Assembly: GCA_000702685.1 (NCBI GenBank)
Contig: JNJD01000008.1
Span: 75,223-139,222, forward strand
Length of the DNA: 64,000 bases
From: Lachnospiraceae bacterium AC2028
GTDB lineage: Bacteria > Bacillota > Clostridia > Lachnospirales > Lachnospiraceae
Direction of reading: 5' to 3'
This document shows, piece by piece, positions 1 to 64,000 of the stretch (position 1 is the first letter of the stretch; each line of letters opens with the position of its first letter). The notes beneath the pieces are model-generated. The model was not told the DNA's origin. It did not search any database and saw only the letters and a program-made list of their open reading frames with translations. The position numbers and the translations under genes are program-made.

Positions 1-1
1 A

Positions 2-437
2 GCCGGAATAGGCAGCGGATACATTGGTACATCCGGAGATATAACAATAAGCGGAGGAGAAGTAAGCGGAACTGGTGGAGAAAGTGGAGCCGGAATAGGC
101 AGCGGATTTCAGGGCACATCCGGAGATATAACAATAAGCAGAGGAGAAGTAAGCGGAACAGGTGGAGAATGGGCAGCCGGAATAGGCAGCGGATACATTG
201 GTACATCCGGAGATATAACAATAAGCGGAGGAGAAGTAAGCGGAACCGGTGGAGAACAGGGAGCCGGAATAGGCAGCGGATACATTGGTACATCCGGAGT
301 TATAAAATTATGCAGTGGAACAGTTTTTGCTTCAGGTGGAGCAGCTGGGGCCGGAATAGGTGGAGGAGATCTAACTACTGTTCCAAATATCGTCATAAGC
401 GGAGATCCGCAGATCCATGTTTCAGGTGGCCCGAGTA
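2..437 (+). repeat. Five 87-bp tandem coding repeats
   Basis: The motif gccggaatagg recurs with a spacing of exactly 87 bases at 2, 89, 176, 263 and 350. Copies 1-4 are nearly identical and the fifth is diverged. The array continues upstream of the window. Copy number could change by slippage or recombination without breaking the frame. Confidence 0.9.
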
Positions 438-991
438 CATATGGTGATGGAGCCGGAATAGGAGAAGGCGGAAGAGATATAAGTGGTACTCCCGGAAGTG
501 AAGGAGGAGACTTTACCGGTCTGTGGACTACGGGTTCCGTATATTATTATCCCAAAGGAACTGCTGTATCAGCTATCACAAACGGAACTGCCCAGTCTGC
601 GAGCACAACTATAGGAACGATCGATCCTCCTGTAATATCTTCAACTGAATCAACCCCTCTCCCTGTCGATTGCATGCAGGAAGTAAGGGACGCCATCAAT
701 GCAGCAATAGCCCTCGGCGGACCTCAGACTGTTACTATCAAGGGTTATTCCGCACTTTCAAGCGATGTAATGGAGTTGCTGGTTAAGAATCCTCAGATCA
801 CTGTTGTTTCAGAGTTTTCTTTTGACGGACTCGATTATAAGATCACGATCCCGGGCTCGGCCGTAAAGCTCAATCCCGCGATCGAATGGTACGGCCCGAA
901 GTATCTCTTCCCCATGTTCTGCATGTACGGAACCGATACCGCACCTGCTATGCAGGCATTCCTTGAAAAATACGCGGAAGAAATCAGATGA
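2..991 (+). CDS. Secreted glycine-rich repeat protein, C-terminal part (5' end outside window)
   Basis: The reading frame is open from the first base, so the true start lies upstream. Residues 1-145 are about five copies of a 29-residue unit with the pattern AGIGSGYIGTSGDITISGG, encoded by 87-bp DNA repeats (unit starts at 2, 89, 176, 263, 350). Such Gly/Ile/Ser ladders suggest a right-handed beta-helix or beta-roll fold; related repeats occur in Clostridia surface proteins of the Cthe_2159 carbohydrate-binding type. After a Ser/Thr/Pro linker, the last 105 residues form a compact domain (key segment TVTIKGYSALSSDVMELL) nearly identical to the C-terminus of the protein at 3390. No transmembrane or sortase signal follows, so the protein is probably released or non-covalently attached. 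Function is unknown; extracellular binding is inference. Confidence 0.8.
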   Translation, partial: AGIGSGYIGTSGDITISGGEVSGTGGESGAGIGSGFQGTSGDITISRGEVSGTGGEWAAGIGSGYIGTSGDITISGGEVSGTGGEQGAGIGSGYIGTSGVIKLCSGTVFASGGAAGAGIGGGDLTTVPNIVISGDPQIHVSGGPSTYGDGAGIGEGGRDISGTPGSEGGDFTGLWTTGSVYYYPKGTAVSAITNGTAQSASTTIGTIDPPVISSTESTPLPVDCMQEVRDAINAAIALGGPQTVTIKGYSALSSDVMELLVKNPQITVVSEFSFDGLDYKITIPGSAVKLNPAIEWYGPKYLFPMFCMYGTDTAPAMQAFLEKYAEEIR

Positions 992-1068
992 AATTAACTC
1001 TTCGTGAGAATTTGCAGGGGCAACGTGGTAAAATGACTGTATAGGATTCCTGCACGAGAGGAGGATCT

Positions 1069-2628
1069 ATGAGATCATTCATAAAAAATCGTCTTGGTGA
1101 TTACGCCTATCCGATAATCATTGCGATCGTTGCGCTGATCATCGTCGGAATAATAGCCGGAGTTGTTTACAGTAAACGTGACAAGGTCGAGGCTCAGCGC
1201 ACGGCCAAGATCGTTGAGGTAAACGGCCCCTGTACCGTTATGCGTGAGGGCGCATTATTAAATGCCGTTGCCGATATGCCTCTGTACTCCGGAGATACGT
1301 TCTATTCGGGCATTGATGCTTCTGCCCGTATTATGATCGATGACGATAAATTTCTCTATCTTGATCCCACTACCAGGATTAATTTCACAGCCTCCGGAAC
1401 TCCCGAAGAAACACATACTTTGATCTATGTCGAGACCGGTTCAATGCTCACCGAGGTAAAAGAAAAACTTGCCGATGGTGAATCCTTTGATATTGTCACA
1501 CCCAATTCCTTTATGGAAATTCACGGAACCAAGACACTAACCCAGGTAGTAGCGGATCCACAGGGTAATATCACGACTTCGGCCGCAGTGCTTCAGGGAA
1601 ATGTCAGCTTTGCCACGGTTAAATTATCCGACGGAAAAATTGTATACGTACAGGAAGATCTGATAGCCGGACAATCACTGGACGTTGGGACTGAAGTAGT
1701 TGATCTTGTCAGTGCAGCTGAACTGAAACAGATTGTACAGACCGGACAACCCTCAGACGGAGTGATTCTCGTACTCTCCACGTATGATGAAGCCGGAATA
1801 GTTAAGAGCGATAGCAATTTCAGTTCTGATTTCCTTGACAATGTCATAGCTGTTCTTCTGGTAAGCGAACAGGAAGACAAAGCCAACGGAATAAGCAGCA
1901 GCGATTCGGACACCAACGGAGTTCCCGATCAGATCGATAATACCAATGCGCTTAGGAGATCCGGTGCAACTTCCGGAGTGAGCGGTGCCCGAGATGATGG
2001 ATCTCAGGATGTTGTCGAAGAAACCGATGAAGAGCGGGCAGCAAGGGAAGCTGCTGCGGCTGCTGCACAAGAAGAGGCCGATAAAGCTGCACAGGAAGAG
2101 GCTGATAGAAAAGCTGCCGAACAAGCAGAGGCTGAAGCTCAACAGCTCTCGGCTGAGGAATTCGCACAGCAAATGAAGGAATTAGAGGCTGCATTAGCCC
2201 AGGTGGCAGCAAATAATCAGGCTATTGCTGATGCAGAGGCAGAGGCTGCCCGTCAGGCGGCACAGCAGGCTGATCAGGGAGATGATTCACCGCCCACTGA
2301 TCCGGGACCTTCTTCTCCGTCTGCATCTCCTACGGAGCCTTCCTCGACGGATCCATCCGATCCCTCCACTACGGATCCGACCGATCCTTCAACTTCGGAT
2401 CCAACCGATCCTTCCACATCGGATCCATCCGATCCTTCCTCTACTACGCTTCAGGAAGGGGATGAAGACCCTATCAATCACGGAACATTTACGGGATATT
2501 ATACCGCCGATGGCCATCCGCTCTACCTGACCTCTGCTGAAACATATTATTACCTGGAGGAACCGAACGAAGATGGAGTCACACCGTACGACGGTGAGCT
2601 ATATACGGCGCCCCCTACTGATCCATAA
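1069..2628 (+). CDS. Membrane-anchored FecR-domain protein with Pro/Ser/Thr-rich stalk
   Basis: Residues 12-36 are a single hydrophobic segment (YPIIIAIVALIIVGIIAGVV) after a short cationic cytoplasmic tail, giving an N-in, C-out protein. Residues about 50-185 match the FecR fold: PLYSGDTFYSG, DDDKFLYLDPTTRI, GTKTLTQVV. Then comes an Ala/Glu-rich probable coiled coil (about 320-400), a Ser/Thr/Pro/Asp stalk with repeated DPSTSDPTDPS units, and a Tyr-rich C-terminal tail. FecR domains outside iron signalling are common in clostridial envelope proteins and are thought to mediate protein contacts. It has a good ribosome site (gaggaggatct) and lies 78 bases after the repeat protein, so the two may be cotranscribed. 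The exact role is unknown; a surface scaffold or partner of the repeat proteins is inference. Confidence 0.75.
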   Translation: MRSFIKNRLGDYAYPIIIAIVALIIVGIIAGVVYSKRDKVEAQRTAKIVEVNGPCTVMREGALLNAVADMPLYSGDTFYSGIDASARIMIDDDKFLYLDPTTRINFTASGTPEETHTLIYVETGSMLTEVKEKLADGESFDIVTPNSFMEIHGTKTLTQVVADPQGNITTSAAVLQGNVSFATVKLSDGKIVYVQEDLIAGQSLDVGTEVVDLVSAAELKQIVQTGQPSDGVILVLSTYDEAGIVKSDSNFSSDFLDNVIAVLLVSEQEDKANGISSSDSDTNGVPDQIDNTNALRRSGATSGVSGARDDGSQDVVEETDEERAAREAAAAAAQEEADKAAQEEADRKAAEQAEAEAQQLSAEEFAQQMKELEAALAQVAANNQAIADAEAEAARQAAQQADQGDDSPPTDPGPSSPSASPTEPSSTDPSDPSTTDPTDPSTSDPTDPSTSDPSDPSSTTLQEGDEDPINHGTFTGYYTADGHPLYLTSAETYYYLEEPNEDGVTPYDGELYTAPPTDP

Positions 2629-2647
2629 CTGATTGACGAAAACAGCC

Positions 2648-2679
2648 AAAGCGGTGGAGAGAAATCTCCGCCGCTTTTT
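2648..2679 (+). terminator. Rho-independent terminator of the FecR gene
   Basis: A 12-bp stem, AAAGCGGTGGAG paired with CTCCGCCGCTTT (one G-T pair), is followed by a T run. It starts 20 bases after the stop of the FecR gene. Confidence 0.85.
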
Positions 2680-2685
2680 CATAAT

Positions 2686-2711
2686 AAAACAGGATGCTTG
2701 CGCATCCTGTT
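2686..2711 (-). terminator. Terminator of the Rpn fragment
   Basis: A perfect 11-bp inverted repeat (aaacaggatgc / gcatcctgttt) with a 4-base loop. On the minus strand it is followed by TTTTATTAT and lies just downstream of the minus-strand stop at 2720. Confidence 0.75.
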
Positions 2712-2719
2712 TGTTAGAG

Positions 2720-3061
2720 TTATGAGTTTAGTTCTTTCAATACGCTTTCCGGGTTGTAATCGGGGGCGTATTTTTGTGCTATATCATATATTTTGGAGAT
2801 ATGCTCCGGGTCTTCCTCAAGTTCTTTTGCAATTTGATCAATCGTGAGGCCTCGAGAGAGCTTTTTACAGATCAGTGAGACGAGATAATCGGTTTTTCCT
2901 TTTTCAATACCTTCCTCAAGCCCTTTATCGTATCCACCCGTTTCGGCAGCATGAAGAGAGTACAGATATCTCTGATGCGCTTCGAAAATGGTTTTCTCTT
3001 GGCTTTGAATAACCGCTTCGTACATAACTTCTGCTACCTCCTCTCCGTATAAATATAGCAC
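2720..3061 (-). pseudogene. C-terminal remnant of an Rpn/PD-(D/E)XK transposase-like nuclease
   Basis: This 113-codon frame (GTG at 3061, or ATG at 3025 behind a GGAGAGGAGG site) contains only the distal part of the Rpn (recombination-promoting nuclease) family. Visible hallmarks are the RYLYSLHAAE segment, the GLEEGIEKGK linker and the C-terminal helical segment KLSRGLTIDQIAKEL. The N-terminal PD-(D/E)XK catalytic core of about 180 residues is missing. The frame is closed upstream by a TGA at about 3089. It is therefore most likely a decayed copy and without nuclease activity, although the ATG with a good ribosome site could still produce a short protein. A repeat-like sequence lies immediately upstream at 3131. 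Confidence 0.7.
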
Positions 3062-3130
3062 ATTTATTCTTAGTTGGGGAACAGGTCTTCATACCCATAT
3101 TAAGCGGAATGTAAACAGATTCTTACGGGG

Positions 3131-3157
3131 TGAACAGAGGAACCGTCCCCTCGTACA
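3131..3157. repeat. Family B short repeat (TGAAC..GAGGAACCGTCCCC)
   Basis: The sequence tgaacagaggaaccgtcccc matches elements at 56651, 57305 and, more loosely, 43231 and 63554. It lies between the Rpn remnant and the riboswitch. Here the right arm is degenerate. Confidence 0.5.
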
Positions 3158-3210
3158 TTAAGAGGCTGATTTAAGAGTTTTTTAATTGACGTTGTTAAGC
3201 TGATTTAGTA

Positions 3211-3295
3211 AGATTAAATCAAATAAGGGCAAACTATCCGAGAGGGTAGGACGCAAAGTTGTAAGCCTTAAAGAGCAAGTCAAGGCGGTTTAACT
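3211..3295 (+). ncRNA. Cyclic-di-GMP-I (GEMM-I) riboswitch aptamer
   Basis: The conserved core of class I c-di-GMP riboswitches is directly readable. GGGCAAAC at 3227-3234 is followed by a hairpin with a GNRA tetraloop (tatcc-gaga-gggta) and then GACGCAAAG at 3250-3258. The second arm carries GCCTTAAAG, a tetraloop-receptor-like segment, and a GCCTT/AAGGC helix. A closing P1 can form between ag(a)ttaaatc (3211-3220) and ggtttaact (3287-3295). The aptamer sits 95 bases before the start of the secreted repeat protein at 3390, followed by a terminator. A candidate promoter TTGACG-17-TAAGAT (3186-3214) would start too far downstream to include all of P1. A weaker upstream one (TTAAGA-17-TTTAAT, 3158-3186) would include it, so the transcription start is unresolved. 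Confidence 0.92.
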
Positions 3296-3332
3296 GCAAT
3301 CAGATGAGATTATCTTGTTTGGTTGCTTTTTT
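3296..3332 (+). terminator. Riboswitch expression platform: intrinsic terminator
   Basis: gcaatcagatgaga (3296-3309) pairs over 14 positions, with several G-U pairs, with tcttgtttggttgc (3313-3326) across a 3-base loop, and six T follow. The 3' arm bases cttgtttggtt (3314-3324) can instead pair over 11 bp with aatcaaataag (3217-3227), which overlaps the 5' strand of P1. This is a plausible antiterminator, so ligand binding (P1 formed) should favour termination, predicting an OFF switch. Confidence 0.8.
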
Positions 3333-3389
3333 GTTTTTATAGACAAAATAGCACAGGCAGGATAAGCAAAGTTAACCGGAGGTAAGTTT

Positions 3390-5114
3390 ATGAAAAAGAG
3401 TCTCAGACAAAAGGGTGGAAAACGCATAGCTTCCATAGTTATGAGCGCGCTTATTGCGTTCACCGGAGTGGGCCTGCTTCCGCAGTTTGCTATGACTGCT
3501 CATGCGATGCTTTATATAATTGATTTAGATTCCGCTTCCGCTGCGGTGATGGAGAATTTATCTGTAACTGAAGATAGCACAATAAATCTATCCGGCACCT
3601 CGAATGGTAATATTGTCAAAATCACTGTTGCGGCTTATAAAACTGCAACGATCAACCTTAATGACGTTAATATAGATGTTTCAAGCAGTCAGAATATCTG
3701 TGCATTCAATATCTCAGGAGCGGGAAATGCCGTAATCAACCTTTCCGGCACGAATGTACTTAAAAGCGGTGAGTTTTGTGCCGGTCTTCAAAAGGATAGT
3801 ACGGGATCATTTACCATTTCCGGAACAGGATCGCTTGAAGCAATCGGTGGATCGCATGGAGCCGGAATCGGTGGTGGAAGTAATGGATCCGGTTCGAATA
3901 TAGAAATATCCGGCGGAACGGTAACAGCAATCGGGTCATGCGGAGGAGCCGGCATCGGTGGTGGAAATAATGGATCCGGTTCGAATATAGAAATATCCGG
4001 CGGAACGGTAACAGCAATCGGAGGAAGTGGAGCCGGTATCGGTGGTGGAGATTTAGGATCTTGCTCGAATATTGTAATATCCGGCGGAACGGTAACGGCA
4101 ACCAGTGAATATGGTGGAGCCGGTATCGGTGGTGGATATAGTGGATCCGGTTCGAATATAGAAATATCCGGCGGAACGGTAACAGCAATCGGGTCATGCG
4201 GAGGAGCCGGCATCGGTGGAGGCAAATCAGGTACCGGAAGTGATGTAACAATTTCCGGCGATGCGTATGTTTCTGTGGCCGGAGGTGCGGCTCAGACTGA
4301 TCCATCGAATGCAGTATATGGCGCCGGCGCCGGAATAGGAAATGGAGGAGGCCGTGATTCCGGACAAAATCCTGTCAATGGAACTGAAGTTGCTCCTGAT
4401 TTATCAGGTATGAATGGTTCGGGATGTCTTAAATATTTTACTGCCGGAACAACCTCATCAGCTATTAATGCAGGGACTGTTCAACCGACCGGCACAATTA
4501 CAGGTCCGTTTTATGCAATTACGGTAAACTCTGCGGGACATGGCTCGGCATCTGCAAGTGAATCGTATGCAGCATCCGGAACCGATATAACTCTTACCGC
4601 AATTCCGGACAGCAATTATATTTTTAGTGAGTGGCTGATCTCTCCGAATACCGTTTCGATATCGAATGACAGTTTTTCAATGCCTGATTCGGCGGTGACA
4701 GTTACGGCGGTATTTGAAGTGGATCCTCAGACGCTGACCACTCCTTCTACCACGACGGTTGCAGCGTCTTCCGAACCGGAGCCTCCCGTCAATCCCATGC
4801 AGGAAGTGGAGGACGATATTGCCGCAGCAATTGCCCTCGGCGGAGAACAGACTGTCACTATCAAGGGTTATTCCGCACTTTCAAGCGATGTAATGGAATT
4901 GCTGGCTGAGCATCCTCAGATCACTGTTGTTACAGAGTTTTCTTTTGACGGACTCGATTATAAGATCACGATCCCGGGATCGGCGGTAAAACTCAATCCC
5001 GCGATAGAATGGTACGGCCCGAAGTATCTCTTCCCCATGTTCTACATGTACGGAACCGATACGACTCCTTCATTGCAGGCATATGTTGAGAAATACCCTG
5101 TCCCTGTTTCGTGA
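3390..5114 (+). CDS. Secreted glycine-rich repeat protein under c-di-GMP riboswitch control
   Basis: A 574-residue protein. Residues 1-39 form a signal peptide (basic start, hydrophobic core, AHA cleavage region). Residues 40-155 resemble the Cthe_2159-type carbohydrate-binding/beta-helix repeats. Residues about 155-290 hold five 28-29-residue units (AGIGGGNNGSGSNIEISGG). Residues 375-445 match the divergent InlB B-repeat/bacterial repeat fold (ITVNSAGHGSASASESYAA to VTAVFE). A Thr/Pro linker leads to the 105-residue C-terminal domain shared with the protein ending at 991. No LPXTG or membrane anchor is visible. The start has a strong site, cggaggtaagtttATG. A substrate-binding or adhesive role at the cell surface is inference from fold type and from c-di-GMP control, which often governs such proteins in Clostridia. 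Confidence 0.85.
   Translation: MKKSLRQKGGKRIASIVMSALIAFTGVGLLPQFAMTAHAMLYIIDLDSASAAVMENLSVTEDSTINLSGTSNGNIVKITVAAYKTATINLNDVNIDVSSSQNICAFNISGAGNAVINLSGTNVLKSGEFCAGLQKDSTGSFTISGTGSLEAIGGSHGAGIGGGSNGSGSNIEISGGTVTAIGSCGGAGIGGGNNGSGSNIEISGGTVTAIGGSGAGIGGGDLGSCSNIVISGGTVTATSEYGGAGIGGGYSGSGSNIEISGGTVTAIGSCGGAGIGGGKSGTGSDVTISGDAYVSVAGGAAQTDPSNAVYGAGAGIGNGGGRDSGQNPVNGTEVAPDLSGMNGSGCLKYFTAGTTSSAINAGTVQPTGTITGPFYAITVNSAGHGSASASESYAASGTDITLTAIPDSNYIFSEWLISPNTVSISNDSFSMPDSAVTVTAVFEVDPQTLTTPSTTTVAASSEPEPPVNPMQEVEDDIAAAIALGGEQTVTIKGYSALSSDVMELLAEHPQITVVTEFSFDGLDYKITIPGSAVKLNPAIEWYGPKYLFPMFYMYGTDTTPSLQAYVEKYPVPVS
3861..4290 (+). repeat. Five 84-87-bp tandem coding repeats
   Basis: Unit starts (gccgg) lie at 3861, 3948, 4032, 4119 and 4206. 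A stretch of about 50 bases containing tcgaatatagaaatatccgg and the following ggcggaacggtaacagcaat is identical in three units, indicating recent duplication or gene conversion. Confidence 0.9.
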
Positions 5115-5183
5115 TATGATCTGTTAAGGACCTATTCGAAGTTTTCTTTTATCGTATGATACAAAAGCAGGAGGATACAGCTT

Positions 5184-5507
5184 ATGTTCATCGGATTCAT
5201 TATCTGGAGCGTGGTTGCGATCATCGTCGCTACGGTTGGGATCGTATCATGGAGATCGGAAAAGCCCGCCGGATTCTTTGCAGGAGTAAAAGCACCGGAA
5301 GTAAATGACACCGTAAAATATAACCATGCTGTCGGAAATCTGTGGTTTGCATACGCGGGTATCTTCGAGTGCTTTGGGATTCCTCTTCTGTTCTCTGAAC
5401 AGAACTCCGCAATATTCGTGATCCCTGTCCTGGGTGTTGTATTCCTTTCGATAGGATTGGCTGTTGGCTATGTGATCATTGCGGCGAAATATCAAAAGAA
5501 GAACTAG
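5184..5507 (+). CDS. Small three-helix membrane protein
   Basis: A 107-residue protein with hydrophobic segments at about 3-22, 53-70 and 78-100, separated by a polar loop carrying KPAGFFAGVKAPEVND. The pattern is reminiscent of small SdpI-like or DUF3784-type membrane proteins, but I cannot assign a family with certainty. The ribosome site aggaggatacagctt precedes the ATG. The gene lies 13 bases before the HAD hydrolase and is probably cotranscribed with it. Function unknown. Confidence 0.65.
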   Translation: MFIGFIIWSVVAIIVATVGIVSWRSEKPAGFFAGVKAPEVNDTVKYNHAVGNLWFAYAGIFECFGIPLLFSEQNSAIFVIPVLGVVFLSIGLAVGYVIIAAKYQKKN

Positions 5508-5519
5508 GAAAGCATCTGC

Positions 5520-6140
5520 ATGAAATGGATATTTTTTGACCTTGGAGCAACACTGGTTGATGAAACCGATGTTTATACAAGCCGGTGCGACTTTGCGGTC
5601 AGACAATTAAAGATGGATCACGCTGAGTTCATGAATAAGATATATGAATATGCCAAAATAAGCCCGACACCCATCAGGTCTGCAGCCAAAGCTTACGGGG
5701 TTACACTGCCCGAGTGGGACAACAGTCTAGAGAAACTGTATGAATCCACACACCGCGTGGTAGCCGCCTTGCACGGCAGGTACAAACTCGGTATCATTGC
5801 AAACCAGTCGCTCGGAACACAGGAAAGGATCGATAATTGGGGTATAGGAAAATATTTTGACGTTGTTGCTTCATCGGCGGAAGCCGGGTGTGCGAAGCCC
5901 GATCTGAGGATATTTAACCTTGCTCTTGAAAAGGCCGGTTGTGACCCTTCCGATGCAGTTATGGTCGGTGACAGACTGGATAATGATATCATCCCGGCGA
6001 AGAAACTCGGAATGAAGACCGTATGGGTGCGCCAGGGCTTTGCGATATATCAGAGCATAGATGATGAGAGCGCAAGACCCGATCACATTGTGTACAGCAT
6101 TGATGAATTGCCGGAGCTGGATTTTTTTCCCGAAGGGTAA
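5520..6140 (+). CDS. HAD-superfamily hydrolase with altered motif I
   Basis: A 206-residue cytoplasmic protein of the HAD subfamily I. Motif I reads FFDLGATLVDE: the nucleophile Asp7 is present, but the usual second Asp two residues on is Gly9. Motif II is IIANQSLG, motif III has Lys in GCAKPD, and motif IV is MVGDRLDNDI, all intact. The helical cap lies at residues 15-85. The DxG form also occurs in haloacid-dehalogenase-type members, so phosphatase activity is not certain. Substrate unknown. The gene overlaps nothing and is followed 16 bases later by a small membrane protein gene. Confidence 0.8.
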   Translation: MKWIFFDLGATLVDETDVYTSRCDFAVRQLKMDHAEFMNKIYEYAKISPTPIRSAAKAYGVTLPEWDNSLEKLYESTHRVVAALHGRYKLGIIANQSLGTQERIDNWGIGKYFDVVASSAEAGCAKPDLRIFNLALEKAGCDPSDAVMVGDRLDNDIIPAKKLGMKTVWVRQGFAIYQSIDDESARPDHIVYSIDELPELDFFPEG

Positions 6141-6156
6141 GAAATAAGGAGTAAGA

Positions 6157-6492
6157 ATGTGGTTTAAAATGCATCCCTGGGTTTTCCCTGCGATAATCGG
6201 TGCGATAGGAATTTTATATATATTTATAAATATCGGAGCAGCATTAGTAACTAAAAAGATACAGGCTCGGGGCAGCGATCATCACGTATCGGGGATTCCC
6301 ATTCTCGGCGGGATCCACCTTCTGATCGCAGGCTTGATAAGCCCTATCAAATGGCTTGCGGTTTTTGCGGCTTTGGACTACACCATCTGGATGTTCCTCT
6401 ATGTGTTTTTCATATACGACAGGATCGTCGAGCATAAACCTGTGGAAGAAATCGCCGAGGATAAACCTGCAGAAGATAAGAAGGAAGAATGA
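6157..6492 (+). CDS. Small membrane protein with charged C-terminal tail
   Basis: 111 residues with three hydrophobic segments (about 8-30, 46-62, 65-85) and a highly charged tail of alternating Lys/Glu/Asp (HKPVEEIAEDKPAEDKKEE). It has a ribosome site aaggagtaaga. No family recognised. Its stop lies 13 bases before the DUF2809 gene, so the two are probably coexpressed. Confidence 0.6.
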   Translation: MWFKMHPWVFPAIIGAIGILYIFINIGAALVTKKIQARGSDHHVSGIPILGGIHLLIAGLISPIKWLAVFAALDYTIWMFLYVFFIYDRIVEHKPVEEIAEDKPAEDKKEE

Positions 6493-6505
6493 CGGGTATT
6501 GCAAT

Positions 6506-6880
6506 ATGAAAAGAAGAGTATTCGGAATTTCTTTCCTGCTGCTTTTTACGATTGAGATTTTGATCGGAATGTATGGGCGCGGCTGGGTCAGAAACAGTCT
6601 GGGCGATATACTTGTGATAATGCTTCTGTATGCGCTTTTCAGAACGGCAAGGCCCTGTCCGGATGCAAAGTGGTTTGTTGTTCCCACTGCCATCCTGATT
6701 TTTTCTTTTGCGGTGGAATTCCTGCAGCTCTGGGGTATTTGCGACAGGCTGCATATTACGAACGTTCTTCTCAGGATCATCATAGGAACCGGTTTTTCTC
6801 CGGATGATCTTGTCTGTTATGTCATCGGTTCTGTTCCGTGTTACGTTTCGGAGTACCTGATACGCAAGGATAGTGAGTGA
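6506..6880 (+). CDS. DUF2809-like small membrane protein
   Basis: A 124-residue protein with four hydrophobic segments. GDILVIMLLYALFR followed by a segment with FAVEFLQLWG fits the DUF2809 family (VanZ-like small membrane proteins), where a conserved Glu-Gln pair lies in the third helix. An in-frame ATG at 6356 would add 50 residues that merely read through the upstream gene in another frame, so the ATG at 6506 is preferred. Function of the family is unknown. Confidence 0.7.
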   Translation: MKRRVFGISFLLLFTIEILIGMYGRGWVRNSLGDILVIMLLYALFRTARPCPDAKWFVVPTAILIFSFAVEFLQLWGICDRLHITNVLLRIIIGTGFSPDDLVCYVIGSVPCYVSEYLIRKDSE

Positions 6881-7120
6881 GAACATTATCGGCAAAGACA
6901 GCAGTGTGATGCAGATTATGTCAACCGGTGACAAATTGTCACCAACTGAAAATGAAATTCAATTACCGTGACGAAAGCATCGGATTGATCCTCGAAAAGC
7001 CCTTTTCGAAGATAGCGGAATACGATCTTAATGCACCAAAGGCTGGAATTTAAGCAAGATAATAAGCAAGATAATAAGCAAGATAATAAGCAAGATAAAT
7101 TCAGAACATAATGAGGAAAC
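6881..7120 (+). other. Intergenic region with possible 33-codon ORF and operator-like palindrome
   Basis: The segment contains an 8-bp inverted repeat ggtgacaa-a-ttgtcacc (about 6927-6943). It also has a short frame at 6952-7053 (MKFNYRDESIGLILEKPFSK..) without a clear ribosome site, possibly a gene remnant, and then the 12-bp tandem repeat described separately. Nothing else is recognisable. Confidence 0.35.
7051..7098. repeat. 12-bp tandem repeat, four perfect copies
   Basis: The unit taagcaagataa is repeated four times without error at 7051, 7063, 7075 and 7087. It ends 22 bases before the start codon of the gene at 7121, in its probable leader or promoter. Perfect copies imply recent expansion and possible length variation. 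Confidence 0.95.
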
Positions 7121-8098
7121 ATGTATCAGCCCAAAACAATTGAAGAACTGAAAGCATGGTTCAAAGAAAACGGATACGAACCCGCCAGGACAAGATTCTT
7201 TGTCGGGGTGGACTTCAGGGCTCCGAAAGCATTCGGTATTTATAAGAATGAATTCGGAGAATTTGTGGTGTACAAAAATAAAGCGGACGGCACGAGAGCC
7301 ATCCGTTATCAGGGCGATGACGAAGAATTTGCCGTTCATGAACTGTATCAGAGATTTCAGGAAGAGATAATCAACCAGCAGACAAGATGGACCGCGGATA
7401 ACAGGCGGCAGGGATGGGATGCCGGCAACAGGCAAACGAACTCTTTTGATTTCGACATCTATGAAATGAAAAGACAGCGCAACGAACGGGGTAAGAAATT
7501 ACCGTTCATGGTGGTGGGTGTCTTTTTGTCTTTTATACTTTCCTTGGTATTTATGACCTGGCTTCAGGCAAAGCTTAATATGAATTTAGGAATGCTTGTG
7601 GCAGCCGTCCCGGTTCTGGTGATGGTCATATTGATGTTCCTTTCATATTCGTATCTGGAGGGTGTAAAACCGGCTGATCTTTACCGTTCGATTCACCCAA
7701 GGACCAAGATCATTTTTACCGCAGTCATTTTCTGGGTTATTTTCCTTGCGTCGCTGGCTTCCCTTAACATCCAAAGTAACGGCTACTACTCGATAAACAA
7801 TAATCTCTATTACAGAGCTGGAAGCGACTGGTACCGCTATGATGATTCCGGCCGTGATTGGGAACTCTCATTCACAGTGCCCTCACAGCTCACTTCAAGT
7901 TCTTGGAGAGATTATAATAATACCGGATCCCATCACGGCTCTTATGAGTCCTTCGAATCCACATCTTACTATACGGATTGGATAGAAGATAGGCACAGCT
8001 ATTCGGAAAGCCGGGACAATGATGACGATTACGACAGCGGCAGCTGGAGCTCCGATGACTGGAACAGCGGATATACCGACTGGAACAGCGATTGGTGA
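7121..8098 (+). CDS. Membrane protein with low-complexity Asp/Ser/Trp/Tyr tail
   Basis: 325 residues. The N-terminal soluble part (1-110) begins TIEELKAWFKENGYEPARTR and looks like a folded cytoplasmic domain. Three hydrophobic segments follow (about 128-148, 152-176, 195-216), then a short segment DWYRYDDSGRDWEL and a C-terminal low-complexity region rich in Asp, Ser, Tyr and Trp (DDDYDSGSWSSDDW). Similar proteins occur in Lachnospiraceae without assigned function. It is preceded by a 12-bp tandem repeat and the ribosome site gaggaaac. Topology predicts the tail outside the cell; this is inference. Confidence 0.65.
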   Translation: MYQPKTIEELKAWFKENGYEPARTRFFVGVDFRAPKAFGIYKNEFGEFVVYKNKADGTRAIRYQGDDEEFAVHELYQRFQEEIINQQTRWTADNRRQGWDAGNRQTNSFDFDIYEMKRQRNERGKKLPFMVVGVFLSFILSLVFMTWLQAKLNMNLGMLVAAVPVLVMVILMFLSYSYLEGVKPADLYRSIHPRTKIIFTAVIFWVIFLASLASLNIQSNGYYSINNNLYYRAGSDWYRYDDSGRDWELSFTVPSQLTSSSWRDYNNTGSHHGSYESFESTSYYTDWIEDRHSYSESRDNDDDYDSGSWSSDDWNSGYTDWNSDW

Positions 8099-8110
8099 CC
8101 TTAAACGCAA

Positions 8111-8146
8111 TGAAAAATAGTGAAAAAATAGTGTAAAAATAGTGAA
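8111..8146. repeat. Three copies of AAAAATAGTG
   Basis: aaaaatagtg recurs three times at intervals of 11-12 bases (8113, about 8124, 8135), upstream of the Fic gene. The helical spacing could suit repeated protein binding, but AT-rich slippage is an equally good explanation. Confidence 0.5.
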
Positions 8147-8165
8147 ATAATTATGGAATTTTTGG

Positions 8166-8202
8166 TTATCTGCCACTATAATAATATTGAGGTGGCAGAT
8201 AA
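8166..8202 (+). promoter_or_regulatory. Inverted repeat spanning -10 box and ribosome site of the Fic gene
   Basis: ttatctgccac (8166-8176) and gtggcagataa (8192-8202) form a perfect 11-bp inverted repeat with a 15-base centre. TATAAT lies between the arms (8177-8182), and the right arm contains the ribosome site gaggtggc and abuts the ATG at 8202. It could be an operator for autoregulation or, if transcribed from upstream, a hairpin hiding the ribosome site. Confidence 0.7.
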
Positions 8203-9302
8203 TGATCAAAGTAAAGCTGACTAATGAAATCGTCAATTACATAACCGAAATAGACAAAAACAGGTATCAGGTTTCATCTGTAAAAATCTCAGGCTCGGTA
8301 GCGAGCAGGCTTCGTAAAAATTCTAAAAAGAAAAGTTCCTATGCATCCAATAAGATCGAAGGAAATCCCCTATCTGAAAAACAGGTTGATGAGGTTATAG
8401 AAAGAGATGAACGTAAACACTTTCTTAAACCTGAGCAGGAAGTACGTAATTATTTTCTGGCATTAAATTTCCTGGAAGAAAAAGCAAAAAAGAAGGAAAA
8501 GCTTTCAAGAAAACTGATACTTGATGTACAGAAACTTGTAGAAAAAGGTGCATCAAAGGAGAAGATCGGACTAAGAGGCCCAACACCACCCGGTGTATTA
8601 TTTGCGGTATATGATTCTCAGACTGGAAATCCTGATTATATTCCCCCTGAGTATTCGGATGTGCCGGATCTTTTGGATGAATTGATCGAATATGTTAATA
8701 CAACTGATGATCATCCCTTGATAAAAGCTGCGGTTGTTCATTATCAGATGGTTACCATTCATCCGTTTGAAGACGGAAACGGAAGGACTGCACGCTTATT
8801 ATCAGGTTACATCCTGGATATAAACGGATATGGTTTTAACGGAATAGGATCGCTGGAAGAATACTTTGCCTATGATATAAATGAATACTATGATTCAATC
8901 CAGATGGGCCTTCCCATATTATATTATTCCGGAAGAAATGATCCGCCGCATCCCGAAATCTGGTTCAATTATTTTCTTCGTATGGTTCTGCTCTATTCAG
9001 GCAAGGTATGTGAATTGTCTGAAAGCTCCGGTGAAGAAGAGGTGATCGGCAGTCTGTCCTATCTTAAGGGCAAGGAAAAAGAACTCCTTTTGCTTTTGAT
9101 CAAAAAGTACAGAGGGGAATTTACTCCGATCGAGTTGAGCAGAGAAATTGGTGTAACAAATAAGACTGTTATCAATCGATTATCTGTTTTATCAAAAAAT
9201 GGATTTGTAAAACCCATAATAGTAAATCAGCGGATCAGATCTTATGTTTTGAGCGAATTTTCATTAGATCATGTAGAAGAGATAAGAAAACTTATCAAAT
9301 AA
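8202..9302 (+). CDS. Fic-domain protein (putative AMPylator) with winged-helix C-terminus
   Basis: 366 residues from the ATG at 8202, chosen because gaggtggc lies 7 bases upstream. Residues about 30-60 hold the inhibitory motif SNKIEGN (S/TxxxE-G/N), which in class II Fic proteins blocks ATP binding. The catalytic motif HPFEDGNGRTAR lies at about residue 190, fully canonical, so adenylyl or other nucleotidyl transfer to a protein hydroxyl is expected. The C-terminal part (about 290-366) is a winged helix (SREIGVTNKTVINRLSVLSK), typical of Fic proteins that bind DNA and may regulate their own gene, consistent with the inverted repeat over the start. The codon mix is more AT-rich than neighbours, suggesting transfer. 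Confidence 0.9.
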   Translation: MIKVKLTNEIVNYITEIDKNRYQVSSVKISGSVASRLRKNSKKKSSYASNKIEGNPLSEKQVDEVIERDERKHFLKPEQEVRNYFLALNFLEEKAKKKEKLSRKLILDVQKLVEKGASKEKIGLRGPTPPGVLFAVYDSQTGNPDYIPPEYSDVPDLLDELIEYVNTTDDHPLIKAAVVHYQMVTIHPFEDGNGRTARLLSGYILDINGYGFNGIGSLEEYFAYDINEYYDSIQMGLPILYYSGRNDPPHPEIWFNYFLRMVLLYSGKVCELSESSGEEEVIGSLSYLKGKEKELLLLLIKKYRGEFTPIELSREIGVTNKTVINRLSVLSKNGFVKPIIVNQRIRSYVLSEFSLDHVEEIRKLIK

Positions 9303-9318
9303 ATGTGGAGTAATGCCT

Positions 9319-9717
9319 ATGCAGTTTAAAGAAGGATGCGGCTGGAAAGCCTGCTATGATGAAGAAAGAGATCTCTATACCGCGGAACGCGGCGGATGTG
9401 GGTATTATCATCTGTATGAGATCAATGCCGAAATATATGCTGCTCTGAAGGATGGGATGAGCGACTCTGATTCATATCATCTGATCGACAAAGGCAGGCA
9501 TCTTTATATGGATGTTAATGACCGCTGCGGCCCGCCCTATACTGTAGTGCTCGATGACGATTATGAAAATCTCTGCCCTTGGGCAAATGTGATCTCAAGC
9601 GGTAAGGTCTGGCCTGATGCTCTGACCGATGCTGCGGTGGAGATCTTCGAATCCGAGAAGGACAACCGCGAGCAGCGCCGCAGAAAGCGTGAAGAACGCG
9701 AGGCTGATAATGCATAA
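9319..9717 (+). CDS. Conserved hypothetical protein
   Basis: 132 residues from the ATG at 9319; the GGAG at 9307-9310 is 8 bases from this ATG but only 2 from the ATG at 9313. The sequence is rich in Tyr, Asp and Cys at the start (EGCGWKACYDEERDLYTAER) and ends in a basic-acidic helix (EQRRRKREEREA). No membrane segments. No family recognised. Its stop overlaps the start of the MBL gene by 8 bases, so both are translated from the same message. Confidence 0.65.
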   Translation: MQFKEGCGWKACYDEERDLYTAERGGCGYYHLYEINAEIYAALKDGMSDSDSYHLIDKGRHLYMDVNDRCGPPYTVVLDDDYENLCPWANVISSGKVWPDALTDAAVEIFESEKDNREQRRRKREEREADNA

Positions 9718-10351
9718 AGTACACCATATCAAATGTAAAACCGATAACTGTTACATCGTTGAAAGCGAAGGTAATGCCATACTTGTAGATACCGGCAGCG
9801 GTGAGTTTTATGATGTAGTAGCTAAGGAGTGCAGGAAATATAATCTGCGCCTTATTGTGCTCACCCATGTTCACTTTGACCACGCGGAGAATGCTGCGAA
9901 ACTGTCTGAAGAATTTGACGTTCCGGTGGCTTTCAATAAGTCCGATGAAGAACTTTTCGATGATTACGATGCACAGCCTCTTATGTCATATGGCTTGATT
10001 GGACGGATTGTACTGGGACTGTCCCTTAAAGTGCTTCGCGAAACAAAGGTAAGAAAGCCGGAGAAGATAGTTTATATAAGTGACGGAGACGATCTTTCAT
10101 CCTACGGAATAGATGCTAAGGTGATCGCTCTCCCCGGACATACCGACGGATCTATCGGTGTTGACGTGGATGGGCAAAGCCTTCTTGTCGGAGATGCGCT
10201 TGATAATTGGATCAGCCCCGCTACCGGACATCTGTATAATAATATAGAGAATCTGAAGGAAAGTGCGAAGAAGATCCGCTCGTTAGGTGATAGAACGATC
10301 TACTACGGACACGGAAATCCTACCGCAAATAAGTTTAAGTTGCTGAAATAA
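9710..10351 (+). CDS. Metallo-beta-lactamase-fold hydrolase (glyoxalase II-like)
   Basis: 213 residues. The metal-binding motif THVHFDHAEN (HxHxDH) lies near residue 48, the third-ligand region is LPGHTDGSIG (about 143), the Asp ligand is in LLVGDALDN, and a last His is in YYGHGNP. This is the standard set of the MBL superfamily as in hydroxyacylglutathione hydrolases. It is cytoplasmic with no signal peptide. The ATG at 9710 overlaps the upstream stop, and upstream in-frame ATGs run through the neighbouring gene. Substrate unknown; a thioester or phosphodiester is usual for the family. Confidence 0.85.
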   Translation: MHKVHHIKCKTDNCYIVESEGNAILVDTGSGEFYDVVAKECRKYNLRLIVLTHVHFDHAENAAKLSEEFDVPVAFNKSDEELFDDYDAQPLMSYGLIGRIVLGLSLKVLRETKVRKPEKIVYISDGDDLSSYGIDAKVIALPGHTDGSIGVDVDGQSLLVGDALDNWISPATGHLYNNIENLKESAKKIRSLGDRTIYYGHGNPTANKFKLLK

Positions 10352-10395
10352 TCCGAGAGAAATATTTTCCGATCAACTTATTAGGGAGACACCAA

Positions 10396-11370
10396 ATGGA
10401 AGTTAATCAGATCCGAAACAGCGAACTTAAGGAAAACATCGTTAATACAGCTATCAGGATACTCGTCGAAAACAACCTGGTGACTGAGGACGACTTTCCG
10501 GGCCTTAACGTAAACATCGGCTATCTTTTCACGAAGGAAAACGGTCAGCTGGAATCTCTTTTTAAACTGGTCTTTACCGCTAAGACTTTCTTTTTTGTAT
10601 TGCAGGAAGGAAAACTTATGATCATCAATATAGATGATCAAATGTTTGAAAAGACTGTGGAGGATATGAAGGGCTTTCATCCCTGCATATTAAGCGATGA
10701 ACTTCCCGAGACTGAAGCACAGAAGAACAGACGCATCAAAAACAACGATTATATAAAAGGATTATCTGTTGCTTATCCGGAAAAGCTCATGAGCAGATGG
10801 GATGATGATCATGTCGGATTAAAAGACAAAATTGAGATCTGCAGGAGAGCGATTACCGCATTTTTTGTGATCCAGATCGCATGTGACATAGGACAGGGCA
10901 ATTATGATGAAAGCATCGAATTCTTCCTTCCGATCTTGGAAGAGATGAGATTGAAGGAATATCTTAATTCAAAAGAAAGCAGGATCGTAGACGGCACATA
11001 TGATATGCAGGATGCGATTGATTTGGACTGGGCATATGAAGCCTTCTGGTCATTATGCTGGTGTCTTGGTCTTGTAGATGATATCAGGAATGCCGTAGAG
11101 GTCTGTGATTGTGACGCTGCCATTGGATTTGTGAGAGGCTGCAAGACCATTGAAGAATTTGCGGAAAAATGTACGCTTCGAAGCAAGTCTGAAATCCTTG
11201 ATATGCTTGATCTTTACTACAGATATAACTGGGCGGTAAATGAGTCAAGAGTAAGACCGGAAACCTCGATAGGAAATCTGAATCCGTCCATTGTTATTGA
11301 ACGCCGCCGCGGTTTGGAGTGGGTAGTTTCGGAAGTGTCAGATTGGTATGATCTGGATATGCCCGCATAA
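10396..11370 (+). CDS. DUF4272 family protein
   Basis: 324 residues. The C-terminal two thirds fit DUF4272: an early KNRRIKNNDYIKGL segment, EAFWSLCWCLGLVDD in the middle, a CD/ILDMLDLYYRYNWAV segment, and the closing IERRRGLEWVVSEVSDWYDL. The N-terminal 100 residues form a separate small domain. No catalytic motif is known for this family, and it is often found near polymorphic-toxin or immunity-type genes in other genomes. The ribosome site is gggagac, 6 bases before ATG. Confidence 0.8.
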   Translation: MEVNQIRNSELKENIVNTAIRILVENNLVTEDDFPGLNVNIGYLFTKENGQLESLFKLVFTAKTFFFVLQEGKLMIINIDDQMFEKTVEDMKGFHPCILSDELPETEAQKNRRIKNNDYIKGLSVAYPEKLMSRWDDDHVGLKDKIEICRRAITAFFVIQIACDIGQGNYDESIEFFLPILEEMRLKEYLNSKESRIVDGTYDMQDAIDLDWAYEAFWSLCWCLGLVDDIRNAVEVCDCDAAIGFVRGCKTIEEFAEKCTLRSKSEILDMLDLYYRYNWAVNESRVRPETSIGNLNPSIVIERRRGLEWVVSEVSDWYDLDMPA

Positions 11371-11389
11371 GAGATTGAAAGGCTAAACC

Positions 11390-11638
11390 ATGGACGAAGT
11401 AAAGCTCGACATCTCCGGTGTTGTGGAGATGGATGGAAAAAAGATAGCACGCATCTGTTTTACAAGAGGCAAGGATATCGCCGAAGGCTATATCCCTGAT
11501 TGTGTGTTGACAAAGGTTGAGGGTTTTACGGAAGAAGAGGCATCGCAGCTTATTGATTTCCTCAGGGCCAATCTAACAGATCTGAAGAAAAGAGCTGCTG
11601 CGATCAATCCCTTAAATGCGTTCATGGGTAAGAAATAA
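11390..11638 (+). CDS. Small conserved hypothetical protein
   Basis: 82 residues with an N-terminal beta-rich half (ISGVVEMDGKKIARICFTRG) and a C-terminal helical half (FTEEEASQLIDFLRANL). No membrane segments. Ribosome site aaagg lies 8 bases upstream. It follows the DUF4272 gene by 19 bases and precedes the membrane protein gene at 11678. Family not recognised. Confidence 0.6.
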   Translation: MDEVKLDISGVVEMDGKKIARICFTRGKDIAEGYIPDCVLTKVEGFTEEEASQLIDFLRANLTDLKKRAAAINPLNAFMGKK

Positions 11639-11677
11639 ATTGTCCGCTGACAGCTGATTCGAAAGAAGTACCGCAGG

Positions 11678-12346
11678 ATGAGAGCTAAAACAAGAAGATT
11701 CATATTGTGGAATGCGTTTTTATATCTGATCTGTCTGTGCCTTGCGCTGAAGATCAAGGATGTGGCAAGCGTCGGCCCGTACGCGACAGAAATAGGATTA
11801 TCCAAGCTTAATATCGGCTTCAGGAATCTGTGGCATTACAATACGGAATTCGGATACTCCAAACCCTGGTTTACGCTTGGTATGATCCTGAACTTCATCT
11901 GCATCGTGAACTGCGTATTCTGGATCGGCATGCTGGTCAGGGAAGTGATAAAGTCCGGACGCTTAGACGGAGTCGGCACCGACAAGAATTATTTTGCGAC
12001 GGTCTTTCTGTATATTGCCGCGCTTATATCGTCCCTGCTTCTCAAAGCATTTAAGATAAACTACGGACCGGTTCCGGGACACCTCGTGATCTCAGCTTCA
12101 TTTCCTTCGGTTCCCGTTCTTCTTTATATTGTTTCGATCGGAAGTGCGGTCTTTCATATATGGGCTCTGTTTGGGGAGAAGAAAAAGCTCTGCATCGCCG
12201 TAAGTGTATTTGGCACATTGCTTATGCTTATCGGCATCATAGCCGTAGCCACAAGCGGGATCTGTTGGTTCACCGACATCCTCGGCAGCATCCTGCTCGG
12301 AATAGTCCTTATGATGCTATATACATTTTTCTTCGATGCGGATTGA
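11678..12346 (+). CDS. PAP2-like membrane protein lacking catalytic residues
   Basis: 222 residues with about six hydrophobic segments. The end of the protein resembles a PAP2 phosphatase: SASFPSVPVL stands where the family has PSGH, and ICWFTDILGSILLGI stands where it has the HxxxD motif followed by a glycine-rich helix. The catalytic His residues are absent in both, and the first KxxxxxxRP motif is not clear. Hydrolysis of lipid phosphates is therefore unlikely; a degenerate relative with a structural or binding role is inferred. The start lacks a strong ribosome site. Confidence 0.55.
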   Translation: MRAKTRRFILWNAFLYLICLCLALKIKDVASVGPYATEIGLSKLNIGFRNLWHYNTEFGYSKPWFTLGMILNFICIVNCVFWIGMLVREVIKSGRLDGVGTDKNYFATVFLYIAALISSLLLKAFKINYGPVPGHLVISASFPSVPVLLYIVSIGSAVFHIWALFGEKKKLCIAVSVFGTLLMLIGIIAVATSGICWFTDILGSILLGIVLMMLYTFFFDAD

Positions 12347-12372
12347 TCTGTGAATTGTGAAAGGATGTAAGT

Positions 12373-13014
12373 ATGGTACGTTTTGAAGATGAGCAATTGA
12401 TCATAGAGCAGCCTTTTAAAATTTTTGGCAGGACGATAAAGGTAAAGTACGAAGATATCGAAAGAGTAGAGCTTTCGGAGGATTCGGATGTTCTCTTTTG
12501 CCTGAAAGGCGGTAAAGTCAGGAAGGTGTCCGATCCCGGTATTGTCATGTACTATCCCGAATTCGGCGAGATGCTTAAGAAATACAGGATCCCCTATTCT
12601 TCAAGTGTCGGACCTGCGGGCGATGATTCCATAGAAACAGTAAGAGAAAAAGCGGTTGCATGCAGGGAAACCGCAGCAGCGTATTTAAACCGTTCCGTGA
12701 AGGAAAAACTCGGTGCCGAATACGAATTCGAAGCGAAGATTGTAGAGAACATCATGGGTACGACGCTTGAGTTCAGGCTTCTTAAGAACGGAGTTCCCGA
12801 TGAAGATGCCAATGAGATTGAGGGCTCGGGCGATGAATCGATCGTTGATGAACTTGATATCGCATATCTCAGCGAGTGGGAACCCATGTACGAACGCGGC
12901 AAATACCTTATAACCGAGGAAGCCTCGGATCTTAAGGTTTGCGAAGAATATCTGGAATCCGATGTGCTTGGATTTTTTTACGATAGTTACGGAAAAGATA
13001 AGTTAATCAAGTGA
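12373..13014 (+). CDS. Conserved hypothetical protein, possibly PH-like N-terminus
   Basis: 213 residues. The first 70 (FEDEQLIIEQPFKIFGRTIK, then VKYEDIERVEL) alternate strands in the manner of bacterial PH-like domains. The rest is acidic with a Ala/Glu helix (REKAVACRETAAAYLNRSVK). No signal peptide or membrane segment. Ribosome site aaaggatg. Its last 12 bases overlap the end of the convergent regulator gene. Function unknown. Confidence 0.55.
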   Translation: MVRFEDEQLIIEQPFKIFGRTIKVKYEDIERVELSEDSDVLFCLKGGKVRKVSDPGIVMYYPEFGEMLKKYRIPYSSSVGPAGDDSIETVREKAVACRETAAAYLNRSVKEKLGAEYEFEAKIVENIMGTTLEFRLLKNGVPDEDANEIEGSGDESIVDELDIAYLSEWEPMYERGKYLITEEASDLKVCEEYLESDVLGFFYDSYGKDKLIK

Positions 13015-14118
13015 AACCTGCTTCCTCCAGCACTCAATGACCTTGTCGATATGCTTCGCCATTTTTCTGGAGAGGTATGTCCTTGCCTGTCCGAACAGAT
13101 TCTCCATTCCGGCAACCGCACTGACTCCGGCAGAATCGTAGTAGTACGATTTTTCTTTCGTGTAATAGAATCTGAAATCTGATGATAGATCGTTCTTGTT
13201 ATCCGCTTTGTCGTAACGGCTTGCCAGTCTGTAAGCCTCCTTCACGCACACTTCCATATATTTATTATCGTTCATTGCGGCCATCATCCATGCTTTCGTC
13301 AAAAGTATGATGGCCTTTAATTTATCCATATATCCTGTCTCATCGTCCTTTTTATATTCGTCAAGTATGCGGAGCTCGTGATCTGCAAGTTCGAGTGCCT
13401 TTTGAAGAGATTCTTTTCTGCCGTCCGCTGCAACAGCCATGAGCATGTAGTTGACGGTGGTGTACTGCGATACAAAGCTGCGAAGAAGGGCTCGTGTTCC
13501 GAAATCCAGAGATTCTCTGTATTTGCCCATGCTCATAAGGACATGGGAGATCGCGGTATCGTTAATACCGTTATAGTTGATCCTCTTGAGCTCCTCCAGA
13601 GCTTTCTCCGGATCCTTTTCACTGTAAAGATTGGCGATCTGAAGCTTGATCGTAAATTCATTGATGTCCGTATTCGTATTCTGGGATATATATGACAGAG
13701 CACGTTCAAAAAGCGATATTGATTCTTCGCAGTCTGTTATTTTCCGGCTTTCGACATATTTATAGGCATACATCTGAGCACAGGTGTGCAGGATCTTAAA
13801 AGTATGAGGGTAGCGCGCCAGTGCATTCTTTGCTTCCGTGACAGCTTCGTCAAATTTATGATCCTTAAATAAATTTTCTATCCTTTCCGTCAGTGCATCG
13901 ATATTCTTGACGGACTTGTCATATCCGAGCAGCTCATCCATTGAGATGTTGAACAGATTAGCAAGCTCCATCAGAGTCGTGATGTCGGGAACGTTATTTC
14001 CGTTCTCCCATTTGGACACGGCACCGATGGTAACTCCCAGTGATTCCGCAAGCCCCTCCTGTGTCAGGTTCATTGCTTTTCTGTACTGTTTAATATTTTC
14101 GGAAACCTTAAGCTGCAT
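13003..14118 (-). CDS. XRE-family transcription regulator with TPR-like C-terminus
   Basis: 371 residues. Residues 5-60 form a classic XRE helix-turn-helix (MNLTQEGLAESLGVTIGAVS, then KWENG). The remaining 300 residues are helical, with repeats of aromatic and Ala spacing like tetratricopeptide units, an arrangement typical of peptide- or stress-responsive XRE regulators in Clostridia. It overlaps the end of the MFS gene by 11 bases, so it is cotranscribed with the exporter and probably regulates it. Confidence 0.85.
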   Translation of the reverse strand: MQLKVSENIKQYRKAMNLTQEGLAESLGVTIGAVSKWENGNNVPDITTLMELANLFNISMDELLGYDKSVKNIDALTERIENLFKDHKFDEAVTEAKNALARYPHTFKILHTCAQMYAYKYVESRKITDCEESISLFERALSYISQNTNTDINEFTIKLQIANLYSEKDPEKALEELKRINYNGINDTAISHVLMSMGKYRESLDFGTRALLRSFVSQYTTVNYMLMAVAADGRKESLQKALELADHELRILDEYKKDDETGYMDKLKAIILLTKAWMMAAMNDNKYMEVCVKEAYRLASRYDKADNKNDLSSDFRFYYTKEKSYYYDSAGVSAVAGMENLFGQARTYLSRKMAKHIDKVIECWRKQVSLD

Positions 14119-15382
14119 TTGCCACTTCTTCCTTTATTTCAAATTTTAATTTGCTTACCGCTACGAGTAAAAAGAGAACGATCGCAAGGACTGCACTCAC
14201 TGCTATCAAAAGTGCGGGACTTATGCTGACAGCGCATGCGGATACGATCATCGATCCTACCGGAGTTGCCGCTGCGGACGATGCATTGAAGATCGCAGCC
14301 GCTCTTGCAAGATAGCTTTGTTCAACGCTTTTTACGAACTGCACGCCGAGTATTCCTACTATGACGGAAGCACTCATTGTCATTATCACGTAACATGAAC
14401 CTGCAAGGAGATATCCGTAAAGCACGGCGCTGTTTAAATATCTGCCCAGAGTTAATACGTACATTCCTGCGCCGAGTATCAGTCCGAACAGTACAAGGGA
14501 ATTTTTCGCGGACATCTTTTCGGAGATCATTGGAACGATCGCAGATCCTATGATCGCACCGATTGCCGATGCCATTCCGTTAATGCTGAGCAGTTCGCTT
14601 CCGAGTCCGTAGCATTCTTCCGCAATCGGAGCGATCAGTGAGTTGAGCGGAACGAGCAGGAAGTTAAGGGCAACGGCGATGAGACAATAGTTCAGGATGA
14701 CCTTTTTTTTCAGGACATAGCTTATTCCGCTCTTTAAAAGCGATGCATATGAATCCTTGCTTTCGGAGGAAGCCGTCTCCTCATTATCTGTCTTAAGCTC
14801 TTTGACGGAAGCGGTGATGCCGGCTGCGATAAAAAATGTTGCCGCATCGATCAGCATTGCGGTATAAACTCCGCACTTTGCAATGATGATCCCTGCGATA
14901 CCTGTTCCTACAAAGGCAGCGGCACTTGATATGGTCGAGTTGAGGCTCATTGCGTGGGTCAGATGCTCCCTGCGGACGACGCCCGGAATGAAAGCGGTCG
15001 ATGCCGGAAGGTTGAACGACTCGATCGAAGTTATGATGAGCGTAAATGCCGCCATGATGATCGGACTGACGGCCCCTGCCTGATACATTACGACGAATGC
15101 CGATATCACGAGTCCTCTCAGTATATGAGTAAGGACGATCACTTTCTTTTTATCCATCTTCTCAATAAGCGCTCCGGCGAAAGGCTGGACGAAAATGTTG
15201 GGAAGAAAGTTGAGCCCGAATATGAGAGCGGACCATGATGCACTGTGGGTGATCTCATAGACCAGCCATGTAAATGCGATCGCATCCACCGCATCTCCGA
15301 AACGGTTGATAAGCCCTGAGAAGAGAAGCTTTCTGTATTCGGGATATTTAATGATGTCTCTGTACTTGAATTCTTTAGCCAT
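14108..15382 (-). CDS. MFS transporter (MFS_3-type, drug or siderophore exporter-like)
   Basis: 424 residues with about twelve hydrophobic segments. The start MAKEFKYRDIIKYPEYRKLL and the loop PFAGALIEKMDKKKVIVLTH (motif A-like D/KKK) fit the MFS_3 group that includes EntS-like and macrolide exporters. The ATG at 15382 has an AAGGAG site; a start seven codons upstream lacks one. Substrate unknown; export of an antimicrobial or metabolite is inference. The operon's XRE gene follows with overlap. Confidence 0.85.
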   Translation of the reverse strand: MAKEFKYRDIIKYPEYRKLLFSGLINRFGDAVDAIAFTWLVYEITHSASWSALIFGLNFLPNIFVQPFAGALIEKMDKKKVIVLTHILRGLVISAFVVMYQAGAVSPIIMAAFTLIITSIESFNLPASTAFIPGVVRREHLTHAMSLNSTISSAAAFVGTGIAGIIIAKCGVYTAMLIDAATFFIAAGITASVKELKTDNEETASSESKDSYASLLKSGISYVLKKKVILNYCLIAVALNFLLVPLNSLIAPIAEECYGLGSELLSINGMASAIGAIIGSAIVPMISEKMSAKNSLVLFGLILGAGMYVLTLGRYLNSAVLYGYLLAGSCYVIMTMSASVIVGILGVQFVKSVEQSYLARAAAIFNASSAAATPVGSMIVSACAVSISPALLIAVSAVLAIVLFLLVAVSKLKFEIKEEVANAA

Positions 15383-15495
15383 TTTTTCTCCTTTACCGCA
15401 CAAAGCTTTTTTGCCCCGTGCTCATTTCCATGGCTAAATGGTACAGTGACCGTGAATTGATTGTAACACACTATTTGTACAAATCATACAGAAAA

Positions 15496-15516
15496 TACTT
15501 TCCGATACGGAAAGTA
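15496..15516. promoter_or_regulatory. Operator-like inverted repeat between divergent MFS and MoxR genes
   Basis: TACTTTCCG-ata-CGGAAAGTA is a perfect 9-bp inverted repeat. It lies 114 bases upstream of the MFS start and 102 bases upstream of the MoxR start, 29 bases before the MoxR -10 box. The XRE regulator encoded with the MFS gene is a candidate binder; this is inference. Confidence 0.6.
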
Positions 15517-15544
15517 CATCAAAATGGCACAGTCATCAATAAAA

Positions 15545-15553
15545 TGGTATAAT
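15545..15553 (+). promoter_or_regulatory. Extended -10 promoter of the MoxR operon
   Basis: TGgTATAAT is an ideal extended -10 element, followed by a leader of about 57 bases. No good -35 hexamer is visible at 17 bases, as is usual for extended -10 promoters. Confidence 0.65.
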
Positions 15554-15617
15554 TAACCTTTAGTGATGCCTGTTTTTACAGCATTAGGATTATGAGTGGG
15601 AGGAAAAAAGAAAAACA

Positions 15618-16619
15618 ATGGCGTATGATACTAACCAGTCCAAGGTGACACAGGAAGAATTCGAATACAGCCGCGAGATGATCGGAAAGCTGGCAAATTA
15701 CTTCGAAAATGTCGTCGTCGGACAAAAGAATCTTGAAACATCACTCCTTACCGCGATACTTGCAGACGGTCATGTACTGATCGAGTCGGTTCCCGGTCTT
15801 GCCAAGACCACAGCCGCCAAGACCATAGCCGATGCGGTGGACGGTAAGTTCTCAAGGATCCAGTGCACACCGGATCTTCTTCCCGGAGACATAATCGGAA
15901 CACAGGTCTACAACAGACAGACTTCACAGTTCGATACCGTACTCGGCCCCGTGTTTGCCAACTTTGTTCTTCTCGATGAGGTCAACAGATCCTCCGCGAA
16001 GACTCAGTCAGCAATGCTCGAAGCCATGCAGGAGCATCAGGTCACTATCGGAACCCAGACCTACAATATGCCCGAGGACGTGTTCATTGTCATTGCAACC
16101 CAGAACCCCATTGAGCAGGAGGGAACCTATCCTCTTTCGGAAGCTCAGACCGACCGCTTCATGATCAAAGAAGTCATTTCCTATCCCATCGCTGCCGATG
16201 AGGTTGAGATCCTTAACAGAATAGAGAATCATTCTTTTGAAAAAAGACCCGCGGTAATGACCATTGCCGATATCGACAGGCTTCAGGACATTACCGATAA
16301 GGTTTATGCGGACGAGAGCATAAAGTGGTATATCTCCGCTATCGTTACCGCAACCAGAGGACCCGCAAGATTACTTGGTGAAAAGACTGCGGGCTATGTG
16401 AAGATGGGAGCAAGCCCCAGAGCATCCATCGCATTCTTAAAGACCGCAAAAGCCACCGCCCTTCTTAACGGAAGAACCTATGTTGTTCCCGATGATGTAA
16501 AGAGGATGGCACGCAGCGTACTTCGTCACCGCATCGCACTTAACTATTCGGCCATAGCAGATAAGGTAACCGTTGAGATGATCATTGACGGTATCACAGG
16601 AGCATTGAAGGCACCCTGA
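15618..16619 (+). CDS. MoxR-family AAA+ ATPase
   Basis: 333 residues. Walker A is ESVPGLAKTT (about residue 60) and Walker B is FVLLDEVNRSSAKTQSAMLE (about 115), followed by sensor 1 in IVIATQNPIEQEGTYPL. The C-terminal lid is at 240-333. MoxR ATPases act as chaperones that mature VWA-domain partners by metal insertion or assembly. Here the gene heads a six-gene run with overlapping or near-overlapping starts (DUF58, DUF4381-like, two VWA proteins, TPR protein). The ribosome site is gggagg, some 14 bases upstream. Confidence 0.93.
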   Translation: MAYDTNQSKVTQEEFEYSREMIGKLANYFENVVVGQKNLETSLLTAILADGHVLIESVPGLAKTTAAKTIADAVDGKFSRIQCTPDLLPGDIIGTQVYNRQTSQFDTVLGPVFANFVLLDEVNRSSAKTQSAMLEAMQEHQVTIGTQTYNMPEDVFIVIATQNPIEQEGTYPLSEAQTDRFMIKEVISYPIAADEVEILNRIENHSFEKRPAVMTIADIDRLQDITDKVYADESIKWYISAIVTATRGPARLLGEKTAGYVKMGASPRASIAFLKTAKATALLNGRTYVVPDDVKRMARSVLRHRIALNYSAIADKVTVEMIIDGITGALKAP

Positions 16620-17503
16620 TGGATATTGATTACGATTATCTGATAGGTATAAGCAAGGATGCGGTCCTTCACACCACCCGCAAGACCACCAATATTCTTG
16701 ACGGCGGTTACAGTTCGCTCTACATGGGCAAGAGTCTGGAATTCCATGATCTTAAGGACTATATGCCCGGTGACGATATCACATCGATCGACTGGAAATG
16801 TTCATCCAGGACCGATTCCATACTTGTCAGAAGATACATAGCGGAAAAAAAGCACAGCGTTCTGATCGTCGGAGATACCGGAGCCAAGATGGATGCCGAT
16901 ACTCCGAACGGTGATCACAAGGCGGACATCGCACTTATGACTGCCGGGGTTTTGAATTATCTCCTCGGAAGACAGGGTGCGGATGTCGGTTTCGCGTGTT
17001 CCGGAAAAAAGGGAGAAGTTTACGCTCCCTTCAGATCCGGCGGAGCGAGCGTGGAAAAACTTCTTCATACATACGGTGAAGGCATCTTCGAAGATCCTTC
17101 CTCCGATATGGATTCTCTTATCAATGACTGTCTGCGCGCATATTCCACAAGACGTATGATCGTTTTTGTCATCACCGATCTGGCAGGCCTTAAGACCGTA
17201 GGAAGTGAAACTCTTATGCGCATGTCGGACAAAAACGACGTCTACTTCATCTGCATCGATGATGCCAAGGTTACAGGAAGAAGAGTTTACGACCGTGTCG
17301 GTGAAAATTACATCGACGGATTCATTGCGGGAAGCCGTGCCCTTCGGAAAGCGGAAGAGCGTCAGAGAGAAGAGATCCTTTCACGTTTTAAACAGGATGC
17401 GCTCAGAAACCGTATCGTATTTGAACGGATAGAAAAAGCATCCGATGTTGTCGACAGTGTGATAGATATGTTCGAAAGAGGCCGCAGTGGAATTTACGGT
17501 TAA
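16619..17503 (+). CDS. DUF58 protein of the MoxR/Bat operon
   Basis: 294 residues. The family signature reads LKDYMPGDDITSIDWKCSSR (residues 43-62), the DUF58 core that resembles a VWA fold; the MIDAS-like region is VGDTGAKMDADT. It is cytoplasmic or membrane-peripheral with no helix prediction. Its ATG shares one base with the MoxR stop (tgatg), indicating translational coupling. In MoxR operons DUF58 proteins are thought to be ATPase substrates. Confidence 0.9.
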   Translation: MDIDYDYLIGISKDAVLHTTRKTTNILDGGYSSLYMGKSLEFHDLKDYMPGDDITSIDWKCSSRTDSILVRRYIAEKKHSVLIVGDTGAKMDADTPNGDHKADIALMTAGVLNYLLGRQGADVGFACSGKKGEVYAPFRSGGASVEKLLHTYGEGIFEDPSSDMDSLINDCLRAYSTRRMIVFVITDLAGLKTVGSETLMRMSDKNDVYFICIDDAKVTGRRVYDRVGENYIDGFIAGSRALRKAEERQREEILSRFKQDALRNRIVFERIEKASDVVDSVIDMFERGRSGIYG

Positions 17504-17960
17504 CATACAACCGGAACTCATGATGAGTTATATCTGGCTGATCCTCGGAGGCGCCGTTTTGGTCATCTCCGCGGGATTTTTTGTGACGCTCTTCAGATTC
17601 AGATTAAAAAAGAGAGTGAGGAAATACAAGCCTCCGAAGCCTCCCAAAAAGCCGGCTCCCGAATATACGAGAAATCATGCGTTAAAGCAGATTGATAAAT
17701 GCATTTACGATCTTAACCACGGAAGAGCCGATATAAGGGAAAGCTATCAGAATATGAGCACTGTTATGAGGACGTTTGTATCGGACATGACCGGGATCGA
17801 TGTGACGTCCATGACGCTTTTCGAACTTCAGGCTTTGAATGATAAGCGTCTGTCCGAGCTTATCGAAAAATGGTATGCTCCCGAATTTGCAATGAAGACT
17901 CAGGCTGATTTCATGAATGATGCCGAACAGGCTAAACATGCGGTGAAGAGATGGAATTAA
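17487..17960 (+). CDS. DUF4381-like membrane protein of the MoxR/Bat operon
   Basis: 157 residues starting with GTG at 17487 inside the DUF58 gene, with AAGAGG six bases before it. One membrane helix (about 12-36) is followed by a basic Pro/Lys linker (KYKPPKPPKKPAPEY) and a helical cytoplasmic domain ending in ELIEKWYAPEFAMKTQADF. Position and architecture fit DUF4381 proteins in MoxR operons. Sequence identity cannot be checked here. Confidence 0.75.
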   Translation: MEFTVNIQPELMMSYIWLILGGAVLVISAGFFVTLFRFRLKKRVRKYKPPKPPKKPAPEYTRNHALKQIDKCIYDLNHGRADIRESYQNMSTVMRTFVSDMTGIDVTSMTLFELQALNDKRLSELIEKWYAPEFAMKTQADFMNDAEQAKHAVKRWN

Positions 17961-19063
17961 TGTATCCTTATGTAATTAAATACGGGATTCCGCTGCTTGC
18001 TGTAGCAGTGTTTATTCTTCATATCATTCCCGCACCCGGAAGGAAGGATTATACCGGAGGCATCAGGACAGGAGCCGCATCACTTATCAATTCGCTTCCG
18101 CTTTACAGAAGGGTTTACAGACGAAGCCGTATTCTTTCTTTTATCTTTGAGCTGTTCGTGATCGGGGCAATTGTTTCATCGCTTTTCCTTATCGCAAGAC
18201 CGTTTAAGACCGAGAAGATAAAGATAGGTGTCCAGAAAAGAGATATCATTCTCTGCCTGGATGTATCTTATTCGCTTTACGAACTCAACTATGAACTTGC
18301 CGATTATCTCGAAGAGGTTGTAACCGAGCTTCAGGGTGACAGATTCGGCATCACAATATTCAATACTTCATCGGTTGTCTTCGTTCCTCTTACGGATGAT
18401 TATTCCTATGTCGTAACGAGGCTTGAGGATCTCGAGGAATATTTTGTCCTTCAGAAAGAATACGAGGATATGATCCCTCCCGGAGACTGGATAACCTTTG
18501 ATACGGATGAAGAATGGGATGCATATTACGCGCTTGATGCTGAGCTTGGGTATATCGAAGCGGGCACTCTGGTTAATAACAGCGAGAGGGGAAGTTCGCT
18601 CATCGGTGAGGGACTTGCTTCGGCTCTTTACAGTTTTCCGTCACTGGGAGATGAATCGAGAACAAGGATAATCATTCTTGCAACGGATAATGCCGATGCT
18701 TCCAAGGTTCCCGAGATCCCGGATCTTGCGGGTGCGAGCGCTCTCTGCGAAAAGAACGATGTCACGGTCTTTGCGATATTCCCTACGGAGGATGCGTATT
18801 TTTACGAATACACCGTGGCGGATTATGAAGGATTTAAATCGGATCTGAGAAACGCCGTTGAAAATACCGGCGGGGAATTATACGTACAGAGTCAGAGCGA
18901 AACGGTATCTTCCATAGTCGAAGAGATAAGATCCCATGAAGCGATGTCCGTTGATGACATCATTACCGAGGTCCGGACCGACACCCCTGTCCCTTATATC
19001 ATTTCATTGCTGATATGCATTGCGGGTTCGTGTCTTGTACTTTTGTTTTTGAAGGGTAAGTAG
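17951..19063 (+). CDS. BatA-like VWA-domain membrane protein
   Basis: 370 residues with N-terminal helices at about 8-20 and 68-88, a VWA domain at about 95-320 and a final helix at 345-366. The MIDAS motif is LDVSYSLYE (DxSxS) at about residue 99, so a metal can be bound. TDN in IILATDNADAS is the later MIDAS segment. It overlaps the preceding gene by 10 bases. The role is inferred from the Bat operons of other bacteria: an envelope complex assembled by MoxR. Confidence 0.9.
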   Translation: MELMYPYVIKYGIPLLAVAVFILHIIPAPGRKDYTGGIRTGAASLINSLPLYRRVYRRSRILSFIFELFVIGAIVSSLFLIARPFKTEKIKIGVQKRDIILCLDVSYSLYELNYELADYLEEVVTELQGDRFGITIFNTSSVVFVPLTDDYSYVVTRLEDLEEYFVLQKEYEDMIPPGDWITFDTDEEWDAYYALDAELGYIEAGTLVNNSERGSSLIGEGLASALYSFPSLGDESRTRIIILATDNADASKVPEIPDLAGASALCEKNDVTVFAIFPTEDAYFYEYTVADYEGFKSDLRNAVENTGGELYVQSQSETVSSIVEEIRSHEAMSVDDIITEVRTDTPVPYIISLLICIAGSCLVLLFLKGK

Positions 19064-19064
19064 G

Positions 19065-20072
19065 ATGAGAAACTTAAATCCGGTACTTCCGGTACCTGCT
19101 CTCATCGCGGCATTTTCACTTGCATTTCTGATAATGCTGATCGCCTGGATAAGAAGCAGGGAAAGCAGAATAAAGAGCACCTTTGCACTGATAAGAAGAG
19201 CGGCGATCCTTGCCCTGACTCTTGTCATAGCGTTAAGGCCCATGAAGGAAGAGCACGGTACCGATGTAAGGCTCAGTAATACCGATGTGCTTTTTGTACT
19301 TGATACTACCTTAAGCATGTGGGCGGACGACGGACCGCATTCTACAAGGATAAAGGCTGCACAGGATGACATTAATGATATAATGGACGGACTGCCCGGT
19401 GCGAATTTTGCACTGATCACATTTCAGAATGATTCAAATGTCGCAGCTCCTTTTACGCAGGATACCGAAACGATCCGCAGGTATGTCAGAAATATCCTCA
19501 CACCGAATACCGAACACCTGGCGGGAAGCCGTATGGATGTTCCGTACTACGACATTGAGAACATGCTCATCTCATCGGACAGGAAGGAAAACAGGCAGAT
19601 AATCGTTTTCTTTTTATCCGACGGTGAAGATACAAGCCTTGATGATACGCCGTACAGCTACGAAGCACTCGGAGCCTTTGTGGACGGCGGCGCAGTGATC
19701 GGATACGGCACCGAAAAGGGCGGCCATATGAATGACAACTGGGGATTCATGGTCTATGCATCGGATTCCTGGGAAGCCGGTGTTTCCGTGATCGATGAGG
19801 ATAATCTCGAAGAAATAGCTGACGGGCTCGGAGTCGAATACATCCACCGCGACAAGTCGACTCTGTTCACTCCGCTTCTTGAAGAGATCATGGAAGACAG
19901 CGGAACAGTAACGGAAAGAAACAGCGAATATACTTTCTACGGAGATACATATTACAAATACGTGCCTTATCTTACCGGACTGCTTGTGCTCGAGCTGTTC
20001 ATTGCGATAAGGGATAATGCGAAAGCAAGAAAGAAATATGTCAGAAAGAACCGGAAAGAAAAAAAGGAATAA
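19065..20072 (+). CDS. BatB-like VWA-domain membrane protein
   Basis: 335 residues, with helices at about 7-28 and 41-58, a VWA domain from 75 to 285 and a C-terminal helix near 306-322. MIDAS reads LDTTLSMWADDG (DxTxS) and the Thr/Asp region is SDGEDTSLDD. It begins one base after the stop of the BatA-like gene. Two adjacent VWA proteins with differing loops are characteristic of BatA/BatB pairs. Confidence 0.9.
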   Translation: MRNLNPVLPVPALIAAFSLAFLIMLIAWIRSRESRIKSTFALIRRAAILALTLVIALRPMKEEHGTDVRLSNTDVLFVLDTTLSMWADDGPHSTRIKAAQDDINDIMDGLPGANFALITFQNDSNVAAPFTQDTETIRRYVRNILTPNTEHLAGSRMDVPYYDIENMLISSDRKENRQIIVFFLSDGEDTSLDDTPYSYEALGAFVDGGAVIGYGTEKGGHMNDNWGFMVYASDSWEAGVSVIDEDNLEEIADGLGVEYIHRDKSTLFTPLLEEIMEDSGTVTERNSEYTFYGDTYYKYVPYLTGLLVLELFIAIRDNAKARKKYVRKNRKEKKE

Positions 20073-20886
20073 GACGAGGAAGAGACATTACGTTTCCGCC
20101 TTCACATGGTTTGCGATCCTTTTCGCAGGAATCGCGACTTTGGCATGCGCACTCTTTTTCATACTCGGATGGAGTCTGAACGCGTACTATGTTTCCGAAG
20201 CTCGCAAGGGCAGATATCATGTCGGGATGGAGGAGTTCTACTCCGTGATCCCGTTCCCGGATGAATATGTCGTCTGGTACAACATCGGAAATTATTATTT
20301 TGAAAAGGGCAATTATTCAAAAGCTGAGGATGCGTATTTAAAATCCATCGACTGCGGAATCCCTTATGAGAAGGAATGTCCCGTCAAGATCAATCTTGCT
20401 CTTTCGATGCTCGCACAGATCTCGGATGATGAGTGGGACGAATACCTTGAATGCGACGGTCCCGATGATATTACCGCGAATGCAAGGAATGTTGAGAAGA
20501 TCCTTGAGGATGCATGGGTAGTTCTGACAGAGGACGGATGTGCTCATGCGGATGATGAAGACGGTCACGACAAGCAGGCACAGCTTCTTAAGGATGAGAT
20601 AGAAGAACTCCTCGAAAAACACAGTGATCCCGAAGAAGACGATGAGGATGAAGATGACGGTGATCCCGGCGACAACGAGGAAGATGAAGACGAGCAAGAG
20701 GATGAGGAAGACGGTGAAGATGAAGGAAACGGCTCCATCGACGAAGAAGAGATAATGGAGCATATTCAGGAAATGCTTGATGATAACCAGCAGGAGAGAG
20801 CAGACGATCAGCAGCTCTATGAAGAGCTGTACGGCATAGGTGTAGACGAAGGCTCACTTGACGGAATGCAGGGTGAAGTCTGGTAA
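20017..20886 (+). CDS. TPR-containing membrane protein with acidic tail (BatC-like)
   Basis: 289 residues from ATG 20017, or 282 from ATG 20038; neither has a strong ribosome site, and both lie inside the BatB-like gene. A basic N-terminus (KKKRNKTRKRH) precedes one membrane helix (about 28-52). A TPR pair follows (YNIGNYYFEKGNYSKAEDAY). Residues about 205-245 are almost entirely Asp/Glu. The C-terminal helix carries EEIMEHIQEMLDDNQQERAD. BatC proteins in other phyla also combine TPRs with a disordered tail. The acidic tract could bind calcium or basic partners; that is speculation. Confidence 0.8.
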   Translation: MRKQERNMSERTGKKKRNKTRKRHYVSAFTWFAILFAGIATLACALFFILGWSLNAYYVSEARKGRYHVGMEEFYSVIPFPDEYVVWYNIGNYYFEKGNYSKAEDAYLKSIDCGIPYEKECPVKINLALSMLAQISDDEWDEYLECDGPDDITANARNVEKILEDAWVVLTEDGCAHADDEDGHDKQAQLLKDEIEELLEKHSDPEEDDEDEDDGDPGDNEEDEDEQEDEEDGEDEGNGSIDEEEIMEHIQEMLDDNQQERADDQQLYEELYGIGVDEGSLDGMQGEVW

Positions 20887-20914
20887 TGACAGATTACAGG
20901 GGAAGGATTAACGG

Positions 20915-22246
20915 ATGATTGATCAGACAGAATTCATAAGGATCGCCGAAACACTTGCGGCTCATTATGACAGCGTATTCTATGTTGATTCGGAAACGGG
21001 TTTTTATAATGAACTGGTTCCGACGAAGCTGCTTGCGGATCTGCATCTTCCCCTGGAGGGTGAAGATTTCTTTGCGATGGCCAATGAATATGCCAACAGG
21101 TATCTCCATCCGGATGATCTCGGACATTCTCTTCTTGTGAATGATAAGGAGACGATCATTGCCAGGATATCAAAGACCGGCACGTTTTCACTTTCCTGCA
21201 GGGTGATCATTAACGGAAATATCATACAGATGAGACATGTCGATATGATGTGTGAGGACGGAAAGCATATCCTGTTCTGCATAGAAAATGTCGATGATGA
21301 AGTTCGTGAACTGGAAGCTTGGAAGGAAAAGCTTAAGTTTGCGGAGCGCCTCGCAAGGCTTGATGATCTTACCGGCATTGGTAATAACAATGCATTCACG
21401 GAACTCGGCGAATCGCTGGACAGCCGCATCCGCAGTGTGGACTCCGATCTTAAATTCGGCATCATCGTATGCGATGTCAATGACCTTAAGCTTTACAACG
21501 ATACAAGAGGTCATGCATTCGGTGATGAATATTTGAGAAAAGCATGCCGTATGATCTGCGAGAATTTTGAAAACAGCAAGATCTACCGTATCGGCGGAGA
21601 TGAATTTGCCATCTATCTTACGGATGAAGAATATGAGATAAGAGAAGAGCTTCTTGAAAATCTCAGAAGGGAATCCTATGCCAACGGACGCTCACGTTCC
21701 GGACCCGTCATTGCGATAGGAATGTCGGTATATGAACCTTCGACGGATGCAAGGTTTTCCGATGTCGTAAAAAGAGCGGACCTTGAGATGTACGAAAACA
21801 AAAAGCTCCTTAAGTCGGGATCGTCTTCCAGTCATCCGGATAATGCACTTAATGTTGAGATACCGATACCCGACGGACGTAAGAGGAAGCTTGATGCGAT
21901 GTTCGGAGCGCTTCTTACAACTGCGGGAGAAGGATATGTGTTCCTGAATGATCTCAGATATGATTATTCGAGATGGTCGTCCATCCTGGCTGATGAATAC
22001 GGTTTTGAATCCGAGTACATGTATCATGCGGGCAGGATATGGCAGCAGTATGTACATCCCGAAGATCTTGCAAAATATAAAGCGATAGTCGATTCCATAA
22101 TAAGCGGAAAAGGAGATCCCAAGGATCTTAAGTACCGCGCAAGAAGACCGGACGGATCTTATGTCGTGCTTCAGCCGAGAGCATTCGTAATGTGTGATGA
22201 AGACGGAAGACCCGAATACTACGGCGGAATAATCATTCAGCATTAA
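20915..22246 (+). CDS. Diguanylate cyclase with flanking PAS domains (PAS-GGDEF-PAS)
   Basis: 443 residues. Residues 1-125 look like a PAS domain (SVFYVDSETGFYNEL ... LHPDDLGHS). The GGDEF domain spans about 145-305, with DDLTGIGNNNAF, FGIIVCDVNDLKLYND and an intact active site RIGGDEFAIYL. Residues 325-443 form a second PAS_3-type domain (YVHPEDLAKYKAIV, LKYRARRPDGSYVV, YGGIIIQH). No RxxD inhibitory site precedes the active site. No membrane segment, so sensing is cytoplasmic. A PAS domain after GGDEF is unusual. It follows the Bat-like operon by 28 bases and may be cotranscribed. Confidence 0.88.
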   Translation: MIDQTEFIRIAETLAAHYDSVFYVDSETGFYNELVPTKLLADLHLPLEGEDFFAMANEYANRYLHPDDLGHSLLVNDKETIIARISKTGTFSLSCRVIINGNIIQMRHVDMMCEDGKHILFCIENVDDEVRELEAWKEKLKFAERLARLDDLTGIGNNNAFTELGESLDSRIRSVDSDLKFGIIVCDVNDLKLYNDTRGHAFGDEYLRKACRMICENFENSKIYRIGGDEFAIYLTDEEYEIREELLENLRRESYANGRSRSGPVIAIGMSVYEPSTDARFSDVVKRADLEMYENKKLLKSGSSSSHPDNALNVEIPIPDGRKRKLDAMFGALLTTAGEGYVFLNDLRYDYSRWSSILADEYGFESEYMYHAGRIWQQYVHPEDLAKYKAIVDSIISGKGDPKDLKYRARRPDGSYVVLQPRAFVMCDEDGRPEYYGGIIIQH

Positions 22247-22294
22247 GTGATCAAATCCGGATGCGTATGATGTTTTTTAAACGGAGGCGTTAAG

Positions 22295-23272
22295 ATGCTC
22301 AGATCAAAAGCTTACAGATTATTCGGAATACTGCTTGCGCTTGTTTTCATCACAGGCTGTACAGGAGCTGCGGAAGAAACTGCAGACCCGGGGCTTTTGC
22401 TGGGATTTTCCCAGATAGGATCCGAGAGCGCATGGAGGATCGGTAATACCCGTGACATAGAACGCTCTGCGGAAGAATACGGCGTGAGCCTCATGTTTGA
22501 AAACGCGAATCAGAGCCAGGAGAACCAGATCGATGCGATCAGAAGGTTCATTGCATATAAGGTTGATGTCATCGCTTTTTCCCCGATCGTTGAGGACGGA
22601 TGGGACAATGTCCTGCTTGAAGCTAAGGATGCGGGCATTCCGGTCATCCTTGTGGACAGGGATATAAAAACCGAGATAGACGGTCTTACCACCTGCCTTA
22701 TTGGTGCGGACTTTTACAACGAAGGAGTCATGGCCGCACAGTACCTTATAAGAAAGGCTGACGAGCTCGGACTTGAAAATGTAAATATCGTTGAGATCAC
22801 GGGAACCGAAAATTCCACTCCCATGGAACAGCGCCAGGCAGGATTTGCGGATACGATAGCGGATGACCCGAGGATGCACATTCTCGAAAGCATCGACGGA
22901 GATTTCATCACAAGCCGCGGTGCAGAGTGCATGAGGTATCTGCTTGAAACATATGGGGAAGATATCGATGTCGTATACAGCCACAACGATGAGATGACGC
23001 TCGGTGCGCTTCCCGAGATCGAAAAGACAAACATGGTCCCCGGTAAGGATATCATAATCATTTCCATCGATGCGGGACAGGAAGCGATAGACGTTCTCAA
23101 AGAGGGCAGGATCAACTGTGTTGTGGAATGCACACCGAATCTCGGCGATGAACTGATGGAGACCGCACTCAGGCTCAAGAACGGTGAAGAGGTTGAAGCC
23201 GTGATCCATCCGGTAGAGCAGATCTTCAGCGATGAGATGGATGTTTCGGCCATAGAACCCAGAGGATACTGA
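22295..23272 (+). CDS. YtfQ/XylFII-like sugar-sensing lipoprotein
   Basis: 325 residues with a lipoprotein signal (LALVFITGCTG; Cys at residue 24). The mature part is a type I periplasmic-binding fold similar to YtfQ (LGFSQIGSESAWRIGNTRDI, VILVDRDIKTE, VVYSHNDEMTLGA, VVECTPNLGDEL). It lies directly upstream of a LytS-type kinase and a YesN-type regulator, not among transporter genes. This is the layout of the XylFII-LytS-YesN three-part system of Clostridium, in which the binding protein presents sugar to the kinase. Ligand is inferred as a furanose or pentose. Confidence 0.85.
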   Translation: MLRSKAYRLFGILLALVFITGCTGAAEETADPGLLLGFSQIGSESAWRIGNTRDIERSAEEYGVSLMFENANQSQENQIDAIRRFIAYKVDVIAFSPIVEDGWDNVLLEAKDAGIPVILVDRDIKTEIDGLTTCLIGADFYNEGVMAAQYLIRKADELGLENVNIVEITGTENSTPMEQRQAGFADTIADDPRMHILESIDGDFITSRGAECMRYLLETYGEDIDVVYSHNDEMTLGALPEIEKTNMVPGKDIIIISIDAGQEAIDVLKEGRINCVVECTPNLGDELMETALRLKNGEEVEAVIHPVEQIFSDEMDVSAIEPRGY

Positions 23273-23342
23273 TCAAAGCCCGAACCCTGATGCCGGTAAT
23301 GCAGCAGGGAAATGACCGCCACGGAGACTGTTAAGACTGTCC

Positions 23343-24809
23343 ATGAATAAGATTAAAAGGGAAAAGAGCATACTCGGAAGAATCGATGACATGAGCTACA
23401 AGCTCGTCATCATTCTTGTCATCCCCATCATCATAAGCATCGTATTCATGCTGGTCTATGCGGCGAAGTATCACAGCTCGATCGTAAGAATGGAGACGAT
23501 CAACTCTCTTAAGACTGTTGTTACCGAGGATATTCCCGGATGCGCATGGGATATAGTAAGCGGACGTGAGACCATCAGCCGGAGCGATATATATATCAAG
23601 ATCGGTGAGGTCAATGAGACGATCAACAGCATCTCGGAAAAGACCGGTGCGGAAAACAGACTGTCCCTTATCGTCGCATCGCGTACGATGACCATTCTTC
23701 AGAACTATGTGGATAAGCTTCGCGACAATATAAATGATGAAGTTCCGGTTGTCGAAAATGAAAAGGTTCTTCTCGAGATCAGAAAAGTATCCGCTCTTGT
23801 TGACAGCATGCTCAATGACTATGTCGCACAGGAGATCACTTCCACCGCGAAGATGAGTGAGAGCCTCATGATCGGTGTCATCATCACTGCCGTACTTGAG
23901 ATCGTCATCATCATCCTTGCGCTGTATATCAGAAAGAGAACCGTTAAAGCAACCGAGCTTTCCGTAAGACAGCCCATCGAAAGACTCGAGGAAGCATCGG
24001 CCAAGATTGCGGAAGGTGCATTCGATTCTAAGATCGCAGATACCGATGTCACCGAACTCCGGAATCTTACCGGGCAGGTAAATACGATGGCGGATAAGCT
24101 CAAGTCCATGATGGATAAGAGTAACCTCGATGCGAAGAATCTTCGAAAAGCTGAGCTCAGGACTCTTCAGGCACAGATCAATCCCCACTTTCTCTATAAC
24201 ACGCTCGATGCGATCGTATGGAAAGCCGAAGCCGGAGACAAGGATGAATTCATCCAGCTTACCAGCGCTCTCAGCGATTTCTTCAGGATAAGTCTTTCAT
24301 CCGGTGCCGACTGGATACCCATAAGCCAGGAGAAAAAGCATATCGAAGGTTACCTTAAGATCCAGCAGACAAGGTACCGCGACATCATGAATTATGAGAT
24401 AGACATTCCCGATGAGATAGGTGATTTCTATATCCTTAAGCTCCTTCTCCAGCCGCTTGTCGAAAATGCTCTCTACCACGGGATCAAGATCAAGCGCGGC
24501 GGCGGTAAGATAACTGTCACGGGGAGACTTGAAGACGGCAATCTTGTTTTCAGCGTTCGTGACACGGGTCTCGGAATGACCGCGGAGCAGTTGAATGACC
24601 TGAACGAAAGAATGAAGAAGGGCCAGCCGACCGTCAGTGAAGGCGGCGGAGGATTCGGCCTTGTCAATGTAAACCTGCGTATCCGTCTGTACTATAACCA
24701 GGAGGACGGACTTAAGATCGAAAGCAATGCCGAAGGCACGGAAGTAAAATTCATCGTACCGTGCAAGAAACGAGAGGAGATATTCGAAGATGAAAGTGTT
24801 TCTGGCTGA
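23343..24809 (+). CDS. LytS/YesM-type sensor histidine kinase
   Basis: 488 residues. Helices at about 20-40 and 178-198 enclose an extracellular helical domain of about 135 residues, then HAMP (about 200-255). The phosphoacceptor region is QINPHFLYNTLDAIVWKAEA (His at about 282) and the ATP-binding domain has LVENALYHG, DTGLGMTAEQ and GGGFGLVNVNLRIR. This is the HisKA_7/HPK8 class. It should sense the adjacent lipoprotein and phosphorylate the YesN-type regulator, whose start overlaps by 20 bases. Confidence 0.93.
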   Translation: MNKIKREKSILGRIDDMSYKLVIILVIPIIISIVFMLVYAAKYHSSIVRMETINSLKTVVTEDIPGCAWDIVSGRETISRSDIYIKIGEVNETINSISEKTGAENRLSLIVASRTMTILQNYVDKLRDNINDEVPVVENEKVLLEIRKVSALVDSMLNDYVAQEITSTAKMSESLMIGVIITAVLEIVIIILALYIRKRTVKATELSVRQPIERLEEASAKIAEGAFDSKIADTDVTELRNLTGQVNTMADKLKSMMDKSNLDAKNLRKAELRTLQAQINPHFLYNTLDAIVWKAEAGDKDEFIQLTSALSDFFRISLSSGADWIPISQEKKHIEGYLKIQQTRYRDIMNYEIDIPDEIGDFYILKLLLQPLVENALYHGIKIKRGGGKITVTGRLEDGNLVFSVRDTGLGMTAEQLNDLNERMKKGQPTVSEGGGGFGLVNVNLRIRLYYNQEDGLKIESNAEGTEVKFIVPCKKREEIFEDESVSG

Positions 24810-26037
24810 TGATGAGATCGTTGTCAGAGAGGGAATAAGAGAATCTTTTCCGTGGGATGAAACTCCCTATACACTGGTTGGAGAAGCGCCCGACGGCGAA
24901 ATGGCTCTTCCCATCATCCGCGACACGAATCCCGACATAGTCATAACGGATATCAAGATGCCATTTATGGACGGCATCGAACTCTGCAGAACGCTCCGCG
25001 CACAGATGCCCTGGATCGGCATCATCGTACTCAGCGGATATGACGAATTCGAATATGCGCGCCAGTGCCTTCAGCTCGGCGTCCGTGAATATCTCGTAAA
25101 GCCCATCAATTCCGAGAACTTAAGGGAAGCTCTCGACAAGGTCAGCAAGCAGCTCGAGGATGAAAGAAAAGCCATAGAGCATGCCGCAAGCCTCCGGACC
25201 CGTCTCGGTAACGATGAACAGCTTGTAAAAGAAAAACTCATAGCATCCCTTTATTCCGAAGACGCAGCGGCGGAAGATTCCCGCAACGTACTCAAGCATC
25301 TCGAGACCATGGGATGCAACTGCATCGCGCCTTTCTATGCCGTTGTCGATGCGGCTTACAAGCCTCTCAGCGAAGGACAGGAAGTTGCTTATGCTTTATC
25401 CGAAGGCAGCGGAGGTGTGATGTATGCTACGCCTACAAGGACAGGGTCCGCACTTTTAGTTCTCGGGGATACCGCGGAAGATGCGGAGGAGAGAGCATAT
25501 GCTTTTGCGGCATCACTTGTAAGGGAGCTGGAGAGAGTCGGAGGAAGCGAGATAAGAGTGGGTATCGGCGATATCGTTGATGCTCCCGAAGATATCTTAA
25601 AAAGCTTCAAGACCGCACGTCACATAAGACATATCCTTGTCGACCGCTCGGATGAAAAGTCCGTCATACTCGGAACAAGGGAGATGGGTGAGGTATCCGA
25701 TGATGCCAACCCTTCCGTTATCAGTGAAGCCAAGCTCTATATGTCACAGCATTTTACGGATCCCAATCTTATGCTCCAGGATGTTGCAAAGGCCGTAGGC
25801 ATGAGCAACAGCCGCTTTTCAACCGTCTTTTCACAGATGAGCGGACAGACCTTCACTGAGTATCTTATCTATCTCAGGCTAAACAAAGCCAAGGAAATGC
25901 TGCGCACAACCAACACAAAGAGTTCTCAGATAGCAAGGGAATCGGGATACAACGACTCCCACTATTTCAGTTATATTTTCAAAAAGAATACCGGGATCAC
26001 ACCTTCCGAGTATCGTCAGCAGTATCAGAACGAATAA
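24790..26037 (+). CDS. YesN-type response regulator with AraC DNA-binding domain
   Basis: 415 residues. The receiver domain (1-120) has the acidic pair ADDE, the phosphorylation site VITDIKMPFMDGIE (Asp), SGYDEFEYA and the Lys in LVKPI. A central region of about 170 residues separates it from a C-terminal AraC domain (about 312-412) with AKAVGMSNSRFSTVFSQMSG and ARESGYNDSHYFSYIFKKNT. It probably activates the transporter that starts 180 bases downstream, where paired direct repeats occur. Confidence 0.93.
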   Translation: MKVFLADDEIVVREGIRESFPWDETPYTLVGEAPDGEMALPIIRDTNPDIVITDIKMPFMDGIELCRTLRAQMPWIGIIVLSGYDEFEYARQCLQLGVREYLVKPINSENLREALDKVSKQLEDERKAIEHAASLRTRLGNDEQLVKEKLIASLYSEDAAAEDSRNVLKHLETMGCNCIAPFYAVVDAAYKPLSEGQEVAYALSEGSGGVMYATPTRTGSALLVLGDTAEDAEERAYAFAASLVRELERVGGSEIRVGIGDIVDAPEDILKSFKTARHIRHILVDRSDEKSVILGTREMGEVSDDANPSVISEAKLYMSQHFTDPNLMLQDVAKAVGMSNSRFSTVFSQMSGQTFTEYLIYLRLNKAKEMLRTTNTKSSQIARESGYNDSHYFSYIFKKNTGITPSEYRQQYQNE

Positions 26038-26108
26038 AATCTAACCTCATAAAATCAAATCTAACCATCTCAAAATAAAAATCCACCGTTTTCTAAACAC
26101 TTTCTAAA
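26037..26108 (+). promoter_or_regulatory. Candidate binding sites for the YesN-type regulator
   Basis: The 10-mer AAATCTAACC occurs at 26037-26046 and 26057-26066, exactly 20 bases apart. TTTCTAAA occurs at 26090-26097 and 26101-26108, 11 bases apart. Direct repeats spaced by one or two helical turns upstream of a promoter are typical for AraC-type activators. The block lies 110-180 bases before the binding-protein gene. No convincing -35/-10 pair is visible, as expected for an activated promoter. Confidence 0.55.
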
Positions 26109-26216
26109 AAGCGGAATTATTTTGAACCAAGTCGAAATGATGCTCCATTTACCGGGCCCTTTACGTGTTTTATCGTAATGTCATACCGCATAGGGCGGAG
26201 AAATGGAGGAACATTT

Positions 26217-27179
26217 ATGAAGAGGTTTAAAGCATTGGCTATAACAGCAGTACTTGCTCTTACATTCGTACTTGCTGCTTGTGGCAAATCCGGAAACGGA
26301 TCGGGACCCATCAAGGTAGGCGTTATCAACAACCCTCCTTCAGAGTCCGGATATCGTGAGGCAAACGTTAAGGACATGGAAGCTGTTTTCTCAGCTGAGA
26401 ACGGCTACGAGCTCAAGACCTTCTACAGCATCAAGAACGATGAGCAGCTTCAGGCAGCTCAGGGCTTCATCACCGAAGGCGTTGACTATCTCCTTATCTC
26501 AGCAGCTGAGACCACCGGTTGGGACGAAGTTCTCACCAAGGCTAAGGAAGCAGGCGTTAAGGTTTACATCTTCGACCGTAAGATCGATGTTGACGAGAGC
26601 CTTTACGAAGCAGCAGTCATCTCCAACATGGCAGCTGAAGGCGACACTGCAGTACAGTGGCTCCTTGACCAGAATCTTCCTGAGTACAACGTAATCCATA
26701 TCCAGGGTGCTATGGGTTCGGACGCTCAGATCGGACGTACCGGCGCTCTTCAGGCTCAGTTCGACAACGGCACCATGCACTGCGTAGTTCAGCAGACTGC
26801 TACCTGGGACGAAGCAGAAGCTAAGAACATCGTTGAGTCAGTCATCAACAGCGGCGAGTCCTTCAACGTTATCTATGCAGAGAACGACGGAATGGCTAAG
26901 GGCGCTGTAGCAGCACTCGACGAGCACGGAATCACTCACGGCGTAGGCGGACAGGTTGTTGTTATGGGCTTTGACTGCAACAAGTGGGCTCTCAGAGAAC
27001 TTAAGGACGGCGCTTGGAACTACGACGGACAGTGCTCACCTTTCCAGGCTCAGATCATCAGCGATCTCATCAAGGGCGTTAATACCACCAGCGATAAGAT
27101 CATCATCAACGAAGAGAAGGGATTTGACGCTACTACCATTACCGATAGCGATATCGAAAAATACGGACTCGGCGAATAA
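26217..27179 (+). CDS. Sugar ABC transporter substrate-binding lipoprotein
   Basis: 320 residues from ATG 26217, with tggagga 8 bases upstream. The signal ends at the lipobox LAACGKSG (Cys near residue 22). The fold is the ribose/galactofuranose-binding type (VGVINNPPSESGYREANVKD, WDEVLTKAKEAGVKVYIFDR, NVIYAENDGMAKGA). Codon use is strongly biased to ctc, cag, gct and aag, unlike neighbours, and indicates very high expression. It delivers sugar to the permeases encoded downstream. The exact sugar cannot be read; a furanose form of arabinose or galactose is suggested by YtfQ-like features and the GH43 gene. Confidence 0.92.
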   Translation: MKRFKALAITAVLALTFVLAACGKSGNGSGPIKVGVINNPPSESGYREANVKDMEAVFSAENGYELKTFYSIKNDEQLQAAQGFITEGVDYLLISAAETTGWDEVLTKAKEAGVKVYIFDRKIDVDESLYEAAVISNMAAEGDTAVQWLLDQNLPEYNVIHIQGAMGSDAQIGRTGALQAQFDNGTMHCVVQQTATWDEAEAKNIVESVINSGESFNVIYAENDGMAKGAVAALDEHGITHGVGGQVVVMGFDCNKWALRELKDGAWNYDGQCSPFQAQIISDLIKGVNTTSDKIIINEEKGFDATTITDSDIEKYGLGE

Positions 27180-27201
27180 TATTTGATCAGTCCGGCCTTT
27201 C

Positions 27202-27244
27202 ACACAGCTGAGCTGAAACCTTTACCGGCTCAGCTGTGTTTTTT
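27202..27244 (+). terminator. Intercistronic terminator between binding protein and ATPase
   Basis: acacagctgagc (27202-27213) and gctcagctgtgt (27228-27239) form a perfect 12-bp stem followed by six T. It should stop most transcripts after the binding-protein gene and so set a high binding-protein to permease ratio. Confidence 0.85.
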
Positions 27245-27268
27245 AAAGAGTGTTAGGAGGTACAGATT

Positions 27269-28786
27269 ATGCAGACGGATCCCTTATTGCAGATGCGTCA
27301 CATAGTAAAGATATTTCCCGGTGTACTTGCCTTGAACGGCGTGGATTTTACTCTCAGAAGAGGTGAGATACATGCGCTCATGGGAGAGAACGGCGCGGGA
27401 AAATCAACCCTGATCAAGGTCCTCACCGGTGTATATCCCAGTGACGGCGGCGAGATCAAGGTTGACGGACAGGTCATAAGCATCAAGTCCCCTCAGGATG
27501 CTCAGATGCACGGTATCAGTACCGTTTACCAGGAGATCACTCTCTGTCCCAATCTGACCGTTGCGGAAAATATGTTCATCGGTCGTGAGGACAGTGTTTG
27601 GATAAATCGTAAGGATTATGAAAAAAGAGCGGACGAGATTCTTTCCAATCTCGGTATTCCCGCAAGAAGCACACAGGAGCTCGGAAACTGCTCCCTCGCC
27701 GTACAGCAGATGGTCGCCATCGCACGTGCGGTTGATATGAGATGTAAGGTTCTCATTCTCGACGAGCCTACATCTTCACTCGATGACAAAGAAGTTAACA
27801 TGCTCTTCGACCTCATGAGAGACCTTAAGTCCAAAGGGGTCGGGATCATTTTCGTTACACATTTCCTTGAACAGGTCTACGAAGTCAGCGATCGAATCAC
27901 CGTTCTCAGAAACGGCGAGCTGGTCGGAGAATATACGGTAGAGGAACTTCCCCAGGTTGAACTTGTTTCCAAGATGATCGGCAAGGAACTCGGCGAGCTT
28001 TCATCAATGAATGAGCCCCAGGATTCCGAAGCCGAAAAGAAGGAAGTCTTCTATGAAGCCGAAAATCTTTCAAGCAGTGACGCGCTTCCCTTCGATTTCA
28101 AGATCAGAAAAGGCGAAGTCAACGGCTTTACCGGACTCCTCGGTTCCGGAAGAAGTGAGAGCGTAAGAGCGATCTTCGGTGCCGATAAGGTTACCGGCGG
28201 AAAGGTGAAGATAAACGGTAAGAACGTCACCATAACCAAGCCCATCGAAGCAATGCGTAACGGCATAGGTTATCTTGCCGAAGACAGAAAGCGAGACGGA
28301 ATAATCGCCGACCTGAGCGTGAGGGAAAACATCATCCTCGCACTCCAGGTCATGAACGGTATCTTAAGACCGATCAGCAGGAGCGAAGCCGAAAGCTATG
28401 CGGATGAATATATAAAGATGCTCAACATCAAGACCGCAAGCAGGGAGACTCCTGTCGGTTCGCTCAGCGGAGGAAACCAGCAGAAGGTCATCCTTGCAAG
28501 ATGGCTCCTTACTCATCCCGAATATCTGATCCTCGATGAACCTACCAGAGGAATCGATGTCGGTACCAAGCTCGAGATCCAGAAGCTCGTGCTCAAGCTT
28601 GCGGAAGACGGAGTAAGTGTCACGTTCATTTCTTCGGAGATAGAAGAGATGCTCAGAACCTGTTCGAGACTTGTTGTCATGCGCGACAGGCATATCGTCG
28701 GAGAACTCAAAGGAAGTGATCTGAACCAGACCAAGGTAATGCAGACTATAGCGGGAGGAGAGTCGAAAGATGAAGAGCAAATTTAA
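27269..28786 (+). CDS. Sugar ABC transporter ATPase (two ABC domains, RbsA/YtfR type)
   Basis: 505 residues with tandem ABC domains. The first has Walker A GENGAGKSTL (about residue 38), signature NCSLAVQQMVAIARAVDM and Walker B VLILDEPTSSLDD. The second has a degenerate Walker A (GLLGSGRSES), signature GSLSGGNQQKVILARWLL and Walker B LILDEPTRGIDVG. This asymmetry is usual for the monosaccharide importers. The strong site aggagg lies 8 bases before ATG. It energises the two permeases that follow with overlapping frames. Confidence 0.95.
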   Translation: MQTDPLLQMRHIVKIFPGVLALNGVDFTLRRGEIHALMGENGAGKSTLIKVLTGVYPSDGGEIKVDGQVISIKSPQDAQMHGISTVYQEITLCPNLTVAENMFIGREDSVWINRKDYEKRADEILSNLGIPARSTQELGNCSLAVQQMVAIARAVDMRCKVLILDEPTSSLDDKEVNMLFDLMRDLKSKGVGIIFVTHFLEQVYEVSDRITVLRNGELVGEYTVEELPQVELVSKMIGKELGELSSMNEPQDSEAEKKEVFYEAENLSSSDALPFDFKIRKGEVNGFTGLLGSGRSESVRAIFGADKVTGGKVKINGKNVTITKPIEAMRNGIGYLAEDRKRDGIIADLSVRENIILALQVMNGILRPISRSEAESYADEYIKMLNIKTASRETPVGSLSGGNQQKVILARWLLTHPEYLILDEPTRGIDVGTKLEIQKLVLKLAEDGVSVTFISSEIEEMLRTCSRLVVMRDRHIVGELKGSDLNQTKVMQTIAGGESKDEEQI

Positions 28787-29852
28787 AAAGATCTTCGCCG
28801 GCGGCCTCGGCCAGCTGACTATCCCCCTGATAGCGATAGCCCTGCTCGTTATCTTCAACCTGATCAGGGATCCGTCATTCTTCAGCATCACCTTTTCACA
28901 TAATAATGATGGCAATACGATCATAGAGGGAAATCTCATCAGTATCATAAACGGTGCCAGCGAACTTGCAATCCTTGCAATGGGGATGACGCTTGTCACG
29001 GCAGCCTGCAGAGGACAGGATATCTCGGTAGGAGCAGCAGCGGCGATCGCAGGCAGTGTATTCGTCAAGGTCCTTAAGGCGTTCTCGGTGATCAATCCCG
29101 GAACCGTCATCTTCGCATTCATTTGCTCATGCATAGTCGCTATGCTCTTCGGTTGCTTCAACGGAGTGCTTGTTGCGGTGTTCAAGATACAGCCGATGAT
29201 AGCGACGCTGATACTATATACATGCGGACGTTCCATAGCATACTGGATCAACGGCGGTGCAACCCCTAACGTAAAAAGCCACATCCTCAGCGGTATCGGA
29301 AGCTTCATACCGGGCATTCCCATTCCCACACCCGTTCTGATAGTAATACTTATGGCTGTGATCTTTATGCTGGTGTTCCGTTTTACATCACTTGAACTTC
29401 TCACACAGTCCGTAGGTATCAACGAGAGCGCTGCTAAGCTCAACGGTATCAATTCGACATTCATCAAGCTCCTTTCATTCATAATCCTCGGCGTCTGCGT
29501 GTGCGTAGCCGGAATGATCGGCGTGTGCAGACTCGGTCTCATCAACCACGAGACACTGCTCATTGATGTTGAGATGGATACGATCCTTGCCGTTGCGATC
29601 GGCGGTAATAATCTCGGCGGCGGCAAGTTCAAGATAAGCGGATCCATCATCGGTGCATATGTCATCCAGATGCTCACCACAACGCTCTATGCGATGAAGG
29701 TTTCATCCACCGACGTCAAGGCTTACAAGGCTATCGTCATAGTCCTTCTCGTTGTAATCGGTTCTCCCGTTGTAAAGAGGGAATTCGATAAGGTCGTTCG
29801 GAATATGAAGGCTAAGAAAAAATCTGTTTCGAAAGGAGCGGCCGAGTCATGA
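28770..29852 (+). CDS. Sugar ABC transporter permease 1 (YtfT type)
   Basis: 360 residues of the BPD_transp_2 family with about ten hydrophobic segments. Key segments are LAILAMGMTLVTAACRGQDISVGA and ILAVAIGGNNLGGGKFKISGS, the conserved EAA-like region facing the ATPase. An extended loop with FSHNNDGNTIIEG is present near the start. It overlaps the ATPase gene by 17 bases. Confidence 0.94.
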   Translation: MKSKFKKIFAGGLGQLTIPLIAIALLVIFNLIRDPSFFSITFSHNNDGNTIIEGNLISIINGASELAILAMGMTLVTAACRGQDISVGAAAAIAGSVFVKVLKAFSVINPGTVIFAFICSCIVAMLFGCFNGVLVAVFKIQPMIATLILYTCGRSIAYWINGGATPNVKSHILSGIGSFIPGIPIPTPVLIVILMAVIFMLVFRFTSLELLTQSVGINESAAKLNGINSTFIKLLSFIILGVCVCVAGMIGVCRLGLINHETLLIDVEMDTILAVAIGGNNLGGGKFKISGSIIGAYVIQMLTTTLYAMKVSSTDVKAYKAIVIVLLVVIGSPVVKREFDKVVRNMKAKKKSVSKGAAES

Positions 29853-30892
29853 AAACGAAGAAATTCAGAGAGCCCCTTACGAATACACAGCTTCTGATGA
29901 CCATAACGATATGCATCTTTTTCGCTATGTACATCCTTTCGATGATCTTTCTCGGCGGAGGTTTCCTCCGCCCCCAGCAGATCTTCGATATGCTCAACGA
30001 CAATGCCAGCCTCATCATCGTATCCCTGGGTCTTACTATCGTCATGATAGGCGGCGGTATTGACATAAGTGTCGGCGCGGTAACTTCACTCGTAGTCATG
30101 AGCTGCGTTCTCTACCTGAACAAAGGCGGAAGCGTGATAGGATCCGCACTCCTTGCGATCGGCATAGGACTTGCTTTCGGCATAGTTCAGGGCCTGCTCA
30201 TCAGCTACCTTGATATCCAGCCTTTCATAGTAACCCTTGCCGGAATGTTCTTTGCAAGAGGCTTTACCACGATCCTTTCCATCGACCCCCAGAAGGTCGC
30301 TCACGCAGGGTTTGAAGCGCTAAGAGGCACCAAACTCAAGATCTCCTGGCTCGGGTATACGGCCAATAACGGAAATGTGGTCCCCGGTACGATCGAACTC
30401 GGAGTATTCATTGCACTCCTTTGCTTTGTATTCGTATTCATACTTCTCAAGTTCTTAAAGCTCGGCCGTGCATTCTATGCACTCGGCGGAAACCAGACAA
30501 GCGCCCTGATGCTGGGTATCAACGTTAAGAGGACCAGATTCCTGTCCTATCTTATCTGCGGCATGCTCAGCGGAATCTCGGGATTTGTCTTTATGATGCA
30601 TACGGGCGCAGGAAATGCTACCAACGCTGCCGGTATGGAAATGAATGCCATTGCTTCCTCCATCATAGGTGGCACTCTTCTTACCGGCGGTGTAGGAGAT
30701 GTGGTCGGTACGTTCTTCGGAACCCTGACTCTTACCACCATCAAGAAGATCGTCGTTGCCAGCGGACTCAACGATCCCTGGTGGCAGAGCATCACCACAG
30801 GTGGAATGCTTTGCTTCTTCATTCTGCTCCAGAGCATCGTCCTCAATCAGAGGTCGAAAAAGAAGACCGGAAAGTCCGAAAAGAACAAGTAA
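29849..30892 (+). CDS. Sugar ABC transporter permease 2 (YjfF type)
   Basis: 347 residues, second member of the BPD_transp_2 pair, with eight to ten helices. Segments LIIVSLGLTIVMIGGGIDIS and MEMNAIASSIIGGTLLTGGV are typical. The start overlaps the stop of permease 1 by four bases (ATGA). Two different permeases plus a double ATPase match the YtfQRT-YjfF arrangement that imports galactofuranose in E. coli, and arabinofuranose-type systems elsewhere. Confidence 0.94.
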   Translation: MKTKKFREPLTNTQLLMTITICIFFAMYILSMIFLGGGFLRPQQIFDMLNDNASLIIVSLGLTIVMIGGGIDISVGAVTSLVVMSCVLYLNKGGSVIGSALLAIGIGLAFGIVQGLLISYLDIQPFIVTLAGMFFARGFTTILSIDPQKVAHAGFEALRGTKLKISWLGYTANNGNVVPGTIELGVFIALLCFVFVFILLKFLKLGRAFYALGGNQTSALMLGINVKRTRFLSYLICGMLSGISGFVFMMHTGAGNATNAAGMEMNAIASSIIGGTLLTGGVGDVVGTFFGTLTLTTIKKIVVASGLNDPWWQSITTGGMLCFFILLQSIVLNQRSKKKTGKSEKNK

Positions 30893-30932
30893 AATCTATC
30901 CTCCCATAGATTGTAAAGAAACCCCGTTGAGG

Positions 30933-30964
30933 GCCCGGCTTTTTGTAAAAAAAGTCGGGCTTTT
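30933..30964 (+). terminator. Terminator of the ABC transporter operon
   Basis: gcccggcttttt and aaaaagtcgggc pair over 12 positions with one G-T pair and a short loop, followed by TTTT. It lies 40 bases after the permease stop. Confidence 0.85.
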
Positions 30965-31042
30965 GACTGTAAATGGGGAGAATTGACTGAAAATGACGCA
31001 GTAAAAGCAATAAGTGAATAGAGTTTTCTTTTTCCTAAGTAA

Positions 31043-31068
31043 TATAATGGTCTCGTGATCGTATGATC
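31043..31068 (+). promoter_or_regulatory. Promoter -10 and small palindrome before GH43
   Basis: TATAAT at 31043-31048 lacks a clear -35. Just downstream, tgatc-gtat-gatca (31055-31068) is a 5-bp inverted repeat at the likely transcript start, a possible operator. The GH43 gene therefore has its own promoter after the transporter terminator. Confidence 0.45.
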
Positions 31069-31087
31069 AGTTAAAAGGAAAAAGCAA

Positions 31088-32065
31088 ATGAAACAGAGAG
31101 AACCCTTAGTAACACACATTTTTACCGCCGACCCCTCGGCACATGTTTTCGATGACAAGATCTATGTTTACCCTTCCCACGACCTTGCTCACGACGGTGA
31201 GGATGATGATGAAGGCGGAGAGTACCTGATGGAGGACTATCATGTCCTTTCACTCGATAACCTCGATGCTGACTGCGTTGATAACGGCGAAGCACTCAAC
31301 ATGAAGGATATCCCCTGGGTTGAAAAGCAGATGTGGGCTCCCGACTGCGTACGCAAGGATGGTAAGTATTACCTCTATTTCCCCGCTAAGGACCATGGCG
31401 ATGTCTTCCATATCGGTGTTGCCGTAAGCGACAGCCCCGTCGGGCCTTTCAAGGCTGAGGATAATTATATTGAAGGAAGCATGAGTATCGATCCCGCTGT
31501 CCTTATGGATGATGACGGAAGATACTATATGTATAACGGCGGACTCTGGGGCGGACAGCTCGAGAAGTGGATGACCGGAAGCTTCGTAGAGAATCCCGCT
31601 GAGATCCCCGCAGATGCACCCGCACTCGGACCCTACTTCGCAGAGCTTTCCGATGATATGAAATCATTCAAGAATGCTCCCAAGATGATTACCATTCTCG
31701 ATGAGAACGGCGAGCCCCTCAAGGCAGGAGATGAGGACAGGAGATATTTCGAAGGTCCCTGGATGCACAAGTACAACGGACTTTACTACCTGTCATATTC
31801 AACCGGAACCACCCATTATCTCGTATATGCTACCGGTGAGACCCCCGACGGTCCCTTCACCTACAGAGGCAGGATCATGGAGCCCGTTATCGGATGGACC
31901 ACCCACCACTCGATCATCGAGTATCACGGAAAGTGGTATCTCTTCTACCATGACTGTGAGATGTCGAACGGTGTAAACCACAGAAGGAACGTAAAGTACA
32001 CCGAGCTTAATTACAATCCCGACGGTACCATCGTTACCATCCATCCTTACGACCATAAGAATTAA
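31088..32065 (+). CDS. Glycoside hydrolase family 43 (beta-xylosidase / arabinofuranosidase type)
   Basis: 325 residues without signal peptide, so intracellular. The five-blade propeller catalytic residues are visible: Asp in IFTADPSAHVFDDKIYVYPS (base), Asp in MSIDPAVLMDDDG (pKa modulator) and Glu in RYFEGPWMHKYNGLYYLSYS (acid). GH43 enzymes cleave arabinofuranosides and xylosides. Location after the furanose-type importer suggests that it hydrolyses imported short oligosaccharides. Codon bias is strong, indicating high expression. Confidence 0.93.
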   Translation: MKQREPLVTHIFTADPSAHVFDDKIYVYPSHDLAHDGEDDDEGGEYLMEDYHVLSLDNLDADCVDNGEALNMKDIPWVEKQMWAPDCVRKDGKYYLYFPAKDHGDVFHIGVAVSDSPVGPFKAEDNYIEGSMSIDPAVLMDDDGRYYMYNGGLWGGQLEKWMTGSFVENPAEIPADAPALGPYFAELSDDMKSFKNAPKMITILDENGEPLKAGDEDRRYFEGPWMHKYNGLYYLSYSTGTTHYLVYATGETPDGPFTYRGRIMEPVIGWTTHHSIIEYHGKWYLFYHDCEMSNGVNHRRNVKYTELNYNPDGTIVTIHPYDHKN

Positions 32066-32071
32066 GAAATC

Positions 32072-32102
32072 AAAGGAGTTCGTGAAAGCGAACTCCTTTT
32101 TT
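32072..32102 (+). terminator. Terminator of the GH43 gene
   Basis: aaaggagttcg and cgaactccttt form an 11-bp stem with a short loop, and the T run continues to 32102. Confidence 0.9.
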
Positions 32103-32103
32103 G

Positions 32104-32112
32104 TGTTATAAT
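32104..32112 (+). promoter_or_regulatory. Extended -10 promoter of the EAL gene
   Basis: TGtTATAAT directly follows the GH43 terminator. The expected leader is about 40 bases and carries the ribosome site aagggggag before ATG 32160. Confidence 0.55.
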
Positions 32113-32159
32113 GAATGAGTACGGGATTATTTCGTATATGTATTCAAGGGGGAGTACGA

Positions 32160-32867
32160 ATGATTTATTTTGACCATCTGCCGCTGGATAAGGAGATCCT
32201 TAAGGCACTTGATGAACTGACTATCGATTATGTTTTTCAGCCGATATTCGAACCGGACGGAAAAACTGTCTATGCATGGGAAGCTCTCATGCGTCCCGCC
32301 GATAAAACGGTCACCGAACTCATTAAGGAATATATAGAAAAAGATAAGGTACATGTTCTGGAGGTTGCAACATTCTTCGGAGCGATGCAGGCTTATTTCC
32401 TCAGGGGCTATTCCCAGAGGGTTTCGATCAATTCATTCCCTTCGGACTGTATGCTTCCGGAGGAAGCTGATGCATTCTTAGAGTATTTCGGAGAAGAGAT
32501 ACGCGGTAGGATGATCATCGAAAACCTCGAATATCCCTACTTTTCCATGGAGCACTGGCTTGAAAAGAAAAGATCAGTAACCTTCATGGATAATTTGCTG
32601 TCGGTTGATGATTTCGGTATCGGCATCAATAATCTCGAACTGGTCCGTAAGATGACGCCGCACATCGTAAAGCTCGACAGGGAGCTGATCTCCGACATAG
32701 ATCACATTCCCGAGAAACAGCAGAACGTCGAAAAGCTCGTGCTTGAATTCCATTCGCTTGACATGCTCGTTGTTGCCGAAGGTGTTGAGCAGAAGGCAGA
32801 ATTCGATTATCTTGTGGGCCTCGGAGTCGATCTGTTCCAGGGCTACTATTTAGCAAGACCGGAATGA
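32160..32867 (+). CDS. EAL-domain c-di-GMP phosphodiesterase
   Basis: 235 residues, a single EAL domain. The ATG at 32160 has aagggggag at the right distance; a further in-frame ATG at 32115 lies over the promoter. Catalytic residues are in place: EALMRP (ExLxR), the Asn in VSINSFPS, Glu/Asn in MIIENLEYP, the DDFGIG loop, the Lys in HIVKLDRELI, Glu in VVAEGVEQK and Gln in LFQGYYLARP. It is soluble, so it is expected to hydrolyse c-di-GMP in the cytoplasm. No sensory domain is attached. Confidence 0.93.
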   Translation: MIYFDHLPLDKEILKALDELTIDYVFQPIFEPDGKTVYAWEALMRPADKTVTELIKEYIEKDKVHVLEVATFFGAMQAYFLRGYSQRVSINSFPSDCMLPEEADAFLEYFGEEIRGRMIIENLEYPYFSMEHWLEKKRSVTFMDNLLSVDDFGIGINNLELVRKMTPHIVKLDRELISDIDHIPEKQQNVEKLVLEFHSLDMLVVAEGVEQKAEFDYLVGLGVDLFQGYYLARPE

Positions 32868-32927
32868 GTCACGGGGACAGTCCCCACTGACTCAATACAG
32901 AGTCAGTGGGGACTGTCCCCGTGACTC
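32866..32927. repeat. Family A palindromic element, copy 1 (perfect)
   Basis: Two 28-base arms (32866-32893 and 32900-32927) are exact reverse complements with a 6-base loop. Each arm itself contains the small palindrome GGGGACAGTCCCC flanked by GAGTCA-type ends. It begins at the stop codon of the EAL gene and could act as a terminator or message-stabilising hairpin. Confidence 0.9.
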
Positions 32928-32947
32928 ATTCTTCATAGAGGATGCAT

Positions 32948-34021
32948 ATGAAGGAAAGAAAAGCATTCGACAATATGATGCACTATCTGGTCCATAACAG
33001 TAACCTTGTTACGGTTGCGGTCATGTGCCTTGTGCATGCTTCGCTTCTTATTTTTATGCTTATAGCGGGTGTAACACCGCTTGTCCAGTTCAATGTCCTC
33101 AGCGTTGTCGTCTATTCTTTCTGTTATCTTCTCTGCAAAAACGGACACACGATGCCTGTATTTGTGAGTATACTCATTGAAGTTTCCGTTTATTCCGCGG
33201 TGGCAACATATTACATCGGACTTCACTGCGGAACATTCTGTTTTCTTTTTTCGATAGTGCCTATAATAGTCTTCTTCGGATGCTTTTTGTTCAAGGGTGT
33301 GATGAGATGGCACATCGTCGGGATGCTCATCATCAATTTCGGTTTGTATGCGTTTCTTTTCATTAAATTTGATGCGGCAGATCCGGTGTATGTCATCGCT
33401 CCGACGCTTCGTACGATCCACGTGCTTTTTGCGATGTTCACCATGGTATTTGCGACGATCTTCTACAGCGTGATCTACATCTATGCAAGTGAAGTCGAGC
33501 GCAGCGGACTTGAGCAGGAAAATAAACAGCTTTCGGCCGATGCGAGCGAGGATGCACTGACCGGGCTTTTAAACAGAAGAGGCTTTCTGCCTGTTATGAA
33601 GAAGCTTATGGAGAATGAGATGACTTCGCATTTCTGTATTTCATTTTCGGACATAGATAATTTCAAGCGCATCAACGATTCCTACGGTCATGACGCGGGT
33701 GACGAGGTGCTCAGGCATATCACCGGCCTCATCAAGAAGGAAATGCAGGGCTGCTATATCTGCAGATGGGGCGGCGAGGAGGTCATCATACTGATGAAAG
33801 ATTATGATTTCGCCGTGGCCAAGGAGAAGATGGAATATGTCAGAAAGAGCATCGAGAACAGTCCCACGGTATTCTTCAACCAGCGTATCCCCGCAACCAT
33901 AACGATAGGGCTGGAGGAAAATAAACCGGAATACAAGGAACCCGACGACATCATCAAGATCGCGGATGAGAGAATGTATTACGGTAAACAGCACGGCAAG
34001 AACATAGTGGTCAGTGAATGA
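32948..34021 (+). CDS. Membrane-bound diguanylate cyclase (GGEEF variant)
   Basis: 357 residues from ATG 32948, 7 bases after agagg; an in-frame ATG two codons earlier is too near the site. Six hydrophobic segments fill residues 15-185 (for example LIFMLIAGV, IVPIIVFFGCFLF, LFAMFTMVFATIFYS). A short coiled linker leads to the GGDEF domain (about 200-355) with DALTGLLNRRGF, FSDIDNFKRINDSYGHDAGD and the active site RWGGEEVIIL. GGEEx sites are catalytically competent in other enzymes. It is paired with an EAL gene 80 bases upstream. Confidence 0.92.
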   Translation: MKERKAFDNMMHYLVHNSNLVTVAVMCLVHASLLIFMLIAGVTPLVQFNVLSVVVYSFCYLLCKNGHTMPVFVSILIEVSVYSAVATYYIGLHCGTFCFLFSIVPIIVFFGCFLFKGVMRWHIVGMLIINFGLYAFLFIKFDAADPVYVIAPTLRTIHVLFAMFTMVFATIFYSVIYIYASEVERSGLEQENKQLSADASEDALTGLLNRRGFLPVMKKLMENEMTSHFCISFSDIDNFKRINDSYGHDAGDEVLRHITGLIKKEMQGCYICRWGGEEVIILMKDYDFAVAKEKMEYVRKSIENSPTVFFNQRIPATITIGLEENKPEYKEPDDIIKIADERMYYGKQHGKNIVVSE

Positions 34022-34025
34022 GAAA

Positions 34026-34054
34026 GAGTCAGCGGGGACAGTCCCCGCTGACTC
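34026..34054. repeat. Family A palindromic element, copy 2 (half unit)
   Basis: gagtcagcggggac-a-gtccccgctgactc is a perfect 14-bp inverted repeat with a 1-base centre. It starts 4 bases after the stop of the GGEEF gene. It represents one arm of the longer elements with compensating base changes that keep the stem. Confidence 0.9.
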
Positions 34055-34078
34055 CCAGCTGACTCAAAAATCCTTAAG

Positions 34079-34107
34079 TGAACCCGCCTGATGCGGGCTC
34101 TTTTTTT
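34079..34107 (+). terminator. Terminator after the GGEEF gene
   Basis: CCCGC-ctgat-GCGGG with a weakly paired extension and seven T. Confidence 0.75.
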
Positions 34108-34251
34108 GTTGATCCGTTCCCGTGGCTTTCCGGTTTTTTTTTCGGATGACAAAAAACGGAAGATTTCTGACAGAATAGCGGATGTATGTCACGTGTCCTC
34201 TTTTTACAATATGATCGTAAGCTTGGTTTTCCGAAAAAAGGAGGAATCGAT

Positions 34252-34677
34252 ATGGTTACAGGCATCGCGCATGCGGCATTTAACGTTAAGGATATGGACA
34301 AGACGGTTGCTTTCTACGAGAATTCACTCGGATTTAAGAAGGCGTTCGATATAGCAAGACCCGAAACGGGGGAACCCTGGATTGTATATGTCTACGCGGG
34401 AGGCGGACAGTTCATCGAATTTTTTTACGGTGCAACCGTAGATAATCCGTACAGGGATGAGAAAATCGGATTCTTCCATATCTGCGTGGCTGTTGATGAT
34501 ATTCACGCAATATGGGACAGGATAGTGGAAACCGGTGCTCCTCAGGACGATGCACCCAAGCAGGGAGCGGATCATAACTGGCAGTGCTGGACACACGATC
34601 CGGACGGAATTAAGATCGAACTGATGCAGCTTGATCCCGAAAGCCCCCAGATGAAATTTATCGAGAGCATGAAGTGA
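34252..34677 (+). CDS. VOC-superfamily (glyoxalase I-like) protein
   Basis: 141 residues from ATG 34252, behind aaaaggagga. Two beta-alpha-beta-beta-beta modules: GIAHAAFNVKDMDKTVAFYE at the start, FFHICVAVDDI in the middle, IKIELMQLDP at the end. The His and Glu residues at these places are the usual metal ligands, and GGQFIEFFYG provides a further Glu. It could be a lactoylglutathione-lyase-like or ring-cleaving enzyme; substrate is not readable. Confidence 0.85.
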   Translation: MVTGIAHAAFNVKDMDKTVAFYENSLGFKKAFDIARPETGEPWIVYVYAGGGQFIEFFYGATVDNPYRDEKIGFFHICVAVDDIHAIWDRIVETGAPQDDAPKQGADHNWQCWTHDPDGIKIELMQLDPESPQMKFIESMK

Positions 34678-34777
34678 AAGGAGAACATGTATCTTCGATG
34701 TTCCGGAGATGAAGCAGATCGCGGATCTTAAGGGATGCGTAGGACTTTCCGGCGATCCCGATACCATGCCGTTCTAA
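34673..34777 (+). pseudogene. Possible gene remnant after the VOC gene
   Basis: A frame without its own good start reads IFDVPEMKQIADLKGCVGLS and ends GDPDTMPF at 34777. Its composition looks coding and it runs into the end of the convergent epimerase gene. It may be the 3' end of a lost gene. No family recognised. Confidence 0.3.
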
Positions 34778-35400
34778 GATTCGCCTGCAAGTACGATCCC
34801 GATATCGACGTTCACAAGTTTTTTGATATATTTTGAGGCGGCGTCCGTAACAAGACCCGTCTTCAGATATCCGATGGAAACGGTGAGGTCAGAGCTTACA
34901 GCAAGCGATGCCTCACCGGTATCTCCGTTCATTCCCGAATTGATGTCCACACTGATCACATAAGCACCGCTTCTGTTGATCGCTTCTATGGCATTTCTTG
35001 CATTTCCCCTGACATCCCCTACAAAGCCTGTTCCGAGAATGCAGTCTACTATCACATCATATCCGTTGAACTGTGTATCTTCGGTAAAAGGAACTATTTT
35101 CACACCGAGTTCACCGGCTATATCACAGTAATATTTTCCGTCTTCGCTCATCTTATCGGAGACCCTGAAGACAGCTGCGATTATTCCTTTCTTTGCCAGA
35201 ATTCCTGCGAGAGCATATCCGTCGCCGCCGTTATTTCCTCCGCCGCAGGCAATGGCGATCTTTTTATCCGCCCAGTCTTTATACGAATCATATACTCCCA
35301 TTGCCGCACGCTGCATCAGTTCCTTGCTTGGAACAAAATGCTCGATCGTATATGCATCGCTTTTTCTCATCTGCTCGACAGAAATTATCTTAGATTCCAT
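34774..35400 (-). CDS. nnrE: NAD(P)HX epimerase (YjeF N-terminal domain)
   Basis: 208 residues from ATG 35400, with aagaagga upstream. Key motifs are ACGGGNNGGDGYALAGILA (phosphate-binding), DVIVDCILGTGFVGD and SVDINSGMNGDTGEA (catalytic Asp, potassium-binding region). It repairs the R form of hydrated NAD(P)H. The fused ADP-dependent dehydratase domain found in many bacteria is absent, so the partner enzyme must be encoded elsewhere. It is downstream of, and overlaps by 11 bases, the YwaF-like gene. Confidence 0.9.
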   Translation of the reverse strand: MESKIISVEQMRKSDAYTIEHFVPSKELMQRAAMGVYDSYKDWADKKIAIACGGGNNGGDGYALAGILAKKGIIAAVFRVSDKMSEDGKYYCDIAGELGVKIVPFTEDTQFNGYDVIVDCILGTGFVGDVRGNARNAIEAINRSGAYVISVDINSGMNGDTGEASLAVSSDLTVSIGYLKTGLVTDAASKYIKKLVNVDIGIVLAGES

Positions 35401-36154
35401 TATCAGGGTCCTTCTTTCTTCCGGTAAAACAATACAGAACAAGATAGATTAGTAAAATGAGCGCGAAAGCCATGACCGCATACCCGATCAGATAACCCGG
35501 ATTGCCCATGAATGATGCAAGCCATGCTAGAGGTGTGTCGCGTTCCGGCCAGTTGACGAAGAAATAATTTACGCCGTAATGCTTATCGAAAGCATATATC
35601 GGCGGAACGACTATGCACAGAAACAGAATGATATAGTGGATATGCTTTACGGACGGAGTGACATCCTTCCTGATCAGAAGAAGGATCGGATAAAGGACCA
35701 GAAGCCCGTGCCAGACATATGCATAGAGATTTATGAAATTCAGAACAGGGTAATAGACCGTCCAGTCCGGGAAGATGAGTGCTGCAAGGGCACCCGGCAT
35801 AATGAGTATCAGTGCTATCTCTCCGAACACCTTCTTAGCCTTTTTCCGGGGCAGATATTCGGCAAGCGAAAAAACAAATATGCCCATGCTGCAGACATGA
35901 AGAGGAAGATACCAGATCCCAAATCTGTGGACCGAAACAAGAAACAGATCCTTGAAGCTTTCCAGAATTATAAGAAAAAGCGGGATTGCTTTAAGAATCC
36001 TTTGCTGAGTTTTTTTATTATGCCTTATAAAAATGCAGATAAAAAGCACGACTATTATCAAGGTGATAGCCGTGCTGAGTATGTGTTCTTTTCCGAACAG
36101 GGGATATCCCATTCCCTGAGGGATGTCATCCTGCTGTTTCCAGAAGTATTCCAT
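35390..36154 (-). CDS. TIGR02206/YwaF-like integral membrane protein
   Basis: 254 residues with about seven hydrophobic segments. The start GYPLFGKEHILSTAITLIIV and the segment LPLHVCSMGIFVFSLAEYL fit the TIGR02206 family of unknown function (YwaF of Bacillus). No ribosome site precedes the ATG; the small frame at 36160-36252 ends six bases upstream and probably couples translation. Confidence 0.8.
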   Translation of the reverse strand: MEYFWKQQDDIPQGMGYPLFGKEHILSTAITLIIVVLFICIFIRHNKKTQQRILKAIPLFLIILESFKDLFLVSVHRFGIWYLPLHVCSMGIFVFSLAEYLPRKKAKKVFGEIALILIMPGALAALIFPDWTVYYPVLNFINLYAYVWHGLLVLYPILLLIRKDVTPSVKHIHYIILFLCIVVPPIYAFDKHYGVNYFFVNWPERDTPLAWLASFMGNPGYLIGYAVMAFALILLIYLVLYCFTGRKKDPDNGI

Positions 36155-36159
36155 GTGAT

Positions 36160-36252
36160 CTATTTTATCACATTTCTTTTCTTGTAGCCCGTGGACATAT
36201 TGAAAGCACTGTGGCTGTCAAACGGATTGACTTCATATGAGAAGTAATCCAT
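36160..36252 (-). CDS. 30-residue small protein
   Basis: MDYFSYEVNPFDSHSAFNMS followed by ten mostly basic residues. The ATG is preceded by an excellent ribosome site, ggaggga, 4 bases away. It lies between the gene ending at 36261 and the YwaF-like gene starting at 36154, on the same strand. Because the YwaF-like gene has no ribosome site of its own, the peptide may serve as a coupling leader. No homologue recognised. Confidence 0.5.
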   Translation of the reverse strand: MDYFSYEVNPFDSHSAFNMSTGYKKRNVIK

Positions 36253-36260
36253 ATTCCCTC

Positions 36261-37286
36261 CTATAGTCTCGGTTCCTCGATCATCGGCCGGTCCCATTCC
36301 CAGGATTTTTCGAAGCCGTAGTCCTTGAGTGAGATGCGTTTTCTTTTTATAAGTCTGCTGATCTGAATAAGATCTTCGCGTGATCTTCCGCAGCATGCAA
36401 AATATCTGTACGTTACTTTGTCATCGGTGATCGTCCTGAAGGTATAATTGTACAGATTGCGCCTGCTGTCATAATATGCCGAGTAAGCTGCAATGCCTGC
36501 CATCGGCGGTGAGATCTCGATATCATATTTGCCGTTCGTACGGTAGAATTCGTCGAGCTTAGATTTTACTTCATTAACATTATTCAGCTCGCAGGCTTGT
36601 CCGTTCAGTGTCATAACGATGCGGTAATCTTTCTTTTTATCGGCCTTTTTCTGCCAGCGCCAGAAGACGGAAGTGCGGTTGTACTGAATGCGCATGTAGA
36701 GGCACGGAAAAAACATCACTGCACCGATGATGAAGAATACCAGGAACTCCGAAAGCCTGTTAAACTTCCTTGCAAAAAGAAAGAAAAAGCCTATCAGCAT
36801 CATCATGGCTCCGGTAAAGATCATACAATCCGCAAAATTCATCCACCCGTCGAGCTTGATGTCCGGGAAAAAGACGGTGGTGCGCAGATCTCTGTAGGGG
36901 TACGGATTATATCTGATGTAGACACAGTTTGCGTACAGACCTTCGGGATCGATGTTTTTGTCCCAGCTTGCGATCACCTTGCCTGCCATATCATCAAGAG
37001 AAGTGCTGTAGAGATTGGATTCCCACCCGGGACCGCTTTCCCTGTAATAGGCGGCTCCACGGCAGATCACCGTGCCGAGATAAGCACCCGGATCTTCAGG
37101 CCGGGGATTCATATTGTGATAATAATTCCAGAAATATATCTCGTCCTCCGGTCCGAGCACGGAAAAGAGAGACAGCACCTTCGGTACGGAAGGAACCGCA
37201 GGGGATGAGACCCTTATCATGGATTTCGATATCTCCCGCACCTCAAAGCCGATATCTGAAATTTTCTTTATCATTTCGGCATTCAT
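36261..37286 (-). CDS. Two-helix membrane protein of unknown function
   Basis: 341 residues. An N-terminal soluble domain of about 155 residues (PEDEIYFWNYYHNMNPRPED) is followed by two helices (FADCMIFTGAMMMLIGFFFL and FLVFFIIGAVMFFPCLYM) and a C-terminal domain of 130 residues (ISPPMAGIAAYSAYYDSRR). Both ends should face the cytoplasm. The start codon lies only 6 bases from a TATAAT on the minus strand, so the message may be leaderless, although a CGGAG lies between. No family recognised. Confidence 0.65.
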   Translation of the reverse strand: MNAEMIKKISDIGFEVREISKSMIRVSSPAVPSVPKVLSLFSVLGPEDEIYFWNYYHNMNPRPEDPGAYLGTVICRGAAYYRESGPGWESNLYSTSLDDMAGKVIASWDKNIDPEGLYANCVYIRYNPYPYRDLRTTVFFPDIKLDGWMNFADCMIFTGAMMMLIGFFFLFARKFNRLSEFLVFFIIGAVMFFPCLYMRIQYNRTSVFWRWQKKADKKKDYRIVMTLNGQACELNNVNEVKSKLDEFYRTNGKYDIEISPPMAGIAAYSAYYDSRRNLYNYTFRTITDDKVTYRYFACCGRSREDLIQISRLIKRKRISLKDYGFEKSWEWDRPMIEEPRL

Positions 37287-37292
37287 ACTCCG

Positions 37293-37301
37293 ATTATAAC
37301 A
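37293..37301 (-). promoter_or_regulatory. Extended -10 element abutting the start of the 36261-37286 gene
   Basis: On the minus strand TGtTATAAT is followed by CGGAGT and then the ATG at 37286, so transcription would begin at about the start codon. Either the message is leaderless, the true start is an internal Met (residue 5), or a different promoter is used. Confidence 0.5.
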
Positions 37302-37305
37302 TAAT

Positions 37306-37372
37306 GAGTCACGGGGACAGTCCCCACTGACTCATTCTATTAATGAGTCGGGAGGGACTGTCCCCGTGACTC
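37306..37372. repeat. Family A palindromic element, copy 3
   Basis: Left arm 37306-37333 is identical to the left arm of copy 1; the right arm 37345-37372 pairs with it with a few mismatches near the outer part of one block (GGGAGGG). The spacer is 11 bases. It lies between divergent genes, 8 bases from the promoter at 37293. Confidence 0.9.
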
Positions 37373-37482
37373 ATCCCATGACAAAAAATGAAAGATAAAA
37401 TAGCAGAAAAATAGGTGCAATAAGGCAGTGGGGCTAATAAAATAGAATCATATTGAGAAACTGCTTTATGAAAGGAGCCAAG

Positions 37483-38661
37483 ATGTTTGATTTCAAATAT
37501 TTCACCCCTACCAAGGTTTTGTTCGGCAGAAATACCGAGAGCAAGGTAGCAGAGCTTGTAAAGGAATTCGGCGGAACCAAGGTCCTCATCCACTACGGCG
37601 GCGGAAGCGTTGTACGTTCGGGACTCCTTCAAAAGGTTACCGATACTCTTGATGCTGCCGGGATTGCATATGTAACACTCGGCGGTGCGGTTCCCAATCC
37701 CCATCTCGGACTTGTTTACGAAGGCATTGAGCTCTGCAGGAAAGAGGGAGTCGATTTCCTTCTTGCGGTAGGCGGAGGAAGTGCCATAGATTCGGCGAAG
37801 GCTATCGGATACGGCCTTGCCAATGAAGGCGATGTATGGGATTTTTACGATTATAAGAGAACCGCCGAAGGCAGCATTCCTCTGGGAGTCATCCTCACCA
37901 TCGCCGCAACCGGAAGTGAGATGAGCGATTCGTCCGTCATCACCAAGGAAGAGGGACTCGTAAAGCGCGGATACAGCAGCGATTTCGGAAGACCGAAGTT
38001 CGCAATCATGAATCCCGAGCTTACAATGACTCTTCCCGATTACCAGACCGCATGCGGATGCACCGACATCATGATGCATACGATGGAAAGATATTTCACC
38101 AACGGCGGAAACATGGAGCTTACCGATGCACTTGCCGAGGGGCTTCTTCGTACTGTCAAAAAGAATGCGGTGATCTTACGTGACGATCCTAAGAACTATG
38201 ACGCACGTGCAGAGGTAATGTGGGCAGGAAGCCTTGCTCATAACGGACTTACCGGATGCGGAAATGACGGCGGAGACTGGATGACACATAAGCTCGAGCA
38301 TGAGCTCGGCGGATTGTATGATGTTGCACACGGTGCGGGACTTGCCGCAATCTGGGGAAGCTGGGCAAGATACGTGTATAAGGACTGCCTGCACAGATTC
38401 AAGAAGTTCGCACTCAACGTAATGGATGTACCCGATCAGGGATCGGATGAAGAGATTGCACTTGCCGGTATCGAGGCAATGGAGAATTTCTACAGAAGCA
38501 TCAATATGCCTACCAATCTCCGTGAACTCGGAGTGAAGGCTACCGATGAAGATCTTGTCACAATGGCTCATAAGTGCGCAGTCGGTGTCGGAGGAGAGAT
38601 GGGATCCGCAAAGGTCCTTAATGAAGATGCAATGCTTGCGATCTTCAGAGCCGCGATGTAA
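37483..38661 (+). CDS. Iron-containing alcohol dehydrogenase (butanol dehydrogenase type)
   Basis: 392 residues from ATG 37483, with aaggag upstream. The nucleotide-binding region includes AVGGGSAIDSAKAIGYG, and the metal ligands are Asp and His in CTDIMMHTMERYF plus two His in THKLEHELGGLYDVAHGAGL, all present. The family comprises NAD(P)H-dependent butanol, lactaldehyde or general alcohol dehydrogenases; the closest pattern is BdhA/YqhD. It is cytoplasmic and would reoxidise NAD(P)H in fermentation. Single gene with its own terminator. Confidence 0.93.
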   Translation: MFDFKYFTPTKVLFGRNTESKVAELVKEFGGTKVLIHYGGGSVVRSGLLQKVTDTLDAAGIAYVTLGGAVPNPHLGLVYEGIELCRKEGVDFLLAVGGGSAIDSAKAIGYGLANEGDVWDFYDYKRTAEGSIPLGVILTIAATGSEMSDSSVITKEEGLVKRGYSSDFGRPKFAIMNPELTMTLPDYQTACGCTDIMMHTMERYFTNGGNMELTDALAEGLLRTVKKNAVILRDDPKNYDARAEVMWAGSLAHNGLTGCGNDGGDWMTHKLEHELGGLYDVAHGAGLAAIWGSWARYVYKDCLHRFKKFALNVMDVPDQGSDEEIALAGIEAMENFYRSINMPTNLRELGVKATDEDLVTMAHKCAVGVGGEMGSAKVLNEDAMLAIFRAAM

Positions 38662-38677
38662 ACATGTGACCTGATAA

Positions 38678-38712
38678 AAAGAAACGCAGGAGATTTGCCT
38701 GCGTTTCTTTTT
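38678..38712 (+). terminator. Terminator of the alcohol dehydrogenase gene
   Basis: aaagaaacgcagg and cctgcgtttcttt form a 13-bp stem followed by T. Confidence 0.9.
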
Positions 38713-38769
38713 GTGTGATTAAATGGTAAAATACATATATAAATCTTATGGGATCAGCGAGGGAATCAT

Positions 38770-39459
38770 ATGATCACAGGCACAATAGAAGATCTGAATA
38801 TTGTTTCACTGATAATACGAATGCTTCTTGCCACGCTTCTCGGAGGCATGATAGGACTTGAAAGAGGAGTAAGGGGACAGTCGGCGGGTATCAGGACATT
38901 CGCTCTTGTATGTGTGGGTGCTGCATCCTGCGCGATCGTGAATCTGTATCTTTTCTATATGACGGGTTCTGCGGATACCGCACGTATTCCTTCAACGGTC
39001 ATCACGGGTGTCGGTTTCCTCGGAGTGGGAACCATCGTGGTCACGGGACGCACATGGGTAAGAGGACTTACCACCGCTGCAACGCTCTGGGCTACGGCAA
39101 TACTTGGACTTATGATCGGATCCGGATTCATAGTAGGAAGCATCATCTGCTTTGTCACCATAGTCATCATAGTTGTGTTCTTAAGCAGGATCTCTCTTTT
39201 CCAGGAAAATATCGCGAGCAGATTTACTCTTTACCTTGAACTTGACAGAGAGACGGGTGTTGATGATTTCCTCACATATATGCATGAACACGGATATACC
39301 GTATCCGTACTTGAGAAGCAGGAAAACGCATCGATCCATTCAACGGACATCGGTCTTCACGTCACCTGTAACGTTCATAAGCACATCTCGCACGCCAAGC
39401 TTTTGAACGATATCTTTACTCTTGATTCCGTGCACTTTGTCGAAGAGATAAAAGGCTGA
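38770..39459 (+). CDS. MgtC/SapB-family membrane protein
   Basis: 229 residues. The N-terminal 140 residues have about five helices and the family signature LLGGMIGLERGVRGQSAGIR, then STVITGVGFLGVGTIV and GLTTAATLWATAILGLMIG. The remaining 85 residues form a soluble ACT-like domain. MgtC proteins affect magnesium starvation tolerance and membrane energetics and are not transporters themselves. Ribosome site gagggaat. A possible functional link is the mgtE gene at 49.5 kb. Confidence 0.9.
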   Translation: MITGTIEDLNIVSLIIRMLLATLLGGMIGLERGVRGQSAGIRTFALVCVGAASCAIVNLYLFYMTGSADTARIPSTVITGVGFLGVGTIVVTGRTWVRGLTTAATLWATAILGLMIGSGFIVGSIICFVTIVIIVVFLSRISLFQENIASRFTLYLELDRETGVDDFLTYMHEHGYTVSVLEKQENASIHSTDIGLHVTCNVHKHISHAKLLNDIFTLDSVHFVEEIKG

Positions 39460-39490
39460 ACAGTTCGTTCACCGAAATATGTGTAGCTGA

Positions 39491-39525
39491 AAATGACTGT
39501 CAGTTGGACTGACAGTCATTTTTTT
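39491..39525. terminator. Bidirectional terminator
   Basis: aaatgactgtcagt and actgacagtcattt form a perfect 14-bp stem with a 3-base loop, with A run on the left and T run on the right. It separates the convergent MgtC-like and PEBP genes. Confidence 0.93.
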
Positions 39526-40348
39526 ATCTCGAATATGTTCCGCTTATATATCCGTATGCTATTACATTTCCGTACCTGACAGGGGTGGTTGAACCGTCTT
39601 CGACATTCAGGAATCCTGACCACAGAACATCCGCTCTGAACCAGGCTTCATCGAACTTGGGGAATGTGCCTTCGAATCTGAAATCCGGTTTTCCCTTGAG
39701 TGCATATACATAGATCGTATATATATGATCTCCGGAGCCGGCCGGAGGATAGGGACCTATGTACTGTCCGGGATTTTCTCCCTCTTTAAGATCTGTCTTC
39801 GAAACTTCCGCATACCAGTGAACCCAGTTATTCGCGGATTCATCGACCATGTATATTACATAGTATTCCGCTCCTGCAACTTCATCGAAAGAAAGCTGGG
39901 GTGAAAGGTTTTGGCCTGCTTCGGTGTTCGTTATTTCATCCGGCCATCTGCTGCCGTTCAGACTGTTCGATGTAACTTTCATGATCGCATTCTGTCTGAA
40001 GTCTTCGATCGTCTTGTCGTATGTTCCGTATCTCGACTTATATATGTAATTTGCCATTGTGTTGGCTGTTGCGACAGACATTAACGCAAAACAGCCGAGT
40101 ATGAAAAGGAGAAGTATGGAACCGCGCACCGCACGTCCTCTTTTGTGCCATACGATCGCAAGTATCAGGAAGATGAGATGGAAGGCCATCAGTATTATGA
40201 AGAGCATGATGACATCTTCCGTTTCTCCGTAGCTCATCCATTTGATAATGAATCTGAGATCGCTGAAAAGGCAGAGAGCATATGCTGCGGCGTAGAGCCA
40301 TTTCATTGCTTTTCCGTAAATGAAGTTATCTATCTTTTCCATATTCAA
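39524..40348 (-). CDS. Membrane-anchored PEBP (YbhB/YbcL) protein
   Basis: 274 residues. Three hydrophobic segments fill the first 100 residues (for example LYAAAYALCLFSDLRFIIKW, VIMLFIILMAFHLIFLILAI). Residues about 125-274 are a phosphatidylethanolamine-binding/Raf-kinase-inhibitor fold: VIYMVDESANNWVHWYAEVS, IGPYPPAGSGDHIYTIYVYA and a final FEGTFPKFDEAW. YbhB-type proteins are normally free and cytoplasmic or periplasmic; the membrane fusion is unusual. It overlaps the XRE gene by 4 bases and belongs to the DUF2975 operon. Confidence 0.8.
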   Translation of the reverse strand: MNMEKIDNFIYGKAMKWLYAAAYALCLFSDLRFIIKWMSYGETEDVIMLFIILMAFHLIFLILAIVWHKRGRAVRGSILLLFILGCFALMSVATANTMANYIYKSRYGTYDKTIEDFRQNAIMKVTSNSLNGSRWPDEITNTEAGQNLSPQLSFDEVAGAEYYVIYMVDESANNWVHWYAEVSKTDLKEGENPGQYIGPYPPAGSGDHIYTIYVYALKGKPDFRFEGTFPKFDEAWFRADVLWSGFLNVEDGSTTPVRYGNVIAYGYISGTYSR

Positions 40349-40557
40349 TCCTCATCGGGTGTGTATTCCATAATGTCTCCGGGCTGACAGTCCAGAACTT
40401 TACAGATCGAATTGAGAGTCTCGAACCTGATGCCCTTCATCTTGCCGGTCTTTAGGTTCGACATGTTTACGTTGGTGAGCCCAACCTTGTCGGCGAGCTC
40501 ATTGAGTGACATTTTCCTGTCCGCCATTACGCGGTCGAGTCTGATGATTATCGCCAT
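40345..40557 (-). CDS. Cro/XRE-type small regulator (YozG-like)
   Basis: 70 residues, almost entirely a helix-turn-helix (RKMSLNELADKVGLTNVNMS, NLKTGKMKGIRFETLNSICK). Such regulators are usually encoded right after DUF2975 membrane proteins in Firmicutes, as here (gap of 10 bases). It is the best candidate to bind the two matching palindromes around the operon promoter. Confidence 0.9.
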   Translation of the reverse strand: MAIIIRLDRVMADRKMSLNELADKVGLTNVNMSNLKTGKMKGIRFETLNSICKVLDCQPGDIMEYTPDED

Positions 40558-40567
40558 GGCTGCCTCC

Positions 40568-41188
40568 TTAGATAATGCTGTTTACGTCTTCCTGAAGATC
40601 GAGCCCCTTCTGGAAAATGAAAGCTATCATCGCTATGACGGCTGCAATTGCGAACATATACCATGAAGAAATGTCGAAGGTGGAGCTGTAGTAGCTGAAT
40701 CTGAAGAAGGACATCAGCATCCTTACCGCACCGGGCAGAACACCGAGCAGAAGCTGCAGAAGAGATATTGCCTTCACACGGTTTATGTTCTTCATTGTAA
40801 AAGGAGTAGCATTCATTGAATCCCTGGCTATGAAGATCACTATAAGGAGCATTCCCGAAAGGATCAGTGTGTAAGTAAGTCTTGCTGCATCATCGATGAG
40901 AGTACAGTACTTGTAATCCGTGTTGCCTGCATCGTCTGTGAGACTGTATCTGTTGTAATCGATGTCATGATTATATTCATCGTCTATGTAGAGACGGTAG
41001 AATTTTCCGGCATTCGGATTGACGGATTCGCTTTCGAAACGGACTTCATATGCACTTGCAGGTGTGATGGCATCTATGATAAGGGTGTAGAGCGTAAAGA
41101 AAACGATCGCCGCAAGCATGAATATGAATGCATTGGAACCGTTGAGCCACTTGTTCCTGTTCTTTTCTGTTACTTTGTTTTCACTCAT
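40568..41188 (-). CDS. DUF2975 membrane protein
   Basis: 206 residues with four hydrophobic segments (about 12-35, 98-118, 138-165, 175-195) and a long outer loop containing EVRFESESVNPNAGKFYRLY. The pairing with a Cro-type regulator is the diagnostic DUF2975 arrangement. Strong ribosome site ggaggttttt. Function is unknown; it may modulate the regulator at the membrane. Confidence 0.85.
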   Translation of the reverse strand: MSENKVTEKNRNKWLNGSNAFIFMLAAIVFFTLYTLIIDAITPASAYEVRFESESVNPNAGKFYRLYIDDEYNHDIDYNRYSLTDDAGNTDYKYCTLIDDAARLTYTLILSGMLLIVIFIARDSMNATPFTMKNINRVKAISLLQLLLGVLPGAVRMLMSFFRFSYYSSTFDISSWYMFAIAAVIAMIAFIFQKGLDLQEDVNSII

Positions 41189-41204
41189 AAAAACCTCCGG
41201 TAAT

Positions 41205-41223
41205 TTAAAGCGGGACTTTAAAA
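41205..41223. promoter_or_regulatory. Operator 1: TTTAAAG-N5-CTTTAAA
   Basis: A 7-5-7 inverted repeat, TTTAAAGcgggaCTTTAAA, in the leader of the DUF2975 operon, just downstream of the predicted transcript start. The same arms recur at 41277-41295. Confidence 0.8.
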
Positions 41224-41240
41224 ATTTAAGTTCTGGCTTG

Positions 41241-41270
41241 ATGTTACCACGAGGTTTTAAAGCGTGTCAA
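41241..41270 (-). promoter_or_regulatory. Promoter of the DUF2975/XRE/PEBP operon
   Basis: On the minus strand, TTGACA (41265-41270) is followed by an 18-base spacer and TAACAT (41241-41246). A further half-site TTTTAAAG lies within the spacer. The promoter is bracketed by the two operators. Confidence 0.75.
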
Positions 41271-41276
41271 GAAAAA

Positions 41277-41295
41277 TTTAAAGCTTTACTTTAAA
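41277..41295. promoter_or_regulatory. Operator 2: TTTAAAG-N5-CTTTAAA
   Basis: TTTAAAGctttaCTTTAAA lies 6 bases upstream of the -35 hexamer. Its arms are identical to operator 1, and the two centres are 72 bases apart, close to seven helical turns. This would suit looping or co-operative binding. Confidence 0.8.
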
Positions 41296-41510
41296 TATGG
41301 CGGAGCCGGTGGATTGACAGGATAAATCCCGGTTTTTACAGGGGTTGTATATTTACATTTATATATCAGTGATATATTATCATTTCACTGACGCATTCTA
41401 ATTGTCTTATATCAAGGCATTTCGCCATCTGTTCGCATTTATGTTTTAGGACATAGATCACACTGTTAGTGTGTTTTTTTCAGTCATGCAACAATTAACT
41501 ATAAACATTA
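41296..41510. other. AT-rich intergenic region before hicAB
   Basis: Contains TCAGTGA and TCACTGA as an interrupted inverted repeat (about 41369-41391) and a small terminator-like hairpin CACAC-tgtta-GTGTG followed by seven T (about 41460-41480). No open frame with a ribosome site is seen. The hairpin might end a short RNA, but no matching promoter is clear. Confidence 0.35.
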
Positions 41511-41540
41511 TTGACACCATATATGGTGTCAGTATATTAT
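41511..41540 (+). promoter_or_regulatory. hicAB promoter with overlapping palindromic operator
   Basis: TTGACA (41511-41516) and TATTAT (41535-41540, spacer 18; or TATATT with spacer 16) form the promoter. TGACACCATA-TATGGTGTCA (41512-41531) is a perfect 20-base palindrome covering the -35 and spacer, ideal for repression by the HicB antitoxin. Confidence 0.85.
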
Positions 41541-41557
41541 TTGAACGGAGGTAATAG

Positions 41558-41818
41558 ATGTCGCAATTTGACAAGTTGCTTCTGCGGATTTATATGCTCG
41601 ATAAAAATCTGCGTTTCGATGAAATAAAGAAAGTGTTAGAACATTACGGCTATTCTATGAAAAGTCCCGCCTCGGGAAGCAGTCATAGAACGTTCAGAAA
41701 GCCGGGCAGACGGAAAATCACAATACCTCAACATGATCCTATTAAGGCAATATATATTGAGATGGTAAAAGAGATTGTTGAAAAGGAGGAAGAAAATGAA
41801 GAAAAAGAAAACCGTTGA
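41558..41818 (+). CDS. hicA: HicA-family toxin (mRNA interferase)
   Basis: 86 residues. The family core is FDEIKKVLEHYGYSMKSPAS, then GSSHRTFRKPG with the catalytic His, then ITIPQHDPIKAIY. HicA cleaves mRNA by a double-stranded-RNA-binding-like fold. Ribosome site cggaggtaat lies six bases before ATG. The stop overlaps hicB by 23 bases. It is preceded by a palindrome-covered promoter, the usual HicAB set-up. Confidence 0.9.
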   Translation: MSQFDKLLLRIYMLDKNLRFDEIKKVLEHYGYSMKSPASGSSHRTFRKPGRRKITIPQHDPIKAIYIEMVKEIVEKEEENEEKENR

Positions 41819-42179
41819 ATACTATATGTCGCTTCCCTATCGTTTGGAAATATATCCGGATGCAGTTGAGGGTGGTTTTACTGCTGCATATCCTGATCTT
41901 CCGGGATGTCTGACATGTGCCGAAACAATGGAAGATCTTATTAAAAATGCAATCGATGCAAAGAGAGAATGGATAACCGCATCGCTTGAAGATGGAGATG
42001 AGATTGCAGAACCTGAGTCTGTAACAGATCTGTCGGATTATTCAGGACAGTTCAAGATCAGAATGCCGAAGACGCTTCACAGATCCTTAGTGATCAATGC
42101 TAAGAAAGAAGGAATAAGCATGAATCAATACTGTATTTATCTTCTTTCCAAAAATAATCCGACAAATTACGCATATTGA
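41796..42179 (+). CDS. hicB: HicB-family antitoxin with ribbon-helix-helix C-terminus
   Basis: 127 residues from ATG 41796, which follows aaggagga. Residues 5-60 form the partly degraded RNase H-like HicB domain (RLEIYPDAVEGGFTAAYPDL, PGCLTCAETMEDLIKNAIDA). Residues about 85-120 look like an Arc/RHH DNA-binding element (FKIRMPKTLHRSLVINAKKE, GISMNQY). It should neutralise HicA and repress the promoter at 41511. The end overlaps the convergent CPBP gene by 13 bases. Confidence 0.92.
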   Translation: MKKKKTVEYYMSLPYRLEIYPDAVEGGFTAAYPDLPGCLTCAETMEDLIKNAIDAKREWITASLEDGDEIAEPESVTDLSDYSGQFKIRMPKTLHRSLVINAKKEGISMNQYCIYLLSKNNPTNYAY

Positions 42180-42964
42180 TGGGATTTTTCATATTTCACC
42201 GCAATGTAAAACGCCACAAATACCAGTCCGCCGTATTCTGCGATCTGGCCGATGATGTTCAGGATATCGAGTGGAAGACTTTCTTCAGGGAAACCGAAAA
42301 AGAAATTGTCTATCCTGATGATGATGTCCCATACAGCGTGCATGATCATGACGAGCGGAAGGTTTCTTGAGATCATGAAGATCGCAGCCATGAAGAATCC
42401 CCATGTCGCGCAGCTTAGAACCTGTGCAAGCGTTCCAAGTGCATCGTTTCCGAAAAAGAAATTGAGTCCGTGGCTGAGTCCGAATAACGCACCGGAGATA
42501 AGAACGGTCTTAACTCTGCCCTTACCGGTATCACACATGTACTTAAGCATTCCGCACAGGATAAGAACCCTGACCGATTCCTCGAACCATCCGGTCAGAA
42601 CCTGCTGAAGTGCATTGATAGGGAAGAGCCAGAGCAGACGGAGAGTGTATGCGTTTGCGAAGAAACACATTACTATCTGAATGACCAGGTAAGCTGCGAA
42701 CGGAGTTATGTACAGCCATGTCGCCTTCGGGATTTTGTGAGTAAAGTATTCCTTCAGGGAGTGCTCACTCATTTCTTTTTTATAACAGTAGTTGATACCG
42801 ATGATCGCTGCAATGCCGAACACCAGTCTGAGGATCTCGTCGACAACGTAGAGCCTTACGGTTTCATCAAAGACTCCGAGATACTGGAATATAATTTCCG
42901 TCACAAGAAAAAGTATGTTAATGACTATGCCGATCACTATCGGCTTTATGATCTGTTTTTTCAT
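42167..42964 (-). CDS. CPBP-family intramembrane metalloprotease
   Basis: 265 residues from ATG 42964, behind gaggaga. About eight helices. The motifs of CAAX/Abi proteases are readable: EESVRVLIL (EExxxR), LFGLSHGLNFFFG (FxxxH) and LVMIMHAVWDI (His). All three glutamate/histidine sets are intact, so activity is likely. Substrate unknown; roles in bacteriocin immunity or peptide processing are known for relatives. It follows the small Cys-rich gene by 11 bases. Confidence 0.88.
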   Translation of the reverse strand: MKKQIIKPIVIGIVINILFLVTEIIFQYLGVFDETVRLYVVDEILRLVFGIAAIIGINYCYKKEMSEHSLKEYFTHKIPKATWLYITPFAAYLVIQIVMCFFANAYTLRLLWLFPINALQQVLTGWFEESVRVLILCGMLKYMCDTGKGRVKTVLISGALFGLSHGLNFFFGNDALGTLAQVLSCATWGFFMAAIFMISRNLPLVMIMHAVWDIIIRIDNFFFGFPEESLPLDILNIIGQIAEYGGLVFVAFYIAVKYEKSHQYA

Positions 42965-42975
42965 TATCTCCTCAC

Positions 42976-43206
42976 TCAGTTCATATATCCGCAACTTGAT
43001 CTTGCGGGTGCTTCCTCACCGGATTCATAGTGCGCTCTGAATTCCATGTTGATGTCACGAATCTCACGTTTTCCGTCGATGTAGTCCTGATACATTTCCG
43101 CAAGACCTGCCATGCATCCGTCGCATGAACCGTTAACATTTCCGATTGACTCTGCAACGATCTGTTCACGCTCTTCGCGTGTTGTTTCACTGATCAGAAT
43201 TCCCAT
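42976..43206 (-). CDS. Small protein with CxGC motif
   Basis: 76 residues. It contains SCDGCMAGLAEMYQDYIDGK, a CxxC-like pair, and a third Cys near the end (RSSCGYMN). Ribosome site gaggga. The stop lies just before the CPBP gene, which it may accompany as a substrate or partner; this is inference. No family recognised. Confidence 0.6.
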   Translation of the reverse strand: MGILISETTREEREQIVAESIGNVNGSCDGCMAGLAEMYQDYIDGKREIRDINMEFRAHYESGEEAPARSSCGYMN

Positions 43207-43230
43207 ATTTCCCTCACTGTTTCAAAAACG

Positions 43231-43261
43231 GTGAACGGAGGAATAGCTCACTTGTTCACCA
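43231..43261. repeat. Family B repeat, variant
   Basis: ggtgaacggaggaatagctc continues to a closing gttcacc, so the ends form a 7-bp inverted repeat. It shares TGAACGGAGGAA with the copy at 57305. Confidence 0.5.
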
Positions 43262-43306
43262 AGAGCAATTTTATCACACTGATAAACAGAAAAGTTGCTG
43301 ATAATC

Positions 43307-44212
43307 TTAAGGTTTTATAAAGAGTGTCTCAAGGTACGCCTTGATAGGCTCTACAGCTTCGGCGAGGCCTTCGGGGATATCCTTGCCTATCAGAAATGCA
43401 TTGAACTGCTTTCCGCTTTCTCCCTGGCAGCAGAAGCCTATGACGGGTTCTTCGCAGGTATCGTATTTATAGTCGCCGTAAAAATCAATCTGTCCGTTAC
43501 TGAAGTCCCTGAGACCGGTCTGCTCGACGAGTTCGGTGATGTGCTCATAGAATCCTTCCGGGATTGTTACGATCTGTGAACACTCCGAAGACTTTGTTTC
43601 CTTGTTCCAGATACCTTTCATATAATGCACGGGATTCTTATCCGGAGCATCGTCCTGCATTCTGATCGTACAGTAGTGAATGTCGCGAGGCCATTCGTGG
43701 AACTTGAGATCGAATCTTACAACAGTGCGGTCGGCAAGAGGCGGAAGAAGATCCTCGATACCGTGTCGTACCAGCTCGTTGTAAAGGACCTTATACAGGT
43801 CGTTGCACCATTGAAGGTAAGGACCGCCCATTGTGTTGAAGTCGATCTTTTCACCCGATTCGTAAACGGCAGTGATCCTGTAGCCCTGGCATTCGGGCGG
43901 GACGCCGTAAGTGAATTCATAGTTGCCGTTCATTTTCGCCATGCCGTCACGGTCGATGAATGCCTGAATTGCATCGAGGAATGTTTCGTCGGTCTCGATC
44001 ATTTTTCCGTCGTAGGCGAGTATGAGAGGAGCGTTTTCGGAATCTCTTTTCACCGTAAAAGAAAACGCAGCACTTCCCATAGGATTGTTATAGGCCTTTG
44101 CATAAAAGCCTGTTTCAAAACTTATGAGCTTCTTTGAAATGATCTCCTTGGGTGCGTTAGGGTCGCTGTTGTTAACATGGCCGCCGCAGGCGTATCTCAT
44201 ATCGTTTATCAT
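43307..44212 (-). CDS. Conserved hypothetical protein cotranscribed with HxlR regulator
   Basis: 301 residues from ATG 44212; ggggag lies upstream and the ATG overlaps the hxlR stop. No signal or membrane segment. The C-terminal portion (WPRDIHYCTIRMQDDAPDKN, VIGFCCQGESGKQFN) is rich in Cys and acidic residues. No family recognised. Because it is coupled to the HxlR gene, it may be under the same stress control as the divergent thioredoxin gene. Confidence 0.6.
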   Translation of the reverse strand: MINDMRYACGGHVNNSDPNAPKEIISKKLISFETGFYAKAYNNPMGSAAFSFTVKRDSENAPLILAYDGKMIETDETFLDAIQAFIDRDGMAKMNGNYEFTYGVPPECQGYRITAVYESGEKIDFNTMGGPYLQWCNDLYKVLYNELVRHGIEDLLPPLADRTVVRFDLKFHEWPRDIHYCTIRMQDDAPDKNPVHYMKGIWNKETKSSECSQIVTIPEGFYEHITELVEQTGLRDFSNGQIDFYGDYKYDTCEEPVIGFCCQGESGKQFNAFLIGKDIPEGLAEAVEPIKAYLETLFIKP

Positions 44213-44544
44213 AGATTCTTTTCTCCCCACTTTTTCAGATCGAGCAGTATCGGTATCAGTGTCTTAGCTTTTGCCGAAAGAGAGTACTCGACACGGACGG
44301 GCATTTCGTCATACTGCTTTCTGATGACGAGTCCGTCTGATTCAAGCTCCTTCAGCGATTGTGCGAGCATCGTGTTGGTGATGCCGAAGACCGCACGGCG
44401 CAGGTCGCCGTATCTTACGACTTCGTCACGGTCGATGACGCACAGGATCATGATCTTCCATTTTCCGCCGACGATATCGATGACCTTCTTGAGGCCGCAG
44501 CCTTTACCACCGACACTTTCGCAGAGGGTTTCTTTTTTATTCAT
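44209..44544 (-). CDS. HxlR-family transcription regulator
   Basis: 111 residues with the winged helix typical of HxlR (GGKWKIMILCVIDRDEVVRY, ITNTMLAQSLKELESDGLVI, RVEYSLSAKAKTLIPIL). Cys8 and Cys16 lie in the N-terminal arm. In YodB-type members an N-terminal Cys senses diamide or quinones. The gene diverges from a thioredoxin gene, and a long inverted repeat lies over the intervening promoter. Confidence 0.9.
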   Translation of the reverse strand: MNKKETLCESVGGKGCGLKKVIDIVGGKWKIMILCVIDRDEVVRYGDLRRAVFGITNTMLAQSLKELESDGLVIRKQYDEMPVRVEYSLSAKAKTLIPILLDLKKWGEKNL

Positions 44545-44583
44545 AGTCAGTTTTTCCTTACCAGGTTAATTTATTTTGCGTAC

Positions 44584-44621
44584 TTGATAAGTTTTCCATA
44601 CCACATATAATAAACTTATCA
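44584..44621 (+). promoter_or_regulatory. trxA promoter with HxlR operator-like inverted repeat
   Basis: TTGATA (44584-44589), 16-base spacer, TATAAT (44606-44611). TGATAAGTTT (44585-44594) and AAACTTATCA (44612-44621) are a perfect 10-bp inverted repeat with a 17-base gap. One arm covers the -35 and the other immediately follows the -10, so a bound dimer would block RNA polymerase. Confidence 0.8.
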
Positions 44622-44689
44622 GCTGACAAATACAAGTCAATCCAAGTAACTGAAAACAGAAAGGGCGCGAAAGCGTAAACGGTGAAAAT

Positions 44690-45007
44690 ATGGAATATAA
44701 GTTTACAAAAGAAAACTTCAGCGAAGAAGTATTAAAGAGTGATGTTCCTGTGCTGGTTGATTTTTATGCGGACTGGTGCGGACCCTGCAAGATGATGATG
44801 CCGGTAGTTGAAGAGCTTGCCGAGGCATACGAGGGCAAAGCCAAGATCGGCAAGGTGAACGTGGACGAAGAGGGAAGTCTCGCAGAGGATTTCGGAGTCA
44901 TGAGCATACCTTCGTTCGTAGTCATCAAGAACGGGAAGGTTGTGGATCAGGCACTCGGTGCAATGGCCAAGGCTAAGCTCGAAGCGATGCTCACCGCAGC
45001 GATGTAA
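44690..45007 (+). CDS. trxA: Thioredoxin
   Basis: 105 residues, typical thioredoxin length. Active site DWCGPCKMMMPV (WCGPC) and the cis-Pro loop GVMSIPSFVVIKNG are intact. It reduces protein disulphides in the cytoplasm. The likely leader is about 72 bases. Control by the divergent HxlR gene is inferred from the operator. Confidence 0.95.
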   Translation: MEYKFTKENFSEEVLKSDVPVLVDFYADWCGPCKMMMPVVEELAEAYEGKAKIGKVNVDEEGSLAEDFGVMSIPSFVVIKNGKVVDQALGAMAKAKLEAMLTAAM

Positions 45008-45110
45008 GAAGCGGACTTGCGGCGGGTGAAAAATTCGTCGCAAATATTTGTGACGCCTCCTGTACATTTCCCGTCTGTATGAGTGTAAGGGGGTTTTGAG
45101 GAGGTGCCAT

Positions 45111-45659
45111 ATGAGTTTAATGCTGATACTTGCAATACTTACACTGAGTGTCGCTTCACCTGCAACTGTTACGGGCGGATACGGAAACGGAATGGTAAAT
45201 GTTGCGACAGATTATGATCTTGGAATGAACGAGTCCAAAGAGGGCAACCTAAAGGACTGGCATATCGCCAAGGTAAAAGACGGCGATATGACAAGACTCG
45301 ATGTCCGCTGCATCTGGATATATGATGACAACAGCTATGTCACATTCTATGTATATGACAGCCCGCAGGATGCTGAGAAGGGCTATGAAAATATGATGGA
45401 ATTATTCGAGAAATACGATGCCATAATGGAAGTGGGTGACAACTATTTCTACGGAGATGAACCCGAAGTATGTGATGCCGGAATCGTGGAATTGCTTGTG
45501 CTTCACGATAATGTGATCCTTGCTACCGATCTTGAGGTGACGGATTACTGGTTTGAGGACAATCCGGATGCTGTTACCGACAGATGGTATATGATGGATT
45601 ATGTGCTCGAAAATACGGACGAGCTGATCGATTTTCTGTATAACGAAGTGCTTTATTGA
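45111..45659 (+). CDS. Secreted protein of unknown function
   Basis: 182 residues from ATG 45111, behind gaggaggtg. A signal peptide covers about residues 1-20 (MSLMLILAILTLSVASPATV). The mature part is acidic and rich in Tyr and Trp (VRCIWIYDDNSYVTFYVYDS, YENMMELFEKYDAIMEVGDN), with a fold-like alternation of strands. No membrane anchor. Family not recognised. Confidence 0.65.
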   Translation: MSLMLILAILTLSVASPATVTGGYGNGMVNVATDYDLGMNESKEGNLKDWHIAKVKDGDMTRLDVRCIWIYDDNSYVTFYVYDSPQDAEKGYENMMELFEKYDAIMEVGDNYFYGDEPEVCDAGIVELLVLHDNVILATDLEVTDYWFEDNPDAVTDRWYMMDYVLENTDELIDFLYNEVLY

Positions 45660-45686
45660 GCAAAAAGAAAGAGTCCGGCGGGACAA

Positions 45687-45714
45687 AAAATGGCAGCCGT
45701 AAGGCTGCCATTTT
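45687..45714. terminator. Bidirectional terminator
   Basis: aaaatggcagcc-gtaa-ggctgccatttt is a perfect 12-bp stem with A run before and T run after. It serves both convergent genes (ending at 45659 and 45784). Confidence 0.9.
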
Positions 45715-45732
45715 AAGTGTCCGGGACATGCA

Positions 45733-45754
45733 AGTACATCCATGTACTTGCGGG
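45733..45754. repeat. Short inverted repeat GCAAGTACAT
   Basis: gcaagtacat-cc-atgtacttgc pairs over 10 bp in the gap between convergent genes, next to a terminator. No T run follows. Function unclear. Confidence 0.6.
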
Positions 45755-45783
45755 CGTGTCTTTGGGACATCCTGTCTCCTCGT

Positions 45784-46410
45784 TCATCCCTTGTGGACCT
45801 TGACCATCGCTTTGTATGCGGCGGCGTTTTCCTTGGAATAGCCTGCGAGGAGATTGGGATTGACCTTGCGGACCGCTTCGTCACATTCCTTGTCCGCGTT
45901 CTTGTACGCGATGACACCGGGCCTGAACTCTTTGCCGTTTTTCAGCATCATTGTGTAATAAGGAGTATTGTTCTGGTTGTGGACGTATGTCCAGATGACA
46001 TCCTTGGTATTAACGATGTCCCAGCAGGGGCTTACAACGTACTCTTCGGTTATGAAGCATGCGATTCCCTTGCCGGAGCTCTTTTTGGGAGCGAGGATAA
46101 GGTGGTTGTTGATCTGGTCGAGGATCTTGTCCTCACCTACCGCGTCGATCTTTTTCTTCATGCGGTTCTTGCCGAACAGCTCAGGGAAGAATACCAGCGC
46201 ACCGATACCGAATACAAGTCCTCCGATCAAAAGGAATACGGGTTCCGAGCCTGCCTTGAAGGCTTCTCTTCCGGCGAGGTTGTTAATGATGTCGAAGCTG
46301 AGTACGTGGAATACGAACAGAAGAGCGACAACCAGTACTATGCATGTTATGAAAAAGAAAACGATAGTAGAGCCCTTAACCTTGTTGATGTCCTTAGCGG
46401 TATACTTCAT
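45784..46410 (-). CDS. Two-helix membrane protein
   Basis: 208 residues with helices at about 14-36 and 56-78, then a cytoplasmic domain of 125 residues containing LIDQINNH-like helices, ITEEYVVSPCWDIVNTKDVI and WTYVHNQNNTPYYTMMLKNG. This latter strand pattern suggests a PH-like fold. Good ribosome site gggaggatatc. It is third in a minus-strand run after the lipoprotein and the 73-residue protein. Family uncertain. Confidence 0.65.
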   Translation of the reverse strand: MKYTAKDINKVKGSTIVFFFITCIVLVVALLFVFHVLSFDIINNLAGREAFKAGSEPVFLLIGGLVFGIGALVFFPELFGKNRMKKKIDAVGEDKILDQINNHLILAPKKSSGKGIACFITEEYVVSPCWDIVNTKDVIWTYVHNQNNTPYYTMMLKNGKEFRPGVIAYKNADKECDEAVRKVNPNLLAGYSKENAAAYKAMVKVHKG

Positions 46411-46463
46411 GATATCCTCCCTCTGTTTAATTGTTAAATGCAGGAAATCGTCCGGTCGTTCAC

Positions 46464-46685
46464 TTAATCATCTTCGTCATCATCTTTTTTCTTGCCCGGC
46501 GATAACTTCTCGGGTGCGGTGAGGCTTCCCTGGTTTCCGTTGAAGCTTCCGAACACTCCGAACTTGACCGGGCAGATGATCATTCCGACGATCACTCCTA
46601 TAAGAAAAATGCATACACCTAAAAGCTTAATTTCCGAAGAGCTGCATCCGCCCTCCGAGATCTTCTTTACAGATTCATCTACCAT
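46464..46685 (-). CDS. Small membrane protein
   Basis: 73 residues from ATG 46685, with aggagg at the right distance. One helix (LLGVCIFLIGVIVGMIICPV) and an acidic-basic C-terminal tail ending in KKKDDDEDD. It starts 14 bases after the lipoprotein stop at 46699. Function unknown. Confidence 0.6.
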   Translation of the reverse strand: MVDESVKKISEGGCSSSEIKLLGVCIFLIGVIVGMIICPVKFGVFGSFNGNQGSLTAPEKLSPGKKKDDDEDD

Positions 46686-46698
46686 GGATAAAAACCTC

Positions 46699-48480
46699 CT
46701 ATGCAAATACATACCTGATATCGTCCTTGCCGCTGATCATTGAGACGGGCCACGTTGAAGTCTCGGAGCCTTCGACCTCTGCATAGATCGTGATGGACGA
46801 GCCTGCCTCGGGTACGGTCAGGCTGTAGCAGTGGATCTGTCCCTTATCAAGGATGGGACCTTCACCGCCTCCGAGATTGATGAATGTACTGTCCTGAAGA
46901 GCAACGACATACACGTAATCAAGTCCGTATACGCCGTCCGGTGCTTCGGGCTGATAGTAATCCCATGATTCGTCCGCAGGAGGATTTACCATGATGAACA
47001 TCTGCGAACCTTCGGGAGCGTATGTAAGGAATTCGCTCCAGGTTTCGGCACACATATCGTGCCTGAAATCTGCGTAAGCATAGATGGGTGCGTTGTAGCA
47101 GACCGGTCTGTCAATCGTCTCTTCGTATTCCGAATCGTCGCCGTCCTTCCAATAAGTGATAACGAGCTTGCTGTTACCTGTTCCGGAGAACTTAAGATCA
47201 CAGATCTCATTACCGTCTATTGTTGCTACGGGGTATCCCTCGTAATCATAGACCGTATCCATATATGAATAGAAGGAATCCCATACGTGGTCGCCGTGGA
47301 GATAGTTGCATCCGGTGAATTTCTTTTCCGGCCATGCCGTGCGCATGTTGAAAACAACATACTCATTCGCGTGGGGATTCAGATGCGTTGTCATGATAAG
47401 ATGATCGCCGAATACTTCGTAATCTGTGATCGAATCTCCGTCAACTCCGTAATCACTGAGTGAGTACGTTATACTGTTAACTCTGAATTTATCTCCGTCG
47501 CACTCGACATCCTGATCGATGGGATAGAGCTCGTAAACTCCGTATTGACCGCGCTTTACATCCGATATCTTGGAAATGCCGCCTTCCGAGACAGTTATTT
47601 CATATACTTCAAGAGGGTATTTCTGATTGAGGAATTGTTCACGTAATACACCGCTCAGATCAGGATTCATATAGTATCTGTAACAGACAGCATCGTAGCC
47701 TCTTCCGTCGAAATACGCACCCATGGTCTTGAAATCCGTATACTCGGAATAGCTTTCAAAAGAGATCTCATCGAGCCTCTGCACAACCAGGCTCTGATCA
47801 TCGGGGCGCTCATAGACAAATGCATAGAATGTTTCATCTGCCGCAACGCTCACAGGGTAATACAGATCGTTTTCACGGGTAAGGACCCAGTTCATCTGTA
47901 AGCCGTATTCAGCTGTACTCGGAGCCCTTAAGACTTCATATCCGATATTCGATCCGCCGTTTCCGAGTTCTTCAAAATACAGATAGTCCTTGCCCTCGGT
48001 CTGTGCGATGCGGAAGTTTCCGCTTGATGTATCTTCATCGGTCCAGCAATTGAATGCTTCCTCGAGACCCGTAAGTGTCAGATCGTAGTTGCATATTCCC
48101 TGCATTTTCTTATCATAGGACTCGCGGAACGAGATGGTTCCCGATACGGTCGTATCCAAGGGAAGGTAGGTGTACTCGACATTACCGTCCTTATCCACCT
48201 TAAGCGTTCCGTAAACCTCGCCTGTTATCTGATCCGTCAGATCCCATGTGCCCTTTACGAACTTAAGGACGTCCTTGTTCGTCAGGTAGTCGATCTCCTC
48301 GGGATAGATCATCGGAGGCTCTTCGGCCCAACCGTTGTCGTCATCATCGTCCTCATCCTCCTCATCATCTTCGATGTCGACATCGGCAGTGCCCGGATCA
48401 TCCTTGCCTGCGCATGCGCTCAGCGCAAAAGAAAACGCAAGACCAAAGACCATCAGCATTTTCACTAATTTGTTCTTCAT
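46699..48480 (-). CDS. Large lipoprotein of unknown function
   Basis: 593 residues. The lipoprotein signal ends ALSACAGK (Cys23), followed by a 20-residue Asp/Glu tract. Residues about 65-180 look like a small beta-barrel (KGTWDLTDQITGEVYGTLKV), and the rest comprises beta-rich domains with many Tyr and Trp. The strand-rich end has SLTVPEAGSSITIYAEVEGS. No enzyme motif is visible. It heads a three-gene run with two membrane proteins. Confidence 0.7.
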   Translation of the reverse strand: MKNKLVKMLMVFGLAFSFALSACAGKDDPGTADVDIEDDEEDEDDDDDNGWAEEPPMIYPEEIDYLTNKDVLKFVKGTWDLTDQITGEVYGTLKVDKDGNVEYTYLPLDTTVSGTISFRESYDKKMQGICNYDLTLTGLEEAFNCWTDEDTSSGNFRIAQTEGKDYLYFEELGNGGSNIGYEVLRAPSTAEYGLQMNWVLTRENDLYYPVSVAADETFYAFVYERPDDQSLVVQRLDEISFESYSEYTDFKTMGAYFDGRGYDAVCYRYYMNPDLSGVLREQFLNQKYPLEVYEITVSEGGISKISDVKRGQYGVYELYPIDQDVECDGDKFRVNSITYSLSDYGVDGDSITDYEVFGDHLIMTTHLNPHANEYVVFNMRTAWPEKKFTGCNYLHGDHVWDSFYSYMDTVYDYEGYPVATIDGNEICDLKFSGTGNSKLVITYWKDGDDSEYEETIDRPVCYNAPIYAYADFRHDMCAETWSEFLTYAPEGSQMFIMVNPPADESWDYYQPEAPDGVYGLDYVYVVALQDSTFINLGGGEGPILDKGQIHCYSLTVPEAGSSITIYAEVEGSETSTWPVSMISGKDDIRYVFA

Positions 48481-48518
48481 AGCATTTCTCCCATCATAAT
48501 CACAAAAACAACAAATTC

Positions 48519-48524
48519 ATTATA
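48519..48524 (-). promoter_or_regulatory. Probable -10 box of the lipoprotein operon
   Basis: TATAAT on the minus strand, 39 bases upstream of the ATG at 48480. The -35 region is AT-rich and unclear. Confidence 0.5.
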
Positions 48525-48616
48525 CAGCAAATCACTATATTTTTACCTTAATTAAATAAATCTTAAGGGAAATTGTGTTATCCCGGCTCGGGAGAAATGT
48601 TCTCTTTTTACGGATG

Positions 48617-48625
48617 TGGTATAAT
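48617..48625 (+). promoter_or_regulatory. Extended -10 promoter of the BI-1 family gene
   Basis: TGgTATAAT, 42 bases before the ATG at 48667. No clear -35. Confidence 0.65.
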
Positions 48626-48666
48626 ACCTTCTGTCCCGTATATTTACTTATATAGGAGAAAAGAAA

Positions 48667-49368
48667 ATGAACCTTACGGAATCAAGACGTGAAAAAAGAA
48701 TGATCCTCCCTATGGATGCGACCATCCTTGACGACAGAACCTATAATCTCGCACTCGGAGGATGCATAATTTACGGACTTGTCCTTAACATCGTCATGTG
48801 TGCCATGCTCGGAAACAGGATGATGAGAGTAAATCCCTTATTCCTCATCATCGGATATTTCGTATGCGTCATAGTCGGAACGCTGATGTCATCCAAGTCC
48901 GACAATCCCGTGATCAGCTTTGTCGGATATAACCTCATCGTTGTTCCAGTAGGACTTGTTCTTTCCATTACGATCTCAGCATATGTAATGGCCGGAGCGG
49001 GAGTTCTCATCTTCCGTGCGATAATCCTTACCGCTGCTTCCGCGATAACGATGATAGTCCTGTCGATCACTTTCCCGGACTTTTTCTCCAAGCTTGGAGG
49101 AATTCTCTTCGCAGCACTCCTCGGACTGGTCGTAGTGGAGCTTATAATGTGGTTCTTCTTCCCTGCGGCACAGGAAATCTTTGCGGTCATCGGTGCGGCG
49201 ATATTTGCTCTCTATATAGGATATGATTACTGGAGAGCACAGCAGTATCCCAAGACTCTCGATAATGCGATAGACAGTGCGGTTGATATCTACCTCGACA
49301 TCATCAATCTTTTCCTCAGGATACTAAGGATCCTCGGAAGCAGAGGCGGATCGTCCCGCAGAAGATAA
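48667..49368 (+). CDS. Bax inhibitor-1 (UPF0005) family membrane protein
   Basis: 233 residues with seven hydrophobic segments. The C-terminal part has the typical IGYDYWRAQQYPKTLDNAID and AVDIYLDIINLFLRILRILG of bacterial BI-1 proteins, where the Asp pair is linked to pH-dependent calcium leak in BsYetJ. Ribosome site ataggag. It has its own promoter and terminator. Confidence 0.88.
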   Translation: MNLTESRREKRMILPMDATILDDRTYNLALGGCIIYGLVLNIVMCAMLGNRMMRVNPLFLIIGYFVCVIVGTLMSSKSDNPVISFVGYNLIVVPVGLVLSITISAYVMAGAGVLIFRAIILTAASAITMIVLSITFPDFFSKLGGILFAALLGLVVVELIMWFFFPAAQEIFAVIGAAIFALYIGYDYWRAQQYPKTLDNAIDSAVDIYLDIINLFLRILRILGSRGGSSRRR

Positions 49369-49380
49369 TCATGAACGATC

Positions 49381-49412
49381 AAAAGGGGCAGCTCGAAAGA
49401 GCCGCCCCTTTT
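49381..49412 (+). terminator. Terminator of the BI-1 family gene
   Basis: aaaaggggcagctc-gaaa-gagccgcccctttt is a 14-bp stem with a single mismatch. Confidence 0.9.
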
Positions 49413-49424
49413 ATTGTGTAAAAA

Positions 49425-49491
49425 GAGTCACGGGGACAGTCCCTCCTGACTCATTCTTTTAATGAGTCAGTGGGGACTGTCCCCGTGACTC
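49425..49491. repeat. Family A palindromic element, copy 4
   Basis: Arms at 49425-49452 and 49464-49491 with an 11-base spacer; the right arm is identical to that of copy 1, the left has a CCTCC variant. It lies between the convergent BI-1 and mgtE genes. Confidence 0.9.
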
Positions 49492-49496
49492 TTTGT

Positions 49497-50846
49497 TCAC
49501 AGGTGCAGGATCATTGTCGCGATCCTGAAATATGCCAGCAGTGAGAGAGCATCGACGATCGTAGTGATGAACGGGCTCGCCATTACCGCAGGGTCGAATC
49601 CCAGGCGCTTTGCTCCGACGGGGAGCATGCATCCTATCAGCATTGCCATAAGAACGGCTGCAACCAGTGTAAGACATATTGTGATCGCAACGGGTATTGC
49701 CAGACGGTCGAATACGAGTAATTTCACGAAGTTAGCCGCAGCAAGTGTCAGACCGCAGAAGACCGCAACGCGGATCTCCTTCCACATGACACCGGGCACG
49801 TCTCTGTACTCGATCTCTCCGAGGGAAAGACCACGGATGACCGTAACCGAAGCCTGTCCTCCGGCATTTCCGCCGGTGTCCATCAGCATCGGGATGTAGG
49901 CTACCAGAACCGCACATACGCTGAGAGCATCCTCGAAGGATTTGATTATAGCTCCGGTGAATGTGGCACTTACCATCAGCAGGAGCAGCCAGGGGATCCT
50001 CTTTTTATATGTCTCCAGAACTCCCGTCTTCATATAGGCCTTGTCGGAGGGCACGATAGCTGCCATCTTTTCCATGTCCTCGGTGGCCTCTTCTTCCATG
50101 ATGTCCACGATATCGTCGACCGTGATGATTCCGACCAGACGGTTTTCGTTGTCGACAACGGGCATTGTCGTAAAGTCGTATTTCTTGAACTGTCTCGCAA
50201 CTTCTTCCTGGTCCATCAGGGTATTGAGCGCGATGACGTTCTCATGCATGATGTCGCCGATGATCTCATCGTCTTTGGAAAGCAGCAGGTATCTCAGAGC
50301 TACGGTTCCGAGAAGATGCCTTCCGCTGTCAAGGACGTAGCAGACGTTGATGGTCTCTGAATCAACGCCGACTCTGCGGATACGCTCGATCGCTTCTCTG
50401 ACTGTGGAGCTTTCCTTAAGGTCCACGTACTCGACCGTCATTATGCTTCCCGCACTGTCTTCGGGATAGCGGAGCAGATGGTTGATCTCTCTGCGTGTGT
50501 CCGCGTTCGCATTCGCAAGTATGCGCTTTACGATATTCGCAGGCATTTCCTCCATCAGGTCCGCAGCATCATCGGCCATCAGGTTATCGATAATGCCTGC
50601 AGCTTCCTTATCGGACATCGACTTGATTATCCTCTGCTGGATGTCCGAATCAAGGTATGAGAATACATCCGCAGCCTGATCCTTCGTCAGTATGCGGAAA
50701 AGCTTCAGCATGTGTTCTTCGCTGAGATCCTCCATCCATGCAGCGATATCTGCATCGTTGTGTTCGGACAGACTCTCTCTGAGCTTCGCATACTCTTTCT
50801 TTTCCAGGAGAGTCAAAAGCTCATCGAAAACATTCAATTCTTCCAT
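49497..50846 (-). CDS. mgtE: Magnesium transporter MgtE
   Basis: 449 residues. The N-terminal superhelical domain (1-125) contains DADIAAWMEDLSEEHMLKLF. Two CBS domains follow (about 130-250; LGTVALRYLLLSKDDEIIGD, TMPVVDNENRLVGIITVDDI). The C-terminal membrane domain has five helices, with PMLMDTGGNAGGQASVTVIR and the Asp in FDPAVMASPFITTIVDALSL lining the pore. All family segments are present. The gene has a good promoter and a leader of about 197 bases. Confidence 0.95.
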   Translation of the reverse strand: MEELNVFDELLTLLEKKEYAKLRESLSEHNDADIAAWMEDLSEEHMLKLFRILTKDQAADVFSYLDSDIQQRIIKSMSDKEAAGIIDNLMADDAADLMEEMPANIVKRILANANADTRREINHLLRYPEDSAGSIMTVEYVDLKESSTVREAIERIRRVGVDSETINVCYVLDSGRHLLGTVALRYLLLSKDDEIIGDIMHENVIALNTLMDQEEVARQFKKYDFTTMPVVDNENRLVGIITVDDIVDIMEEEATEDMEKMAAIVPSDKAYMKTGVLETYKKRIPWLLLLMVSATFTGAIIKSFEDALSVCAVLVAYIPMLMDTGGNAGGQASVTVIRGLSLGEIEYRDVPGVMWKEIRVAVFCGLTLAAANFVKLLVFDRLAIPVAITICLTLVAAVLMAMLIGCMLPVGAKRLGFDPAVMASPFITTIVDALSLLAYFRIATMILHL

Positions 50847-50914
50847 TTTCGCACCTCCGTGATGACGGCAAAGCCCGCCCCACGCACCGGTGCATCAATT
50901 AAATGGGAAACTCC

Positions 50915-51007
50915 GGGTGGTGAGGCAAATCTGCCGTGATCATATAATACGTACTTCGGGGAACAGAGTCTGTACTTCGACTGTCACCTGTCATATGATC
51001 ACCACCC
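50915..51007 (-). ncRNA. Structured 5' leader of mgtE, not recognised as M-box
   Basis: On the RNA (minus strand), GGGUGGUGA (51007-50999) pairs with UCACCACCC (50923-50915), UGAUCAUAU (51001-50993) pairs with AUAUGAUCA (50945-50937), and GGCA-GAUU-UGCC (50935-50924) is a small hairpin between their 3' strands. The first two helices compete for the shared UGA. This gives a three-way junction or two alternative states. M-box landmarks are not apparent. A regulatory function is inference. Confidence 0.5.
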
Positions 51008-51049
51008 TTCCTTAGGATTTTTCGGAATGGAAAACCAATTTCCGAATAC

Positions 51050-51078
51050 ATTCTATTCACCCCTGCCCCATAAGTCAA
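51050..51078 (-). promoter_or_regulatory. mgtE promoter
   Basis: On the minus strand TTGACT (51073-51078), a 17-base spacer, then TAGAAT (51050-51055). The transcript would start near 51043, leaving a leader of about 197 bases. Confidence 0.75.
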
Positions 51079-51359
51079 CCCTAAACGCAACATTTATCGC
51101 ACCGACGATATGACGGTAAAGCATAGCGTTGTCTGTCGGTTCCTTAGTGTCGGAAGTGTTTTTTTTATATTTGAAAATATGTGAATAAAAAAATGAACAA
51201 ATAGACAAAACTCAATAATAGAGGCATTTTTTCATAGAAAAATGCTTGATGTGACGTACGTGTCGTTGAATTATTGTTAATATTTCTACTTGAACTGTCT
51301 GAAACAACCGATTTAGAGTCAAAATAGTATGTTGGCTTTGGCAAAAATAGGATCTCAGG
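51079..51359. other. AT-rich intergenic segment between mgtE and the orphan nuclease gene
   Basis: Long A and T runs, a CGTACG-centred palindrome near 51258, and no reading frame with a ribosome site. The GC content falls well below that of the flanks, consistent with the edge of an insertion. No clear attachment site or inverted repeat delimits it. Confidence 0.4.
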
Positions 51360-51740
51360 ATGAAAAAAGGACAGTTTAAGCAAAATGGAGTCCATTTAGA
51401 GGAACATGAATATAATACAGTGAAGCATCTATTGAATTGTGGTTATGATATAGAATTGATACCGCCGTCTGATATCAAAGGCGTCAGATCTCCGGATGTA
51501 ATGATTAACGGCAATGCATGGGAGATGAAGGCACCACAAGGAAATGGAAAGAATACAATCAGAAATAATTTAAAAAATGCAGGACATCAATCATCCAATA
51601 TAGTGGTGGATCTGAGACGCTGTAAACTAGATGATGAAATCGCTGTAAAAGAATTATATATGCATTTTAAAGCATCAAAAAGAATTCGAAGATTGATTAT
51701 TATAGTTAATGATGAAAAAATAATTGACTGTAAGAAATAA
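51360..51740 (+). CDS. Orphan CdiA-CT-like nuclease domain protein
   Basis: 126 residues. It resembles the C-terminal tRNA-nuclease domain of CdiA toxins (PF18451-like): ELIPPSDIKGVRSPDVMING, WEMKAPQGNGKNTIRNNLKN, SSNIVVDLRRCK. The Asp and the Glu-x-Lys in these segments form a PD-(D/E)XK-like centre. There is no delivery domain and no adjacent immunity gene is obvious. The base composition is much more AT-rich than flanks. It may be a transferred toxin cassette or part of a mobile-element conflict system. Confidence 0.7.
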   Translation: MKKGQFKQNGVHLEEHEYNTVKHLLNCGYDIELIPPSDIKGVRSPDVMINGNAWEMKAPQGNGKNTIRNNLKNAGHQSSNIVVDLRRCKLDDEIAVKELYMHFKASKRIRRLIIIVNDEKIIDCKK

Positions 51741-51820
51741 TAGATATATCATAATTTTACAAGGCGTAGACCGGCAGCCACTAGAGTGCGGGGGCTGCGC
51801 CACTTTTCTTTATAGCCTAA

Positions 51821-51850
51821 GAGCCTCGAAGCCACTTTCGGGGCTCTTTT
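51821..51850 (+). terminator. Terminator after the orphan nuclease
   Basis: gagcctcgaa and ttcggggctc form a 10-bp stem with one G-T pair, followed by TTTT. Confidence 0.8.
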
Positions 51851-51918
51851 CTGTTGAATTCTTTTTATACCTCACCTCATATGGTATCCTTATTCGGAAG
51901 GAGAAATCTGCGAAGCCA

Positions 51919-52647
51919 ATGACTGTTTGGAATCCCTGGCATGGGTGCAGTAAACTGAGCCCCGGATGTGCGAATTGTTATGTGTACAGAAGGGATGAGA
52001 GCATCGGGAAGGATGCATCCGTAGTCACCAGGACAGGTGATTACGATCTTCCGATCAAAAGAAACCGGAAAGGTGAGTACAAGCTCACACCTGCCGAAGG
52101 AACGGTTTATGCCTGCATGACTTCGGATTTCTTTTTGGATACCGCAGATGAATGGCGCGAAGGCGTATGGGACATGATAAGGGAAAGGAGTGATCTTGAT
52201 TTCTTTATCATAACCAAGAGGATCGACCGGTTTGAAGAATGTATACCTTCCGACTGGGGTGACGGCTGGGATCATGTATCTGTATGCAGTACCTGTGAGA
52301 ATCAGGACAGGGCGGATCACAGGCTTCCTTTCCTTTTAAACGCTCCGATCAGGCACAGATATGTAGCATCCGAGCCGATGCTTGAGGAGATACATATTGA
52401 GAAATATCTGGAGACGGGACTTATCGAGAAGGTTGTATGCGGAGGAGAATCCGGACCGAAGGCAAGACCGTGTGATTTCGACTGGATCAGGTCCATGCGG
52501 AGCCAGTGCATGGAGGCCGGTGTTGAATTCTTTTTCAAGCAGACGGGGGCTCTTTTCATCAAGGATGGGAAGACGTATCATATAGAAAGAAAGTATCAGA
52601 GTTCGCAGGCAAGGAAAGCAAAGATGAATTTTATACCGGGGGGATGA
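51919..52647 (+). CDS. DUF5131 family protein (phage Gp37/Gp68-like)
   Basis: 242 residues. The start WNPWHGCSKLSPGCANCYVY with its cysteine set, DFFIITKRIDRFEECIPSDW in the middle and VVCGGESGPKARPCDFDWIR near the end are the family's hallmarks. The Cys cluster suggests iron-sulphur binding, as in radical-SAM-like enzymes. The ATG at 51919 begins the conserved part; upstream codons belong to the terminator region. Members are often found on phages and defence or mobile loci. Function is not established. Confidence 0.85.
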   Translation: MTVWNPWHGCSKLSPGCANCYVYRRDESIGKDASVVTRTGDYDLPIKRNRKGEYKLTPAEGTVYACMTSDFFLDTADEWREGVWDMIRERSDLDFFIITKRIDRFEECIPSDWGDGWDHVSVCSTCENQDRADHRLPFLLNAPIRHRYVASEPMLEEIHIEKYLETGLIEKVVCGGESGPKARPCDFDWIRSMRSQCMEAGVEFFFKQTGALFIKDGKTYHIERKYQSSQARKAKMNFIPGG

Positions 52648-52649
52648 AT

Positions 52650-53165
52650 ATGGAATTTCCTGAGAAGTTATTTGATCTGAAAGAAGATGAAGACGGATAC
52701 GGTCATTATTTCCGCGATGAAAAAGGAAATATGATCAAATCAACGTATACTCACTGGTATGACGGGGTGAAGTACCGTCTGATGTGGGAATCGCGGGATG
52801 AATACACCAAGGTTCCTCCTGTGGTATATGCGCCTGTTGAAAGTTCGGGCGAATATGACAGGGTGACAGATCAGAGTCTGATCGATAAATTATTCATGAG
52901 CTTTCTGGAGTATGTAAGCAAACAGCTTCAGACGGACGGGCCGGCATGGTATTACGAGAACTTAAGAAATCCGGGCGGTTCACCCGCTTTGGGTATGATG
53001 TCCCAAGATTTGGGGATGATGCTTATGAACAGTCAACCTCCAAAATCTGCATCGATGGACTTTTCGGATATGAAGACGGATATTAGATTTTGTCCGAACT
53101 GCGGTGGCAAGCGTGAAGGTGAATTGAAGTTCTGTCCGGAGTGCGGAGCAAGACTTGCAAAATAG
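52650..53165 (+). CDS. Protein with C-terminal zinc ribbon
   Basis: 171 residues from ATG 52650, or 173 from ATG 52644, which overlaps the DUF5131 stop. The N-terminal 140 residues (GYGHYFRDEKGNMIKSTYTH) are unassigned. The last 25 hold a zinc ribbon with CPNCGGKREG and FCPECGARL. The spacing to upstream and downstream genes suggests a polycistronic message. Confidence 0.65.
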   Translation: MEFPEKLFDLKEDEDGYGHYFRDEKGNMIKSTYTHWYDGVKYRLMWESRDEYTKVPPVVYAPVESSGEYDRVTDQSLIDKLFMSFLEYVSKQLQTDGPAWYYENLRNPGGSPALGMMSQDLGMMLMNSQPPKSASMDFSDMKTDIRFCPNCGGKREGELKFCPECGARLAK

Positions 53166-53168
53166 ATC

Positions 53169-53675
53169 ATGAGATTATTCATAGCGATACAATTTAACGA
53201 TGAGATAATTGATGCCCTGACGGGATTTCAGAGCGAGCTGCGGGAACAGGGAGTAAAGGGAAAATTTACGCCTGAGGAGAACCTGCATCTTACTCTTTCT
53301 TTTATCGGAGATTTCAACGATCCGGATGCTGTGCTCGAAGCTATGGAAGAGTCGGATTTCAGGCCGTTTGATATAAAGCTGGACGGTGTCGGGCATTTCG
53401 GGGATCTGTTCTGGGTGGGACTTTCGGATAATCCCGCACTGAATGCTTATGTGAAGAGGCTCAGGCACTGTCTTGCGGATGCGGGGATTCCATTTGATAA
53501 GAAGCGCTTTTCGCCGCATATAACGCTGATACGCAGGGCGGAATATAAGTACGAGGGAGAAATACCTGTTTACGATGTTCCGAAGGGCAGGATGAAGGTG
53601 GAAAGCATTTCACTTATGCGCTCGGACAGAGGAAAGCACGGGATGATATATACCGAGATCGGATCGGTGGAATAA
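53169..53675 (+). CDS. thpR: RNA 2',3'-cyclic phosphodiesterase
   Basis: 168 residues of the 2H phosphoesterase family. The two HxTx motifs are NLHLTLSFIGD and FSPHITLIRRA, both intact, with the usual spacing of about 80 residues. It hydrolyses 2',3'-cyclic phosphate ends of RNA (formerly LigT). No own ribosome site is visible; it begins 3 bases after the preceding stop, indicating coupling. Confidence 0.92.
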   Translation: MRLFIAIQFNDEIIDALTGFQSELREQGVKGKFTPEENLHLTLSFIGDFNDPDAVLEAMEESDFRPFDIKLDGVGHFGDLFWVGLSDNPALNAYVKRLRHCLADAGIPFDKKRFSPHITLIRRAEYKYEGEIPVYDVPKGRMKVESISLMRSDRGKHGMIYTEIGSVE

Positions 53676-53686
53676 CGGAGAAGAAC

Positions 53687-54127
53687 ATGGTAAGAGAAGC
53701 AAGGTATGAGGATCTTAAAAGTGTGCTGGAGCTGTATCTTTTTTTACATGATGAGGAGATACCGGAGCACGACGAGCATCTTGAGAAGATGTGGAGACAG
53801 ATTCTTGATGATCCGAATCATCATCTGATCGTAAATGAGGTGGACGGACGTGTTGTGTCTTCGTGCGACTGTCTGATCATACCGAACCTTTCAAGAAGCG
53901 TAAGACCGCATGCATTCATAGAAAATGTCGTAACGCATATCGACTTCAGGAAGAAAGGATATGCGGGTGAATGTCTTGCATATGCTAAGGAGATCGCAGA
54001 GCGTGAAAACTGTTACAAGATGCTCCTTGCAACCGGATCGAAGAATCCGGATACGCTGAGGTTCTACGAGAATGCCGGATATAATTGTAAGGACAAAACT
54101 GCGTTTGTACAGTGGCTGAATGTGTGA
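53687..54127 (+). CDS. GNAT-family N-acetyltransferase
   Basis: 146 residues. Strand 4 and the acetyl-CoA loop read IENVVTHIDFRKKGYAGECL (R-x-x-G-x-A), followed by MLLATGSKNPDTLRFYENAG, the typical motif B. Substrate unknown. Ribosome site cggag. Its stop overlaps an alternative start of the next gene. Confidence 0.88.
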   Translation: MVREARYEDLKSVLELYLFLHDEEIPEHDEHLEKMWRQILDDPNHHLIVNEVDGRVVSSCDCLIIPNLSRSVRPHAFIENVVTHIDFRKKGYAGECLAYAKEIAERENCYKMLLATGSKNPDTLRFYENAGYNCKDKTAFVQWLNV

Positions 54128-54134
54128 GGGGCGT

Positions 54135-54929
54135 ATGAGGGAATTTGATGAAAAAGAGATGATGGAAAAGTACGAAAGGCTCAAGAAGGAGTATGTGAAT
54201 CCTTTTGTTCCCGATCTGAACGCGGATGCTGAGACGAGGTTCATCAAGGATAATGAGTTTTTGGAGAATTCTTTCAGTAGGGCTATCACACCTCATATCT
54301 GCAAGGGAAAGCTGCTTTTCAATAAGGAGCGTATGGCTGTTCCAAAAAATGCGGACAGCAGGAATTATCTCAAACTGATTTATGACGGGGAAGGAAAGGT
54401 TCTGAGAAGTGAGTACGATATGGGAGGCATTGGCTCCACCTGGTCGAGCTCGTCAGACAGGAAGAATATCACGTTCTGTGTATCTGATAACCTGTGGATA
54501 GATTGCATGGCAGAGGCGGACTCTGACGGAAAATACACATACAACTGGGTAATGTTCGAATGGAGTGAATACGACGATGACGGAAGGCTTGTTAGTGTCG
54601 AGAGATTTAAGGGTGATCCTGCCTTTTTAGTAGATGTGGTCGTAAATGCCGAGTATTATGAGTATAAGGATGGCGTTCTGAGCCACATAACTGAGTACAA
54701 GGATTTTCATTCGGATCTTCCCAAGATGTCAAGGGATCTGGTAATGATGAATATGCCCGACAGGGTGTTCAATCCGGATGTGATCAATTACTCTTTTGAA
54801 AGATCGGGCAGCGACATCATATGCACGAGAGTGCATTATTTCAGGGTGTCACAGTCTTTTACTGATAAGATCACGATCCCTGATAAGGAACTGATCAAGA
54901 TGAAGGAACACGGAATAAGGCTTATTTAA
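54135..54929 (+). CDS. Conserved hypothetical protein
   Basis: 264 residues from ATG 54135 (269 from ATG 54120 inside the GNAT gene). Acidic, no membrane helices. Segments NYLKLIYDGEGKVLRSEYDM and VEYYEYKD-like alternate strands, like YD-repeat-type beta structure (FEWSEYDDDGRLVSVERFKG, YYEYKDGVLSHITEYKD). No family is recognised. It is probably cotranscribed with the GNAT gene. Confidence 0.6.
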   Translation: MREFDEKEMMEKYERLKKEYVNPFVPDLNADAETRFIKDNEFLENSFSRAITPHICKGKLLFNKERMAVPKNADSRNYLKLIYDGEGKVLRSEYDMGGIGSTWSSSSDRKNITFCVSDNLWIDCMAEADSDGKYTYNWVMFEWSEYDDDGRLVSVERFKGDPAFLVDVVVNAEYYEYKDGVLSHITEYKDFHSDLPKMSRDLVMMNMPDRVFNPDVINYSFERSGSDIICTRVHYFRVSQSFTDKITIPDKELIKMKEHGIRLI

Positions 54930-54955
54930 TGTACATACATTTCGGGTGTGAGTTG

Positions 54956-54961
54956 TATAAT
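54956..54961 (+). promoter_or_regulatory. -10 box before the SCP2 gene
   Basis: TATAAT preceded directly by TTG. The leader to ATG 55036 is about 68 bases, with gaggagg as ribosome site. Confidence 0.5.
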
Positions 54962-55035
54962 ACAGTTACGGCGGATAACGGTGTGACAAGGTACAGCCTG
55001 TGCTATCTGCCGGCAGAATATGAGGAGGACAGAAA

Positions 55036-55356
55036 ATGACTTTTAACGAACTTGTAACCAAGGTAAGAAACATGGCATCCCAGGTTGATGCATCGAACAG
55101 GGATTTCCTGGCAGTGCAGATCAACATCACCGGCAAGGATCCCGGAGTATTCTATGTTGAGGTCAAGGATCACCGCATAAATGTCGAGCCATATGATTAC
55201 CACGACAGGAACTGCGCGATCACCATCAACATGACCAACTTCAATAAGCTGATCGACGGAAAACTCGATCCAGTTCTTGCATTCACCACCGGAAAGCTTA
55301 AGGTTGAAGGCGATATGGGCAAGGCACTCGAGTTCGCAAATCTTTTAAAGAAGTAA
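55036..55356 (+). CDS. SCP2 sterol-binding-like domain protein
   Basis: 106 residues. The SCP2 fold is suggested by FLAVQINITGKDPGVFYVEV, CAITINMTNFNKLIDGKLDP and TGKLKVEGDMGKALEFANLL, the last with the conserved G-K-L-x-x-x-G-D. Stand-alone SCP2 proteins in bacteria may bind lipids or acyl chains. The stop overlaps the decayed antiporter start. Confidence 0.85.
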   Translation: MTFNELVTKVRNMASQVDASNRDFLAVQINITGKDPGVFYVEVKDHRINVEPYDYHDRNCAITINMTNFNKLIDGKLDPVLAFTTGKLKVEGDMGKALEFANLLKK

Positions 55357-55770
55357 TGAAACTTGCTACCTTATCCGAAAAGGAAATAATCATTACACTG
55401 ATAGCCCTGGCACTTTTGCTCATTATGGCATTTGTGTTCGGTACCCTTATGGAGCTTATCAAGGGGCCAAGGGTTGTCGGTGAGATTCGTTCTCTTTTTC
55501 GCGATAGCGTTCGGGCTGGAATTTATCGGAACCTGGGTGCTTCTGTTGTTCTCGGGACTTAAGATGAGCACCAGGATGAATTTTGCGATAACGATGAATG
55601 CACGCGGAGGCCCGGGGATCGTGCTGGCTACCGTTGCGTATTCATATGAGATAATCAGCCTTGAGTTTTTCACCGTGCTGATACTGACCACCATGCTGAG
55701 CTCAATGATCGCAGGGTACTATCTGAGGCTTCAGCAAAAGCGTGATCCGAAAGTATTTGATGAACTATGA
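55356..55770 (+). pseudogene. Remnant of a cation/proton antiporter with internal deletion
   Basis: From ATG 55356 the frame reads a first helix (IIITLIALALLLIMAFVFGT) and GPRVVGEI, the start of a CPA-type Na/H antiporter. After about 55490 this frame loses sense, while another continues LEFIGTWVLLLFSGLKMSTR, NARGGPGIVLATVAYSYEII and ends at 55770, the family's C-terminal part. Roughly 250-300 internal residues of the usual 400 are missing and the two ends are out of frame. Loss of function is near certain. Confidence 0.85.
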
Positions 55771-55821
55771 ATCGTGACGACTCCCGTGTTTACGGAGGCA
55801 CCGCGGCAGAGAGGATATATT

Positions 55822-56655
55822 ATGAAAAAATGTAATGAAAAAATGTTATTTGCATCGGCTGTTGCTGCAGGTGCACTGATGAGCATTGCGGGATGCGGCA
55901 ATCCTGCTTCGAGCGTGTACGGACCGCCCCCTCAAATTGAAGAGGATGTAAATGACATCGAAACCGAAATGCCGGAAGAGGAAGCCGTAACGGATGTGGC
56001 TCCCGAAGAAGAGCAGGAATCAAGCGACGGAGAGGTCTATACATATTATTCGGATGATGAGAAGGTCTCCATTGTACAGGATTACGGCACCGATACCTCG
56101 GTGATCGTTGACGGGGATGTTGAGATTCCTGTTGACATCGCAATGGGTGCTTACGGACCGAGGATCATGAAGTGCGATATAGACGGCGACGGCGAAGATG
56201 AGTATGTCATCTCTGAATGTGAAGGAACGGGTACCGGATTTTCCGTACGCGGTCTTTGCATTGTTGAAAAAGCCGGTGATGAATACAAACTGACCAAGTA
56301 TGACGGAAAATATTTTGCCGGAATCATCGCCGACAGGATCAGCTATTCCTACGATTCCGATTCGAGGGTTCTGACCGTATCGATCATCAATGAAGACGGA
56401 CCTCTTGTTTATGTTGAGGGACTTGACGGAGAAGATGACCTTGAGGACATCGTCTGGACCGATCAGATAGGAATCTATTTTGAAGACGGCAAAGTATATA
56501 TGTCGACTGCATCGGGGCTGATATTTGCTGATCACGGCTGGCCGGAATATGAACAGGCCGTTGAGGCATATGCACAGATCATCATCAATACGGATTCGTC
56601 GATCGAGGTCGGTGCATTCAGCGCAAGACCCGATGACGGATTAAAAGACGGTTGA
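55822..56655 (+). CDS. Lipoprotein with calcium-loop-like segment
   Basis: 277 residues from ATG 55822. The lipobox is MSIAGCGNP. A Glu/Asp-rich linker (residues 35-80) leads to a beta domain containing CDIDGDGEDEYVISECEGTG, the DxDxDG pattern of FG-GAP or VCBS-like calcium loops, and a C-terminal stretch with EQAVEAYAQIIINTDSSIEV. Surface-anchored; function unknown. Confidence 0.75.
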   Translation: MKKCNEKMLFASAVAAGALMSIAGCGNPASSVYGPPPQIEEDVNDIETEMPEEEAVTDVAPEEEQESSDGEVYTYYSDDEKVSIVQDYGTDTSVIVDGDVEIPVDIAMGAYGPRIMKCDIDGDGEDEYVISECEGTGTGFSVRGLCIVEKAGDEYKLTKYDGKYFAGIIADRISYSYDSDSRVLTVSIINEDGPLVYVEGLDGEDDLEDIVWTDQIGIYFEDGKVYMSTASGLIFADHGWPEYEQAVEAYAQIIINTDSSIEVGAFSARPDDGLKDG

Positions 56656-56680
56656 ACTGAGGAACCGTTCCTTCATGCAC
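56651..56680. repeat. Family B repeat, degenerate
   Basis: gttgaactgaggaaccgttc continues to tgcac. It overlaps the stop region of the lipoprotein gene (stop at 56653-56655). Confidence 0.45.
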
Positions 56681-56714
56681 CTTAATGCAGCAAGATAAGG
56701 ACTGATCAAATTAT

Positions 56715-57308
56715 ATGAAGATTTACGTGGATTTTGATGACTGTCTGTGCGAGACCGCAAAGGAGTTTACGCATATCGCCGACAGGCTTTTCGGGAAGAA
56801 GGTTCCATATGAGAAGGTACGTTTCTTCAACCTTCAGCAGTCTTTTGACCTGACGGACGAAGAATACGAAAGGCTTATGGCCGAGGGACATCTTCCCGAG
56901 GTTCTGCTTTCGTATGAAGAGACACCCGGTGCTTCAAAGGTGATAAATGAATGGATCGATCTCGGATACGAAGTGAGCGTGATCACCGGACGCCCCTACA
57001 GCGCCTATGAGCCTTCCCGCAAGTGGCTGGATGAGCACGGACTTGAAAGAGCGCAGGTGTATTTTCTCAATAAGTACGGAAGGGATTCGTTTTATAAGGT
57101 AAATGAATATAATCTTGAACTCGAAGATTATTACAAAATGAAGTTCGATTACGCGGTGGAGGATTCGCCGGCTGCATTCAGGTTTTTCGAGCATATGCCC
57201 GAGCTTAAGGTGCTGGTCTATGACAGGCCGTGGAACAGGGAGTGCGAGCTGGGCGAAGGATACGAACGCTGCGTAAGCTGGGAACAGATCGGGAAGATTG
57301 TGGGGTGA
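56715..57308 (+). CDS. HAD-family 5'-nucleotidase-like protein
   Basis: 197 residues. Motif I is YVDFDDCLCET with both Asp, motif II is VSVITGRPYSAY, and the last motif is YAVEDSPAAFRFF. The arrangement resembles the NT5C/5'(3')-deoxyribonucleotidase group. A Mg-dependent phosphatase acting on a small substrate is expected. No strong ribosome site. Confidence 0.85.
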   Translation: MKIYVDFDDCLCETAKEFTHIADRLFGKKVPYEKVRFFNLQQSFDLTDEEYERLMAEGHLPEVLLSYEETPGASKVINEWIDLGYEVSVITGRPYSAYEPSRKWLDEHGLERAQVYFLNKYGRDSFYKVNEYNLELEDYYKMKFDYAVEDSPAAFRFFEHMPELKVLVYDRPWNRECELGEGYERCVSWEQIGKIVG

Positions 57309-57332
57309 ACGGAGGAACCGTCCCCCTGTTCA
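57305..57332. repeat. Family B repeat, best copy
   Basis: gtgaacggaggaaccgtccc followed by ccctgttca: TGAAC and GTTCA close the element, and GGAACCGTCCCC is the core. It starts at the stop of the nucleotidase gene. Confidence 0.6.
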
Positions 57333-57362
57333 AGGAAAATAAAGCCGCGAACGGAGAGAGCA

Positions 57363-57908
57363 ATGGAATTATATAAGGGTAGACCCGAAAATACGGAAGG
57401 AAGGCTCGAAAGGGAGATCAGGACCTATGATCTTCTCGATGAGCTCGGAATAGAATATTTCAGAACGGACCACGAGCGCGCCGACAATATGGAGGCCTGC
57501 TTTGAGATAGATTCGGTTCTGGGCGTGATCATATGCAAGAATCTTTTTTTATGCAACAGACAAAAGACCGCGTTTTATCTTCTGATGATGCCTGGCGACA
57601 AGAAGTTCAAGACGAAGGAACTGTCCGCACAGATAGGATCGGCAAGGCTTTCTTTTGCGGATGCGGAAGATATGCTCAAATATCTGGATATCGAGCCCGG
57701 CTCCGTGAGCGTCATGGGACTGATGAATGATAAAGGCAAAAACGTTCAGCTTCTTATCGATGAGGATGTGCTTGAGGGAGAGTTTCTGGGGTGCCACCCC
57801 TGCGTAAACACATCGAGCCTCAAGATGAAGACGGCGGATGTGATCGGAAAGTTCCTGCCGGCGGTGGGCCATGATTTTAGGAAGGTGCATCTTGTCGGAG
57901 AGGATTAG
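57363..57908 (+). CDS. YbaK/ProX-type aminoacyl-tRNA deacylase
   Basis: 181 residues. Key segments are ELGIEYFRTDHERADNMEAC, VIICKNLFLCNRQKTAFYLL with the conserved Lys, SARLSFADAEDMLKYLDIEP, GSVSVMGLMNDKGK and LGCHPCVNTSSLKMKTADV. This matches the stand-alone prolyl-tRNA editing (ProXp) group that hydrolyses mischarged tRNA. Good ribosome site cggagag. Confidence 0.88.
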   Translation: MELYKGRPENTEGRLEREIRTYDLLDELGIEYFRTDHERADNMEACFEIDSVLGVIICKNLFLCNRQKTAFYLLMMPGDKKFKTKELSAQIGSARLSFADAEDMLKYLDIEPGSVSVMGLMNDKGKNVQLLIDEDVLEGEFLGCHPCVNTSSLKMKTADVIGKFLPAVGHDFRKVHLVGED

Positions 57909-57928
57909 TTTAAATAGCCTGAATGGTA

Positions 57929-57934
57929 TATAAT
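57929..57934 (+). promoter_or_regulatory. -10 box before the alpha/beta hydrolase gene
   Basis: TATAAT within gaatggtatataatagtaat. The leader is about 28 bases. The -35 is unclear. Confidence 0.45.
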
Positions 57935-57968
57935 AGTAATACTGTGAACTTTTGATGAAAGGAGCCAT

Positions 57969-58544
57969 ATGCCCAGAACTAAGAATCCGAAAAAACTTGC
58001 TGTGATCATACCCGGTATCGGATATGGTAAGGACAGGCCGCTTCTTTATTATTCAGGCAGGATACTTAAGAATAACGGATTTGAGACAGTATATGTCGAA
58101 TTTCACGATATGCCTGCGGATATACTTGAGGACGACGAGCTGAAGAAGCTCGCGGTCCAGCTTGCCTGTGAACAGACGCAGGAACAGCTTTCGGGCGTGG
58201 ACTTTATACCGTATACGGATGTGATATTTGTGGGAAAGAGCCTTGGAACGATAGCTTCCGCAAAATACGTTGCGGATCACGGGCTTGGTGCAAGGCAGAT
58301 ATGGCTTACTCCCGTAGAGAAGTCTTTTGCATTCGGCTCAGATAATGTCATCGCATTTATCGGCGATTCCGATCTGTGGTCGGATCTGGGAAAGGTGCGC
58401 AGAATGGCCGAAAGGCTCGGCGTAGACCTCAGCGTCATTACGGGCGGATACAATCATTCACTTGAGCGTGGAAGCCTTAAGAGCGATCTCAAGACACTTG
58501 AGACCGTGCTTACGAAGATCGAAGAATTTGTAAGGAACGAATGA
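57969..58544 (+). CDS. Alpha/beta hydrolase-like protein
   Basis: 191 residues. The early oxyanion loop is IIPGIGYGKDRPLLYYSG, the nucleophile elbow is FVGKSLGTIASAK (G-x-S-x-G), the likely acid Asp is in IGDSDLWSD and the His in GGYNHSLERG. The order and spacing fit a compact alpha/beta hydrolase without cap. Substrate unknown. It ends directly at the stop of the convergent membrane protein gene. Confidence 0.82.
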   Translation: MPRTKNPKKLAVIIPGIGYGKDRPLLYYSGRILKNNGFETVYVEFHDMPADILEDDELKKLAVQLACEQTQEQLSGVDFIPYTDVIFVGKSLGTIASAKYVADHGLGARQIWLTPVEKSFAFGSDNVIAFIGDSDLWSDLGKVRRMAERLGVDLSVITGGYNHSLERGSLKSDLKTLETVLTKIEEFVRNE

Positions 58545-59321
58545 TCATTCGGCTTTTTTGGAGGCTTTTCTTGTCATAACAAATACGTAGACAGGAAGCG
58601 CCAGTGCCGCAAGTGACAGTATGATGCTTATGAGATCGGCAACCGTCGGATAGTTTTCGGCAAATTTTAAATATATATTGCAAATCTCATCTTCATTCAT
58701 TTTGAGAGAAAGCTTCAAAGCGTGAAGGGCAAACATGGTATAGGCGTAGCTTATCAAGATGCGGACCGGCAGGATCAGCATAACGGCCCATGCAGCGGGG
58801 ATCACATTCTCGGACTTTGAATTGCGATAGAATGCTGCAATTATGATGATCAGGATCGCTAAGTTGAACAATACTGAGACGGTATCGGATATCATCATCC
58901 CGGTATAATATCTTCCGGACGAGTAATCTTCGGGTGAATCAAAGATTTTATCTGATATAAGGTTCATGCAGATATTTACAACTTTCGAAGCAATAAGAAT
59001 GATCATTACGGGAAGATATATCTTTCTAAGGCCATAGCTTTTATCTATATATCTGCAAATGAAGAAATAATTGGCCAGTGTCAGAACGAACGTCATGATC
59101 GCGAGTGCTATATTGACCGGATAGTACAGTGGCGAAGAATACGTGATCTTCAGAAAAGAAAAAAGGATAGGCAGCATTGCCGCCAGCGAAGTGGCAATGA
59201 AGGATATGCCGAGGTCGCAGGTTTTCTTTTCACTGCTTTTGATGACCATTATGCCAAGTATCAATACAGCGATATTTACAGCTGTCTGAATGAGCAGTGA
59301 TATGTCCGATAAGATGTTCAT
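58545..59321 (-). CDS. Integral membrane protein, about seven helices
   Basis: 258 residues from ATG 59321, behind a GGAGG site. Hydrophobic segments run almost continuously (SLLIQTAVNIAVLILGIMVI, YPVNIALAIMTFVLTLANYF, SIILSLAALALPVYVFVMTR). No motif recognised. Single gene transcribed opposite to its neighbours. Confidence 0.65.
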   Translation of the reverse strand: MNILSDISLLIQTAVNIAVLILGIMVIKSSEKKTCDLGISFIATSLAAMLPILFSFLKITYSSPLYYPVNIALAIMTFVLTLANYFFICRYIDKSYGLRKIYLPVMIILIASKVVNICMNLISDKIFDSPEDYSSGRYYTGMMISDTVSVLFNLAILIIIIAAFYRNSKSENVIPAAWAVMLILPVRILISYAYTMFALHALKLSLKMNEDEICNIYLKFAENYPTVADLISIILSLAALALPVYVFVMTRKASKKAE

Positions 59322-59496
59322 ATGCGTATCCTCCGTTTCTTTAAGATAGAATATCATGAAATGAACGGATTATGGAATAGTAACGGTCAGAGGTGTTACA
59401 ATATAAGTTAAGCTTGTCCGCAGGACGGACGTATAAATAGGTAGTTCGATCTGTACCTGATAATTGAGGGGGAAACAATTATAAGGGGCAACGGAT
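59322..59496 (+). other. Intergenic region before the YkvA gene
   Basis: TGtTACAAT near 59395-59403 could be an extended -10 on the plus strand. A gtccg-cagga-cggac hairpin follows at about 59416-59430. The remainder is purine-rich and has aaggggcaac as the ribosome site. Nothing else seen. Confidence 0.35.
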
Positions 59497-59925
59497 ATGA
59501 AAGAATTCACCAAGGATGAACTGAGAAAGGCGCTTGATTCGAAAGCGGATCAGGCACAGGAGCTTATGAACGATCCTGCCAAGTGGGAAAGATTCAAGAC
59601 CAGATTTGAAGCTTTCCTTCTTAAGACTACGGGCAATCCCGTGCTCAGTGAAGTATACGATAAGCTTGTCACCATGCTCGATCTTACCGATTCCTATATC
59701 AAAAAGGAGTACACGGGAATCCAGCCCGGAACCGTCACAACGTTTTTGTGTGTGCTTATCTATATCATTTCGCCCTTCGACCTTATCCCCGATGTGATCC
59801 CTATTACGGGCTACACCGATGATGCGACGATGATCATACATGTCCTGAAGAGCGGTGCGGAGATGGACCTTCGTAAGTACCGCGAATGGAAGGATACCAA
59901 GGCTAAATGGAGCGGTGAAAGCTGA
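59497..59925 (+). CDS. YkvA-family (DUF1232) protein
   Basis: 142 residues. The DUF1232 signature is LIYIISPFDLIPDVIPITGY, then TDDATMIIHVLKSG, at residues 87-123. The N-terminal 70 residues are helical and charged. One hydrophobic segment lies around the signature, so it is probably membrane-associated. Function unknown. Confidence 0.88.
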   Translation: MKEFTKDELRKALDSKADQAQELMNDPAKWERFKTRFEAFLLKTTGNPVLSEVYDKLVTMLDLTDSYIKKEYTGIQPGTVTTFLCVLIYIISPFDLIPDVIPITGYTDDATMIIHVLKSGAEMDLRKYREWKDTKAKWSGES

Positions 59926-60095
59926 TTGAAACATTTTATTATGAGGTCGTCGGCATCGATGGCGATTATGCAAATCTTAAAAGGACGGATATCGAATCCG
60001 ATGAAATAAAGCTTGTCGCAAGAGCCCTTCTCCCTCCGGAGATCTGTGAGGGCAGCAGGCTCAAGTATGAGTGGCTTCAATATACTTTGGAATAA
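59922..60095 (+). CDS. 57-residue small protein with non-AUG start
   Basis: The frame reads (L)IETFYYEVVGIDGDYANLKR, TDIESDEIKLVARALLPPEI, CEGSRLKYEWLQYTLE and then stops. It has no ATG, GTG or TTG after the in-frame stop at 59916; the only candidates are CTG at 59922 or ATT at 59925, with GGAG 9-12 bases upstream. The amino acid pattern is strongly coding-like and resembles short conserved clostridial proteins. It overlaps the YkvA stop by four bases, which suggests coupling. Confidence 0.6.
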   Translation: MIETFYYEVVGIDGDYANLKRTDIESDEIKLVARALLPPEICEGSRLKYEWLQYTLE

Positions 60096-60124
60096 AACGT
60101 TTTGAATTGAGGGGAGAACATTCA

Positions 60125-61483
60125 ATGCGTAAGGAAACAAAATCAAGCGAGGCAATTTTGCTGTTTTCGGGATTTCTTGCGATCATACTGCTCTTTTTAG
60201 GTTTAAGCGCGCTGAGAACAAAGACATATAACCTGACTGTACATAATGAGATGTATTCGGGAGATGAACTGTTTTCGGCGGATACCGAAAGTACAAGGGA
60301 TGTAACTGTTAAGGCGATTCCCAGAGGAAGCACCTGGAGCAAGATCTTCGATCCGAATACTACGGATCCCGATGACTTCGATCATCAGGCATTTACATAT
60401 GATTTTTCGATAACGAACAACACCTCGGATGAGATCAATGATTTTAAGTTCAGACTGAACTTTGATAAGGAAGTATTCCTGCAGTCCGCATGGAACGGAG
60501 CACTTGAGCTGCACCAGGTATCAAAGGGCGGTGAGTATGTTGCGACTGTTCCGGATCTCAGGGATTTTGATCCCGAGGATTATTCGCTGGATACCATAAA
60601 CATTGACGGCGAGACCCTGGTACGTATGAAACCGGGTGATTACCTTGTCTATTATCCGAGCAGCAATGAGAATGCAATGGAGATTCCCATAGAGCCTGAA
60701 CAGGGAACCGTTCCCGGCATCATCATGTACGTGGAAATAGGTGAAGAACTTCGCGGATCCGAGATAGAACTTACCTATACCTTCCACAGGCTTCTCACCA
60801 GTGATGTTTTGTTCTGGGTGGCTGTCATTGGCTTTGCCTTATGGCTGATCGGACTTGTTATCTATCTGATCACCGGTGCGCAGATCAAGAAGTATAAGCT
60901 CCGTCACGAACGCGATAATGAGATCATCAAGGAATCGATAGAGACCTTTACCGGATTCATCGATGCCAAGGATCCTTATACGAACGGTCATTCAAACAGA
61001 GTAGCGGAGTATACCAAAGCTATTGCGAAGGAAATGGGATATTCGGGAGAAGAGCTTGACAGGGTTTATTATGTTGCGCTTCTTCACGACTGCGGTAAGA
61101 TCGGTGTTCCCGATAACATTCTCGGCAAACCCTCCAAGCTCACGGATGAGGAATTTGATATAATCAAATCCCATACCGTTCGCGGAGGCGAGATACTGAG
61201 CAGCTTCAAGAGCCTCAAGGATGTGGATGAGGGCGCACGTTACCACCACGAAAGATATGACGGCAAAGGCTATCCTGAGGGACTCGCCGGTGAGGATATC
61301 CCCGAGATAGCGAGGATGATCTGCGTTGCGGATTCGTTCGATGCGATGAATTCCAACAGAGTCTACAGAAAGAAACTTACAATTGAGATGATCATGGAAG
61401 AGATCGAGAAGAACAAGGGCAAGCAGTTTGATCCGAAGATTGCGGATATCTTCCTGAAGCTTGTCAAAGAGGGGAAAATTTAA
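60125..61483 (+). CDS. Membrane-bound HD-GYP c-di-GMP phosphodiesterase
   Basis: 452 residues from ATG 60125, behind ggggag. A helix at about 11-30, an extracellular domain of about 210 residues (beta-rich, with DDFDHQAFTYDFSITNNTSD) and a second helix at about 243-266 precede the HD-GYP domain (290-440). Motifs are LLHDCGKIGVPDNILGKPSK, SHTVRGGEIL, YHHERYDGKGYPEGLAGEDI and CVADSFDAMNSNRVYRK. All metal ligands of HD-GYP enzymes are present, so hydrolysis of c-di-GMP is likely. Confidence 0.92.
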   Translation: MRKETKSSEAILLFSGFLAIILLFLGLSALRTKTYNLTVHNEMYSGDELFSADTESTRDVTVKAIPRGSTWSKIFDPNTTDPDDFDHQAFTYDFSITNNTSDEINDFKFRLNFDKEVFLQSAWNGALELHQVSKGGEYVATVPDLRDFDPEDYSLDTINIDGETLVRMKPGDYLVYYPSSNENAMEIPIEPEQGTVPGIIMYVEIGEELRGSEIELTYTFHRLLTSDVLFWVAVIGFALWLIGLVIYLITGAQIKKYKLRHERDNEIIKESIETFTGFIDAKDPYTNGHSNRVAEYTKAIAKEMGYSGEELDRVYYVALLHDCGKIGVPDNILGKPSKLTDEEFDIIKSHTVRGGEILSSFKSLKDVDEGARYHHERYDGKGYPEGLAGEDIPEIARMICVADSFDAMNSNRVYRKKLTIEMIMEEIEKNKGKQFDPKIADIFLKLVKEGKI

Positions 61484-61504
61484 ATTTCTTATTGAGGAGG
61501 ATTA

Positions 61505-61906
61505 ATGAAAAAGATAAAGGCTCTTTTGGCTGTAATGATCATGACGGCCATGCTCGGAGTACTCGGCGGATGCGGAGAAAAACAGAGCATCGCCGGACAC
61601 TGGGAATTTCTGGAGACACGCTGGGGCGATGGTTATTATTCCACCTATGATTATTATGCAGACAGGGGAATCTATATGTCGTTTGATTTCGATGATCTGC
61701 ACACCGGAGTCTATTACTATTATTCGCCCGATGAAGATTACAGTATCGAATTCTCCTACAGTCATGACGAAGAATATAAAACCTTTTGGTTTGAAACCTC
61801 TGAAATGCCCTATGAGGCTTCATTGAAGGGTGATGAACTCACTTATGTGGTTGACGAAGACGGTAAAGAAGTGACCTATGTCTTTGTAAGGGATGACGAT
61901 CAATGA
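61505..61906 (+). CDS. Small lipoprotein 1 (lipocalin-size)
   Basis: 133 residues with lipobox MLGVLGGCGEK. The mature part is beta-rich (IAGHWEFLETRWGDGYYSTY, LKGDELTYVVDEDGKEVTYV), like the small lipocalin-like proteins common in Clostridia. Ribosome site tgaggagg. The next gene's start overlaps its stop by four bases. The signal sequence is similar to that of the next gene, indicating paralogy. Confidence 0.75.
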   Translation: MKKIKALLAVMIMTAMLGVLGGCGEKQSIAGHWEFLETRWGDGYYSTYDYYADRGIYMSFDFDDLHTGVYYYYSPDEDYSIEFSYSHDEEYKTFWFETSEMPYEASLKGDELTYVVDEDGKEVTYVFVRDDDQ

Positions 61907-62292
61907 AAAAGATAAGCATTATTCTGACTGCCGTGCTGATGACGGCCATGATGTGTGTACTTGCCGGATGCGGCGGAAAGACTATTGACGGAGACTGGAT
62001 AATACTCAAGGAAGAGAATGCCGACGGCTCCGTATACAGCAGGGAATATCTTGAAGAACAGGGAATTACCGAGGAGTATCACATAGAAGGAGATGCGGGA
62101 ACATATACCTGCCACCTTCTCGGACAGGAGATCACCTTCGATATCACTGTTGTCGATAACGGAAAAGGGTCATATGATTTTATGATCGGAGAAATTCTTT
62201 TCCAGAGTGTGACATTTAAAGGCAATACGTTCTATTATGTCATAGGTGAGGGCAGTGATGCCCAGACCTTTGTTTTTGAAAGAAAAAAGTAG
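61903..62292 (+). CDS. Small lipoprotein 2 (paralogue)
   Basis: 129 residues with lipobox MCVLAGCGGK. Mature part IDGDWIILKEENADGSVYSR to TFYYVIGEGSDAQTFVFERK parallels lipoprotein 1 in length and strand pattern. Tandem duplicates of this kind are common and their ligands are unknown. Confidence 0.75.
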   Translation: MKKISIILTAVLMTAMMCVLAGCGGKTIDGDWIILKEENADGSVYSREYLEEQGITEEYHIEGDAGTYTCHLLGQEITFDITVVDNGKGSYDFMIGEILFQSVTFKGNTFYYVIGEGSDAQTFVFERKK

Positions 62293-62321
62293 CGCGATAT
62301 GCGGTATAAGGAGTTACAATA

Positions 62322-62717
62322 ATGGAATTCACTTCGCTCGAAGAAGTAAGAGAGTATTTTAAGAACGACAGATTTGCCACAAATGCCGGCATGCAGGTTG
62401 ATTCTTTTTCCGATGATGAAGTCATTTGCAGTGTTGAACTGACCGACGATCATAGGAATGCCAACGGAGGGATAATGGGCGGTGCGATCTTTACACTGGC
62501 GGATCTTGCCTTTGCGGTATTGGTCAATAACATTCATAAGCCGTCCGTTGCTGCCCAGGTCAGCATCAATTATCTGTCGGCCGCAAAGGGAACCAGGCTT
62601 TTTGCAAGCTCAAAATGCATCAAGACCGGACGCAGCACCACCGTCGCAAGCGTTGATGTTTACGATGAACTCGGAACTAAAGTGGCACTGTTCACCGGAA
62701 CTGCGTTCAAGTTATAA
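62322..62717 (+). CDS. PaaI-family hotdog thioesterase
   Basis: 131 residues of single hotdog-fold type. The helix-loop HRNANGGIMGGAIFTLADLA is the family core with Asn/Gly and Asp in catalytic positions, then AQVSINYLSAAKGTRLFASS and RSTTVASVDVYDELG. It probably hydrolyses aromatic or acyl-CoA thioesters. Ribosome site aaggag. Confidence 0.88.
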   Translation: MEFTSLEEVREYFKNDRFATNAGMQVDSFSDDEVICSVELTDDHRNANGGIMGGAIFTLADLAFAVLVNNIHKPSVAAQVSINYLSAAKGTRLFASSKCIKTGRSTTVASVDVYDELGTKVALFTGTAFKL

Positions 62718-62754
62718 GTATCGGACGTGAGGCTTTTTGCATCACTGAAAAGAT

Positions 62755-63021
62755 ATGGAAAACAGAGGAAGATTACCGAATCCTGCCGCTGAAAAGAGAC
62801 AGGAGAAAAGTGAAGAAAAACTCGGCGGAGCAGTGATGGGGATCCTGTGGATCTTCGTTGCCGTAAGAAGGATCGCGATAGTTACCGTGATCGCTCTTCC
62901 CATACTCTGGCTGCTTCATAAGCCGCTCTGGATCGCACCGGTCATAGGAGTGGTCGTATATATCATCTGGAGGATCATCTGGAGGGCTTTCTGGAAATTC
63001 ATTCACTGGTCGCAGAAATAA
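62755..63021 (+). CDS. Small membrane protein
   Basis: 88 residues. A basic-acidic N-terminal third (PNPAAEKRQEKSEEKLGG) precedes two helices (VRRIAIVTVIALPILWLLHK and PLWIAPVIGVVVYIIWRIIW). The end is Trp and Lys rich. No family recognised; no clear ribosome site. Confidence 0.5.
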   Translation: MENRGRLPNPAAEKRQEKSEEKLGGAVMGILWIFVAVRRIAIVTVIALPILWLLHKPLWIAPVIGVVVYIIWRIIWRAFWKFIHWSQK

Positions 63022-63031
63022 AGGAGGCTTT

Positions 63032-63556
63032 ATGAGCAGGATAGAACTTGTAAATGCATCATGTGCCGATCTCGAAGTTGACGCAGTCGTAAATGCGGCC
63101 AATAAATATCTTCGCGCGGGCGGAGGTATCTGCGGGGTCATCTTTCAGCAGGCCGGACCTCTGGAACTGATCGATGCGTGCAGAAAGCATAAGACTCCTC
63201 TTAACGACGGTGATGCCGTCATCACTCCCTCTTTTAACATGACAAATTGCAAAGCAATCATTCACGCCGTAGGCCCCGACTTCAGAGTTACTCCGGATGC
63301 CTTTGACGAGCTTTGCGATGCTTACTATAATTCGCTTGTTGTGCTTGTCGAAAACGGTTACCACAGTATTTCTTTTCCGCTCATAAGCGCGGGGATATTC
63401 TCCGGAGACCTTGACGAGCCTGCTGCTGAGTCCGCAAGGCAGTGCCTCAGGGCATACGAGAGATTTAATGCCGAACATCCGAATGCGGATATCGATGTGA
63501 AGCTGTGCGCATTTACAACACGCGAGATGGCTGAAGCACGAAGAATCATTGATTGA
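63032..63556 (+). CDS. Macrodomain protein (ADP-ribose/ O-acetyl-ADP-ribose hydrolase type)
   Basis: 174 residues. VDAVVNAANKYLRAGGGICG is the ADP-ribose-binding core (NAAN and GGG loop); ISFPLISAGIFSGDLDEPA is the second phosphate loop. It has the length of bacterial MacroD-like enzymes. Ribosome site aaaggagg. The presence of a Fic protein in the window does not itself imply a functional link. Confidence 0.9.
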   Translation: MSRIELVNASCADLEVDAVVNAANKYLRAGGGICGVIFQQAGPLELIDACRKHKTPLNDGDAVITPSFNMTNCKAIIHAVGPDFRVTPDAFDELCDAYYNSLVVLVENGYHSISFPLISAGIFSGDLDEPAAESARQCLRAYERFNAEHPNADIDVKLCAFTTREMAEARRIID

Positions 63557-63586
63557 GTGAACGTTGGAGTTCTTCTTCGTTCACAG
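63554..63586. repeat. Family B-like inverted repeat
   Basis: gagtgaacgttggagttctt continues to cgttcac. TGAACG and CGTTCA pair with a 14-base gap. It spans from the macrodomain gene stop to the ribosome site of the next gene. Confidence 0.4.
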
Positions 63587-63595
63587 GAGTAATAC

Positions 63596-64000
63596 ATGAA
63601 CATTTTTCTTCTTGAAGACGATGATGCGATAGGGATGGGCCTTAAATATTCCCTTGAAAAGGAAGGCTATGAGACCGTTCTTTCGAAGAGCGTAAAGGAT
63701 GCGCTTTCAAGGGTTAAGAAGGATGACTTCGATCTGTACATTCTCGATATAAATCTTCCCGACGGAAACGGATATGATGTCTGCAAAGCGGTAAAAGATA
63801 AGGGTGACCTCCCCGTGATATTTCTTACGGCAAGCGATGCGGAGGTCAGTGTCGTAATGGGACTTGAGATGGGTGCGGATGATTATATCTGCAAGCCCTT
63901 CAGGGTTAACGAGCTTATGGCGAGGATCAAGACCGTCTTAAGGCGCAGTTCAAGATCATCGGTTGCAGATGCCCGCGATGCCGAAGGCGTGATCGAGATC
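63596..64000 (+). CDS. OmpR-type response regulator, N-terminal part (continues past window)
   Basis: The first 135 codons are present. Receiver domain: MNIFLLEDDDAIGMGLKYSL (acidic pocket), LYILDINLPDGNGYDVCKAV (Asp phosphorylation site), VIFLTASDAEVSVVMGLEMG, ADDYICKPFRVNELMARIKT (Lys). A linker follows; the expected winged helix lies outside the window. Ribosome site acaggag. A histidine kinase probably follows downstream. Confidence 0.93.
   Translation, partial: MNIFLLEDDDAIGMGLKYSLEKEGYETVLSKSVKDALSRVKKDDFDLYILDINLPDGNGYDVCKAVKDKGDLPVIFLTASDAEVSVVMGLEMGADDYICKPFRVNELMARIKTVLRRSSRSSVADARDAEGVIEI

Follow-up and report, generated by a model that had tools for sequence, protein, structure and literature searches.

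Locus and controlled gene

Only one match above the Rfam gathering score occurs in the window (the whole 64,000-nucleotide stretch of DNA from Lachnospiraceae bacterium AC2028 analysed here), namely a class I c-di-GMP (GEMM-I) aptamer, which is also the sole match to RF01051 in its own genome at E ≤ 1. The aptamer is preceded by a promoter-like sequence and followed, on the same strand, by a gene for a secreted-type protein of 574 amino acids (Table 1). Pfam matches in this protein are Beta_helix_3 and a divergent InlB B-repeat domain, and a single-sequence structure model of poor confidence (mean pLDDT 54.4) contains many short strands at residues ~40–300, as a beta-helix would. NCBIfam returned no family for this protein or for its homologue at locus L031 discussed below. 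A previous sequence-only reading of the locus had tied the riboswitch to a surface-type protein, a link that the secreted-type product supports, whereas its description of the protein as carbohydrate-binding-like finds no support in Pfam.

Enzymes of c-di-GMP are abundant in the genome, where matches to GGDEF, EAL and PilZ domains number 33, 13 and 1, respectively, with GGDEF matches at ~21356 and ~33545 and an EAL match at ~32193 inside the window. A paralogue of the controlled gene begins ~4.0 kb upstream of it (L051:8582, C8:74581; L051 is the window's own neighbourhood) in a frame that runs into unknown bases. The upstream regions of the two genes have a 58-bp block and the ribosome-site/start region in common but not the riboswitch segment, and no c-di-GMP-I match was listed for the region upstream of the paralogue at E ≤ 5. 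The 58-bp block is identical in both places (window 3100–3157, L051 8382–8439), contains AGAGGAACCGTCCCCTC and seems to belong to a segment that was duplicated or is repeated. By eye, a 113-aa frame at 2720–3061 (− strand) is similar to the C-terminal portion of the product of a 314-aa gene upstream of the paralogue (L051 7298–8242, − strand), and the two neighbouring genes seem to have been duplicated as a pair. The C-terminal domain of the controlled protein is encoded in 14 of the 31 genus genomes, own included, and GEMM-I in 6 of the 30 others, none of these 6 having both on one contig.

Table 1. Positions of features in and around the riboswitch, numbered from the first nucleotide of the window
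Feature	Position	Strand	Basis and remarks
Promoter-like TTGACG-17-TAAGAT	3186–3214	+	Scan; both boxes and the 17-nt spacer kept in L031
Class I c-di-GMP (GEMM-I) aptamer	3218–3301	+	Rfam RF01051, full length; G3228 = G20 and C3297 = C92 by alignment
5′ leader strand, can pair with 3314–3321 (8 bp, probably the transcribed part of an 11-bp pairing)	3220–3227	+	−5.2 kcal/mol
P2 hairpin with GNRA loop (GAGA; GCGA in L031)	3234–3249	+	Rfam alignment; loop change retains GNRA
P3 stem	3257–3295	+	Rfam alignment, folds; C3286 is U in L031, retaining the pair (G-C to G-U)
Intrinsic terminator, 14-bp stem, then T run 3327–3332	3296–3326	+	Scan, fold; 31/31 bases same in L031
Ribosome-binding site GGAGGT	3378–3383	+	Sequence; outside the riboswitch
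Controlled gene, 574-aa protein: signal-peptide-like start (by eye), beta-helix repeats, InlB-B-type domain, C-terminal domain common to L031	3390–5114	+	

Aptamer and conserved copy

The aptamer covers the complete RF01051 model (positions 1–87) and scores 53.7 bits (cut-off 35, E 1.1e-7), which upholds the assignment to GEMM-I made earlier from the sequence. Its parts are all present, including the GGGCAAAC core, a GNRA-capped P2, the GACGCAAAG core and P3. Aligned to the model, G3228 and C3297 fall at what we take, partly from general knowledge of the Vc2 numbering, to be positions 20 and 92. No canonical P1 was found, pairing between the leader and the 12 nt after C92 amounting to −1.5 kcal/mol (p 0.33, shuffle test). 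Candidate P1 strands noted by eye at 3200–3205 or 3212–3215, pairing with 3298–3303, were rejected as they lie in the promoter, before the probable transcript start. P1 is typical of GEMM-I rather than defining, being absent in the accepted member Cd1, and G20 and C92 have ligand-contact roles, both according to the available part of PMC9262584. The sequence supports a class I riboswitch with a c-di-GMP-type pocket (G at 20, C at 92), and the aptamer would be expected to bind this ligand.

A protein search of named genomes gave 13 loci. Rfam was run on 9 of them and on L051, and in L051 the window's own element alone appeared. Among the 9, only L031 (JAIKYA010000179.1, rumen Lachnospiraceae RUI469) carries a c-di-GMP-I match before its gene, scoring 52.4 bits. 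The two sequences are identical at 113 of 123 positions in 3220–3342, against 28/60 upstream (3160–3219) and 38/78 downstream (3343–3420). Of the ten differences within the block, seven lie in the P3 tip; the others are the GAGA/GCGA change in the P2 loop, C3286, where the P3 pair is kept, and T3327A. The proteins have a C-terminal domain of ~110 aa in common (73% identical) and differ in their N-terminal parts, with beta-helix and InlB-B-type domains in the window and DUF6273 in L031. Comparing L031:1519–3105 with window 3390–5114, riboswitch and C-terminal domain have been retained together and the N-terminal module is different. DNA searches found no further whole-element copy, either among 298 family genomes (6 matched including the own match, the other five with stretches of 28–42 nt only) or among 31 genus genomes (2 matched including the own match, the other with a 33-nt stretch only).

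The promoter scan is weak alone (1 found vs 1.6 expected from shuffles); the L031 promoter is TTGACT-17-TAAAAT, with the same 17-nt spacing, and the −35 and −10 boxes are kept although the surrounding region is poorly conserved overall. Transcription probably starts at ~3220–3222, in keeping with both the conserved promoter and the abrupt onset of conservation at 3220, and 3217 to 3219 or 3220 are therefore probably untranscribed. The ribosome-binding site and the start codon at 3390 lie well outside the riboswitch, and control by termination is therefore likelier than masking of the ribosome-binding site.

Terminator overlaps the ligand-pairing C

The terminator has 14 pairs (4 G-C) and a loop of 3, is followed by TTTTTTGTTT and folds with −14.3 kcal/mol, in agreement with the earlier claim of a 14-bp terminator with a T run. 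Its 5′ arm begins 1 nt before C92 and overlaps the aptamer by 2 nt, the basal pairs being G3296–C3326 and C3297–G3325, of which C3297 aligns to the ligand-pairing C92. Because the terminator takes in this residue, bound aptamer and full terminator are mutually exclusive. Removal of the two basal pairs leaves −8.3 kcal/mol, a loss of 6.0 kcal/mol.

Folds with the aptamer held (G3228, G3296 and C3297 kept free of RNA pairs, transcript starts 3220–3222) use equilibrium free energies that contain no tertiary or ligand terms and are a crude proxy for co-transcriptional choice; by this measure holding the aptamer costs 0.4–0.8 kcal/mol up to 3324 and 5.1–6.2 kcal/mol from 3326 on, and in L031 0.4–2.1 and later 5.3–7.0 kcal/mol. 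A 12-bp terminator still forms with C3297 held (P 0.96–1.00 in equilibrium folds), and the ligand may therefore only weaken termination.

As far as the available part of PMC9262584 describes them, aptamer and terminator are mutually exclusive in the pilM ON-switch and coexist in the Cd1 OFF-switch. The arrangement in the window is that of the ON-type, pilM-like platform, in which the terminator 5′ arm includes the ligand-pairing C; the 2-nt overlap departs from the OFF-type, Cd1-like arrangement, in which the terminator is separate and both structures form in full.

Two terminator layouts among relatives

We classified 176 GEMM-I elements, comprising 39 from a genus search (40 of the 42 listed matches, including the window), 135 from a wider search (drawn from the best-scoring matches listed, about a dozen listed ones being left out), L031 and the window. 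Requiring −7 kcal/mol or better within 170 nt, and with the overlap scan limited to 12 nt before C92, a terminator was found in 132 of the 176 elements (window included) and none by scan in 44. In 39 of the 132 the 5′ arm includes C92, beginning 1 to 12 nt ahead of it (21 at 5 nt, 7 at 1 nt, and 29/39 at 5 nt or more). The other 93 terminators are separate and begin 6–114 nt after C92, with 0/132 beginning 0–5 nt after. When the downstream 170 nt were shuffled (dinucleotides kept, 20 rounds), 0–3 of 176 elements gave overlap and 3–10 separate terminators. Both layouts are therefore real and distinct. The 39 overlap-type elements come from 21 genomes (7 from G184, 5 from G178 and 4 from G169) and are not all independent. 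A preliminary scan of 71 elements with a narrower loop limit, which gave 8/48 overlap, is superseded by these counts.

An A at position 20, which we take to be the change marking 3′,3′-cGAMP-sensing variants, occurs in 24 of the 176 elements, e.g. L149, L211, L048 (G034:C1:241728) and L047 (G006:C1:82883). Near-identical elements (L044, L045, L047 and L022) are found in more than one genus genome with the upstream inverted repeat GGGGGTTRCCCCC or a close version of it, and genome G014 has four GEMM-I matches; this dispersed unit with its inverted repeat may be mobile.

The genes downstream of the two layouts were compared using the first frame of at least 100 aa (36/39 overlap-type elements; 76 distinct frames from 77/93 separate-type elements) and Pfam matches at E ≤ 1e-4, the figures being drawn from the 25 of 31 families listed for the overlap type and the 25 of 88 listed for the separate type. 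Among the families listed, overlap-type genes include T2SSE + MshEN pilus motors (3), VTC (3), Flg_new (2), CBM_2 (2, both in one genome) and one GT2/Cellulose_synt protein with PilZ, as well as families matched once whose bearing on sign is not evident (subtilase, phosphorylase, LytTR, FHA, DivIVA and others). Separate-type genes, among the families listed, include PAS (8), GGDEF, response regulator, transglutaminase and CAP (6 each), histidine kinase and solute-binding (5 each), MCP (4) and others; T2SSE and VTC do not appear among the 25 of 88 separate-type families listed, a listing in which some of the families matched once are out of view. Six other elements have the terminator boundary seen in the window, 1 nt ahead of C92. 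Two of them stand in front of genes for Flg_new proteins (L071, L148), and the rest in front of genes for a pilus motor (L176), a LytTR regulator (L169), a GT2/cellulose synthase that also carries PilZ (L129) and a product for which Pfam gives no match (L158).

Since c-di-GMP as a rule promotes pili and cellulose and represses chemotaxis, these genes fit the sign that the layout predicts. This agreement of gene content with the layout rule is partial, many genes of both classes being uninformative on sign, and a counter-example is the separate-type L048 (A at position 20), whose downstream gene encodes a protein bearing a type IV pilin N-methylation motif.

Sign of the switch

We posit that the element is a transcriptional class I c-di-GMP riboswitch and probably an ON-switch. 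An RNA starting at ~3221 would, in the absence of ligand, fold P2, P3 and then the 14-bp terminator, and transcription would stop in the T run. On binding of c-di-GMP, C3297 would pair with the ligand and G3296 would be held in the pocket, blocking the two basal G-C pairs at a modelled loss of ~6 kcal/mol and shifting the stem foot 2 nt from the T run. The terminator so weakened would permit more read-through into the surface protein gene. We infer the sign, along with ligand binding, the start site and the strength of the effect, and favour ON because the terminator overlaps C92, a layout as in pilM and unlike Cd1. The overlap is just 2 nt, compared with the 5 nt or more before C92 at which most overlap-type terminators begin, and no measured example with exactly this boundary was found in the literature searched.

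The sequence-only reading proposed the opposite sign, in which the ligand stabilises the aptamer and the leader (3217–3227) is withdrawn from the terminator 3′ arm so that the terminator forms, and this we regard as unlikely. The 11-bp complementarity of the leader to 3314–3324 on which it was built does exist (−8.5 kcal/mol) and is strong, with 0/300 shuffles matching it for a 14-nt leader and a chance probability of 0.01 for 18 nt. The corresponding values in L031 are 0.057 and 0.125; its bases at the probably untranscribed end differ, and 8 contiguous, probably transcribed pairs remain. Class I switches of C. difficile are, moreover, described as OFF in the available part of PMC11477304. 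However, 3–4 of the 11 pairs precede the probable transcript start, so that the proposed antiterminator would be transcribed only in part, and the pairing is reduced to −5.2 kcal/mol from 3220 and −2.6 to −4.1 kcal/mol from 3221, against −14.3 kcal/mol for the terminator. In equilibrium folds of the free RNA the leader pairing is transient, with P 0.85, 0.24 and 0.03 at transcript end 3321 for starts at 3220, 3221 and 3222, at most 0.11 at 3324 and 0.00 at 3326. The ligand-free terminator already wins from 3326, and there would therefore be little left to repress. The supposed exclusion of P1 also falls away, in that no canonical P1 competing for the leader was found, and any 3′ strand of a P1 downstream of C92 would coincide with the 5′ arm of the terminator itself. 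The minimum-energy fold of 3217–3321 contains both the leader pairing and the aptamer core; since the pairing adjoins the core without excluding it, it would, if active, more likely aid an ON-switch as a P1 substitute. Together with the inclusion of C3297 in the terminator, these points leave the OFF-type logic unsupported.

Leader pairing with the terminator 3′ arm was rejected as a class-wide antiterminator, being found at p ≤ 0.05 in 1/39 overlap-type elements (the window itself) and 4/93 separate-type elements. A P1 formed by the leader and a 3′ strand within 12 nt after C92 was likewise rejected as a class-wide feature (0/39 and 5/93).

We consider it quite improbable that a binding aptamer stands before a constitutive or little affected terminator, as a weak or vestigial switch or one acting by another mechanism such as RNA stability. 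The small overlap and the survival of the 12-bp stem when C3297 is held would fit such an arrangement, as would the closely related paralogous gene, which manages without a riboswitch; the 123-nt block has nevertheless been kept in L031, while its flanks and the N-terminal part of the protein have not. Sensing of 3′,3′-cGAMP instead of c-di-GMP is highly improbable, for although cGAMP-sensing variants belong to the same RNA family and are marked by one pocket-base change (PMC9481103, available part), position 20 is named as a selectivity factor (PMC9262584, available part) and 24 of the elements classified above carry A there, the window and L031 both have G.

If the ON reading holds, the surface protein would be made in the sessile and not the motile state, the reverse of the earlier reading, and a rumen-type Lachnospiraceae would have a secreted surface-type protein tied to c-di-GMP through the only GEMM-I match of its genome. 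More broadly, the overlap rule would allow the sign of many switches of the GEMM-I family to be predicted simply from their sequence. We tentatively extend the ON reading, in a form that we see as possible but rather doubtful, to class I switches of Lachnospiraceae and their order as two sequence-readable classes of opposite sign, with a C92-overlapping terminator meaning ON (pili, cellulose, surface proteins) and a separate one OFF (chemotaxis, signalling), and with the leader of the riboswitch in the window pairing with the terminator 3′ arm and, stacked on the bound ligand, standing in for P1.

Comparison with known systems

The RNA class, the ligand type and both layouts are already known, and ON predictions for some class I switches have been published (PMC9481103, available part). 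A literature search for c-di-GMP riboswitches in Lachnospiraceae, whose reach did not extend to most subscription journals, gave only work on biofilm of C. difficile.

The window belongs to the same RNA family as pilM of Geobacter metallireducens, a GEMM-I transcriptional ON-switch for 3′,3′-cGAMP, and resembles it in the mutual exclusion of terminator and aptamer, the pilM terminator using the aptamer's stabilising 3′ strand (PMC9262584, available part). It differs from pilM in having G at position 20 (c-di-GMP type), no detected P1 between leader and 3′ strand and an overlap of only 2 nt. With Cd1 of the Clostridioides difficile flgB operon, a GEMM-I transcriptional OFF-switch for c-di-GMP, the window has in common the family, the ligand type and the lack of a P1 next to the pocket; in the available part of PMC9262584, one C of Cd1 (C87) pairs with the ligand, no P1 is seen, and terminator and aptamer coexist, unlike in the window, where the terminator overlaps the ligand-pairing C.

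The L031 copy is alike in the conserved block and in its position before a gene whose secreted-type product has the same C-terminal domain; it differs at the P3 tip, around the promoter and in the N-terminal portion of the encoded protein, which is DUF6273 and not beta-helix. The predicted output, a surface protein at high c-di-GMP, is like that of the class II c-di-GMP ON riboswitches that precede adhesin and pilin genes in C. difficile (PMC11477304, available part), which differ from the element in the window in belonging to an unrelated RNA class.
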